In this document: one piece after another, positions 1 to 64,000 of the stretch
Position numbering within the stretch: the first letter of the stretch is position 1
How the letters are laid out: each line of letters opens with the position of its first letter
Source of the DNA: Patagioenas fasciata
Lineage: Eukaryota > Chordata > Aves > Columbiformes > Columbidae
DNA length: 64,000 bases
Direction: 5' to 3'
Assembly: GCF_037038585.1 (NCBI RefSeq)
Contig: NC_092522.1
Coordinates: 125,594,661 to 125,658,660 of the forward strand
Program-made: the position numbers and the translations under genes
The notes under the pieces: model-generated
Told to the model about the DNA's origin: nothing
Seen by the model: only the letters and a program-made list of their open reading frames with translations
Database searches by the model: none

Positions 1-569
1 AGAGCAGAGGCCGCTCACGTAACGAGCCGCGGTGCTAACGAGGTTAAACGGCAGCTCCGGCTGTAATCAACGGGCAGAATGGATGCTGCCCGTCTGTACA
101 TGATTACCCAGTCACTTACTCGTGCGGGTATGGTGCAGCTTTGGGAAAACGCCTCCCAGGCTCCCTGCTCGGCTGCGGCTCCTGGCTCACCTTTTCGTAC
201 ACAAGAGTATGAGGTTATGCCAAACAACAAACGCTGCTCACAGACAAGTTCTCTGGAGACAAGAGCTGGGATCCATCGCACATCACACCCGTTTCCACAG
301 GCGTGACAAAGGGAACCCTGGGAACGGCCACTCAGCCTCACCCCACAGCTGCTCCGGCCATGGAAAACACATTGAGACACAGGGAGAACAGGGAGGCGAT
401 GGGAGAACAGGGCGGCGGTGGGAGAACAGGGAGGCGGTGGGAGAACAGGGCAGCGGTGGGAGAACAGGGCAGCGGTGGGAGACACCAGTGTGGCCTCACC
501 GCAGAGGGTCAGACCCGACCGAGCTGGTGGGCTGCTCCGACGTGGCTCCATCAGCCAACAAGGGCTACA
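1..569. other. DTNB intron, left edge
   Basis: This stretch lies 3' of the last DTNB exon seen (4624-4778, minus strand), so it is expected to be intronic. Apart from the small 19-bp repeat at 382-476, I recognise nothing in it. The short open frames on both strands have no family resemblance. Confidence 0.5.
382..476. repeat. 19-bp minisatellite, 5 copies
   Basis: Five tandem units begin with GGGAGAACAGGG and end in variants such as AGGCGAT, CGGCGGT or CAGCGGT. The 19-bp period gives short open frames rich in Gly, Arg, Glu and Gln that are not genes. Confidence 0.85.
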
Positions 570-1402
570 GACCGCACGGACCTGGGCCTCTGCAAGGCCT
601 TTGATAGAGTCACCACAGCATTCTGGCCACTAAATTAGAGAGACATGGGTTTGATGGGCGGACTGGCGGCTGGATGAGGAACTGGCTGGATGGCCACGTC
701 CAGAGTTACAGTCAGTGGCTCCACGTGCAAGTGGAAACCGGTAACGAGGTGTCCCAGGGGTCCACACTGGGACCAGCACTGGTTAACATCTTCATCAGTG
801 ACACAGACAGTGGGAGCAGGTGCACGCTCAGCAGGTTTGCAGGTGACACCGAGCTGAGTGGGGCAGGGGACACACCTGAGGGACAGGACCCACCCCATGA
901 GGTTCAACAAGGCCCAGTGCAAGGTCCTGCCCCTGGGTCAGGGTAACCCCAGTATCGGTCCAGGCTGGATGGAGGATGGGGAGCAGCCCCAGGAGAAGGG
1001 CTTGGGGTGCTGGGTGAGAGATCGGCCATGACCCGGCCATGTGCGCTGGCAGCCCAGAACCCACCCGTGTCCTGGGCTGCGTCCCCAGCCCCGTGAGCAG
1101 CAGGGTTGGGGGATCCTGCCCCTCTGCTCCTGTAGTGATAGGACAAGGGGTGATGGTTTTAAACTAAAGGAGGCAGATTCAGGCCGGACATGATGCAGAA
1201 ATTGTTTGTGCTGAGGGTGGTGAGAGCCTGGCCCAGGTTGGGCAGAGAGGTGGTGGCTGAACCATCCCTGGAGACATCCCAGGCCAGGCTGGACGGGGCT
1301 CTGAGCACCCTGAGCTGGTGCAGATGTCCCTGTCATGGCAGGGGGACTGGGGGAGATTTAATGGTCCCTCCAACCCAAACCGTACTGTGATTCTATGGCT
1401 CT
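570..1402 (+). mobile_element. CR1 LINE fragment, sense on +
   Basis: The left part resembles the end of the CR1 reverse-transcriptase ORF, with text such as CTGGGCCTCTGCAAGGCC and TTTGCAGGTGACACC, and is broken by stops and frameshifts. The right part (about 1150-1402) is a CR1 3' end: GTGAGAGCCTGGCCCAGG, then GGTCCCTCCAACCC, ending at the CR1 terminal motif GTGATTCTATGG. It is 5'-truncated and degenerate. Subfamily is not assigned. Confidence 0.85.
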
Positions 1403-3077
1403 ACAGTTGGGCAGCGCTATAGGACACGCACAGCGGCAGAAGCAGCCAAGCCCAGCAGAAGAGCTTCCTTTGCCACACACAGGGATGTTCCTCAAAGAAA
1501 AACCATTTCCCTCTCAGCACCAGCTGTCAGAGCCGCTGCTCGCAGTGCTGCAGAGCCCGCGCAGCTCACAAGAGGGCAGCACGGACACGGCCTCTGGGGT
1601 TTTTCTCCACTTTTAGGTAGGAAATTTTGCAACAGATTGCCCAGAAAGAACTCCAGAGCCCGGGCAGCGTCCAACCTGCCTGGCACGGCGCTGCGGTGCG
1701 GGCAGAGCCGGGATCCAGCCCTTTCCTGCGGCTGGTACAACACTTCCTGCTGGCCTCAGAGCCCAACCGCAAACACAGCCCGCATCCCCACTCGGGAGGC
1801 AACACCAAGCAAAGGATCTGCCAGCAGGTTCCAAGCTCCAGGTTCATCAACTGAGAGTCAGCAAATGTGAAGGCACAACGTCCATGAGGGTCCAGCGCTC
1901 CCTGGGAGAACACGGGTGTTTCCGCACAGGTACGTTCTGCAATCACCTGCTTCCTCTCCAGCCGCTCAGCGACTGTTTCCAGCGCCTGCTGCTGGTGCCG
2001 CCGCTTGTCCCCGGGGTCCATCCCTGTGGTCCGTCCCTGTGGTCCATCCCCGTGGTCCGTCCCCGTGGTCCGTCCCCGTGGTCCGTCCCCAGCGGCTCGC
2101 AGGAGTGCACTGGCAGCTCATGCCAATGCCGTTCGTATATTTAGAACCTTAACACAGCCGGTTTTATCGCTACACTGCCAATGTGCTTGTTTCAACAAGA
2201 TGTTAATGCACAGACTTCCCCACAAAACACTGGCAGAAGACCACATCAGCTGAGCCAACACGACGACACGTCATTTGTCACCCTGCAGCGACCAAAACCA
2301 GTTAGAGCAATGTAAGCAGCTGTGCACGAGACCCACCTGCACCTCTAACTGCCCTGCATCTCTCAGAGCTGCTCACTCCACCCTTTATACACCAGGCCAT
2401 CCTGCCTTATTTACAGTATCTTACATGTGTGGAAGCCCCCACCTGAGCCAGAACACTGTGATGTGCCTGGTTTAACCGCTCACTCCCTCAAATGATTCCA
2501 ACATCCAGACCGGTGTTAACATCACCTAGGAATCATTTTTAATGAGCAGTTTCCCTGTAACCACCCTGCTTGAGGGAATAAGAGCGCTGAACAGCACGGT
2601 GTGCTCAGAGTGTTGGGCTGGCCCAGGAGCACAGCCCAGCTCAAGGCCCGGTTCACTATAAGCGGTACAGATGCGGCTTACGTGTCTGCCATGGAAACGC
2701 CAAAGTCTGAACGCCCAGCTTTAGCAAAGCCGTCTGCAGGGAACCCAGCAAACGGACGGGCTGGCAGAGAACAGCACCAAGGTACCTCTGGGAGCTCATT
2801 TTCAAAGCTGGGAGGCATAAGAACATGAAATTAAATCTAAGAGAGCCTATCCATCTGCTTCCCAGGACCTGCTTGTTCCAGCGTTTTCACATAAATGAAA
2901 GAACTGTCTTGGGGTCCAGCGTGCATCTGGATTAATTAGAAAAACATTCCCACTCTACAACCTGCCCTGACACTGGGGATTTCGTAATGCTGAACAACCT
3001 GGAGCAAAGGAATTTCTAAATGTAAATCAATATGAAGAATTAACCTTGTTGTTCATGGGATGCAGAGCACTGAGACA
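1403..3077. other. DTNB intron, no gene seen
   Basis: Apart from the small repeat at 2012-2090, no exon with splice sites, no RNA gene and no mobile element could be recognised. The scattered open frames are short and compositionally ordinary. Confidence 0.45.
2012..2090. repeat. 13-bp minisatellite, about 6 copies
   Basis: Imperfect tandem copies of GTGGTCCGTCCCC, with CATCC and CCCTG variants at the left end. The array is short and non-coding. Confidence 0.75.
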
Positions 3078-3690
3078 CGCAAGCAAATCACAGTCACTGA
3101 ATCACTTTGCTTGGAAAAGACCTTTGAGATCGAGTCCAACCGTTAACCCCACGCTGCCAAGGCCACCACTGTCCCATGTCCTGAGAACCTCCTGTCCGTC
3201 TGTCCAGCCCTCCAGGGATGGTGACTCCAGCACTGCCCTGGGCAGCCTGTTCCAATGCCCCACAGCCCTTTGGGGAAGAAATTGTTCCCAGATCCAACCT
3301 CAACCTCCCCTGGGCAACTTGAGGCCGTTTCCTCTGCTCCTGGCGCTTGTTCCTGGGGAGCAGAGCCCGACCCCCCTGGCTCCAAGCTCCTTTCAGGCAG
3401 TTCAGAGATCAGAAGGTCTCCCCTCAGCTCCTGTTCTCCAGCTGAACCCCCAGCTCCCTCAGCCGCTCCATCACACTTGTGCTCCAGCCCCTCACCAGCT
3501 CCGTTCCCTTCTCTCCACTCGCTCCAGCACCTCAAGGCGTTTCTTGGTGTGAGGGGCCCAGAACTGCCCCAGGATTGGTGGTTTGGCCTCCCCAGTGTCC
3601 CCCACAGCCCCAGCTGCACCGCACAACTCCCTGTGGGGCTGAGGTTCGGTGTCGCCTCCACGACCCCCATTCGATGCCATCACCTCCCAG
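3078..3690 (-). mobile_element. CR1 LINE 3' end, antisense
   Basis: Reverse complement of a CR1 3' region. It starts at the CR1 terminus (TGAATCACTTTGCTTGG, GAGTCCAACC) and continues through the block CCTCCAGGGATGGTGACTCC and the TTTGGGGAAGAAATTGTTCC segment. The same blocks recur near 13.4, 17.6, 25.5, 34.8, 45.9 and 57.4 kb. It contains a 212-residue open frame (3255-3893, +) that is only a read-through of the element. Confidence 0.92.
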
Positions 3691-4623
3691 CTCGCGCTGG
3701 CCGAACGGGAGGGCGAGCATGGGAACAAACACGGCCCACAAACGCCTCGGCCAGCATGGAAACTGAAAAACATCCACTAATGCCACTGAATGAACCCAAA
3801 ACTCTGTCCTCAGTGACTCCAGGTGGGCTGCAGGCCTTACTGTCCCCTACAGCAAAGGCTGCTTTGTCCTGTGCTGTATTTCAAATATACTAACTGCTAA
3901 TTAACTTAAATTTGGGAAAAGTGACTACAAATTCTAAATCTAAATAAGTCGGAAATATTTATTGCAGAACAATCATGACCAGAGCCTACACATTTAATCT
4001 GAGGCCTAAGATTATGTAGGTTCATGTTTACCGTTGACTTCAGGTTTATTTATACTACTTACGTTATCTCAAAGTAGAAACAAATCCTTGGAACAATAAA
4101 GTACAACTAAAATGTACCAAGAAATCAAAAGCTCTTTGAAGATGGTTACTACAATATCTAATCCACACATTACACATAATGGAAATATTTGGAAATAAAG
4201 ACAGCGATACCAAAAAGCAGAGCAGTGAGACAGATTCGGAAACAAACCATGTGCACACAACACACAGACCACACCAAATAGCGAGTGGTTTGTTGAAACT
4301 AATACTCTTAACACACCGAGAAAGCTTAAAAATATCAAGGGCAAACAGTAAAAATGCTGTGTTTCATGTGTTTTAGGCAATAAATCAGTGATCCCTGGTG
4401 TCTGGCTGCTGGGGAGCAGGAGTCTCTGTGAGGGGGGCACTGCAAACCGTGCCAAGTCCCTTCCCGGCCCCAGACCCACACACACTGCGTGGAGCTCCTC
4501 GGACCGCCCGAGGTGCGTGGGTTACAGCCTGTGTCACCCCCTGCGTCCCGCGCACCCCGTGCCACAGCGCAATTAACGCGCAGCGCTAACGAGCGACAGC
4601 GGGCGCGGGTCCGGAGCCGTTAC
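3691..4623. other. DTNB intron, no gene seen
   Basis: AT-rich DNA (about 3.88-4.37 kb) followed by GC-rich DNA leading to the donor of the DTNB exon at 4624. No further exon or element recognised. Confidence 0.45.
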
Positions 4624-4778
4624 CTGCTGGGGGAAGCAGGTCCGCAGCGAGTGCTCGGTGTAGCCGAAGGACGGGCCCTCGAACACGGCCGTGGGCAGCT
4701 TCAGGACCTCCTTCAGCAGCTGGTCAAACTTGGTGAATATCATCAGTCCGTTCGAATCCGATATCTGAGAGAAAACAT
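4624..4778 (-). CDS. DTNB: DTNB coding exon 5 (EF-hand region)
   Basis: Read on the minus strand from acceptor ACAG (4779-4782) to donor GTAACG after 4624: 155 nt completing a split Tyr codon and then 51 codons, ending in phase 0. It encodes residues 150-201 of the joined protein, including [36 protein letters not shown] and the final CFPQQ. These are diagnostic of dystrobrevins, in the second EF-hand-like domain that packs against the ZZ domain of the dystrophin family. The residues fit beta-dystrobrevin (NGLMIF, TEHS) better than alpha (which has a VMVY-type stretch). The next exons (ZZ domain and coiled coils that bind dystrophin and syntrophin) lie beyond the left edge. Confidence 0.95.
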
Positions 4779-6439
4779 CTGTAAGAAAACAGAGTAAAAC
4801 CCTACAGTGAATACGTGCTCGCTACAGAAAAGTTATTTCACAATCCATTTAAACCCCAAGAAACATCTTCTTGTTCTATTCTGAACACAGTCTCTCATCG
4901 CTTGCTATCAAGATAGAATACGTAAGTGAAGATATTCAAAGATGCAGCGATATAAATCTTGTGTCCTCCATCCATCCGAGGCGGAGCTGCCCGTGCTGGG
5001 CACAGACCTGCGGCAATCGCGTGGTGGGAGAGCGGCAGCTCGGGGCACCACAAAGCTGCGGAGCATCACACCGTGTTCACACCTCAAAACACACACAATG
5101 GAAAACAAAACTGCCCTGGGACCGAAACCTCTCCGGAAAAGAGCAATCTCTGCAACGGCCAACGCGGGGCTCTGCTGAGGAGCTTTCATTAAAGCAGCAC
5201 GGATATTACCAAGAGCAACAGCTTTCCAAGAGGTGACACATACCCGAATTCTTCGCTAAGAGCCACTGAATCACCTCTGAGGTTATTTAGGACATCATCC
5301 GTAATTGAACATCAGAGAGGATACAGCGACAGAAAATGAGATCAAAACCAGGTCTGCACAAAAAACCAAGACTATTTGAGGCGGGGTATTTCTATAAACC
5401 AGAGAAATCAGTCGAGCGTCCTGAAGGAAGGAGCTCAGGAGAAAGCACAAGCACCCCCATGGGAACCCACACCGGGGCTGAACGCCCGTGGGAGGTGAAG
5501 CTCTGAGCCCCCGTGGAACCATCTGACAGGGCACACCAGCAATAACGGGGAAAAACGGGAAAAAGATAAAGAGAGAAACAGGGCTTGGGGGGAACACCGG
5601 AATTTAGAAAATTAATCCTCATAGAATAAACAAATTTAACCGGAAAACTGAACATGGAGAAAATTTCAGATCAAAATGCACACAAATGAGAACTATGGAA
5701 ATAACCAAAACTAATCCGAGAGGCAAAGCGCCAGAATGCTGGTCAGTGCGGGGTGAGAACCGCTCCGAGCGGGCACACGCACGAGAGCGAAGGTCTAGAA
5801 CGGGAGCTGCGAGAGCGGAACGGCGGGAGGCGAGCGGGACACCGCCGCATGTACCGCTGAGAGGACACGAACCTGCCGGGCACGCACCGCCCGCAATCCG
5901 AGCTCAACTGCCTGCAAGGTCGGAACCATAATTAAAGCTATGGAAATCAAGTGAAAATGAAATTAACGTAGAACAGGCTCTATCAAGGGTAAATTTTAGA
6001 AAGCCCCACTAACCTACATCTATTTTTAAATCGAAAATTCAGAACTGCAAGAAACACTGCTCATTCCCCAAAATACCAAGGTAAAAGGGTACGTGTGCAA
6101 CATGCGATTGCCTTTCTCCAAATCCTTGTAGTAAAACTCTGACATTGAGAAGCGAGCTCGTGATACCACGTTAAACCTGTGCCACAGTTCCCTTCAGAGC
6201 CCCTTTTACCACTGCCAAGGTTCACTGCTCGGTGCCCTCCCACCAAAGCCCGATGCTTTGTACCACGTCTCCAATCACGCTAAAAACAAAGCACCAAGAA
6301 CCTGGCACCCTTGTTTTTCAGGGTCTTGACCTTGAGTCCGACCTGTGTCTCACAATTGCTATGAGGTTCTCCATTTTTACCATACAAAGTCATAAAATAT
6401 TTGTTAAATACCACATTCAATATCAGTAAAAGTCAAGAA
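4779..6439. other. DTNB intron, no gene seen
   Basis: Intron between coding exons 4 and 5. No repeat family or RNA gene recognised in this part. Several short open frames have no support. Confidence 0.45.
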
Positions 6440-7265
6440 AATAAATCTAAGAGATGAATTGGTTCGACTGCTCTAGACCCCTCTCCATCATCTTTGCCAA
6501 GTCTTGGGAGATGGGAGAGGTGCCTGAGGACTGGAGGAAAGCAAATGGCACTGCAGTCTTCCAAAAGGGCAGGAAGGTGGACCCGGGTGACTCCAGACCG
6601 GTCAGCATCACCTCCATCCCTGGGAAACTGATGGAACAACTTATCCTGAGTACCATCTCAAGGCACATCAGGGATAAGAGGGTCATTAGGGGCAGTCAAC
6701 ATGGCTTCACCAAGGGGACGTTGTGCTTGACCAACCTCATAGCCTTTTATGAGAATGTAACAAGGTGGATGGATGATGGCAGAGCGGTGGACGTGATCTA
6801 CCTTGACTTGAGCGAGGCATTGGACACAGTCTGCACAGCATCCTCACAGCTGAACTCGGGGAGTGCGGTCTGGATGAGCGGGTAGGGAGGTGGACTGCGA
6901 ACTGGCTTAAGGAGAAAGGCCGGAGAGTCGTGGTCAATGGGCAGAGTCCAGTTGAGGCCTGGATCCCGTGCAGTGCCTCAGAGGGTAGTGCTGGGGCCGG
7001 GATTATTCAATATATTCATCAATGACTTGGATGAGGGAACAGAGTGACTGTCAGCAAGTTTGCTGGTGACACCAAGCTGGGAGGAGTGGTGACACTGGAA
7101 GCTGTGCTGCCATCAGAGACCTGGACAGGCTGGAGAGCTGGGCGGGGAATAACCTGATGAAATTTAACAAGGGCAAGTGTAGAGTCCTGCATCTGGGCAG
7201 GAACAGCCCCAGGTTCCAGTACAGGTTGGGAAATCACATATTAGAGAGCAGTGTAGGGGTTTCCC
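6440..7265 (+). mobile_element. CR1 LINE reverse-transcriptase fragment
   Basis: A degenerate piece of CR1 ORF2 in sense orientation. The frame from 6454 reads PLSIIFAKSWEMGEVPEDWR, then SRPVSITSIPGKLMEQLIL and GSQHGFTKG, the usual finger/palm order of a non-LTR reverse transcriptase. DVIYLDLSEALDTV then corresponds to motif A, with the family's usual DF.KAFD changed to DLSEALD. The frame breaks near 6885, and the homology continues in other frames (CDDTK-like text near 7060, then CRVLHLGRN) to about 7260. It is 5'- and 3'-truncated and inactive. Confidence 0.9.
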
Positions 7266-7599
7266 TGCTACCGAAACATGTGCAGCTCCAATATCAACAT
7301 GTGCATGCAGTGCCTTCTCACCATTTGCAGACCTCGTCACCTCATTTAATTCAGCACACCAGTGTTTCACATTGCGAGTTTTAAAGCAAATAGCATAAAG
7401 AAGCTTATTGGTGTAGAAAAGCAGGAAGAACTATTTCAAGCTGACAACCGTGGAGATTGGGAGGAATGAATTATTACAAGATAACTTTCATAAAGGGAAT
7501 TTAGGGTGAGCTGAAAATGGAAAGACATGAACAATAAAATCTGGCACTGACAGAGAGATTGACCTCCCGGCCTCTCAGGGTGGAAATGAAAGAGCACCC
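7266..7599. other. DTNB intron between CR1 and tandem repeat
   Basis: Nothing recognised here. Confidence 0.4.
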
Positions 7600-8050
7600 A
7601 CCCCAGCAGTGCTCCTTGTCACCCAGAAACAGGAACCAACCCTGAAGGACAAACCAACGCTCATGGTATCGTGGGCTCTCTACTGACACAGCAGCCAAAC
7701 CAACGCTCATGGTATCGCGGGCTCTCTACTGACACAGCAGCCAAACCAACGCTCATGGTATCACGGGCTCTCTACTGACACAGCAGCCAAACCAACGCTC
7801 ATGGTATTGCTGGTTCTCTACTGACACCGCAGTGCTCCCTGTCACCCAGAAACAGGAATTAACCCTGAAGGACAAACCAATGCTCATGGTATCGCTGGTT
7901 CTCTACTGACACAGCAGCCAAACCAACATTCATGGTATCGCTGGTTCTCTACTGACACCGCAGTGCTCCCTGTCACCCAGAAACAGGAATTAACCCTGAA
8001 GGACAAACCAATGCTCATGGTATCACTGGTTCTCTACTGACAGAGCAGGA
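7600..8050. repeat. 46-bp tandem repeat with alternating module
   Basis: Seven or so copies of a unit carrying AACGCTCATGGTATCGC, then GTTCTCTACTGACAC and CAGCAGCCAAACC, about 46 bp each. Three times (about 7600, 7830, 7965) a second module containing GTGCTCCCTGTCACCCAG and TTAACCCTGAAGGAC is inserted, so the array has two levels of organisation. It lies in the DTNB intron just 3' of exon 4. Confidence 0.88.
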
Positions 8051-8473
8051 GGCCCATGGAAACAAGAGGAAAAAGAGGTAGTAAAACTGATGAAAAGAGA
8101 ATAAAGTAGTTCAAAAATAGGAACCGGGAAGCTGGAGTGACAGAGTGAGGAGGTACAGGGAGCACCCCAGACGAAGCACGAGATCTGCAGAAATCCAGCA
8201 TCCTCACAACAGGGGACATGGCAACTAATTGGCCACTGCTGTCCCAGAAAGCAGAGCTGAGGTTTGCCATGCAAAGCACTGCAACCAAACCAGAGACCCG
8301 CACGTGTAACAGAGCGCGCCGGGTCCCGGTAACAAACCCAGCGCGGCAGCCGCGGTTCGGGAGGACGTCGCTGGATAAGCAAACCAGGGAGCTCGCAGAA
8401 CAACCATCATCGAACCGTGTGGCCAGCAATGGAAACAAACGCCGCACCAAAGGGTGCGACTGCAGATACTCAC
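8051..8473. other. DTNB intron, no gene seen
   Basis: Spacer between the 46-bp repeat and the donor of the DTNB exon at 8474. Nothing recognised. Confidence 0.4.
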
Positions 8474-8559
8474 ATCTCAGCTTGTCCAGGATCTTCCCGC
8501 CGCACATGGTGGCCAACATGGCTTTCACAGAGAACACCGTCAGCTTCCCGTGGCCCTCG
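8474..8559 (-). CDS. DTNB: DTNB coding exon 4 (EF-hand region)
   Basis: 86 nt between acceptor CCGCAG (ending 8560) and donor GTGAGT (8473-8468). It completes a split Ser codon, adds 28 codons and leaves one base of a Tyr codon, in phase with both neighbours. It encodes [20 protein letters not shown] and GKILDKLR, residues 121-150 of the joined protein, at the start of the second EF-hand-like domain. The match to the dystrobrevin family is essentially unambiguous, and the phases agree exactly with exons 16010-16223 and 4624-4778. Confidence 0.95.
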
Positions 8560-9680
8560 CTGCGGAAAACAGGCCAGGAGTTAATACCAGGAATGAGAGG
8601 GAACAGCAACACGCGCGGCCCAGAGGAGACGCACAAACGCGCTCCCTCAACTCCCAAGATCCGCCAAACCCATTCAGCACAACGTTCAAACAGCGATAAC
8701 AGCGGCATTTTAATGTATTGGAGGAGTTAACACGTGTCTGACCACAAATCAGTTTTGCTTGCAGAATGACAACACCCACACAGATAAAGAGACTCCCACC
8801 TGTCTTGTTCATCACACAACTGCCTTATAAAAAAGGAACTTGTTAGTTTAGTTTTTTACATTAAAATACATTTGCTCACTGTAAAAATCTCATTTTTTCC
8901 CTCTCCTGCCCTTCCTTAGTTGCTTTAAAGTTTGACTCTCGATTTAAACTCCGCTGTTCAAATACAAGTTTCATTGTAAGACAGCACAGCGATTGACAGC
9001 CAACGGACAAGTTGTATATCCTGAATATACCACACAGCAGGAACAACAGGAGCAACGCTTCATTCTCATCTCAGTCACTAACGCTGCTGTGCTGTCGAAC
9101 AGATGCCACATTCGGGGAATCATTTTCTAGGATCAGCAAGAGAAAACTATTTTGTCTCTATGGAAAGTACAAAAAAGCCCATTTAGCTTATAGATAGAAA
9201 TAGTGTTATTATTGTAGCAATACGTATTCCTGCTAGCAGGAAGACAGATAAGGATGAAATAGAGAGGGAACTAAGGCAGCGAAGCACAAAGGTGGCTCAT
9301 GGGGTTGAACAATCAGGAACCTCCAGTACGGGATATTAAGCCAGGCACGGTGTGACGGTCTCACTGTAAACCCACTGTTGCCATGAAGCCGGTTGTACAT
9401 TGGTTCAGCGGCACACAGGGCACAGGAAACGTGTGTGAAAGCTGTTGGAATTGTGAGAAACCTATTGGCAAACAGGACCGTACTGAGTCGTCATCCTGAC
9501 TGCAAACAGGCAGTGGTACGGGCTGACAGACCACAACATGGAGTCACATCGGACAGGAGAAAAAGGATTAAAATAAGGAGTTAAATGTATCAGACAGATA
9601 ATTTGTGCTATCATGGAAAACATGGTGATGGGGAAAATACATGCTGGGTGTTGGGAGAGGTCTAGAAGACCTCTCAGCTA
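8560..9680. other. DTNB intron, no gene seen
   Basis: Part of the 7.45-kb intron between exons 3 and 4. No element or exon recognised before the large tandem array begins at about 9681. Confidence 0.45.
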
Positions 9681-12350
9681 CTCATCAGCGGGCAGGAGAT
9701 GCACAGGGACCGTGTGTGCAGACACGGGAACACTCGTCAGCGGGCAGGAGATGCACATGGACCGTGTGTGCAGACACGGGAACACTCGTCGGCGGGCAGG
9801 AGATGCACATGGACCGTGTGTGCAGACACGGGAACACTCGTCAGGAGATGCACATGGACCGTGTGTGCAGACACGGGAACACTCGTCAGCGGGCAGGAGA
9901 TGCACAGGGACCGTGTGTGCAGACACGGGAACACTCGTCAGGAAGCAGGAGATGCACATGGACCGTGTGTGCAGACACGGGAACACTCGTCAGGAGATGC
10001 ACATGGACCGTGTGTGCAGACACGGGAACACTCGTCAGGAGATGCACATGGACCGTGTGTGCACACACGGGAACACTCGTCGGTGGGCAGGAGATGCACA
10101 TGGACCGTGTGTGCAGACACGGGAACACTCGTCAGCGGGCAGGAGATGCACATGGACCGTGTGTGCAGACACGGGAACACTCGTCAGCGGGCAGGAGATG
10201 CACAGGGACCGTGTGTGCAGACACGGGAACACTCGTCAGCGGGCAGGAGATGCACAGGGACCGTGTGTGCAGACACGGGAACACTCGTTGGCAGGCAGGA
10301 GATGCACAGGGACCATGCGTGCAGACACGGGAACACTCGTCAGGAGATGCACAGGGACCGTGTGTGCAGACACGGGAACACTCGTCAGCGGGCAGGAGAT
10401 GCACATGGACCGTGTGTGCAGACACGGGAACACTCGTTGGCAGGCAGGAGATGCACATGGACCGTGTGTGCAGACACGGGAACACTCGTTGGCAGGCAGG
10501 AGATGCACATGGACCGTGTGTGCAGACACGGGAACACTCGTCAGGAGATGCACATGGACCGTGTGTGCAGACACGGGAACACTCGTCAGGAGATGCACAC
10601 GGACCGTGTGTGCAGACACGGGAACACTCGTCAGGAGATGCACACGGACCGTGCGTGCAGACACGGGAACACTCGTCAGGAGATGCACACGGACCGTGTG
10701 TGCAGACACGGGAACACTCGTCAGGAGATGCACATGGACCGTGCGTGCAGACACGGGAACACTCGTCAGTGGGCAGGAGATGCACATGGACCGTGTGTGC
10801 AGACACGGGAACACTCGTCAGCAGGCAGGAGATGCACGCGGACCGTGCGTGCAGACACGGGAACACTCGTCAGGAGATGCACAGGGACCGTGTGTGCAGA
10901 CACGGGAACACTCGTCAGGAGATGCACAGGGACCGTGTGTGCAGACACGGGAACACTCGTCAGGAGATGCACACGGACCGTGTGTGCAGACACGGGAACA
11001 CTCGTCAGGAGATGCACACGGACCGTGCGTGCAGACACGGGAACACTCGTCAGGAGATGCACACGGACCGTGCGTGCAGACACGGGAACACTCGTCAGGA
11101 GATGCACATGGACCGTGCGTGCAGACACGGGAACACTCGTCAGTGGGCAGGAGATGCACATGGACCGTGTGTGCAGACACGGGAACACTCGTCAGCAGGC
11201 AGGAGATGCACAGGGACCGTGTGTGCAGACACGGGAACACTCGTCAGCGGGCAGGAGATGCACAGGGACCGTGTGTGCAGACACGGGAACACTCGTCAGC
11301 GGGCACGAGATGCACACGGACCGTGTGTGCAGACACGGGAACACTCGTCAGCGGGCACGAGATGCACACGGACCGTGTGTGCAGACACGGGAACACTCGT
11401 CAGTGGGCAGGAGATGCACAGGGACCGTGTGTGCAGACACGGGAACACTCGTTGGTGGGCAGGAGATGCACATGGACCGTGTGTGCAGACACGGGAACAC
11501 TCGTCGGTGGGCAGGAGATGCACATGGACCGTGTGTGCAGACACGGGAACACTCGTTGGCAGGCAGGAGATGCACATGGACCGTGTGTGCAGACACGGGA
11601 ACACTCGTCAGCGGGCAGGAGATGCACAGGGACCGTGTGTGCAGACACGGGAACACTCGTCAGGAAGCAGGAGATGCACATGGGCCGTGTGTGCAGACAC
11701 GGGAACACTCGTCAGCAGGCAGGAGATGCACATGGACTGTGTGCGCAGACACGGAAACACTCGTCAGCGGGCAGGAGATGCACATGGACCGTGTGTGCAG
11801 ACACGGGAACACTCGTCGGCGGGCAGGAGATGCACAGGGACTGCGTGTGCAGACACGGGAACACTGGTCAGGAGGCAGGAGATGCACATGGACCGTGTGT
11901 GCAGACACGGGAACACTCGTCAGGAGATGCACAGGGACCGTGTGTGCACACACGGGAACACTCGTCAGGAAGCAGGAGATGCACATGGACCGTGTGTGCA
12001 GACACGGGAACACTCTTTGGTGGGCAGGAGATGCACATGGACCGTGTGTGCAGACACGGGAACACTCGTCAGGAGATGCACACGGACCGTGTGTGCAGAC
12101 ACGGGAACACTCGTCAGGAGATGCACAGGGACCGTGTGTGCACACACGGGAACACTCGTCAGGAAGCAGGAGATGCACATGGACCGTGTGTGCAGACACG
12201 GGAACACTCGTTGGTGGGCAGGAGATGCACATGGACCGTGTGTGCAGACACGGGAACACTCGTTGGTGGGCAGGAGATGCACATGGACCGTGTGTGCAGA
12301 CACGGGAACACTCGTTGGTGGGCAGGAGATGCATATTCACTGTTTGTGCT
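9681..12350. repeat. Large minisatellite, 52/45-bp units, ~53 copies
   Basis: About 2.67 kb of head-to-tail units, each with GAGATGCACATGGACCGTG, then TGTGCAGACACGGGAACACT, then CGTC. Full units are 52 bp with a variable spacer (AGCGGGCA, GGCGGGCA, TTGGCAGGCA, TTGGTGGGCA or AGGAAGCA). Short units of 45 bp lack most of the spacer. A second variable site reads CACATGG, CACAGGG or CACACGG. Each unit holds the inverted repeat CCGTGT-GTGCAG-ACACGG. No unit contains a stop in any forward frame, so frames of 937, 934 and 899 codons run through it in parallel. I regard all of them as non-coding. Confidence 0.97.
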
Positions 12351-13317
12351 GGGACAGCGGGCACCGGGGAGCATCAAGAGCAGAATTACTCCCAGTAAAT
12401 GCTGGCTCGTGGTACTGGAGCACTGACAAGGTGCAGCGTCAGTGACAGACGAGCAACCAGACAGAGCCATCTGGAAGTCACCAAATCACTTTCTTTCCCC
12501 TTTCACACTAGGAGTTAATATGAAATATCATCTTCTGGTACCATTTCAGGTGAGCTAAAGGCTCTCGGCCTTTCTCAGGCTGGAAAGCACCCAAAATGTA
12601 ATTTGCTGTTTCTCCAGCCCAGGCCCAGAGCACTTCAAACACCCTCAGCAGGGGCCGCGGGAGCGCGATGCTCTGCCGGGAGGGCGATGCAGAGGCCGCG
12701 GTACCCAGCTCCCTGCAGCCTGCCTGGGAACCAAGGGACAGAGCTAAGCACGGCACATAGTTATTTCAAGCTGTATAAAGGTAAAGATCTCAGCTATCCT
12801 ACTCTGTTTCTTTTCTCTTAAAGAGTTTTCTCAAAGGAATAAGCTGAGACTCCCTCCATGTGTTAAAGACTTGACTGCTAATCAGCTGTGAAAGGTTCAT
12901 CCTCCTCAAGCCTTGCGCTCCGCTTTCATCTGAGTAAATCCCACCAGCTCATTCAAACCTCCCAAAGTTCCAGCCTCCGCCCACGTCCCCCTTCTCTTTT
13001 TAATAAACATTCCTTTCTCTCAAAACGGTTCAGCTTGCAATTAATTGCCAGAACAAACACTAAAGCCATCGACACCTCCTCACAGGACACAAACCCACCC
13101 TTGCAAAGGTATCCCGCGGCCCCCTCAGACCCCAGGCCTGCCTCTGCTCACACGCTGCTTAGCAATCAAGGGAAAAAAGCAAACCTCCCTGCAAGCTGGT
13201 GGAGGTGCAGTTATTAAGCAACTCGCCCAAATCGATTTCTGGACCAATGCTTCTCAATGCGAATGCTACTCAACCTGCTGAATTCCCTATCGAAAGGAAA
13301 AAGGGCAAAACTGGAAA
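12351..13317. other. DTNB intron, no gene seen
   Basis: Unique-looking sequence between the tandem array and the next CR1. No splice-flanked conserved exon found. Confidence 0.45.
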
Positions 13318-13545
13318 GAGAATCACAGAATTGTTCTGGTTGGAAAAGCCCCTCAAGATCATGGAGTCCAACCATAACCCAACCCTGTCCCTGCCCCCTG
13401 TCCTGAGAACCTCATGTCCGTCTGTCCAGCCCTCCAGGGATGGTGACTCCAGCACTGCCCTGGGCAGCCTGTTCAATGCCCCACAGCCCTTTGGGGAAGG
13501 AATTGTTCCCAGATCCCCCCCAGGCTCCCCAGGGCCGACCAGAGC
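13318..13545 (-). mobile_element. CR1 LINE 3' end, antisense
   Basis: Begins with the CR1 terminus AATCACAGAATTG and GGAGTCCAACCATAACCC, then carries the CCTCCAGGGATGGTGACTCC and CCACAGCCCTTTGGGGAAGG blocks. The homology fades after about 13545. A short 3' fragment. Confidence 0.9.
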
Positions 13546-14382
13546 TCCGCGCACCCCACGTCAGGGGCAGCTCCCCCACCCATCCCTCCCGCTGTGGAAC
13601 CAGTCCCAGTTGCTCCCATTGCTGCCCGTGCCCCACACCAGTGCCAACACTGCACAGGCTCCCGGGGCTGCCGGGTCCCCAGAAAAGGTGCGAGCGCTTT
13701 CTGCATTTCCCTACGTGTGTGTGAGTGCCTGAGTGGATCCCCCAGCCCTCAGATAGTGGGTTCCTCCTCATCACATCGCCCACACTTTGCTCACCACCTC
13801 GCTTCCTCACGTGTTTGCTGGTCACCCCCCTCACTGCACGCTGCTTTGTGACCAGCACAGCGTGGTTTGATACCTACAACTCAAAAAGAAATAAAGGAAG
13901 TTGAAGTAACTAAACCCACTCTCTAATTAATTGTGATTTCTAGAAACAATGAAATAAAAAATAACTCCAACTGCTGTGCCACAGGCTGAGGGAAGGAGCC
14001 GTGACTGGGCCAGAGACTCGGGAAAGCCCTGCGATGTTCTTGTGCAAACCCGAGCAGGAATAAAGCCCCATAGGCCACACAGAGCCCTGGGCGGCAGGGC
14101 CGGGCCGTGGGTCACTAACACAGCTCTGACCCCCGCGTTTCCACGGGGAAGCCAAGACTGCGGTTCCTATACCTGCGTGGTGAAATTGGTGAGGTTACCA
14201 CCAGCACCACCTCGGAGGAACCTACTGAATGACGTGATCTGAGCAGCCACGCAGCTACCAGTGGTGCAAACCCAGCCCAACGGATCTTCATTTCTAAAGA
14301 AACATGTGCCATGTCGCTCAGCTCCTGGAGAGGGAGCCCGAACCTGGCCTCTCCTCTCACTCGGGATCCTCTCCACCACCGC
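13546..14382. other. DTNB intron, no gene seen
   Basis: Part may be more diverged CR1 (about 13546-13720). Otherwise nothing recognised. Confidence 0.4.
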
Positions 14383-14815
14383 ACGGCTGCCAGTGCAGCT
14401 CCTCTCCATCCCCTCTCACTGCATGGCTCCCACTGCAGCTCCTCTCACTGCACAGCCACCACTGCACAGCTCCCAGTGCAGCTCCTCTCTATCCCCTCTC
14501 ACTGCACGGCTCCCACTGCAGCTCCTCTCACTGCACAGCTCCCGCTGCACGGCTCCCAGTGCAGCTCCTCTCCATCCCCTCTCACTGCACGGCTCCTGAT
14601 GCAGCTCCTCTCACTGCACGGCTCCCACTGCAGCTCCATCCCCTCTCACTGCACGGCTCCCGGTGCAGCTCCTCTCACTGCACAGCTCCCGCTGCAGCTC
14701 CATCCCCTCTCACTGCACAGCTCCCGCTGCAGCTCCTCCCCTCACTGCACAGCTCCCGCTGCAGCTCCTCTCCATGCCCTCTCACTGCATGGCTCCCGAT
14801 GCAGCTCCATGCCCT
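14383..14815. repeat. GC-rich tandem repeat (CTCACTGCACGGCTCCC)
   Basis: Composite tandem repeat of CTCACTGCACGGCTCCC, then ACTGCAGCTCCTC, with an optional TCCATCCCCT module, so unit length alternates around 30-41 bp. CTGCAG or close variants occur in nearly every unit. Parallel Ser/His/Pro/Leu-rich open frames (14261-15011, +) are products of the repeat. Confidence 0.88.
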
Positions 14816-16009
14816 CTCCGTCCCTGCACCGGCAGCAGACGCCATGAGAAGCTGTTGCACCGTGCTGGGATCACACGCGCTGCTTGGGTTCCAGAACAGG
14901 CAGAACGTGAAGGCTTGGGGGAGAAAATCATCTCTCCAAAGCCTCAGTTTTTGGGGCCAGCCCCCAGCCATGACCACCTCTATGTTTAAATTCTATATTT
15001 CTCTAGTATGATCCGTCTCAGAACGGCTGAACCCATCAGCTCACCCCCACAACCCAATCTCGCAACGAACACCAAGCCAGAACTAAACACAAACACATGT
15101 TTGATTCTGTTGTCCTCCTGCTCCGAGCTTTGCGGTGTTTGATCTGTCCTTAGTGAGACGGGTTGTTCTGAGGTCTTGGACTCTTCTAGGGAAACCCAGC
15201 TTCTGTTTGGCGGCAGGACAGAGTCGCGTTAGGAAAGGATCAAAGCGTGGGCATTGCAAACACAGCTATTCGGCATATTCAGTGCTGCAGGCTGCCTTGG
15301 GTAGAACAAGCAGCTCCTGACTGCCCAGAGAGAGGGCAAAGCGGGAGAAAGGTGAGACCGAAACAACAGTGCACTGGGAAAAAGGGACCACGAAAGGTGA
15401 GAAGTGCTAAAGAGAAAGATCTGCAGGTGCCACAGAACCCACACAGACACAGCTACCCGAGAGCATTCGCAGACCAAACCCTGAGAGAGGCTGCGCAAGG
15501 AACTCAACTGGACACAAGGAAACACCTCGACAGTGCCTGAACATGAAATCAAGCTTTGCCAGCCACGAAACAAGAATTCACCTTTCTGGGGTCACAGCAT
15601 GTTAGAACAGGACCCAAGCCAACTGTCAAAACGAGGCAGTGTTAGAAAATGGTTTTGTTGACACAGATTCAGTAACGCGCTTGCAGGGTTTCAAACAGCG
15701 CTACAGCAGCACGAGGCTAACGTGACGTTCTGTCCATGCCCATAGAGCTCGGTTCGGCTCCCCGGGCCAGCCCCGCGCTCGCAGTCTGCAAGAACACCAC
15801 ACAGCCCATTTGGCACAGCCTTGGTGCTGTGCAAGGGACGTCTGCAAGGCGCTACCAACACAGTAAATACACGTGTGTGAGCAACAGCCGATCCCATGAA
15901 CCTGAGGACCCGCGTGCGGACAGACTGCCCCAGGCTCGTGCGGCTGCTGGCTGCGTTCGGCTGACTAAAAGAGACAATTAGTTGAAGAATACAAGCAGGA
16001 GTTACTAGC
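14816..16009. other. DTNB intron, no gene seen
   Basis: Remaining part of the intron up to the donor at 16009-16008. No element recognised. Confidence 0.45.
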
Positions 16010-16223
16010 CTGTCGTATGCTGCTATCATGAAGTTGAGGAGGAGGCTGATGGATTGCTCTACACTGATTTGGTGAGTAGAAGGAAGGCGTTTGTTTAGCT
16101 GGTAGTAGATGGATGAAATGATTGTTTCTAGTCGAGACACGTTGATCTCTGTGTTATGATCCAAAGTGTTAAGGCCATTATCTCGGAAGGCTTCAATCAT
16201 ATTCCAGATATCAACAAGATGAA
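16010..16223 (-). CDS. DTNB: DTNB coding exon 3 (first EF-hand-like domain)
   Basis: 214 nt read from acceptor TTTTTAG (ending 16224). It completes a Leu codon, adds 70 codons and ends with two bases (AG) of a Ser codon finished by the exon at 8559. It encodes [20 protein letters not shown], then [19 protein letters not shown] and [17 protein letters not shown], residues 50-121. This is the first EF-hand-like domain of beta-dystrobrevin. The frame-preserving donor is GC (CAG followed by GCTAGT), not GT. A GT lies four bases further on but would shift the frame. Either this is a GC-AG intron, or there is a sequence error or true mutation here. Confidence 0.95.
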
Positions 16224-17572
16224 CTAAAAACAAAGGAAAAATAATTAACTTCTATTCTGTAATGCATGCAAGTTTACTTTCATGGTACAGTTTCTGAATA
16301 GTATGTTAGCTTTTACCGGGGAATGAACAGTTCCTTATTTGTACTCAGGGTGACAGACCCTGCTGCTGCTCAGGGCCCCGGCAGCTGGCGGCAGAGCCCA
16401 CGCGCCTCCTGTGCCCGGCCCCAAATCCCACCCCTCGCACCGGGAAATCGGCAGCCGTTGGGTGTTTCCACCTGAGAAAGGCATCAGGCGCAGTCTAAGC
16501 CCACTCCAAACGGGCTACAGGAATTTGGAACAGCCTCACACTGACCAGCAGCTCAGTACTGAGGGGAACTTGCCGTTCCAGTTCAACTGTGGCTGTTTCC
16601 AGTTGATCCAGTTGCCAAGGCCAGAGGATGATACTTTCTAAACACGGGTTGAGAACTGCACAGCAATTCCCTGCCGTATCTCAGCACCTATCTAACAAGT
16701 GTTAATGATGTAGAAAAAAGATCTCCAAAACCATACCAAGTGATCCGCAGAGCCACATGAAACACTATTTTAAAGCGTTCCAAAGCTGAAAGGCGTGTGT
16801 GATAGTGGGAGACAGCATCTAAGGATCAGCCTGAACCCACAACCCACGCTGAACATGATCACACAGGTACCCAGGCCAGGCTTACCTGCTAACTCCACAA
16901 CCTTGTTGTCTTCCTTGACTTACAAAGAATGGTCTCAAGTCAGAGTGGGATCGCTAACATTTCTTACACAAAACTAATCTTGATATTTCTCAGGCAAAAG
17001 CCAGACAACAATAAAAGCCCAGCCGAGCACGTGCAGCTGGTCACGGTGTCCAGACCAGGCTCCGAGCACGCAGCCTCCCTGGACACCCGTGTGCGCTGTG
17101 GGTCACCCAAGGCACGTGCCTGGCGTCAGCCGTTTGGGCCCAGAGCACGCGATGCACTACAATCAGCATTTTTAATACCTCTCTGCTCGTTAAGAGGTTT
17201 TCAATTCAGAAGCATGACAGACAGACAAGAGCGAGCCCTTCTGCACGGGAATGAAGCAGCTCCAAGGCATCCACAGCAGCGCTGCGGGACACGCGGCCCA
17301 GGCCGGGCTGTGCCACGGGGACAGGACGCGCGGGGCAGCTCCACGTGTGCCCTGCGGATCCCCGCTCCGCTCTGCCCTTCCACACACACGCTGATCCTGC
17401 CCCACGGCCTGGCCCTGTGCACTTGCCTGCTCCACGTTCTGCTTGTGGTTCAGCCGTGGCAGCAGAGTGCTGAGAGCACCACCTCCGGGCCTTGGGCTCA
17501 GCTTTGCTCTGCGGCACCAGCCGAGCTCAACGGAGCACAGGAGAGAACAAGAAAACTTGCACTGAATAGTGT
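16224..17572. other. DTNB intron, no gene seen
   Basis: Intron between exons 2 and 3, left part. No element recognised. A 289-residue + strand frame (16929-17798) runs into a CR1 and has no family features. Confidence 0.45.
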
Positions 17573-18220
17573 GGCATGGATTCACAGTCTGTGGGGCTGG
17601 AAGAGACCCTTGAGATCGAGACCAACCATTCCGCACCTCTGTCCCTGCCCCATGTCCCTGAGAACCTCCTGTCCGTCTGTCCAGCCCTCCAGGGATGGTG
17701 ACTCCAGCACTGCCCTGGGCAGCCTGTTCAGTGCCCCACAGCCCTTTGGGGAAGAAATTGTTCCCAGATCCAACCTCAACCTCCCCTGGGCAACTTGAGG
17801 CCGTTTCCTCTGCTCCTGGCGCTTGTTCCTGGGGAGCAGAGCCCGACCCCCCTGGCTCCAAGCTCCTTTCAGGCAGTTCAGAGATCAGAAGGTCTCCCCT
17901 CAGCTCCTGTTCTCCAGCTGAACCCCCCAGCTCCCTCAGCCGCTCCCATCACACTTGTGCTGCAGCCCCTCACCAGCTCCGTTCCCTTCTCTCCACTCAC
18001 TCCAGCACCCCAAGGCCTTTCTTGGCACGAGGAGCCCAGAACTGCCCCAGGATTCATGGTTTGGCCTCCCCAGGTCCCAGCACAGGTTCGGTCACTGTCC
18101 TGGGCCTGCTGGCCACACCAGTGCTGGCACCAGCCAGGATGCCGTGGTCTCCTGGCCCCTGGGCACACGCTGGCTCGTGTTCAGCTGGCTCACAGCCACG
18201 TGCACTTACAGAATTCGTTC
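17573..18220 (-). mobile_element. CR1 LINE 3' end, antisense
   Basis: Begins at the CR1 terminus (GATTCACAGTCTGTGG, GAGACCAACC) and follows the same block order as the copy at 3.1-3.7 kb, extending slightly further into the body (GTCCTGGGCCTGCTGGCC). The right boundary is approximate. Confidence 0.9.
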
Positions 18221-18624
18221 CGGTTGCCACATCACACACACAGCACCACGAGCAGACCCAGACACCGACCACAGGGTGGTCCCCAACGCCCGGCTGTGCC
18301 GAGCTGCCGGGTGCTCTGTGCCGCACACATGGACCGGCAGCTCCGACAGCTCCAGGCGGCACCCAGGAGAACCGGGACACGTCCGGCTGGCCCACATACT
18401 GAACACTCTAGAAGCATTAAATAATTAACTGGAAGATACTAGACAGTATTGAAGAAAGATCATTGCTTCTTTTTAATTAGATATTTAATCTCTATTTAAG
18501 TAACAACTACCACTATCTGATAAAATATTTGCTTTTGTTGCTGTACTTATAATTCACATGGGTAAAATACTTGAAACAATCATGCGTGAGAAATTTCTGA
18601 ACGTAAAGTGTAATTATGACTTAC
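18221..18624. other. DTNB intron, no gene seen
   Basis: GC-rich then AT-rich spacer leading to the donor of the exon at 18625. Possibly a diverged CR1 tail at the left. Nothing else recognised. Confidence 0.4.
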
Positions 18625-18705
18625 GGTTACATCGTTTTTGTACAAACCGCAGCTTGCAGGCTGTTCGATACGTGGAAAGTCTGATGACATCGAAGTTCTG
18701 TGCTC
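18625..18705 (-). CDS. DTNB: DTNB coding exon 2
   Basis: 81 nt between acceptor TTTGCAG (ending 18706) and donor GTAAGT (18624-18619). It completes an Arg codon, adds 26 codons and leaves one base of a Leu codon. It encodes [20 protein letters not shown] then VQKRCN, residues 23-50. The run leading into the first EF-hand-like domain is near-invariant in dystrobrevins as I know the family. This exon is too short to appear as an open frame and was found by following the phase from the flanking exons. Confidence 0.95.
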
Positions 18706-19435
18706 CTGCAAATAAAACCAAGGTTGTGCTTTTCTTTCCTCTGTAGCACTGAGCTCACCTGACAGAATTATTTACAGACTGGCACGAGCATGTCCTCACA
18801 TACACGGTCTGTCATACGAGGGTGACAAAGATCATTACATATCTCATGGTAAAGTGATTTTCACCAATGTATTATAAAGTGACCTAAGTTTGAGACTGAC
18901 ACAAGTACGTTAAAAGGAAGCGAGAAGCAAGTGGCAGGCAGAGGATGGTGCTGGGACACACACGGGAGGCAAGGGACAAGGAAAGGGAGTGGGGGTTCCT
19001 GCCCGCCCTGCACAGCCCTGGCATCTCCAAACACACCAGGCAGGGCAGAGCCAGGAGGAGAAGCAGAGCAGAGGAAGAAAAAGCATCTTCGCCAACACCC
19101 TCCCATCCCAAGCTGTGTGTAATGCACCTGCAAACACCACCACAAAGGAGCCGAACGCTGTTATCTGTCACCAGTCTGCACCACACCCCCCAGCGCCAGC
19201 AACTGCTCTGACCATGGCAAACCGGAGCCCTTCCAGAGCCGTGTGAACCCGCTGCCAAACCAGCCTGGGCCTCCTACACGGACCAACCACACAGAACCAC
19301 ACAGGCCCAGCCTGGCTGGGTTGGGCTCTCTGCAGATCCCCAGCCCCAGCGGCTCACGCGGGGTCACCAGAGCAGGTCACGCGGGGTCACCAGAGCAGGT
19401 CAAGCGGGGTCACCAGAGCAGGTCACACAGGTGGG
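18706..19435. other. DTNB intron, no gene seen
   Basis: Apart from the 23-bp repeat at 19358-19426, nothing recognised. Confidence 0.4.
19358..19426. repeat. 23-bp minisatellite, 3 copies
   Basis: Three near-perfect tandem copies of GCGGGGTCACCAGAGCAGG followed by TCAC or TCAA. The array ends just before the next CR1. Confidence 0.85.
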
Positions 19436-20115
19436 TCCAGGGGTCTGAATGTCTCAGAGAAGGAGACTCCACACCCGCTCTGGGCAGCCTGAGCCAGGCT
19501 CTGGCACCTCCCAGCAAAGAAGTTCCTGCTCATGTTCACATGGAGCCTCCTGTGTTTCAGTCTGTGCCCGTTGCCCCTCACCCTGGCGTTGGGCACCACC
19601 GAACAGAGTCTGGTCCATCCTCTGACACCCACCCTGAGCTACTGATCATTGATCACATCCCTCTCAGCTTCTCTTCTCCACTCAGCAGCCCCAGCTCTCC
19701 CAGTCTCCTCATCACAAAGATGCTGCAGACCCCTCAGCATCTCTGTGTCCCTCCCTGGACTCTGCAGTGACTCCTGGTCCTTGCCCTGGGGAGCCCAGCA
19801 CTGGCCCCACAACTCCAGCCGTGGCCTCCCCAGGCAGAGCAGAGGGGGAGGATTCACCTCCCTGACCTGCTGCCCACACTCTTCCTCACACCCCCAGGTC
19901 CCGCTGGCTCTCGGCCACAGGGCACATTGCTGGCTCGTGGTCACCCCGCTGTCCCCAGAACTCCCGGGTCCCTCTGCAGAGCTGCTTCCAGCAGGTCACC
20001 CAACCTGTGCTGGTTGGGGGTTGTTCCTGCCCAGGCGCAGGACCCCACACCTGCCCCTGTTGAACCCATCAGGTGCTGTGTGCCCAGCCCGGCCTGGCCA
20101 GGGCTCTGCACGGCA
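19436..20115 (-). mobile_element. CR1 LINE, antisense, different subfamily
   Basis: On the minus strand this reads as CR1 sense: GGTGTGGGGTCCTGCGCC, CTGGGCAGGAACAACCC, then AGACACAGAGATGCTGAGG and TGAACATGAGCAGGAAC. The 3' region differs from the copies at 3.1 and 17.6 kb and resembles the sense copies at 21.5 and 34.1 kb, indicating a different CR1 subfamily. Confidence 0.88.
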
Positions 20116-21507
20116 GTGCAGCCTCTGATGATACAATCGTAAATGATGTGGGCATGATAAGTGATACTGGTTCAAAGTCCAGTACCGACCATTTCTAATT
20201 TGGAAGCAGCCAACAAGTCTCAAAAAACCCATTAATCATAAACCAAAATGCCTTTTAAGCAGTGGACATTTCAGCAGCACTGGCAGCTGCATGCTATCCA
20301 GGTGCAGCGGAAACAATCCCGTTGCGGGGACACCGGGGTGGACACCGGGGTGGACACTCCTGCGCCGTTGTGCTCTCACGGGAGGGCCGAGAGCAGGATC
20401 GGCCGCAGCCCGGCTCACTTCTCTCATAAACCAGAGCCTGGATGAGCAGAGACGGGGATAACCGGGACTTGGAGAATCCAGACCTCTAACAGATACTTAA
20501 AAACAAACCCCCAAAGCCACATCCTCCTGAAGAAGCCATCTGATGATATCTGCAGCTCTCGCTCAAAGGCGAGAAGTTACTTCCTCCTACATGGTGAATT
20601 CAGAGCTTGCAGACACCTCATCCAAATTACCTGCGTGTGCACCCCCTGACTCACAGCTGCAAACTGAAGAATGATTCTCATCTTTTGGATATTCCATGAC
20701 AGCTTCACAGATGCAACGCCAAAGCACCTGCACCCACGCCAAAGCACTTGCTTGTTCTTAGAGACATGTGCACCGTGCCTTGAAAATGATGCGCAAGGAC
20801 CATTTCTCCTGGTGGCTGAGGCAGCACGCAAGGGGTGAAGCCCCCTAAGCTCAGCGAGGGATTTGCTAAGCCGGGGCTGCCCAGGCCAGCCCAGCCGGGG
20901 TGGCACCGTGCTGCTGGGGCTACGGTGCTACAAACCCCACGGATGTTCACTGGCTCAGCTGCAGACAAAACACTCCTTGGTATATTACAGGGAAGTGCTT
21001 GGCCAGGTGACGTGAGCTGGAGCATTCAGATCCGAGACTCCAATAGAACAGGTCATTTGGTCTTTTCTATGCAATATTCTTTCAAAACTCTCAGTTAGGG
21101 TGCATACTTTTGTCTTTCAAATAACAGGAAGCACTCCCATAGACCATGAGTCTTCACAAAATGCTTTGTCTATATAAAATACATGTAAAAAAACCCATAA
21201 AAAATACATGTGTGTGTATACATAGACACACATCCACCTAAAATGTTATTTAACAGCTACAGGCAAACTCAGAAAGTCACCCATTTTGTGTTCTTGTCTT
21301 CCTGTGCCACGTCACCACAGGAGCTCCAGCGGGTCACTGCTCAGCTCTCTGCAGACCCAGGATGTGTTCTGTGCAGCTCCAGCCCGGCCGGGCTGTGATA
21401 CGGGTGAGGACGGGCACTCCACAGCTCCACTCCGAAACCTCTCCCAGGGCCCAGCCACCGCGCAGCAGGGTTTGATCACACCAGGCACAACCGGCTGGTT
21501 CAGACTG
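20116..21507. other. DTNB intron, no gene seen
   Basis: Unique-looking DNA. A trivial GGACACCGGGGT triplet repeat lies near 20329-20360. No conserved exon. Confidence 0.45.
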
Positions 21508-22240
21508 TAGAGTGTTGTATCTGGGCAGGAACAGCCCCAGGTTCCAGTATAAGCTGGGAACGAGCTGTTGGAGAACAGCGTAGGGGAAAGGGACCTGTGG
21601 ACAGCAGGGTGAGCATGAGCCAGCACTGGGCCCTTGTGGCCAGGAAGCCAATGGTACCTGGGGTGGGTTAGAAGGGGGTGGTCAGTAGGTCAGAGAGGTT
21701 CTCCTGCCCCTCTGCTCTGCCCTGGGGAGACCACACCTGGAATATTGTGTCCAGTTGTGGCCCCTCAGCTCCAGAAGGACAGGGAACTGCTGCAGAGAGT
21801 CCAGCGCAGCCACCAAGATGCTGAAGGGAGTGGAGCATCTCCCGTGTGAGGAAAGGCTGAGGGAGCTGGGGCTCTGGAGCTGGAGAAGAGGAGACTGAGA
21901 GGGGACTCATTCCTGGGGATCAATATGGAAAGGGGCAGTGTCAGGAGGATGGAGCCAGGCTCTGCTGGGTGACAACCAGTGACAGGACAAGGGGCAACGG
22001 GTGCAAACTGGAACACAGGAGGTTCCACTTAAATATGAGGAGAAAGTTGTTGGGGGTGAGGGTGTCAGAGCCTGGCCCAGGCTGCCCAGGGAGGTTGTGG
22101 AGTCTCCTTCTCTGCAGCCATTCAAACCCGCCTGGACCCCTTCCTGTGGAACCTCAGCTGGGTGTTCCTGCTCCATGGGGGGATTGCACTGGATGAGCTT
22201 TCCAGGGCCCTTCCAACCCCTGACACTCTGGGACTCTGTC
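21508..22240 (+). mobile_element. CR1 LINE 3' half, sense
   Basis: Sense CR1: GTTGTATCTGGGCAGGAAC, GAGAACAGCGTAGGGG, GACCACACCTGGAATATTG, CTGGGGCTCTGGAGCTGG, GGTTCCACTTAAATATGAGG, and the 3' end ACTGGATGAGCTTTCCAG then CACTCTGGGACTCTG. It shares long, nearly identical stretches with the copy at 34066-34475, suggesting both came from the same fairly recent subfamily. Confidence 0.93.
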
Positions 22241-23686
22241 CCCGTTGCCCTGTCCCCTGCCCCCAGGCTGAGAACAGCCTGGCTCCTTCTCCTTCACACC
22301 CTCCCATGAGATAACTCCATGTGTGTCCTGCAGCGCACAGAATCACAATAGCCTGCACACAACTCCCGCCTGTCAGACAAAACCAACACACCTACTGCAA
22401 GCCCAACAAGCGCATCCTGGGCAGCACGTCCGGTGGGTTGAGTGCCCAGGCTGCGCTCACAGGACCAATTATCCAAACACATTGGTAAACTTGTGTGTTG
22501 ACCAGCAACAAGTGGTCACTGAAAGCATCAGTTTTCCCCCCACACATTTATTCTGTGCATGAAGCTCACCTAGAAAGGCAAACATGTGCAGCCTAGAGTG
22601 AAATATTCCAGCACAGGGCAGGGGAAGCCTGAAGCCCTCAGATTTCTCACAGTGCTGTGCAAAGAGCCCCCAGAGAAACGCCGTTTAGAATTGTGAACAC
22701 CAGCACTACCAGCAGTAATGAACAGCAAGAACCACAGCTGCACACCAACACCTTGCACCATCAGAATTCTGAGCATTTTTAACAATTCAGCCAAAGCTAC
22801 CAACTAGCAGGCTCATTTCTGTACTACAGGACCACAAAGCCAAAGCACTTCCAGAGCAGCAGTGCTGCTGGCACTGGACACGGTTCTAACATCCAGGATG
22901 TGACTCACCATCCCACCACCTTCGCTCAGCAAACGTGAGCAGAGAAGCACAGGAGCCGGGGTCGCACCAACAGCCAAAGAGGGACAGGACCGGCCACTCC
23001 AGCACCAGGTAAAGTGGTGCAAGCGGGGCAGAAATGCTGTGCCAGAGCAGGATGGAGCAGATGTCAATTAGCCAGGAATTACACTGTCCCTGAAGCTACC
23101 AGGTGCTTATAGCCACAGCAAGAATGGTACTCCAGAACTCCTTCAGCAAAACAGCAGGAATATACTACTGGTTTAAGACAGACCTCCACCTGTAACTGGA
23201 ATTATAGGACATACTTGCCCACAGCCTTGTGTGCCCAGAGGAAAGTAAAATCACATGAAGCCATGCAAACATACAACAACTGCACCTAACTTTTTAAAGG
23301 CTGTTATGCCTCATGTCCTTAAATTATGTTCTCTGAGCAGGCATTTGATTTCTAATAACAGCTACAGCCTCTCCTTCAGACAAGGGGTCTGCACAAAAAA
23401 CCCCCAAACCGTTTCTCTCCCAAGTCACACTCATATCTTTTAAGGTAAAAAGAGATGTGTTTGCTGTCATTATTAACAGCTGTCCACACACTTTAGATAT
23501 TGCCATATATGAGAAATGTGGATGTTCCTTCACAAAGCAGAAATGAGCGACTTTGGGGCGGCTGAGGGTGCTGCCACCACGGGAGGCAACAGGCTGTGGA
23601 ACCAAGGTCCAAGTGATCCCCTGGAACCACCAAAGCAAAGCTCAGTAAAGAATAAACGACATTATGTCTTCACATCTCTTACTTAC
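22241..23686. other. DTNB intron, no gene seen
   Basis: Intron between coding exons 1 and 2 on the exon 1 side. No element or RNA gene recognised. Confidence 0.45.
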
Positions 23687-23753
23687 TCATTTCCATGAAC
23701 AGCTGCCTCTTCTCCGCCATTGTCCTCCTCCTCTTCCCGCTCTCCTCAATCAT
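23687..23753 (-). CDS. DTNB: DTNB coding exon 1 with start codon
   Basis: 67 coding nt from the ATG at 23753-23751 to donor GTAAGT (23686-23681). It encodes MIEESGKRRRTMAEKRQLFM then EM, plus one base of the Arg codon completed at 18705. MIEES...TMAEKRQLF is the known beta-dystrobrevin N-terminus. The exon's acceptor (TCTTCAG, ending 23755) lies one base upstream of the ATG, so the 5' UTR must be in at least one upstream exon, probably in the CpG island near 33.4 kb. The five exons join in phase to 201 codons. Confidence 0.94.
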
Positions 23754-23754
23754 T

Positions 23755-25469
23755 CTGAAGACAAAAACGGCAAACACTGTTGGTGCTGGAATTTCTGTTA
23801 CACGAGCAGCTTACTGTGAACAACAACGTTTTCCCCCTCAACTGAAACAGTTTGTTTGGAGTTGGTAAATGGAAAGACCAGCAGACAGACAGACATCTCC
23901 CGATAACGATCGCATTCCGTAACACAGATACGCCTCGCATTCGTTCAATGCCTTTTAAAGTGGTGCGTGGTACAGGAAACATTTTGGTTGCTAATCTTAA
24001 ATTTGCAAAGCTCAGAGATGCTACATACATATAAGGATATCATGTAAAAATCCGTTCTGTTCAAAGGGATTGTTTGCAAACAGAAAGCAAGAGCAGCCAA
24101 GGCAGCCAAGCCAAGGCAGCCAGGCCCCGCAGGTGTGCGCCGGAGGCTTCGCGGTTCAAACAGGGAAACACGTTGAATAGCGCCCCTCTCCGGCCCACGG
24201 CGCCCCTCTCCGGCCCACGGCGCCCCTCTCCGGCCCACGGCGCCCCTCTCCGGCCCACGGCGCCCCTCTCCGTGGTGCCCGAGGCTCCAGCGGCTCTGCC
24301 TGCCGGGCCGGCGCTTTGCAGCCCCGTCCTCTGAACAAAACCTGTGAGAATCCACTTCACTTGGAAACCCGATGCCTGAGCTCAAATCATCTTTGTCAGG
24401 GAACTAAAGATCTTAAATACAATTAAAGTGGAAAGGAAAAAAAAAAGCCTAGTTTGGTCAGGCAGCCCTCCTTCCTTAGGAAAGCAGAGTGAAGAAGGGA
24501 CAGCGGCACAGCGGAGCTCGCGGCCGAGGCAGGGAGGCGCAGGCACCGTTCCGCAGCCCTTACACCCCCTGCGCCGCGGGCTCCCAAGAGACAGACGCCA
24601 AATCTCAGCCAATGCCAGCGGAAAAAAGGCAAAATATCGGAATCAGTGTAAAATTTCACTTGAAATTATGACGTTATGTTTTTGTTACCAGATTCACCAA
24701 CTCATTCAATATGGTTTTTAAATGCCTAAAAAGAAGAAGAAAAAAAAGGAGTGGGGAGAGGGAGGGCAAAGTCCCCACCGCTGGTCCTGCAAAGGGAGCC
24801 CTGGTCAGCCCCCCCGCAGGACAGATGTCCCGGGCTGAATCGCCACCGGAGGAAGAGCGAGCGGAGCCAAACAGAGCGCCGTCCCAGCTGCGCCGGGGCA
24901 GGCAGCGCCTGCTGGTAACTCGCTGCTCAACACGACACATCCAGCCTGACACCAAAACCTTTGCCTCAGCTGTGCAGAGGAGGAAAACAAGTGCACGGTG
25001 GTATAGAGCAGTTCACAAATATACTTTATTGCCTGACTTTTTTCCTACTTTAGGAAATCTCAGACTCAGAAGCAACGTGTTCCTGGGTTGTGGTGGTTTG
25101 TTTGGTTTCTAAGGGGCATTTTCGCAGATATGCTAAAGTTACCTTTTTTCCAGTTTCCTAAAATAAATCCATGCTCTTAAGCTAATATCCATAAGCAAAA
25201 GGAGTGTCCTGTCCACTCGGCCAAGGCTCTGGAGGATGCGGTAGCTGGAGCTGGGCTGCCCTGCAGAGCAGAGCGGCTGTTCAGACATCGGGCCCTGGGA
25301 ACCCCTGCTCAGCCTCAGCCCGCGGAGCTTCTGCAACCAACTCTTGATTTCCACAAGAAACACGCATATCACCTCAAAGAATGCCAATTACCGTTCCAGT
25401 AATTAGCTTTATTTGCAGTGCTAGTCCCTCTCTAAATTCCACAACAGATGGACTCCAACGGGTAGACAG
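23755..25469. other. DTNB first intron, no gene seen
   Basis: Apart from the 20-bp repeat at 24181-24272, I recognise nothing in this part of the intron upstream of the start exon. Confidence 0.4.
24181..24272. repeat. 20-bp GC-rich minisatellite, ~5 copies
   Basis: Four perfect and one partial tandem copy of CGCCCCTCTCCGGCCCACGG. It is CpG-bearing and could be methylated or act as a small GC box cluster, but no promoter evidence is visible. Confidence 0.9.
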
Positions 25470-25755
25470 AACCACAGAATCATTTTGGTTGGAAAAGCCC
25501 TGTAAGATCACCGAGTCCAACCATTCCCCAGCCCTGTCCCTGCCCCCTGTCCTGAGAAGCTCCTGTCCGTCTGTCCAGCCCTCCAGGGATGGTGACTCCA
25601 GCACTGCCCTGGGCAGCCTGTTCCAATGCCCCACAGCCCTTTGGGGAAGAAATTGTTCCCCACATCCAACCTCAACCTCCCCTGGGCAACTTGAGGCCGT
25701 TTCCTCTGCTCCTGGCGCTTGTTCCTGGGGAGCAGAGCCCGACCTCCCCCTTGCT
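25470..25755 (-). mobile_element. CR1 LINE 3' end, antisense
   Basis: From the CR1 terminus (ACCACAGAATCATTTTGG, GAGTCCAACCATTCC) through CCTCCAGGGATGGTGACTCC and the GGGGAAGAAATTGTTCC segment, stopping abruptly at GAGCAGAGCCCGACC. Truncated. Confidence 0.92.
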
Positions 25756-28700
25756 ACAGTTATTTGATATTTTAAATTGTTTCTAGTAGAGACTATTTTG
25801 TCATGGGACAACACCACCTGAATCTTCTGCAACACCAGAAAAACCCAATCCTGATAATATTCGATCTCCCAGTCCTCAGGCTCCGGGTGCACATGTCCCT
25901 CACTCCACCTTCCCAGCTCCCACTTCTAGGACAACCCCATGTTTTTCAGCACTAGAACCAGTTGTATATTACGGGCTGCAATTCATTTTGCTTCTGCCTG
26001 CTAAGGTGCACATTTAAAGTCCCAATATTACCAGGACACGGACCCCTTTCCCTACAGACACTCCTGCCCTTGCGGTGTCAGGGCCTGTGGTTTTTGGGAG
26101 GTCCCAGCCCACGCCACAGAACACCATTGTACGCAGTGCCCAGCCGCCGCTCACGCTGCCCTCCACACGCAGCTCTGTGTGGCAAAGGAGCAGCACTGCC
26201 CCTCACGGTCCCTGCAAGGCAATGAGTGAGTTATCTGCTCAGCAGCCGCCCTGAGACGAGATCGGCATCAGTGACCTGCCCTGCTGGTGCGAAGAGCTGC
26301 AGGGACACACCAGCCACGCTCAGCAGTCCCCTTGTACGGATTCTTCGGGTACGGTCACAGGAAAGTCCTGTCCTAAGGAATGTTCTCTCAGGTCCTCCGC
26401 CAAGCGTCTTGTCTTGAAGGAAGCAAAAGATTTTAAATTGTCATTAGATGAACAGCTCAGCAACCCTGTACCTGCTCACCAAAACAAACTTCCGTGTTCT
26501 GTTGAGCTGCACAAGCTCTCCGTGCTGACCCTCCTGCTGTTACCTGTGACGGGGCAGACACCCAGGAGATGATCTTCCTGGGCCAGAGGTACACTTTCGG
26601 AGGACAAGGAGAGCGGAGAGAGAAGAGAAACTGGCAGATCCATGGGCAAGTTGTGGAAATGACGTTAGTCACACGAGGTCTGTTAGAATCACTGACAGCC
26701 CGTTTCTAAGCCTGAGCGATCCGCTGCAGGAGGATCCCTTCTGGACGGGGCTGGGAGGAAGATGCAGAGCCCCCGCTCTCCCCGCCCAAGCTCCCTCCCG
26801 CACCCGCGCGTCACACCCGGCTGGATAAACCCCAGAGACAAACCCAGCAGCCTAACGCCCGCCTGCCCCCGCTGCCGGGCCAGGCTCAGCCCAGCACCAC
26901 GGCCCCGCGTTCTCCAGCCGCTCCCAGGCCAATACTACAGGACCCGTCTTAAAAGGTTTCGCTCTTCTTGGAGCTCATCAGCTGTAGGTAACGGCCTAAA
27001 GCAGCAGCTTGTCCTCCCCGGCCGGGATGTGGGACACGGAGCGACATTAACCGGGCTACAACAGCTGCCTGCCCGTGCCCGGACCGACTCGAGCCACCCC
27101 CCTGGGTCCCGCTGCTGCTCGTCCCCACCTGCCACTATGGGGACTGCCCACTATAGACACTGGAAACTTCACATTTCCATATCTCCAATTTCAGGTGCTT
27201 CCTTGCTGTTTTTTTTTATTAATTTAATCACTAAATCAGTTAATTAGCCAGAAAGTCAGTGGGTTTTTTCCTTTAAATAGTCAATTCTGTTTTCTTCTGC
27301 ATTTCCATAGGAAATCCTGATCTTTATGATTTGAGAACCACGGTTTGCACTGAAATGCAGCCGCCAAGCAGAAGAACACAGAAATACAAGTTAACTTCTG
27401 AATTCTTCAACTGGAGCTTGTTCAGATTCTTGATGTCGCATTTTAGCAGCAAAAATCATACTTGATATCAACGAGATGACTGCAGCTGCTGTGAGAGTGT
27501 AAAATCGTGTTTATACCTAGTTATCTTCACAAATAACCTGCAATGAAAACAACCTCAGGAGACCAGTCTGGGGCACACGTTGCTCTTCCACGTACTCGAT
27601 CCACAGCAGGGAAATTCAGTAACTTTCTGCCAGTTCTCTAATTAGAAGGAAAGCACCTCCGTGGGTGGTTTAAAGAAAAGCTTTCATCCCTGTCAGTTCA
27701 TTCACTTGTAAGAGTTTGAATGAAGCTGTCGCTGAGATTAAGATACTGAACAAAAATCCGGGGCATATCTGTACTTGCAGAAAAAGTGTTGATGTCGTCT
27801 CTGGTTTAGCACTTGAAGCATTTGGTTTGGACTTCTGTCTTCTGTATGGTTTCAGCTATAGACTATAGACTAAGACCAAGAAAAGGGATCGTAACTTTGC
27901 AGTGAAATTCTATACAAGTCAACAGTTCCTTCCTTTTTTTTTTGCAAATCCCTTGGATCAAAACCTACTCTTAGAGAAGATTCTGCAAAAACATGCAGAT
28001 ATTGTCCAGTAAACTTGCTTGAAGACGACTGGGCAACCGAGCAGATTAGGAAAAACCATAGCACTAAGAACAACAGCTTTCCCTGCTCCCTGGCCTGCCG
28101 CTTCTGTTCAACGCGGGAGCTGTTCCCAAGCACCAAACGCCCGTGCTGGGTTTGACCGGCCACGGAGCAGCAGCACAGCCGCCGCCGGGCCCGGCGCTCT
28201 CGTTCACCGGTGGAAAACCAGGGCGCTGCGCTGAGCCCCGCGCTGCGCCGCCCACCCACACCACGCTGCTGAGGTTCTGCCAGGTACCAGCCAACAAAGA
28301 TGGAACAAGGAACACTACTTAATCACAAGTTTCTTTCAAAACCTTCCAAAGCTTTTAACGCTAATTTTAAGAAGCAGCTCCAGATTATCTCGAGGCAAAA
28401 TAGAAAAAGAATGCAGCTGCAGGTAGAGTTCGAAAGCAGCCGAGTGACTGCGACACAAGGTTTCAGTCCACGCAGGAACTATTTGTTCAATGCCCAGAAC
28501 AGAAAGAAATCCCTGCCCTGAAGAATTTCCAGGCAAGGCTGGAGCCAGGTTGATGAGCACAGAGACGCTGTGTTTGGAGCCTTGGGAAATTCAAGCCACA
28601 AAACCAAAGCAAGCTTTAAAAGAGTACTACAAGGTATTATTTTAGGTACATCGCCACCTATATTCATTTATAGTACGAAGGAATTGCTAAGCACGGGGAA

Positions 28701-31700
28701 CAGGAAGACTATGAAGGCCAGCACAGGGTATTTAAGCACGCGCTGCACAGGCAGGGCTGGCTTCCAGCGCACTAAGCAGTCAGGACACAGCACCTGGGAT
28801 AGAAAAATGCTCTTCTTCAGCAACCGGAGCCACCACAAACTCTTCCGTTTCTTGACTGCCCAAAGGCCTGAGGAACAGCAATGGCTTTTTACAGCCCGCC
28901 CTGGTGATGTGGATGCTGGAGTTAAAAGTAACATCTCTACACAAGATTTAACATGAGCCTGCAAACAAGAGCAAATACGGCAGCTCAAATTGTTTCCTTA
29001 AAATAAAGCAGCGCTCATGTTAGCTAAATGAAATATTACACCATGATTTTCAAGCAGTGAGAAGCTGGAAGTGTCCCAGCTGCCAGCGCACCCCTCCTCA
29101 CCACCCTGGAGGGGATTTCCACAGCGTGCGCTGCCCGGCTTTCACGCCAGCCTCACCGCCCTTCCTGCCCCGTGCAGTCCACAGAGACCCACAGCTGCTC
29201 CCCGGAGCCTAGAGGACTCTACCACTGCCCCTTCACCAAAAGGAAACATTGATTAGGAAATGCTTTGAGTTCCATTCCTGCCCTCTCTCTGCTAACCCGG
29301 ACGAACAGATGGAGCAGGAACAGAGCCAGGAACACAGCACCACAGGGTAACATCCATCCGTGGGCAGACAGAACAAAGCCTCGGCTGGGCTGCCAGGCGA
29401 TGGTCTGGAGCGCCAGCACTTCTGACCCCGTCCCGCCACAGCGGCAGAGGATCAGAGCACTGCCAGCACACGTCATCAGCTCCAGATCGCCATCACCTGC
29501 CACCAACTTCACCAACCACGCAGCCCTGCCACCCCTGCCCTTCCCGCCTCACACAGGCGTCACCACCACACATTCAGTGTCGGCCCAGCAGGAGAAGCAG
29601 CGTATAAGAGTATAGAATAAGGAATTTACATTAACCTAAACTTTAAGAGTGTATCCGCCATTTGCACAGCCAATGGGAAAGTGAAGGTATATACAGTCAC
29701 AGGTACGAGAAGTCAACACCAGCAGTGCCTCCCTGCTGCCTCGGGACTTCCTTTGATGTGATCATTCTATTCAAATAGAAATAAATAAAAGACCAACACA
29801 CAATAATTAAAAGATAAGATTCCATTAGCACTGAAATAAAAAAAGAACGTAGAGAAAGCAGCTCCCATCCTAGCGCTGCGCTTTCCCCCTGCCCGGCCGC
29901 GCCGCCCACGCCGCCCAGCTCTGCAGCTTTGCTCATCTTGCGCCAGATGAACAACCCCAAACCAGATTTTGGTTGCATCCACTAGGCAACCATGGCAAGA
30001 AACACTTTAATGTGCGTATTTCACAGCACACCTCCAAACAACTTGCTGTCTGCTCTGCTCTATCTGTACGTACATCTGCAGACCACAATCACAGAGCACG
30101 TTAACCGATACTGCTACCCAGGCGAGTTTCCTTACTGTTTGCTGCTGCCAGAAGTCTCTTCTCATGACCTATTCGGCTGTTACAAGAACCTGCCCCACCA
30201 GTATTAACACAGAATAACCACAGGGCAGCAGGACGCTTCATCCCTGCCCTGCCTCCCATCTCCCTGCAGACTACGTTCAAAACCTCCCTTTAGGATACTG
30301 GGCCTGCAGCACCGGGCTCCACGTGCTCTGCCCCGCTGCTCCCACCCAACGCAGCCACAACTGCCCCCCTGCGGAACCACCCCCCGCTCCACAACACGCC
30401 AAACACCCGACCAGCTGGGGACAACCATGGAGATTGTTCTCTCCTTAAGGAAGGAAAAACAAAGTAAGCCAGTTGTAAAACCGTAATAGCTCACGCTTGC
30501 CACCAGCTTCTGTAAAACCAAGAGCTTTTATCCTTCAGCTTTCTCACTTTGCCTGTTTCTACGGAAATTTAAATGAGGGACTTGGCTCCTCACTGTTTGC
30601 TTTATGGCAAAACGCCCTCCTTGTTCTCCCACCTCTGAAATGAAGTAAAAAGCTGCACTGGAAAGCAGCAGGACTGACAGAGACTACACAACACCTCACG
30701 CTCACAGGCAGGAACTACTTGCAGCACAGTTATTATGATTTTAAGTGTTTTGTAACTACCGTAGACGCTTTATACATCCCACCTTTTTAAAAGTCAGGTA
30801 TGAACGGGGACCATAAGCTGCTGGCATAATTCCATTCATTTGCAAAGAGAGACAACTGGCCAAATCAAATTCCAGAACAGTTATCACATTATAAAGATCT
30901 CCTGCCATTTCTTCCAGATTGAGGTTGCCCAAAGATCTTCATTGGTGCAAGTCTTCTTATAAATCTGTATCACTTAAGCACAGGTGATGTTTCCAGGAAC
31001 TACAGCGGTAGTGCCAATGCTACAGACTGAGAAAGTTGTTTAACTTTCCTCTTAAAAGAGGTTCCAGGAAGTGCCTCGTTTGAACACATCATTTGGGTTC
31101 TACAACAGCCTGTACGGGAGCAGCACCTGAACCCGACTCCAAAACGCGCAGACAACGTGCTGTGCACTCTGGTTAATGCGCCAACAAATCCCCGAGGCGC
31201 TGGTTTCAGCTGCAAGACTTGATTTTCTCCCTCTTCAAAACTGTCAGCTTGCACAACACACCACAGGTAACACACGACCACGGCTACAAGAATCCTAAGT
31301 TGCCTCTCCTAATGGTACCTGTGGTACTGAGCGTGTAAGGTAATCAAATTGGCTTTGCAACACTGCAAAAGCCCTTGTTCTTCCACTACAACTTCTTCCT
31401 GAGTTTTGTATACCACCCATCACTTCTTAATTTGTGAGCTCGTGCCACAAGTAGGCAACGAACCCTGGCACCCCAGCACCAGAGCGGGAGCTGCCGCTGG
31501 GCACCGGGCAGGACCTCAGCGGCACACTGCGGATAAAACATCAAACAGCTACCAAATGGAGCCAAGAATCCTACATATGGTAAGGATAAGAAGCAGAAAC
31601 CCAAACAGGATTGAAATAGGGTGAAGGTGATGAGTTAAGGCCTCTGGAGCAGCGTCCTGGGCAGATGAAAGCACAGTAAGAACGGAAGGGTCCAGGGAAC

Positions 31701-32930
31701 GATGGTGCTGGTAACACATGAACTGACTGGGCTGGAAAAGAACGTCAGAAAACACTGCAGCACGGGCCAGGGCCAACCTCTGCAAAACAGACGTGCTCTG
31801 GGGAGAGAAATTCTGCTCGCCCTGCCCCACACAGTGGTTAATCCTCTTCTTTCCAGCTTCCCTAAAAAGAAGTCTTCAGGTCAACAGCATGTTTGCCCTT
31901 TTATCTAAATCCCCCATTAATTCAAAATATCCTTTGGAGAAAAAGAAACACAAAAGGCAACAGTCTCAACGCAATGCTTTTGGGGTCCCTCCTCTCCTTC
32001 GGGTGTACTTTACGATACCACCTAGCAGTACAGGATCATATACACCTACCAGGGGAAAAAACAGATGGGGGGAGGGGAGAAAAAAAACCCCACCAATTCT
32101 TCAGTCCAGCATTTCCCAACTTTTAAACCTGGAACTGAGACTTCTGACTTTTTAAACCACTGGTTCTGGCACGCAGAATATTTGTCACTGGGCAGCCGCA
32201 CCAGACAGAACATCAGACCTTACAGTCAGGTTTGGGAGTCAGAGTAAGAAAAGAAAACCACAAGTACAAAGCATTTGTAGAGGGCAGTCACACACAACTA
32301 TCGACCAAATCTTAACAAGTCAGATTCTATTAGACACGGAACTTCAAGCAGCACAGAATCAATTTTCAAAGTATCTTTGTGCTGTCCGGCCCATTCTCAG
32401 GGGATCAACGATTCCCCCGAAAGGAGAAATTCCAAGCCCGGCGCCCTGCGGAGCAGGGACGGTCTCTGTGAGAACACCCATCGTGTCACCCTCCCCAGCG
32501 CAGGGATCTGTTGCACAAGAACGTAACCATGTGGGGTTTTTAAATAAACAATTGTGTCTCACATAGGAGTATTTTACATGTCCAATACCTCAGATAAAAT
32601 GCAGAATTCACTACCTCATACCAGAAGTTTTTCACAAATGAAACATTTCCATGTCAGTAATGTGAGCGGGGCACACAGGCGACTGAATTCAGTTACATGA
32701 TACAACTTTAACTCAAACAGTCACAACAGAGCACATTACCTGAATTACACTGAGAGGTCTCTCAGGGCAACTTCCACTTTCCTGGGCTCGGTTCCTTCTT
32801 CAAACATTTAAAGACAATCTGAAAACATGGAGGGAAAAAAAATAAAAATTAAAAACAAAACAAAACTTTTTTTTCCCAGAAAACCACGGTTTTCCACAGC
32901 AAAATAACAACTCCCCCATTCTGCAGTCAC
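25756..32930. other. DTNB first intron, no gene seen
   Basis: About 7.2 kb with no recognised exon, RNA gene, CR1 or minisatellite. Composition changes from GC-rich (about 26.75-27.13 kb) to AT-rich (27.2-28.0 and 32.2-32.9 kb). The absence of repeats contrasts with the rest of the window. Conserved regulatory DNA cannot be judged from one sequence. Confidence 0.4.
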
Positions 32931-32934
32931 AACT

Positions 32935-33990
32935 ACGATGATGCTACTTCAGCCCTGACCGCGGCTCCCGTCAGTCCCACCGAACCGCGGCTGCAGCCGC
33001 CGTGTCCCCGCCAGCACCTCTCGGCTGCCGGAGGAAACACCGAGGCACGGCCACAGCCTCCGGGGCCGCTCCAGCCGAGCGGCTCCACAGAGCAGGAGGG
33101 GCCGGCAGACCCGCCGGGCTCTCCCCCGCGTACGCGGGGCCCCGTCGGAGCACCGGCCGCTCCCCCGCGCCAGGCCCGGTGAACCCGCCGAACCCGCCAC
33201 GGCGCCGGGCTGAGGCGCGGGGCTCCGGCCGGCGCTGCCGCCGACACCCGCGGGCGGGAGGGGAGGAACGCGGGCCCGCTGCCGCCGGCCCCGCGCCCGG
33301 CCCGGGCTCCCTCCCACCCGCGGGCGGTAGCGGTGCCCGCGCGGGCCCGCCTCAGCCCCGCCGGCGCCTGCCGCGTCCCGCCGAGCACGCACCTCTGTGT
33401 CCCGCGGCAGCGGGCAGGGGGTCCCGGGCCGCCCGGCACGGAGCGCGGGCTCCGGGCGCCGCTCGCTCCGGCCCCACGGGCACGGGCGGCCAAGCGCCTC
33501 AGCCGCCCCTCTCCAACGGTCCCCGGCCGCCGCGCGGCGCCCAGCCAATCCGAGCACGCCTCCGCAGGCACGCGCGCACTCTCGCCAATCTGAGCCCGCG
33601 CCCGCCTCACCCCCTACGCCGCCGCCAGCCAATCGGCGGCCGAAAGTGTTAGCCCCGCCCCGTGCGACGCCTCCTGGCCGCCAATCACGAGGCGGACGCT
33701 GCTCCGGCGGCGGACGTGCGTGAGCGCACCTCGCGCGCTCCCTGCCCCCCCTTGAGCCAATCGGCGGCCGAGGCCAGCGGGCCCCAGGCGCGCTCGCGCT
33801 CTCCAGCCAATCCGCGGCCGCCGCCTCGCGCGCTCCCGCCGCTGCCCCAGCGCGCGCCGCCGGCGGCTCGCAGCGCCCCCACGTGGGGCTGGGGGGGCGG
33901 CGCTGCCCGGAGCGGCGGCACCGCGGGCCGGGGGCGGCTGCGGGAGCCGGGGGGCGGCCGCACGTGACCGAGGAGACCCTCAGGGAGACC
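32935..33990 (-). promoter_or_regulatory. DTNB: CpG-island promoter, probably DTNB
   Basis: About 1 kb of very GC- and CpG-rich DNA bounded by AT-rich DNA on the left and a CR1 on the right. It holds six CCAAT boxes in one orientation (see separate entry) and a CACGTG at 33961-33966. On the minus strand the sequence ACACAGAG followed by GTGCGT (exon end 33393) is a good donor for a non-coding first exon joining the DTNB start exon at 23754. Since that exon has only one untranslated base, an upstream first exon is required. The exact start site is not visible. The 440-residue minus frame 32949-34271 is an artefact of GC richness plus CR1. Confidence 0.7.
33545..33811. promoter_or_regulatory. 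Cluster of six CCAAT boxes
   Basis: CCAAT pentamers at 33545, 33585, 33629, 33681, 33757 and 33807, all reading CCAATC on the + strand, spaced 40-76 bp. Several sit in a shared context (AGCCAATC followed by GGCGGCCG or CGCGGCCG). This is the NF-Y site. All six read ATTGG on the DTNB strand. They sit 150-420 bp upstream of the candidate first-exon donor. Confidence 0.75.
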
Positions 33991-34065
33991 GGGCCGGGGG
34001 ACGCTCGGCTCGGGCAGAGCGCTCTGCGGGGCTGCTGCAGCGCATCGGCCGTGTCAGTGCTGCGG

Positions 34066-34475
34066 GAGAGGAGTGGAGAGGAGCATCTCCCGTGTGGGGA
34101 AAGGCTGAGGGAGCTGGGGCTCTGGAGCTGGAGGAGACTGAGGGGGGACTCATTCCTGGGGATCAATATGGAAAGGGGCAGTGTCAGGAGGATGGAGCCA
34201 GGCTCTGCTGGGTGACAACCAGTGACAGGACAAGGGGCAATGGGTGCAAACTGGAACACAGGAGGTTCCACTTAAATTTGAGAAGAAACTTGTTTGGGGT
34301 GAGGGTGTCAGAGCCTGGCCCAGGCTGCCCAGGGAGGTTGTGGAGTCTCCTTCTCTGCAGCCATTCAAACCCGCCTGGACCCCTTCCTGTGGAACCTCAG
34401 CTGGGTGTTCCTGCTCCGGGGGGGTTGCACTGGATGAGCTTTCCAGGGCCCTTCAGCCCCTGACACTCTGGGACT
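34066..34475 (+). mobile_element. CR1 LINE 3' end, sense, abutting CpG island
   Basis: Same subfamily and nearly same text as 21825-22240: GAGCATCTCCCGTGTG, CTGGGGCTCTGGAGCTGG, ATCAATATGGAAAGGGGC, GGTTCCACTTAAATTTGAG, and the end CACTCTGGGACTCTG. It begins immediately beside the promoter CpG island. Confidence 0.93.
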
Positions 34476-34705
34476 CTGTGGCTGTGTCTCCCGCAGCCTG
34501 CAGGGCAGCTCAGGCTGCCAAGGAAACCTGCATTGAAGGACATGTCGCTTGTTCCCCAGGAGCCTCTGAGAGCACCTCCTGCATCCCACAGCCGCCCCAG
34601 CACAGGAACAGCAGTTTCCCAAGTGACAGTGTCCCCTGCTCATTCTTTGGCCATCGGTGCCTGGCTGGACAACGCCACTGCACAGCGATCGGCTGTGTTA
34701 GAGAA
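34476..34705. other. Intergenic spacer between two CR1 copies
   Basis: Nothing recognised. Confidence 0.4.
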
Positions 34706-34975
34706 TCATAGAAACATTTCCATCGGAAGAGGCACTCAGGATCATCAAGTCCAACCATAAGCCAACCAACTGTGGCACTACCCCGTGTCCTGAGAACCTC
34801 CTGTCCGTCTGTCCAGCCCTCCAGGGATGGTGACTCCAGCACTGCCCTGGGCAGCCTGTTCAATGCCCCACAGCCCTTTGGGGAAGAAATTGTTCCCAGA
34901 TCCAACCTCAACCTCCCCTGGGCAACTTGAGGCCGTTTCCTCTGCTCCTGGCGCTTGTTCCTGGGGAGCAGACAC
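34706..34975 (-). mobile_element. CR1 LINE 3' end, antisense
   Basis: Begins with AATCATAGAAACATTTCC and CATCAAGTCCAACCATAAGC, then the CCTCCAGGGATGGTGACTCC and TTTGGGGAAGAAATTGTTCC blocks, truncated at TTGTTCCTGGGGAGCAGA. Confidence 0.92.
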
Positions 34976-35689
34976 CAAGAGCCTGGCTTGCTGGCAACCG
35001 GGCGTTTTACAAGCAAGGACAGCGATGACGAGTCCGTGAGTGTTCGTGGGCAGACCGGCCAGCCCGCGTGTGCGGCTCCCTCTGCTCAGCCTCCCTGGGT
35101 GGAAATGCTGCGGCTGCTGCTGCAAAATGTTTTCTGTGCCCCTGGGGGAGGGGCAGGATTCTTACATCACACGTGGCGTGTGTGGGAGGGAGATGCTTTG
35201 CCATGAGCCGAGAGGAAGATGAGAAGAAGAAGTGCTGCTTAGCCGTTCTAGCTAGCGCTGCGTTAATGTTTACTCTGAGCTATGTATGTGTAGGTGGGAG
35301 AACGTGGTTTTTCCCCCGAATCTGGAGTCAGGCCTGTGAGCAGCAGCAGAACCGGCCAGGCAGAGGGGCTGGGCAGGGTTGTTTCTGCTGGTGAATTCCG
35401 CAGCAGCAGGACATGGGCATTGGCACTGGCATTTGATGGTTCTGTTTAACCATTGAAGCGGTGAAGCAATTAATGTATTTTGGTGTGCATATACAAGCTC
35501 CGGCCCAATTACTCTTCTCCCAACCTCCTCCAGGCGGTTCTCATGTGGGACAGGGACATTCCCGCTTGGCAGTTTGGATGGGATCATGTTTTGTGCAGGC
35601 TGACAGGGTTTGGTGTGTAGGGGCCGTGCGGCCTCGCGCCTGTGAACGACTGGGGTCGTTCCTCCCGAGCGCAGGACTTGGCGACTTGA
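34976..35689. other. Intergenic, no gene seen
   Basis: No conserved exon or element recognised. Confidence 0.4.
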
Positions 35690-36310
35690 CGAGGTTCCTC
35701 TCTGCCCATTTTTCCAGCCTGCTGAGGCCATTCTGAATGGTGGCACCAGCACCTGGACTGTCACCTGCTCCTCACAGTTTCATATCCACTGCAGACGTGC
35801 TGGGGTTGGACGCTGTCATCAAATCACAGAATAGTTTGGCTGGCAAGGGACAGTTAAAGCTCCCCCAGCCCCCTGCCGTGAGCAGGGACATCTTCACCAG
35901 CTCAGGTTGCTCAGAGCCCCGTCCAGCCTGGCCTGGGATGTCTCCAGGGATGGTTCATCCCCACCTGCCCCCTCATGAAGATGCTGCCCCTCTGGACCCA
36001 GTACCGACCCCCAGGAACTCCACTAGTGACCGGGCTCCAGCTGGGCCTGTGCCGCCGATCAGAGCCCGCTGAGCCTGGCAGCTCAGCCAGTGTTGGGGCC
36101 ACTCCGCTGTCCCCTCCTCTGCTCTGTGCTCCACCAGTTTCTCCATCCGTGTGTTATGGGCGAGAGCTTGAACAGCTGTGCTGAAATCCAGGTACACATC
36201 TGCCCTCATCATACGTGGCCCAGGTCGGTCATCTCACTGCAGAAGGTGATAATGTTGGTCAGGCACGATTTTGCCTTCACTGGCTGCTCTCAATCACCTT
36301 CTTGCCTTTC
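35690..36310 (-). mobile_element. CR1 LINE fragment(s), antisense
   Basis: From about 35823 the CR1 terminus is clear (AATCACAGAATAGTTTGG, AGCTCCCCCAGCCCCCTG, CCTGGGATGTCTCCAGGG), the reverse of the element type at 1150-1402. It runs to about 36300 with CR1-like text (TGCTGAAATCCAGGTACAC, CTGCAGAAGGTGATAATG). The segment 35690-35822 (AGTTTCATATCCACTGCAG) also looks like antisense CR1 body and may be a second fragment. Confidence 0.75.
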
Positions 36311-37469
36311 TCTGTTCCAGAATGGTTCCAGACTCACTCACTGCATCGCTTTCCCGGCACGGAGGTGCAGCTGGACCTGCCGTGCCCTTCCTGAGGGCAC
36401 AAGTGACATTTGCCCGGTGCGCAGGGACACCCCCGATCCCCATGATCTCAGCCGGAGCTGGGAACGGCCCCGCGCTCACACCGCTCCCGAGTCCTCTGGT
36501 GAGGCAGAACAGACTGTTCCCTTCTCACATGCTGTGTGTTGCTCAGCAGAAACAGGACAATATAGTCACGCTACTGTGTACTTAGTGCCTTGGCTCAAAC
36601 CCTGTCTTTAACAGGGGGAAAGCAAGGCAGGGCTGTGGCCCAAACCGAAGTCACTGCCTGGGAGAGGAGATGAATGGGCACAAAACCCTTTCCATTCCCT
36701 TGTGGTCGACAGCACAGTTGCCCCAGGATGCCCAGCATCGCTCCTTTCTCAGTCACTGCCTCTCCAAGCCATTCCAGGGAAGAAATTAAAAAAGAGGAAC
36801 CACAGCAAAAGTGCAGAGGATATTGCTGCAGCCAAACAGCAGCGGAAAGCGTGCGGAGAGGGCACGTCCTTACGTATAGCGCGTTGGTGTAGTCTCAGGA
36901 CAACGAGCTGAGGATGAGCAGGTGCGCAGGAGAGGTTTGTGCTGGGGGGGAAAGGCGGCAGCGGCCGCTGTGCCCTGGTTGGGTCTGCGCCTGGGGTCTC
37001 AGGACGCTCTGCACACAAAGCGTGCTCCTCTGCTTGGCCTGCGGGCCGGGAGCCGCTTCCTAACGTGGGCTGGAAGTTATTCCATTAGAGAAGATAAACA
37101 TTTAAGCAGGTGCAGGGTTAGATAAGGGGTTTAGGGGTGCTAACAGTGTTGTGTTGGATCAATAAAGAGACATTTAGATGCCTGTATCTTTGTGAATTGA
37201 GCCCTCTGAGCGGGATTCTTATCAGCTGGCTTGAGAAATCTTAAACTGCTGTGGACACCCTGGGATCGCCTCCCACGCAGGTAACAGGCGCCTTGGGCAG
37301 CAGTTCTGTGGTGAGTTCCTGTGTCTCTGCACTCCGCACTGCTGTGGGGAACCCTCGCTGTCCAGCTGGGACGTGGAGGCTAAAGGTGCCGGAGTGCGGC
37401 CGGTGAATCCCACCTGGTGTCAGTGGTGGTGCCAGCACCAGCGCGGCGCACAGCTGGAGCAGCTTCCAA
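36311..37469. other. Intergenic, no gene seen
   Basis: Short open frames only, without family resemblance. Confidence 0.4.
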
Positions 37470-37852
37470 CCCGCACCAGCACGGACCCGCACCAGCACGG
37501 ACCCGCACCAACACGGACCCGCGCCAGCACGGACCCGCACCAGCACGGACCCGCACCAACACGGACCCGCACCAACACGGACCCGCGCCAACACGGACCC
37601 GCACCAGCACGGACCCGCACCAACACGGACCCGCACCAACACGGACCCACGCCAACACGGACCCACACCAGCACGGACCCGCACCAACACGGACCCGCGC
37701 CAACACGGACCCGCGCCAGCACGGACCCGCACCAACACGGACCTGCACCAACACGGACCCGCACCAGCACGGACCCGCACCGGCACGGACCCGCGCCAGC
37801 ACGGACCCACACTAACACGGACCCGCACCAACATGGACCTGCACCAGCACGG
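37470..37852. repeat. 16-bp minisatellite, ~24 copies
   Basis: Tandem units of GCACCAACACGGACCC with variants GCACCAGC, GCGCCAGC, ACACCAGC and ACGCCAAC. Because 16 is not a multiple of 3 and no unit contains a stop, several frames stay open on both strands (for example 37373-37903 + and 37420-38124 -). These are not genes. Confidence 0.95.
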
Positions 37853-40196
37853 CCAGTTATTGCCCTGCTCCGCGGAACTTCAGCATCACGTACCTGCAGG
37901 TAATCGAATGCTCTGTGAAACATTGTGTGCGCCATGGAGCGACAGCGTTTGAAAAGAAATAGTGCGGTGTTTGAAGCGGATTGGGACAGAGCAGAGCCCG
38001 ACAGGTGCGCCTGGAAAGCAGAGGCAGTGCGTGGGCTTGAGAAAGCCCCGGCTGTGCACTCAGCCTGCTGGCCGCCCGTGGCCCCGCTGCCTTCAGACAC
38101 AGGTAGGCTCTGCAGCCCGTGCATTTAATGAGCTGTCCTTATAGTTAATGAGCCAGAGAGTAATTAGGGTGAGAAGGAGCCTCTGGAGCTCATCGTGGTC
38201 CACGCGGTTCCTCGCAGATCCGCAGAGGCAGCGTTGAAGTTACATCAGGCTGTTCCACTTCGGTTTTAAGAGAGTTTGCTCCCTCTAGAGTTTCTGGTTT
38301 ATTTTAGTTACAGATTTAAATTTAAAACTTAAATCAAGGTAATAAAGAAGAGGAGCAGCTGTTGATGACGTTCGTCACCCTTCAGCATTGTTAGGAAATG
38401 GTCGTGTCTCTTTTGTCTGATGGATTTTTCTTTTAAACCCCTCTGGCTTCTTTCAATATCAAAGCGATTTGGTCCTTCCTCACCCATAGCTGCAGCAGAT
38501 ACTGTTTCCCAGTGTTTGCACGTGGTGACACACGCTTTAAAACGTCCCGTATGGCTGAGAATTCCATTTACCATCACCAAGGTGTAATTTATGCTGTTTC
38601 AGTAAATTGCCTTTTCCTGGTGCTGCCGCTTTGTTTTCTGGACCACGAATAACAAGCGTTTTCAGAACCCGTTTATGCACAAATTAGCGAGAGGCAGAAT
38701 GTGCTGCCCTCAGGACATAAACATGAAGAAAGCACCAATGCTTAGAAATGCCCCCCTGGCATTTGCAGCTGCTTCCCATTGTCACAGCGTGAAAACCCCT
38801 GCGCAGAGAACCTAGATATTAAAAAATGGATGTTCCCTTCGGTCTGTGCACATGCAAGGTTCTTTTCGTATTTGTGGGCAATGGACACGTGCATCAAGAG
38901 GAGAATAAAACCCTACAGATCCGTCCTGATCCAAACATCATTCTCCCTAAGTGGTGAATAAGTGGATTGGAGCCGGTAATGTCGCACAGCTCCTGCAAGC
39001 CCCCGGTGTTCCTGTTCCAGCTGCAGAGGCAGCTGCATAACGAAAGCAGAAGAGGCTGCAGACGTTCTGCTGTAGGAACGGGCTTCGAGGGCTCAGTCCT
39101 GTGGAGGTTCCGTCGGAAGGACGCACCCAGCATTCCCAGTGGTGGGACTCGATTGGAATGACAGATTGGGCACAGGAGATTGTTCTTCTCAGTGACATCT
39201 GCAGCTCCGGTGTCGTCACACGTTTCATCCAGCCCTGAGCAGGACGCAAGAGTGAAAGGAAACCTTGGATGACGCCACCTCGGACCCCAGCACGAGGCGT
39301 TAAAGGGACAAAACCAACCACAAAGGTAGATCGTTGTAGGCATTGAAGGGGTTTAACGTTCTTTGTGTTCTTGTGGAAGGTTTCTGTGTCCTGGTTGGGC
39401 AGGACCGACCTTGGTGGGCTGCACAGGGGACGCAGGAGCTTCAGGTCACACAACGTTTAGGAAACTGCACGTCAGGAACAGCATTTGAGGTGTGGGAACC
39501 CTTCCGATGAGGAACGGGGTGAGTGCGTGGCCGGCGTTGTTCACGTTGGCAACACACGGCTGGGATGAACAGCCATGACGGGATAGAACAACATGTAATG
39601 AACAGAAGAGCTGAAAAAGCGGTGCCAAGAGCACGACATCACTTTTAATGCAGGCGAGACAGTGAAAGGAACGTTTTAAACGACTCATAAGAATTATCGA
39701 GCTCTAAACTGAAGTGGTTTGTTGAAGGATGTTATCTGCACATTCCTGTTGACATCTGAAAAAAATACACATTTGTCCATGTGCTGAAGAACCGCTGTAT
39801 TTTCATGAATGTATAAAGCAGGTAGTTTTACATGACAAGAAGAGGGACAGAATGTGCAGTAAGACACGAGGCACAGGGCCGCTTCGCGCGTCCGGGCGCC
39901 GCCGTCTCCTCAGGCTCACGGCTCTGCCGGTGGCGCCCCACAAATGGCCGTTCCAGCTCCCGGGGCCCTCCCAGCGCTGCTGAGCTGGGCGGAACTCACA
40001 CAGCAAAATGGGTGCAAACGCTGCCAAACCAGCTCAGCCAGAACGCAGAGCTGGGGGCGGCAGCCCCGGGGGGTCCCGGGTGCCCCTGGCCCCAGCTGCC
40101 ACCCAGGCTCTGTCCGTGACTGGAGCTGCAAGGGCCAGCGACACCAGGAGCTCGAGATGAAGCTGATCCTGCTATGAGCACGTAGCTAAAATATAT
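37853..40196. other. Intergenic, no gene seen
   Basis: About 2.3 kb without recognised element, exon or RNA gene. Confidence 0.4.
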
Positions 40197-41710
40197 CTGT
40201 GTGTCCATACGTACATCCGCACAGCCCCATACAGACCTGCACCCCCCCAGCAGCGTGTGTCCATATGTATAGCCGCACAGCCCCATACAGACCTGCACCC
40301 CCCAGCAGCGTGTGTCCATACGTACGGCCGCACAGCCCCATACAGACCTGCACCCCCCCAGCAGCGTGTGTCCATACGTACAGCCGCACAGCCCCATACA
40401 GACCTGCACCCCCCCCCAGCAGCGTGTGTCCATACGTACAGCCACACAGCCCCATACAGACCTGCACCCCCCCAGCAGCGTGTGTCCATACGTATGGCTG
40501 TACAGCCCCATACAGACCTGCACCCCCCCAGCAGCGTGTGTCCATACGTATGGCTGTACAGCCCCATACAGACCTGCACCCCCCCAGCAGCGTGTGTCCA
40601 TACGTACAGCCGCACAGCCCCATACAGACCTGCACCCCCCCAGCAGCGTGTGTCCATACGTATGGCTGTACAGCCCCATACAGACCTGCACCCCCCCAGC
40701 AGCGTGTGTCCATATGTACAGCTGTACAGCCCCATACAGACCTGCACCCCCCCAGCAGCGTGTGTCCATATGTACAGCTGTACAGCCCCATACAGACCTG
40801 CACCCCCCCAGCAGCGTGTGTCCATACGTACAGCCACACAGCCCCATACAGACCTGCACCCCCCCAGCAGCGTGTGTCCATACGTATGGCTGTACAGCCC
40901 CATACAGACCTGCACCCCCCCAGCAGCGTGTGTCCATACGTACAGCCACACAGCCCCATACAGACCTGCACCCCCCCAGCAGCGTGTGTCCATACGTATG
41001 GCTGCACAGCCCCATACAGACCTGCACCCCCCCAGCAGCGTGTGTCCATACGTACAGCCACACAGCCCCATACAGACCTGCACACCCCCAGCAGCGTGTG
41101 TCCATACGTACGGCCGCACAGCCCCATACAGACCTGCACACCCCCAGCAGCGTGTGTCCATACGTACGGCCGCACAGCCCCATACAGACCTGCACCCCCC
41201 CAGCAGCGTGTGTCCATACGTATGGCTGTACAGCCCCATACAGACCTGCACCCCCCCAGCAGCGTGTGTCCATACGTATGGCTGTACAGCCCCATACAGA
41301 CCTGCACCCCCCAGCAGCGTGTGTCCATACGTATGGCTGTACAGCCCCATACAGACCTGCACCCCCCCAGCAGCGTGTGTCCATATGTACAGCTGTACAG
41401 CCCCATACAGACCTGCACCCCCCCAGCAGCGTGTGTCCATACGTACAGCCACACAGCCCCATACAGACCTGCACCCCCCCAGCAGCGTGTGTCCATACGT
41501 ACGGCCGCACAGCCCCATACAGACCTGCACCCCCCCAGCAGCGTGTGTCCATACGTATGGCTGTACAGCCCCATACAGACCTGCACCCCCCCAGCAGCGT
41601 GTGTCCATACGTACAGCCACACAGCCCCATACAGACCTGCACACCCCCAGCAGCGTGTGTCCATACGTACGGCCGCACAGCCCCATACAGACCTGCACAC
41701 CCCCAGGAGC
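40197..41710. repeat. ~56-bp minisatellite, ~27 copies
   Basis: Units run TGTGTCCATACGTA, a 10-base variable core, CAGCCCCATACAGACCTGCA, a C7-8 run and AGCAGCG. The C-run length and core vary. Core types include ACGTACAGCCGCAC, ACGTACGGCCGCAC, ACGTACAGCCACAC, ACGTATGGCTGTAC and ATGTACAGCTGTAC. Parallel long frames on both strands (519, 494, 469 + and 624, 560, 504 -) result from the stop-free unit and are rejected as genes. Confidence 0.97.
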
Positions 41711-42004
41711 AGGACGTATAGCGCAGCTGCCTATGGAGTGAAGCCCCTCGGTGTGTGAGGAGCAGGACAAGGTGCGTGCGGGGTTTGGTCTCTCAGGAGC
41801 CTTACAGGACCTGCAGCGGGACGAAGCACCCGTTGCCGGTGCAGGTTTGGGTTTGTACTTCCACAGCCTGACTTGGGCAGGTTTCTCCGTTTCCCACATC
41901 GCTTCCTTCCCTGCGAGTCCCAGCGACACGGAAGGGCCGGGAGCTGCTCCTGTGGGCGCAGGGCTCCTGCGGGCGCTCCTGCGAGGGAGAACAGCGGGAA
42001 TCCC
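41711..42004. other. Intergenic spacer between two minisatellites
   Basis: Nothing recognised. Confidence 0.4.
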
Positions 42005-42545
42005 TTGGACATTCATCCCCCTCTCCATAGGGATTGGTGTCCCCACCTCTCCATAGAGATTTGTGTCACCCCTCTATAGGAATTTGTGTTACCCCCTCTT
42101 CATAGGGATTTGTGTTCTCTCTCCATAGGGATTTGTGTTCCATCCTTCTCTCCATAGGGATTTGTGTTCCATCCTTCTCTCCACAGGGATTTGTGTTCTC
42201 CCTCCATAGGAATTTGTGTCCCGTCTCTCCATAGGGATTTGTGTTCTCTCTCTATAGGGATTTTTGTCCCTCCCCCTCTCCATAGGGATTTGTGTTCCAT
42301 CCTTCTCTCCATAGGGATTTGTGTTCTCTCGCTATAGGGATTTTTGTCCCCCGCCTCTCCATAGGGATTTGTGCTCTCTCTCCATAGGATTCATGTTCCC
42401 CCCTCTCCATAGGGATTTGTGTGCTCTCTCCGTAGGGATTCCTGTTCTCTCTCCGTAGGGATTCATGTTCCCCCTCTCCATAGGGATTTGTGCTCTCTCT
42501 CCGCAGGGATTCCTGTTCTCTCTCCATAGGGACTCGTGTTCCCCC
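42005..42545. repeat. CTCTCCATAGGGATTTGTGT tandem repeat
   Basis: About 20 imperfect copies of CTCTCCATAGGGATTTGTGT, with tails (TC, TCCATCCTT, CCCC) of varying length so that units are 20-32 bp. Copies become more diverged to the right (CCGTAGGGATTCCTG). Open frames reading MERxxHKSLW on the minus strand are repeat products. Confidence 0.93.
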
Positions 42546-43099
42546 GCTCCCAGTGCTGGCGCAGCACCCCCAGCCGCCGGCTGCCCGAGGGCCCCCGGGA
42601 CCCTTCCCAGAGCTCTGGTCTCCAACAGCCGCAGCCGCACCGTCCCCTGCAGGGGTTTCTCCCACCACAATCAAACACGACCGCCGTGACGGTTTCCTTG
42701 GAATGGCTGGGCTCTGGGTGTGTTGTCTGAACTCCCCAAAGCACCATAAGATGCTCACAGAAGAAATCAAGCTACTCATCACAACTCCGGCGCACAGCGG
42801 TCGGAGCCGCTCGGGCGCTGGTTTTGGCGAGGAGCTCCGGCAGTGTCCCTGTGGCTGTGACGGCAGCGGCACCGGGGTACAACATCCACCCCGCTCTGCT
42901 CACCACAGGTTATTCTGGGCTGTTTGGAGGCGACAGGAGCACAAATTAATGGAAACACAAACAGGAGCGGGACCGAGAAGCGTGCGGTGAGCTCTGAGCT
43001 GCCCAGCCCTGCCGCCCCGCGCTGCCCGGCCCCGGCGCTGCCTCCTCCCACCCCCCCGCGGCTTAAGCATCATCACACGCTCAACCCAACAGCTCAAAT
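42546..43099. other. Intergenic, GC-rich
   Basis: GC-rich DNA with no recognised gene. It ends at the sharp change to AT-rich DNA at 43100. Confidence 0.4.
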
Positions 43100-43675
43100 A
43101 CTTTTTAATACATTGAAAATGTAAAATAAAGAATATATGAAGTACATACAGTATATATATACAGATTTCAAATACTTAAAATTCTTATGTAAAATATGAT
43201 TTTTCTATATTATTTGTGTAAAAATACATTTGAAAATGGTGTCGACTCGATTTTTCTGTACATACCCTCTATTCCAATTTAAATCCCTTTTAAAAAAGCA
43301 AAAGACAGAGGTTCAGTGTGGTCTAAACTGCGTTTTCAGGCCGGCCGGCAGAACAAGGAAAGCGCGCAGGAAACAGCCCTGGATTTCTTCCTGTTGAGAA
43401 CTCCCAGTTTTATTGCATGAATGGAAAAACTGACTCTTCAGTGCTGTAATAGAAGTGTCCTTGGCCTTGCTGAGAAACCGCACGCCCCGCTACCCTGTTG
43501 ATCGACTCCATAAACCATCCTTTGCCCGTTTCTTTTTACAGTTACTAAAATATATATTACTTAAAATATATTACTGTAAGCTCTTAAAATCGATCTTCAG
43601 TTATATCAAATGTATAGCGTTAAAAAAAATACAAACAAATGCAATTCTGGCTATCGATGTCCCAGGGGCACAGCC
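43100..43675 (-). other. ASXL2: AT-rich block, candidate distal end of ASXL2 3' UTR
   Basis: An abruptly AT-rich block in GC-rich surroundings, unlike the repeats on either side. On the minus strand it reads as typical 3' UTR text and ends with ATTAAA at 43109-43104 followed by a GT-rich stretch (GCTGTTGGGTTGAGCGTG). The mammalian ASXL2 3' UTR is several kb long, so a 5.3-kb UTR from the stop at 48466 is plausible. This is inference: no transcript evidence is visible. Confidence 0.35.
43104..43109 (-). terminator. ASXL2: Candidate ASXL2 poly(A) signal ATTAAA
   Basis: ATTAAA on the minus strand with a GT-rich element about 15-30 bases downstream. Competing AATAAA hexamers on the same strand lie at 43414-43409, 45636-45631 and 46605-46600. 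The last has a T-rich downstream stretch (TCCTTTTGTTTTCG) and would give a 1.9-kb UTR. Confidence 0.3.
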
Positions 43676-43684
43676 GCCGTGCCC

Positions 43685-44930
43685 CCGCGGGTCACACCAA
43701 CCATGGGCTGGAGCCTCCCGTGGGTCACACTGACCATGGGCTGGAGTCTCCCGTGGGTCACACCAACCATGGGCTGGAGTCTCCCGTGGGTCACACCAAC
43801 CATGGGCTGGAGTCTCTCGTGGGTCACACTGACCACGGCTGGAGTCTCCCGTGGGTCACACCAACCATGGGCTGGAGCCTCCCGTGGGTCACACTGACCA
43901 TGGCTGGAGTCTCCCGTGGGTCACACCAACCATGGGCTGGAGTCTCTCGTGGGTCACACTGACCACGGCTGGAGTCTCCCGTGGGTCACACTGACCATGG
44001 CTGGAGCCTCTCGTGGGTCACACCAACCATGGGCTGGAGCCTCCCGTGGGTCACAATGACCATGGCTGGAGCCTCCCGTGGGTCACACCAACCATGGGCT
44101 GGAGCCTCCCATGGGTCACACCGACCATGGGCTGGAGCCTCCCATGGGTCACACTGACCATGGCTGGAGCCTCTCGTGGGTCACACCAACCATGGGCTGG
44201 AGCCTCCCGTGGGTCACACCAACCATGGGCTGGAGCCTCCCGTGGGTCACACTGACCATGGCTGGAGCCTCCCGTGGGTCACACCAACCATGGGCTGGAG
44301 CCTCCCGTGGGTCACACTGACCATGGCTGGAGCCTCCCGTGGGTCACACCAACCATGGGCTGGAGTCTCCCGTGGGTCACACCAACCATGGGCTGGAGCC
44401 TCTCATGGGTCACACCAACCATGGGCTGGAGCCTCCCGTGGGTCACACCAACCATGGGCTGGAGCCTCTCATGGGTCACACCAACCATGGCTGGAGCCTC
44501 CCGTGGGTCACACCAACCATGGGCTGGAGCCTCCCGTGGGTCACACCAACCATGGGCTGGAGCCTCCCGTGGGTCACACCAACCATGGGCTGGAGTCTCC
44601 CGTGGGTCACACCGACCATGGGCTGGAGCCTCCCGTGGGTCACACCAACCATGGGCTGGAGCCTCCCGTGGGTCACACCAACCATGGGCTGGAGTCTCCC
44701 GTGGGTCACACCAACCATGGGCTGGAGTCTCCCGTGGGTCACACCAACCATGGGCTGGAGCCCCCCGTGGGTCACACTGACCACGGGTCACAGTGACCCC
44801 CTGGGACCGTCCTGGCACAGGTGACTCACGGGTCACACCACCCACGGGTCACAGTGACCCCCTGGGACTGTCCTGGCACAGGTGACTTGCAGGTCACACC
44901 AACCACGGGTCACACCGACCCCTGGGACCG
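43685..44930. repeat. 33-bp minisatellite, ~34 copies, with degenerate tail
   Basis: Units of 32-33 bp: GGTCACACCAACCATGGGCT then GGAGCCTCCCGTG, with a one-base deletion variant (CCATGGCTGG). At about 44780-44930 the units diverge into longer copies with CCCCCTGGGACCGTCCTGG. Twelve copies have the variant half-site that creates a perfect GGTCAnnnTGACC palindrome (see findings). Long frames on both strands (for example 44176-44796 + and 44312-44845 -) are repeat artefacts. Confidence 0.96.
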
Positions 44931-45804
44931 TCCTGGCGCAGGTGACTCGGCCAGGACCCCCTGCTGGTTCCCACCCCCACCCCCACGAGCCAGCTCCCCG
45001 AGCACCCCGGTCTGTGACCCAAGAAGGGACATGGAGATGTGACACTAAGCTCCCCGCCATGGCGCCCGATCCACCTCCACAGCTCAGCTCGGTTGCCGAG
45101 CCGTGTTGGCGCCCCCATCAACAACGTGCACGGGGCTTGTGCGCTGGAACGCCAAACTCCAGCCATCGAGCTGCATTTCTGGTTCTCACGCTGGATGTGG
45201 CCTGAGAGGGAAAATTTCAATCCAAGTATCTTTTCTTACTCAAGTCGCTTTCACCGCCACAAACGTTGTCTGACGTTAGACTTTGAGAAGGTTGTAGCTT
45301 TGATTTTATGTCAGTATTTACCACGGTGCTATTAAATGAACACCTGGGGAAGCAAAGGCTGCTGTTCCGAGCCACGTCGGCCATCCCTTGGAGGGCAAGT
45401 GCGGGTTCATGTGCGGCAGGAGGGCGATGCTGGGAGGAGCGGAGCCACAGCTGCAATTTCCCCTAAACACGACCCAACCTCATGGGTAAGTGCTCATTAC
45501 ACCGAGCCCGTTGTTCCTAACGATTTCCTAACGACTTAATGCCCCTTGCGAACCTGCGGAGGTGGCTCCATCAGGCTGCACCCAGTGGCTCAAAGCATTT
45601 GTGAGAACCAAAGACATGCACTTAGAAGGATTTATTGTCTTACAAAGGAATAGAACAAAAGCAGCCCAAGAAAAGTGCTGATCCGTTGAAGATCCCTAAG
45701 GCACTGAGCAGGCTGAGCACCCCGGCACCGCGCCAGGTGCCCGCACGGTCCCACGCGAGGCCGGAGCCACCGTGGTGCCCTGGCGGTGGGACAGTGACGG
45801 CTGA
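44931..45804. other. ASXL2 3' flank or UTR, no gene seen
   Basis: No element recognised. It contains a minus-strand AATAAA at 45636-45631. Confidence 0.4.
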
Positions 45805-46190
45805 GTGATGGAGCGGCTGAGGGACCTGGGGGTTCAGCTGGAGAACAGGAGCTGAGGGGAGACCTTCTGATCTCTGAACTGCCTGAAAGGAGCTTGGAGC
45901 CAGGGGGGTCGGGCTCTGCTCCCCAGGAACAAGCGCCAGGAGCAGAGGAAACGGCCTCAAGTTGCCCAGGGGAGGTTGAGGTTGGATGTGGGAACAATTT
46001 CTTCCCCAAAGGGCTGTGGGGCATTGGAACAGGCTGCCCAGGGCAGTGCTGGAGTCACCATCCCTGGAGGGCTGGACAGACGGACAGGAGGTTCTCAGGA
46101 CAGGGGGCAGGGACAGGGGTGGGTTATGGCTGGACTCCATGACCTTAAAGGTCTTTTCCAACCAAAATGATCCTATGATTCTATGATCTT
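45805..46190 (+). mobile_element. CR1 LINE 3' end, sense
   Basis: Sense CR1: GATGGAGCGGCTGAGGGACC, TGGAGAACAGGAGCTGAGG, AGGTTGAGGTTGGATGTGGG, CAATTTCTTCCCCAAAGGGC, GGAGTCACCATCCCTGGAGG, ending in the tandem terminal motif ATGATCCTATGATTCTATGA. This intact end defines the family to which the many antisense copies belong. Confidence 0.95.
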
Positions 46191-46375
46191 CTCTTTCTCC
46201 CTTTAATGCCGCCTTGTCAGGCAAGAAAAATGCCAGCGACCAAAGCCGAGGTGTGAACAGAACGGATCCAACGTGCCAGCGAAACCCCTTCGTTCCCAGC
46301 CCAGGCAAGAACAACTTTTCCAGTTCAGTTTGTATGGATCTCGAGCGGGGTTGTGGCGGGGGATCCGAGACAGGA
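46191..46375. other. ASXL2 3' flank or UTR
   Basis: Nothing recognised. Confidence 0.35.
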
Positions 46376-46441
46376 GGGGACGTGTGCCTGGGGGGACGTG
46401 TGCCTGGGGGGACGTGTGCCTGGGGGGACGTGTGCCTGGGG
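46376..46441. repeat. 16-bp minisatellite, 4 copies
   Basis: Four tandem copies of GGGGACGTGTGCCTGG. Confidence 0.88.
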
Positions 46442-47541
46442 AGGCACTGCCGAACCCTCCTGTGCGCGGACGCGGGCCGAGCTGCCACGGGACCGCCCCG
46501 GCCCCAGCGCCGCGCAGCTCTGCGGGAAAACCAGGGTCATTCGGTGTAGGGTTTGGGGTGGTTTTTGAGATTTCAGTTACAGATCGAAAACAAAAGGACT
46601 TTATTTCTAATCCTTCAACGCTCTGTGCCACCCGATGGCCGAGCAGAGGTGCAGAATTAGAAAGCGGGGGTCACTGCTCCCCCATCAATTCACCACGAGC
46701 ACAACAGACCAGGGCGCGCGGCAGCGCTGGCTCACGGACCCGCTCGCGCTGCCGGGAGGACCCCGCGCTCGCCGGACGGGGACGGGGACGGGGACGGAAA
46801 CGTGCCGGGATTAACTCCGCAGCTCCTCTCTTCACCGTTACCCGCTCCCTGCACGCACGCATCCCCCTCCGGCGCCGTGCGGGGTCACCGGCAGCACGGG
46901 CGGCTCCGGCGCGGGGACAGCGCCGCGGCAGAGAGGAGGAGAGGCTGAGGAGCGCAAACCCCTGTCCCACCTCTCCTCTTAATATTGCTTCATTTTAAAA
47001 AGGCCTTTGGATTAAAAGTGAATTCAGTGCTTTTCCATCAAAAAGACACAGATCAGTGACCTGACCGGGATGCGACAACGCGGGGCTGGAGGGGACCGGC
47101 GACCCTCGTGCTGTTTCGGGAGAGAAACGACGCCCAGAGCCTCGGTGAGACCCGGACACACCGCAACCCACCAAACGGCAGCTCGGCGGCTCCCTGGCCA
47201 GCCTGCGGCCGGTCCGCCCGCGGGAACGGGACCCGAACCGCTGCCTAACGCTTTAATTCCGATTCATCACGGGGACCATGTGTGAGCAGGGGCGGCGAGG
47301 GCGAGCGTCCCCCCGTGTCCGGCCGCGGGTGCGGTGCAGCCCCGCAGCTCGGCTGAGCACGCTGCGCCAAGCCGCCTGGCACCCGTGCGCACAGAGACCC
47401 GCCGGGGGCCGACGGGGAGGACCAACGGACACGCGTGCTCCTGTCCCTGCGCTTCATCAAACAGAAACCTACAGAAACGAGAGGCCTGACTGCCGGGGGC
47501 TGCTGGGGCACAGGAACCATCCCAAGAGCAGCGGGACCACG
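46442..47541. other. ASXL2 3' flank or UTR, GC-rich, no gene seen
   Basis: GC- and CpG-rich, especially 46680-47400, with several open frames (such as 46273-46998 +) but no recognisable family and no sign of splicing. A minor unmethylated island or an unknown short gene cannot be excluded. Confidence 0.35.
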
Positions 47542-47609
47542 GGTGACACCTCTGCCCGTCACCGCCACCACGCGCGGTGACACCTCTGCCCGTCACCGCC
47601 ACCACGCGC
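47542..47609. repeat. 34-bp perfect tandem duplication
   Basis: Two identical copies of a 34-bp unit beginning GGTGACACCTCTGCCCGTCA. Probably a recent slippage event. Confidence 0.9.
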
Positions 47610-48465
47610 GGTGACAGCGAGGGGACAGCGCTTCCCAGCTCACTGGAAACGCCTCCACCAGGAGGTTCCTGCTGGTCCGGCAGCCCAGACACGCAACGCA
47701 GCTCAGCACGCGTGTGACCTCTGCTTTAGACCGAGCTGGGATCACTGGTACCGGGTACCGGGTTGGTTTAGTGATTCAAACTCTGGAATCCTACGGTTAG
47801 TACGGTTGCCTTTTTCAGTATTCACCAGGAGCAAACGGGGACACCAGGTCAGTGCCCTACTGGAGAGGCCAGGGCACGCACACCAGAGCTCCAGCCAATA
47901 TTGCACAGCCCGGCCACAGCCCAGCGGCCGGGACGGGAAAGGCTGGGCCGACGTTAATGCCTTGCAGTGGGAAACGTTCCAGCTAAAACGTGAGCGACAG
48001 AGGTGACCCCGGGGGCTCCGTGCTCTGCCAGCGCTCAGCACAGGCACCTCGCTCTTGATTATCCCGTCCTCCTTCGTGCAGAGCAGACAAAGGGCTGCGG
48101 TTGAGCGGGGCTCGTCCCCCGCCTGGCGCAGAGCTCGGCAGGTGCCGGGGAGCGGGCTGCGCTGAACCCAACTACGACTCCAACACCATCTCTCCTAAAA
48201 GACTGAAAAAATATCTTTAAACAAAATAATGTGACATATTTACAGAATTCCTTAAGTGCAAACTCTTGTCACAATTCCTGCGGTTGAGCGCAGTTTAGAC
48301 TCACTGTACAAGAAGGTGCTCTTTCTTCAATGAAAGAAGGACTGTACTCTCTATTCCTGATTCAGTAACGTGTCTCTTGTGCAAGGCAGTAAATTTCCTG
48401 TTTCTTCCCAACGTAATTCCGAAAGCAAACCCCAAACGGAGCCGTGCTCCCCCGCGCCCGGCCCG
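47610..48465 (-). other. ASXL2: ASXL2 3' UTR, proximal part (inferred)
   Basis: Directly downstream of the ASXL2 stop codon on the minus strand, so at least the part near 48.2-48.46 kb (AT-rich, unlike the coding exon) should be 3' UTR. No coding signal. Confidence 0.55.
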
Positions 48466-50775
48466 TTACCGCACGACGAGGCAGGACACGCAGAGCTTGG
48501 AGGGCCCGATGCAGTCATCATGGCAGAAGGCGCCGCAGCCCTTGCACATGATCATGGCTTTCAACCTGCAGTAACATTTGGAGGGGGGATCCTCGGCGCC
48601 GCCGTCCTCCGCGAAGGCCTGGCCGGGGATGGGCTGCCCGTGGCCGCCGGAGCCGGCGGGGATGGCGGTGACGGTGACGGAGAAGGACATGACGTTGGCC
48701 ATGCTGCTGGCCAGCTGGTTGCAGTCGGCCAGCCCCGTCATGAGCGAGCCCTGGCTCACGTCCGGCCCGGTGGACACGTTGATGGTGCCGCTGTAACTGG
48801 GCGCCAGGAGCTGCGCCGCCGCGGTCCCCGGCAGCTTCGGCGGCTGCGCGGGGTCCGGGGACGGGGCGGCGGCACCGAAACGCTCGGGGTTGCTCGGCGT
48901 CTTCCCCCGCATCGCCTGTGCCACTTGCTCCTGGGCGGCGTGCAGGAAATCCCGTGCCAGCGCGGTGCCGTCCAAGGCCTGCCCGTTCTCCCTGCCCGCC
49001 GCTGCTTGCTGAGAGGCGGCCGCGGCCGTCGCTGCCCCCTTTTTAGCGAGGGGGCTGTAATCCGGGGAACTTGTGCTGCGTGACACCTGCTCTTTTTCAC
49101 ACTGGCCAGAGCGCTGGGGCTCCTCCTTTACACTGACCTGCTCCCGTTCATCACCGGTGCTCTCGTCATCCTCGTCCCCTTCGTCGCTGCTGCTGCGGCC
49201 GCCCGGCCCCTCGTGTTCCCCAAACTCTGCTTTCGGGCCGTCAGCGGGGCTGTTCAGACACACGCGGCTGTCGGGGTTCAAGAAGCCTCTCCTCAAACTC
49301 TCCGAGCCCCGGCCGTAGGTGGAGATGTTGAGCAGGTAATGCCCAGACATGGCGGGCTTGGACGTCCTCCTGCCCACGAACCCCAGCACCAGCCTCTGGC
49401 TGGGGGAGCCGGTTTCCACCTGGAAGCCCGAGCGAGGGAGGCTCAGCTGGGACGGCTGAAGGACGGGCAACAAATTCTGCCTCTGGACCCTCTTGATGAG
49501 GGTCTGCAGGATCTGCTCCTGCGTGGCTTTGCTGAGCGCCTCGTGGCACGGGTGCTGGTCCGGACCCGGCTCCTTTCCCGGGGGTGGCGGAAAGGTCCGT
49601 GGGATGTGCGGCAGGGGCCTGTTCTGGCACAAGAGCTTCCCGAGCTGCTGGGGGGCACAACTCGATTGTCTGTCCCCGCCCTCGGCTCCGGCGCCGTTCC
49701 CGGCTGCACTGGGTGCTGCTGCCGCTACCCTTTTTTCTTCGTGAGAAGCTAGCGGGACGGTTTTCATCTCTGCTTTGGTGAGAGGTTTGGGCAGGATTTG
49801 CTCCAGAGGGACGTTCTTGCCTTGCAGAAGCTGCGTGACCAAAGGGTTGTTGGCAGGAATGCTGGAGCTGGGTTTTGGGAGGGTCGCACTTGAGCTTGAA
49901 CTTGTGTGAGTTTTAAGGCTTGGTGCTGCTGACGCAGCGTTGGAGGGGGGGACAGACGTGACCAGAGCCCCGGCCTGGGCTCCCGAGCTGGCGGCTGTTC
50001 GTGAGGACACCACGGGGGATGGGCATGTGCTTTTGGAGACATCCGAGCTGCTCCCTCCCACGGCCGCGGGTGCCACCTTGGTTACGTTGGTGTCGGCGCT
50101 GGCCGTGGACGCCGCGATGCCGAGCGCTCCATCCCTGAGGGCTGGTGCCCCGCAGCCCTGGCCCGGGGCACACGGGGCCTTCTCCGGCCCGTCCCCGCCA
50201 CCAGCACGCGAGGAGCCTGGAGCCGCGTCCGCAGCCGCGCTGGGGGCGCCCTGCCCGGTGCTGCCCGCGGTCTCTAGCGCCGATGCGGAGGAGGACGAGG
50301 AGCCGGCGCGTGTGGCGGGAGCTGCGGGCTGCAGCGCGGGGGTCTGCTGTAGTTGTGCTCTAGGACTGCGCGGGGCTGCCTGCTCCGCGGCCTGGGTCTC
50401 CATGTGCGTGGGGGTCCCTGCGCAGTGGGGAAGAAACCTTCCCGAACCTCCCCCGCTTCCAGTTCCTGCCAGTTCCAGTGCTCTTCCTCCAGCTCCCGCC
50501 TGGCCGGCTCCCCCGGTTGCTGCGCTGCTCTGGTCTGCTCCGCCGCCCGGAGGGGCCCCCCCGCCGCCCGGCCCAGGCCCCGGCACAGCCCCCCCGGCCG
50601 AGGCGGCGGCGGCGGCGGCTGCTCGCTGGGCCCGGGCCTGCTGGGCCTTGGCCTTGATGTCGGCCAAGGTTCTGGCCCCTCTGCGGCCCGGACTGGGGAG
50701 CGAGAGCGGGAAACGTGCCCTGGGAGAGACCTGGCCCGCGGGAAATGGCATCGGGGAGATCCTGGACACGGGGAT
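48466..50775 (-). CDS. ASXL2: ASXL2 last coding exon with PHD finger and stop
   Basis: 2,310 nt from acceptor CTCTGTTGCAG (ending 50776) to the stop at 48466-48468: 769 residues. Family landmarks in order: [32 protein letters not shown], a short poly-Ala run then [33 protein letters not shown]...[11 protein letters not shown] (about exon residue 310), [39 protein letters not shown] (about 476), a sumoylation-type VKEEP, and the C-terminal PHD finger (48469-48576). The finger has Cys4-His-Cys3 ligands and the ending [39 protein letters not shown] and [15 protein letters not shown] mark ASXL2 rather than ASXL1. ASXL2 scaffolds BAP1 in the Polycomb repressive deubiquitinase complex and recruits chromatin and nuclear-receptor partners. 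The exon is GC-rich and shorter than the mammalian exon. The frame extends 66 codons upstream of the acceptor into intron. Confidence 0.96.
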
Positions 50776-52468
50776 CTGCAACAGAGGAGAAGAGCACAGC
50801 TGAGACACGGCCAACAGCGCGCGACTCGAGGATCTACGTGTTCGCGGTTTAGCCCTAGAGAAACCCCCCTGAGACCCCCCCGGCCCCGCTGAGCCGGATC
50901 CCACAGCCACGTGCGATCTCCCGCTGCCCCTCACGCTGCTCTGAACCCCATCATCCCTTATTCCAAGCTCCACCCTTTACTCCTATGTCATTTATATCCT
51001 TTTCAACAGCCTATATTCTGCTCCATTTTGCGTTGCTTTGCTACCCCTGCGTGGCTATACCTTCTCCTCAGTATCTCTATACAAAGTAATACTAATCTAT
51101 CATCTGTAGGTGAGACGCCAATATTTGAGCCCTACGCCACGTCCTCCGCCCCCTCGGGGTTCGGTTCCCTCGCTGTACGTTTGTTCTCCCTGGAACGCCA
51201 GAGCTGAGAACTGGGCACTCGGGTTCGTGCTCTTGTCTCCACTGCAAAGGTGTCCGCGAGTCTGTTCTAAGGGCACATTAGTGTCCGTCTGTCCGCAACA
51301 CCCGCTGCCTCCTCATTAACCAGGTCACCACTCGCTGGCTTCTGAGGGCTGACAGGTCTTCTACCTTACAGGAGAGACTATTTTCAATCGCCCTTAAATT
51401 CGCTCTATGATTAAATTAAATCCCATTTTTATTACACTGAGGGTCAAACGTTCTTCCTGCACTGTATTTCAGTTCTCTTTTATTGACAGTTTTCCCCCAG
51501 TTCTGTGTCACTGTTATTAATGCTTTCCTCCCTTCCCGCTGTACTTACTAACACAGTGACAACAACAAACTGTTCTTAAAACACCGTGTTTGTGTTCTTC
51601 CTACTCTAAAAGAATCTTAACCAGAGAGATGAATTCCTAGGACGTACGGAAGCAGAGGAATCCCGCAGTTTTCCATTGACAACTTCTGCCCCAGAGCAGG
51701 GAGCGGAACGCTCACCAGGGCAAATTCTGGTAGGAAATCGCAGGCCTCATCCTGCAGAAACCAACCGGTCCGTCCGTCCAGCACCCGTGACCGCGCAAAC
51801 CCGTTCTGCTCCGGCTCACGCGGCCACTGTCACCGCTCGGTGCCACCTGTGCTCGCGTGACCTCCGCACCACTTTCCGGGAGGGCCCGTAACGCCCGCCT
51901 CGAGCGGCTCGTTGTTCCTTTCCCTTCCTATCGAGGTCTCGCTAGGACTCAGCAGCGAAACAGAGATGTTCCCTACAGGAGCCTGCTGGTCCGGCACCAC
52001 GCTGCGTTCAGCTCTGGAACCAGGACTGTGCTATTGCTACGTGCTCTTTTTTTGAACACAGGTAAATAATTAGGTTTGTGGACGGGGTACAACAGAGGAA
52101 GCTGCTGGGAGCGTCCGTGCCGGGCCTGTTTGCTCGTGCGCCGCTGGGGACGCTGGCACGGCTGCGCGGGTCTGTTACCCACAGCTCCGCCGCCTCCGGC
52201 GAGAACTCCCTGCCACACCAGCCCTGGGCTTCTGCACAGCTCTGAGCTTCCACCCAGATCTTTTACCACATGCACGTGTACAGGGGAGACTCAGAGCCGG
52301 CGGCTTCCCCTTAGCAAAGAGCTGAGCTTTTACACCTTGGCATTGAATATTTCCATCACTCTAATAGGCAGGGAAGGCAATTACCAACGTAACCGGAGCT
52401 GACGGCGCATTTCTGCGCGAGCACCGCCCGCACGGCCGCGCCTCGGGGCGTCCCTCCAGGTCTCTCAC
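50776..52468. other. ASXL2: ASXL2 last intron, no other gene seen
   Basis: 1.69-kb intron with acceptor at 50776-50777 and donor GTGAGA at 52468-52463. T-rich and C-rich near 51.0-51.6 kb. No repeat recognised. Confidence 0.6.
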
Positions 52469-53192
52469 CTTGAGCGGGGGCACGCGCGGCCCGGCGGTGC
52501 CGGCGGCGGGAAAGGGCTGCGGCTGGCTGCGAAACGCCGGCGCCGGCGGGCAGCTCTCCGAGACACGCGGCTTCTTCTCGGGAGTGCTCACAGCGTCCTC
52601 GCAGCTCTCTGCCTTCCTCTTAGGGGCCTCAACGCTGACCTCCATGTCCTCGCTGCCAGGGGACGCCTTCTCCGGTGCTTCTGGACTTTTCACGTTCGCT
52701 GCCGCTTCACCCGCGCCGGGGCTCTTTGGTTTGCTCGGAGCCGAAGCCGAGGTGCTGCCCGGCTCCCTGGCTGGCGCTGCCTGGGCTGCCACGTGCCTTC
52801 TGTCTCCTTCTGCCTTCTGGCCACCGGCGGCCGGGGGTTTCTCTTCAACGGCTTCTCCTTGGACCTTCTCTTGCCCAGGGCCAGTGTGGCCGTTGGGCTT
52901 CGCCGCGCTCCCAGCCGGGGACCCCGAGGCCGCCACGGCTCCGGCTGCTCTGGGCTGCGGGTCCTCCCCGCTCTCCTCTGCTCCTCCTCTGGCGGCTGCT
53001 GCTTCCTGGGCCGCCGGTGCTTTAGGCTCTGTGGGCGCAGCCGTCTCCGCGCGGGCCGGGGCCAGGGCCGGGGCCGGGGCCGGTGGGGCTGTCGTGCATT
53101 TTGGCTGCTCGGCCGCGGGACGTTCGGGCTCCTCCTCGGCAGGGCTGGTGTTCGCTGTCAGCCTCTTGGACTCTTCGGGACTTAGTCCAGAA
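52469..53192 (-). CDS. ASXL2: ASXL2 penultimate coding exon (NLS region)
   Basis: 724 nt from acceptor TTTATTGACAG (ending 53193) to donor GTGAGA: one base completing a Ser codon, then 241 codons ending in phase 0 on PPLK, which joins IPVSRI of the last exon. It begins SGLSPEESKRLTANTSP, continuing the GQS end of the 55450-55555 exon. It then runs through a Pro/Ala/Glu-rich low-complexity stretch (APAPALAPA) and ends with KRKAESCEDAVSTPEKKPR (a bipartite nuclear-localisation pattern), then PQPFPAAGTAGPRVPPLK. The low-complexity centre is poorly conserved in this family. The shadow frame on the + strand (52470-53306) is not a gene. Confidence 0.93.
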
Positions 53193-54076
53193 CTGTCAAT
53201 AAAGCCAGAATTTTCATTTTGTAAAACATTATTGCAAAAAACAGAGAGAGGGTTCCATGTACCACACCCACAAGAAATGTCTCACACTCCTAATTCTACA
53301 CCATGATCTTTGAAAACCTTCTGTACTGTTAGCACCTCCACATGAAACACAATTTAACAGCGAAGCTTAAAACAAACTGAATGAGATACACGGAACACAG
53401 GTTCACTCCAGTCCTCTGACCGGATACAAAGCTCCCAGGTCGCAAACCACACGAATTGGGCCAGCAGTCAATATTCCCTTTAGGAACCACCGGGACGCGT
53501 CTGTGCAGCACGGGACACCCCGCACAGCCGGCGCCGGCGCTCCCGGGGGGACACGTGCAGACAGGGACACCGAGAGGGGTCCCCAGCAACACGGCTGGTG
53601 CCAGAACCGCTGGCCCTGAGCTCAGCACCCACGCTGCTGCCACCCGGCGCAGGGCCCATGTTACTCATCTCGATTTGGGAAAGAAAAGAACAAGCTGGGA
53701 ATCTAATGGCCATCTGCTGTAGGACTGACATCATCCACCCCCTTAACGTACTATCAAATCTGAACATGAACCCACAGTCTGACGAAGCCAGACTGATGAA
53801 CCTACAGGACTCACTTCTACCAGACAAGCTCTTAGGAGCCAGAGGGAACTGAAGTTCTGCGTTGTGCACGTCACCTCAACGCTGTCCTGTTGTCCCCTGT
53901 CCCCCTAAAGCTTCGAGCCTGCGGCTGTCACCTTGCAGCTGCCACCAGCGAGCTCCAGGTGTTCCCATGGCGGTTTCAGCGCTGGGAGGAGCGGGTGAGG
54001 CACCAAGCGCAGCTCTTGGGTAACGCCTGCAGGGCCCTGCGCTCCAGCCCTGCGTCCCTTCACGCGGCACCGCAGC
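53193..54076. other. ASXL2: ASXL2 intron, no other gene seen
   Basis: Nothing recognised between the acceptor at 53193 and the alternating repeat tract. Confidence 0.45.
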
Positions 54077-54702
54077 TCCGTACACACTCGTGTACACACA
54101 CACACGTGTACACACACACACGTGTACACACACACACGTGTACACACACACACATGTACACACACACACGTGTACACACACGTGTACACACACTCGTGTA
54201 CACACACTCGTGTACACACACACGTGTACACACACACACGTACACACACACACGTGTACACACACACGTGTACACACACACACGTGTACACACACACGTG
54301 TACACACACACGTGTACACACACACATGTACACACACATACACGTGTACACACACATACACGTGTACACACACACACACGTGTACACACACGTGTACACA
54401 CACATACACGTGTACACACACACACACGTGTACACACACGTGTACACACGTGTACACACACACGTGTACACACACACACGTGCACACACGTGTACACACA
54501 CACGTGTACACACACACACGTGTACACACACACATATGTACACACACACACGTGTACACACACACACGTGTACACACACACACGTGTACACACACACATA
54601 TGTACACACACACACGTGTACACACACACATATGTACACACACACATATGTACACACACATACACGTGTACACACACACATATGTACACACACACACGTG
54701 TA
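54077..54702. repeat. (ACACAC)n-CGTGTA alternating purine-pyrimidine tract
   Basis: About 625 bp of ACACACACGTGTAC units of 10-18 bp (length set by the CA run), with occasional ATATGT or ACTCGTGT variants. Nearly every unit contains CACGTG. Strand composition alternates strictly purine-pyrimidine for long stretches. Cys/Val and Thr/His frames (for example 53876-54868 - and 53890-54786 +) are artefacts. Confidence 0.97.
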
Positions 54703-56017
<1,315 letters not shown>

Positions 56018-56330
56018 ATCATAGAATCATTTTGTTTGGAAAACCCCCAAAGATCGTGGAGTCCACCCCTTCCCCAGCCCCATCCCTGCCCCATGTCCTG
56101 GGAACCTCATGTCCGTCTGTCCAACCCTCCAGCGATGGTGACTCCAGCACTGCCCCATGTCCTGGGAACCTCATGTCCGTCTGTCCAACCCCCCAGGGAT
56201 GGTGACTCCAGCACTGCCCCATGTCCTGGGAACCTCAGCCCGTCTGTCCAACCCCCCAGGGATGGTGACTCCAGCACTGCCCCCTGTCCTGGGAACCTCA
56301 GCCCGTCTGTCCAACCCTCCCTCCTTCTAA
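56018..56330 (-). mobile_element. CR1 LINE 3' end with internal 64-bp amplification
   Basis: Begins at the CR1 terminus (ATCATAGAATCATTTTG). Instead of continuing into the body, one segment (TGTCCTGGGAACCTCATGTC ... GATGGTGACTCCAGCACTGC) is repeated about four times, with starts at 56094, 56158, 56222 and 56285. The other CR1 copies here have this segment only once. Confidence 0.9.
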
Positions 56331-56959
56331 GAAGCATTCAAGAGAAAGCACCAACTGACGGTGGTCAGAACCAGGAGCGGTTTTAACAGCGGAGCAGCTC
56401 CGACCGCTGAGCACAGACACCCGGCACCCACACAACATGAAGGGTTATCCCTCCAGGATACGTGTGCTATGGAAAAGCCGCTGAGAGTCAATCACCGGGG
56501 CACGGGAAATGGTTAATTCCTTCCTCAAGTGACTCCTGAAGGGCAGAGGAGCAAGAACACGTGCCCAGGTGACTTGGCTGGTGACAAAGTGTGTTACTCT
56601 GGGAATAGCACTTCTCTCCTGAGCTCAGTGAGCTACACTGAGCTACCTCAACTTGAGAACAACAGCTTTCCTGCCATTTCAGCAGGATTTTAAGTGCATT
56701 TTTCCTTCTTTTCTCATTTCTACCAGAGAGTTTTTCCCCATGTTAAGTTGAAAAGAGAACTCCTTACTGCAGGCCTCTGTGTCCACAGGATCAGACAGCT
56801 CTAAACCGCGTTTAACCTCACGGCCGCGCTGCCACCGCTGCGCTCGCCCAGTGACTCACCGCGGCGCCCAGCCCGCACCCCGAGCCTCCCCCGCACCCCC
56901 CGAGCCCCGAGCAGCGAGAGCCCCGCAGCGGCCTGCTCCGCGCTCCGGGGCAGCCTCAC
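56331..56959. other. ASXL2: ASXL2 intron, no other gene seen
   Basis: Nothing recognised. Confidence 0.4.
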
Positions 56960-57056
56960 CTTCCGACAGCCTCTCCTTCCAGCCCTGCGCGGCCGACGTG
57001 AAGAACTCGTTGTTGAGCGCAGAGCCACTCAGCTTCATCAGACCGTCCGCCCCGAC
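56960..57056 (-). CDS. ASXL2: ASXL2 exon, central DEUBAD with NEF motif
   Basis: 97 nt from acceptor TGTCGCAG (ending 57057) to donor GTGAGG: 32 codons plus one base. It encodes [19 protein letters not shown] then [18 protein letters not shown] contains the Asn-Glu-Phe motif that characterises DEUBAD domains, which activate the catalytic UCH domain (for ASXL proteins, BAP1). It continues DRQ from 61866-62029 in phase 0. Confidence 0.95.
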
Positions 57057-57271
57057 CTGCGACACGCGGCAAACAGAAAGGTGTTAGCGGGCTGGAAAGA
57101 CAAACGTCACATGTTGTCCCACGGGACCTGAAAATGAGCGGGAGTCCCAACACGGCCACAAATCCCTCTGGGATCTGCCTTTAACCCACTCAGAAGAAAA
57201 TAAACAGCCTTGTTGAGCCTGTGCTTAAGCCAAGTCTGGGATTCAGGAGGCCATGGTAAATTCTCCTCATC
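57057..57271. other. ASXL2: ASXL2 intron between exon 57056 and CR1
   Basis: Nothing recognised. Confidence 0.4.
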
Positions 57272-57475
57272 ATAGAATCAGAGAATCATTTTGGTTGGAA
57301 AAGACCTTTAAGACCATCAAGTCCAACCGTTAAGCTCACGCTGCCAAGGCCAGCACGTCCTGAGAACCTCCTGTCCGTCTGTCCAGCCCTGCAGGGATGG
57401 TGACTCCAGCACTGCCCTGGGCAGCCTGTTCCAATGCCCCACAGCCCTTTGGGAAGACGTTATTCCTGATATTCA
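57272..57475 (-). mobile_element. CR1 LINE 3' end, antisense
   Basis: CR1 terminus ATAGAATCAGAGAATC, then GACCATCAAGTCCAACC, the CAGGGATGGTGACTCC block and CCACAGCCCTTTGGG, truncated soon after. It lies only about 215 bp upstream of the acceptor of the exon at 57056. Confidence 0.92.
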
Positions 57476-58230
57476 GCCCAGCTCTCCAGAGTCCGAGACG
57501 TCACCTGAGCCACCACCCGGAGCAGCAGCAGACGGGAAAAGCACGTGAAGGAAAAGGAAGGACAGAAAAGATAGCGTAGAAAAGTAACTTGAAATGTCTA
57601 TGACCGTATTCGTGCCGATCCAGGACAAACGAAGCTCAAAAGCCATTCTGTCCTCAGGAGCTGGTTCAGCAAAGAGGGCACTCAAGCTGCAGAGTGGGGC
57701 ACAAACGAGCAAGCGCGAGGCTCGGAGCGGAACGCAGCGTGGGGAAACGACAACCGCGGATGAAACACGGATGAGGTTTGCTGTGCTCTTTATCTCTTTA
57801 CCCCACAGAAGTCGACGTGGAATTTCACCACCAGAGACACAAACGCACGCGTATCATTCAGAAAGCCACAAAAATCTGCAGTGGGCAAAACTGCTGTGCC
57901 ATAAATAATAAATGTGAACAAACGAGCGAACGGCAGCTGCTCAGCCGCAGGACACAGCGGTTCCACGGGGAGACCTGCGCAGCGAACGCGCAGCGGTGCG
58001 GGGCTGCAAAGAGCAGCACCGCCGCTCTCCCGAGGCAGCGTTCGCCGGGCAGCGTCCAAGCGGTGGGAGCAGCTCCCGGGAGCTTTGTTAAAGAGCTCTC
58101 CGGGTTTGGGTTAGGAGCGCCCGCTATGGGGATACACAAAACCAGAGATCTCTTTTCTAGTCCAGAGCTCTACTGATGGGCTACAGGGCGCAGAATCCAC
58201 CGCTCATGGGTGCTGCCCGCTCCACGTGCC
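57476..58230. other. ASXL2: ASXL2 intron, no other gene seen
   Basis: Nothing recognised. Confidence 0.4.
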
Positions 58231-59741
58231 AGGGACAGAACCGGGGACAGAACCGGGGACAGAACTGGGGACAGAACTGGGGACAGAACCAGGGACAGAA
58301 CCGGGGACAGAACCGGGGACAGAACTGGGGACAGAACTGGGGACAGAACTGGGGACAGAACCAGGGACAGAACCGGGGACAGAACCGGGGACAGAACTGG
58401 GGACAGAACTGGGGACAGAACCAGGGACAGAACTGGGGACAGAACCAGGGACAGAACCGGGGACAGAACCGGGGACAGAACTGGGGACAGAACCAGGGAC
58501 AGAACCAGGGACAGAACTGGGGACAGAACTGGGGACAGAACTGCTGCAGGGTGTGGGGACAGAACCGGGGACAGAACTGCCGCAGGGTGTGGGGACAGAA
58601 CCGGGGACAGAACTGGGGAGAGAACCAGCACAGGGTGTTGGGGATGGAACTGGGGACAGAACTGGGGACAGAACTGGGGACAGAACTGGGGACAGAACTG
58701 GGGAGAGAACCAGCACAGGGTGCTGGGACAGAACCGGGGACAGAACTGGGGACAGAACCAGCACAGGGTGTTGGGGATGGAACTGGGGACAGAACTGGGG
58801 ACGGAACTGGGGACAGAACTGGGGACAGAACTGGGGACAGAACTGGGGACAGAACCAGCACAGGGTGTTGGGGACGGAACTGGGGACAGAACTGGGGACG
58901 GAACTGGGGACAGAACTGGGGACAGAACTGGGGACAGAACTGGGGACAGAACCAGCACAGGGTGCTGGGGATGGAACTGGGGACAGAACCGGGGACAGAA
59001 CTGCCGCAGGGTACAGGGACAGAACCGGGGACAGAACCAGCACAGGGTGCTGGGGACAGAACCGGGGACAGAACCAGCACAGGGTGCTGGGGACAGAACC
59101 AGGGACAGAACTGCCGCAGGGCGCGGGGACAGAACCGGGGACAGAACCAGCACAGGGTGCTGGGGACAGAACCGGGGACAGAACTGCCGCAGGGTACAGG
59201 GACAAAACTGGGGACAGAACCAGCACAGGGTGCTGGGGACAGAACCGGGGATGGAACCAGGGGCAGAACCAGCACAGGGTGCTGGGGACAGAACTGGGGA
59301 CAGAACCGGGGACAGAACCGGGGACAGAACCAGCACAGGGTACAGGGACAGAACTGGGGACAGAACCGGGGACAGAACCGGGGACAGAACCAGCACAGGG
59401 TACAGGGACAGAACTGGGGACAGAACCGGGGCAGAACCAGCACAGGGTGCTGGGGACAGAACTGGGGACAGAACCAGCACAGGGTACAGGGACAGAACTG
59501 GGGACAGAACCGGAGCAGAACCAGCACAGGGTGCTGGGGACAGAACTGGGGACAGAACCAGCACAGGGTACAGGGACAGAACTGGGGACAGAACCGGGGC
59601 AGAACCAGCACAGGGTGCTGGGGACAGAACTGGGGACAGAACCAGCACAGGGTACAGGGACAGAACTGGGGACAGAACCGGGCGCAGAACCAGCACAGGG
59701 TGCTGGGGACAGAACCGGTGACAGAACCGGGGCAGAGCCAG
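58231..59741. repeat. 12-bp minisatellite with higher-order units
   Basis: About 1.5 kb based on GGGGACAGAACC or GGGGACAGAACT. The left third is almost pure 12-mers. Further right, blocks of 12-mers are separated by CAGCACAGGGTGCTG, CAGCACAGGGTACAG or TGCCGCAGGGT inserts. At about 59400-59720 they settle into a regular higher-order unit of roughly 84 bp, repeated about four times. Gly-Gln-Asn-Trp/Arg frames on + and Ser-Pro-Val-Leu frames on - (503-585 residues) are artefacts. Confidence 0.97.
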
Positions 59742-63084
<3,343 letters not shown>

Positions 63085-63225
63085 TTGCGTGGAGCCTGTC
63101 GGATCTCTGGAACGGCTTCTTCCCCAGCCCTGGCAAGGAGTTTTCCAGCTTCACAGAGGGAGAGGAGCTGGAGGTGGAGTTGTGAGGGCTGCTCGACCGC
63201 CCATCCGGCTGCTTTGCGTCCCAAG
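63085..63225 (-). CDS. ASXL2: ASXL2 exon upstream of DEUBAD
   Basis: 141 nt from acceptor CCTGCGCAG (ending 63226) to donor GTAAGA: two bases of a Thr-type codon, 46 codons, and one base of an Arg codon. It encodes [39 protein letters not shown] and [24 protein letters not shown] matches the ASXL2 linker between the N-terminal HARE-HTH domain and DEUBAD. It is the first exon of the gene within the window. Earlier exons (HARE-HTH) must lie beyond 64 kb. Confidence 0.93.
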
Positions 63226-64000
63226 CTGCGCAGGAAATGCAGACGGTTAAACACGGGGATGGACACGGAAATCTGCCCAGAGACAGCTGCTCGCACCGGA
63301 ACACAGGTTGGCGCGCGGCTCCCACCCCTCGCTCCGGGCGCTGCCACCAGGGACCAACGGCCATCCCACTCACGCTTTGAGTCTGTTCCCCAGTCAGTCC
63401 CATCTTATTTCCAGCAATGGTCTCGTTAAACCTCCCTTTCACGGGCAGCTTTAGTTTCTGTCATTGTTCACCGTCAGAAAAAAACCTCTTCATACTTTCT
63501 ATGTGCTTTCTAAATTCGAACCTACTATTGTCGCCCCTGTTCTTTCAGACCGCCCTCGGTAATTCGTGCTCCTCTTTCAAATACTCCAGAGATATTTCCA
63601 CGTCCTCCCCAAAGTCACTGCTTAGCCAAACCGCAGATTGCAGCACCGTGGTTTCTCCGTAGGAATCACCGCCACCCACGTCTCTTTCGTAGGGCGGTGT
63701 TTTCCTGCGCTCAGACGGACGAGAACACGAGCCGCTCTTCCCTCCGCTCTCCTTGGGCTTAGCGTGACCACGGGTACTCACTCAGGTGTGGAAAGTCCTG
63801 GAGTCCCAGCCCCCAAGAGAAACTCCCTGGTACATGTGATGGAGCCACAAAGCAGCTGAATGCTGGCTCCAATTAACGAGCGGCACTAATCACTGCCTTC
63901 GCCCAGCCCGTGCCAGCTCTGTCCTCCATCTGCCTCCCTTGCTCTGCCTGGGTCCTTCTCCTTCTTGCACTGGCCGCTCCACTTCGGAGCCAACGCCTCC
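63226..64000. other. ASXL2: ASXL2 intron, right edge
   Basis: No further ASXL2 exon or element recognised up to the window end. The minus frame 63545-63781 has no resemblance to ASXL2. Confidence 0.45.

Follow-up and report, generated by a model that had tools for sequence, protein, structure and literature searches.

The window analysed here, the whole 64 kb stretch of DNA (positions 1-64000), contains twelve perfect copies of GGTCAnnnTGACC, the 13-bp inverted-repeat core of the estrogen response element (ERE), and a pattern scan of the entire window places every one of them within a minisatellite at 43684-44948 in the 3' flank of ASXL2. This repeat is a real but ordinary minisatellite, and its cores are real and not independent chance hits. 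Very probably, decay of a CpG created the palindrome in a repeat unit, turnover of units then multiplied it, and the sites probably lack a selected receptor function.

Structure and genomic setting of the repeat

TRF places the start of the main array (43684-44768) at 43684 and describes 33.4 copies of a 33-bp unit with 91% matches. Cutting at GGGTCACA, first encountered at 43689, divides the array into 33 units of 32 or 33 bp; the longest interval is 33 bp, so every unit contains the motif. On the plus strand GGGTCACA occurs 38 times, and 33 of the 37 intervals measure 32 or 33 bp. The commonest unit, GGGTCACACCAACCATGGGCTGGAGCCTCCCGT, accounts for 10 of the 33, and the array comprises 15 unit types that differ at nine variable columns, a deletion being counted as one. 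The array thus has the head-to-tail units of roughly 10-60 bp and the variant repeats by which a minisatellite is recognized. A related 61-bp unit follows in three copies (44769-44948), each with two GGTCACA motifs. GC-rich vertebrate minisatellites have units of about 10-60 bp, contain variant repeats and undergo unequal exchange. The present array resembles ordinary members of this class in unit size, GC content, the mixing of a few variants and higher-order spacing, and is unlike them in that one of its variants matches a textbook nuclear-receptor site.

Nine of the twelve cores lie in the 33-unit array (units cut from 43689 to 44768), where they span 43723-44322, begin at 43723, 43822, 43887, 43952, 43984, 44049, 44147, 44245 and 44310, and occupy units 2-20 of 33, eight of the nine in 32-bp units. 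The remaining three begin at 44770, 44786 and 44847 in the adjacent 61-bp-unit array. Intervals between consecutive cores are 99, 65, 65, 32, 65, 98, 98, 65, 460, 16 and 61 bp, and the spacers are CAC, CAA or CAG. When one mismatch is allowed, six extra places appear in the 64 kb, namely three unrelated ones (936, 6600 and 17039) and three copies of GGTCACACCGACC within the arrays (44114-44126, 44605-44617 and 44908-44920), which represent a CpG-containing and probably ancestral state of the unit. An earlier note on this DNA had listed the same twelve starts and the same spacers, an exact match, and had described the three GGTCACACCGACC sites as single-step intermediates, all of which were found; the usual unit that it characterized by GGTCACACCAACC is seen in 22 of the 33 main units.

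The array begins 3.5 kb past a stop codon (TAA, 48466-48468) that closes an open frame on the minus strand (48466-50976) belonging to the last ASXL2 coding exon. The C-terminal frame (48469-50976) encodes an Asx PHD finger (PF13922, E 5.4e-23), the frame has a match in the ASXL1 C-terminus (PDB entry 8svf), and an ASXH domain lies at 61806-62132 on the same strand (PF13919, E 1.6e-15). A dystrobrevin query sequence gives five minus-strand matches between 4.6 and 23.8 kb, each with E 2e-5 or better and 64-77% identity; another four rows, with E 4.8 or worse, were treated as chance. Among its paralogues the ASXL gene was taken to be ASXL2 on the basis of gene order and of the distinction between DTNB and DTNA. 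DTNB and DTNA are the genes downstream of ASXL2 and ASXL3, respectively, in human and mouse according to a review (PMC11121404), and the dystrobrevin matches on the minus strand fit this order. The minisatellite has the ASXL2 stop codon on one side and DTNB on the other, with about 20 kb separating it from the first DTNB coding exon that was found. Between this exon and the array lies a strong CpG island (33001-34100, GC 0.81, CpG observed/expected 0.99), which is perhaps the DTNB promoter.

Minus-strand AATAAA or ATTAAA hexamers within 42901-48468 occur at 47252, 46600, 46202, 45631, 43409 and 43104. The most distal is the ATTAAA at 43104-43109, whose surroundings are AT-rich (GC 0.39-0.44 over 43001-43600). 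Use of the hexamer at 43409 or 43104 would place the array inside the ASXL2 3' UTR. The segment at 45800-46190 resembles the 3' end of a retrotransposon, presumably CR1, and closes in ATTCTATGA-type repeats. This element and the earlier note are the grounds for treating the window as presumably avian.

Origin and multiplication of the palindromic core

Whether a unit carries an ERE is decided by columns 10-11, where TG yields a perfect core and CA yields no ERE. Among the 33 main units this dinucleotide is CA in 22, TG in nine, CG in two and TA in none, and the 61-bp copies likewise show TG, CA and CG states. The presence of CG, TG and CA at one dinucleotide, with TA absent or rare, is a mark of CpG decay, and it is the pattern expected from a methylated CpG decaying on either strand. 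Two other dinucleotides also vary, columns 16-17 (TG in 31 units, CG in two) and columns 31-32 (CG in 29, CA in four). Substitutions affect four of the six bases in these three CpG dinucleotides vs four of the 27 others (Fisher p 0.02), a test that is partly circular, since it was the occurrence of a CG state that qualified columns 10-11 and 16-17 as CpG. For the array the ratio of observed to expected CpG comes to 0.31, vs 0.77 for the flanks (42501-43683 and 44949-48465), although the array value in effect repeats a single unit 33 times and the flanks are not uniform.

The CG state occurs in both the 33-bp and the 61-bp arrays of this single sequence. More simply than in other orders, CG would be the ancestor, and CA and TG its two decay products. 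The original unit probably happened to carry GGTCACACCGACC, whose CpG would have decayed to CA, giving the common unit, and to TG, giving the perfect ERE core. The path proposed earlier ran from CAACC through CG to TG; the CG units along it exist, and its direction may have to give way to one that starts from CG.

The TG units share a second mark, the loss of 1 bp from the GGG run, a deletion present in eight of nine TG units vs one of the 24 others (Fisher p 5.6e-6, for units that are not independent). All nine TG units fall within the first 20 of 33 (p 0.004), and adjacent TG pairs number one vs 3.6 expected (p 0.025); the two tests were selected with the pattern already in view. Successive TG units are separated by 3, 2, 2, 1, 2, 3, 3 and 2 unit steps, and it is the steps of two or three units that give core spacings near 65 and 98 bp. 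One linked variant copied as two- and three-unit blocks explains both the deletion linkage and the clustering. The TG variant with its deletion would have been copied, mostly in alternation with other units, across the left-hand two thirds of the array, and unequal crossing-over or gene conversion is the probable route. The twelve sites may perhaps trace to a single event in the main array and a further one or two among the 61-bp copies, where the spacers are CAC and CAG. Linkage and clustering lend support to the earlier suggestion of a neutral by-product spread by unit turnover.

Parts of this history have counterparts elsewhere. CpG deamination reportedly creates transcription-factor sites (work of Zemojtel et al. 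in 2011, cited by PMC6060477); the cases are alike in that a change from CpG to TG completes a binding motif, and unlike in that the site in the ASXL2 flank was multiplied inside a tandem array. Alu-borne DR2 sites, as described in PMC1785376, also involve a repeat that carries and multiplies a receptor-type motif, with dispersed transposon copies in place of one local array. EREs predicted in silico in a study of the canary genome, which one bird has and another lacks, likely through point mutation (PMC4373106), offer a similar parallel, although they are promoter sites rather than an array of copies. No report of a minisatellite with an ERE was found in the open-licence literature. Among open-licence titles and the beginnings of abstracts, satellite DNA or variable number tandem repeats combined with ERE yielded no such array, and bird minisatellites yielded nothing of this kind; PMC8303610 describes EREs on the snake Z chromosome, in passages that mention no array. 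In sequence collections that by description comprise prokaryotes, viruses and plasmids, the pattern GGGTCACACYRACCATGG was matched in 2 stretches of viral_contigs and 16 of genome_contigs, one match each; about 30 chance matches are expected in the 257 Gb of genome_contigs.

Motif counts in the arrays of the window

Dinucleotide shuffles of the window (n=100) contain on average 0.15 matches to the 13-base pattern GGTCANNNTGACC, with a maximum of two, vs twelve observed, and twelve independent chance sites are thereby rejected. This null presumes independent sites and is the wrong yardstick for cores that are tandem copies of one another. For the same reason, the figure of 0.06 sites expected by chance in the earlier note is misleading.

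Another comparison is provided by the other repeats of the window, which is rich in minisatellites. Fifteen arrays, hand-merged from 42 TRF rows with short rows and the array at 382-482 left out, cover 9,964 bases or 15.6% of the window, and with about 15 arrays some textbook motif at high copy number is to be expected. Two palindromes of the 5-N3-5 form reach at least 8 copies in the window, the ERE core and AGCACnnnGTGCT, the latter with 12 copies, of which the array at 58232-59736 contains 11; no receptor is known to use it. Palindromes with other spacers exceed the ERE count, as exemplified by CCGTGN8CACGG, with 50 occurrences in an array at 9680-12333. This array consists of 53.5 copies of a 52-bp unit and is flanked by dystrobrevin matches. 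That at 58232-59736 (12-bp unit, about 125 copies) has the ASXH frame on one side and the last ASXL2 exon on the other and is open in all six frames (514-622 aa); its 622-aa plus-strand frame, the one frame tried, has no Pfam match. A third, at 40199-41710 (56-bp unit, 27 copies), is likewise open in all six frames (482-633 aa) and contains several exact palindromes, for example GCTGTACAGC 11 times. ACACACACGTGTAC-like units make up the array at 54082-54709, which has 30 CACGTG matches.

We also counted the motifs of a panel of 42 entries across the arrays. Six reach 8 copies in some array and 36 in none. Those with at least 8 in the ERE array are the ERE core (12), the RGGTCA half-site (41), the NF-kB consensus (9) and TCACACC (27); in other arrays, CACGTG occurs 30 times in the one at 54082 and RCGTGS 8 times in the one at 9680. 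In no array of the window does the full T-box site TCACACCT reach 8 copies. The nine NF-kB matches are copies of GGGAGACTCC on the minus strand (43743-44733), which fit the NF-kB consensus GGGRNWYYCC and serve as an internal control for the look-elsewhere effect. Mock arrays (n=5000) were assembled from units drawn at random from the window, and 9.1% of them contain at least 8 copies of some motif from a 26-entry panel, 7.2% at least 8 copies of some 5-N3-5 palindrome and 29.8% at least 8 copies of some palindrome with a spacer of 0-6; all have 33 units of 33 bp with transitions at the variable columns of the real array, whereas the window's own arrays vary in length. Both panels were chosen once the finding was known. 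The ERE core itself reaches 8 copies in none of the 5000. It is accordingly a rare draw for this particular motif, and the neutral case leans on the choice of motif having been made after the fact. Counting further against neutrality, the left half-site is invariant in the 33 units, perfect cores occur in the adjacent 33-bp and 61-bp arrays alike, and the best two, those matching RGGTCANNNTGACCY, use a different spacer, CAG.

Receptor binding, RNA structure and other factors

From the core alone, binding of estrogen receptor dimers in vitro is likely. A more ambitious reading has such dimers assembled on the twelve cores as an enhancer of, or a brake on, ASXL2 or DTNB, possibly in a feedback loop. 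This we regard as very improbable. The twelve perfect cores are packed within 1.1 kb, many lie about three helical turns or multiples thereof apart, the GGGTCACA motifs mostly recur every 32 or 33 bp, and the failure of all mock arrays to reach 8 cores also speaks for it; turnover, however, accounts for the copy number. The core shows no sign of excess conservation within the array, where two of its ten columns vary vs seven of the 23 others (p 0.69, a comparison of 33 units in one array with small power). Selection on the core, sought as lower variability in this small within-array test, was not found. Both outer bases are right in just two of the twelve sites, which match the 15-bp form RGGTCANNNTGACCY with purine-GGTCA on both half-sites (44785-44799 and 44846-44860, in the 61-bp-unit array), and in ten they are not, although this longer form is not an absolute need. 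Both estrogen receptors target GGTCAnnnTGACC, according to PMC5634881. Computed EREs can be inert: near PCNA, ER-alpha bound one of two such elements in vitro, but neither activated a reporter or recruited ER-alpha in MCF7 cells (PMC2568806). The same review that gives the gene order calls ASXL2 an ER-alpha coactivator (PMC11121404). That role concerns the ASXL2 protein, and the ASXL2 gene does not thereby become a receptor target; a feedback loop is thinkable, and the coactivator role is no evidence for it. The ASXL2 passages of PMC5355080 contain nothing on ER binding. An evolved receptor platform is unsupported beyond the motif match, and of the two readings in the earlier note, a dense receptor-binding platform and a neutral by-product of the repeat, it is the second that is supported.

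The array might instead act in RNA, with hairpins formed by its units in the ASXL2 3' UTR and the TG units mattering for stability or processing. On the minus strand the stop codon and the most distal of the poly(A)-like hexamers do bracket the array, the ASXL2 transcript may run through it, and GGUCA...UGACC is also a short stem. Across the six stretches that were folded, the common CAACC unit reaches -15.1 kcal/mol (z -2.0) and two in a row -31.7 kcal/mol (z -1.8). Of two TG units folded singly, one forms the 5-bp stem. Both, however, fold worse than the common unit, at -6.3 and -9.2 kcal/mol (z +0.8 and -0.05); z is -1.4 for a TG unit paired with a common one and +0.6 for a CAG stretch taken from the 61-bp unit. 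No Rfam family reaches its gathering threshold in 40000-64000, the part of the window scanned. Hairpins are consequently not favoured as the cause of the palindrome, and the chance that the array works through RNA is very slight. Equally little credit is due to the idea that another factor is what counts, bound at the T-box-like core TCACACC or at the NF-kB-like GGGAGACTCC, with the ERE cores as a side effect. Its 27 and nine copies in the array are countered by the same look-elsewhere problem that besets the ERE and by the shortfall of the full T-box site in every array; moreover, TG units destroy TCACACC, and nothing shows constraint. Such a role is extremely unlikely.

The reading that we prefer remains an ordinary minisatellite in which CpG decay and turnover made the cores. 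A further reading, in which the copy number set by turnover of a CpG-decay ERE tunes the estrogen control of ASXL2, so that the feedback loop differs in strength between individuals or species, we judge highly unlikely. As a neutral repeat, the array illustrates cleanly that motifs counted in tandem repeats should be judged against a null built on events rather than on copies. If it were functional, it would be a dense ERE array that varies naturally, and hence a test of how the copy number of a site relates to the hormone response.
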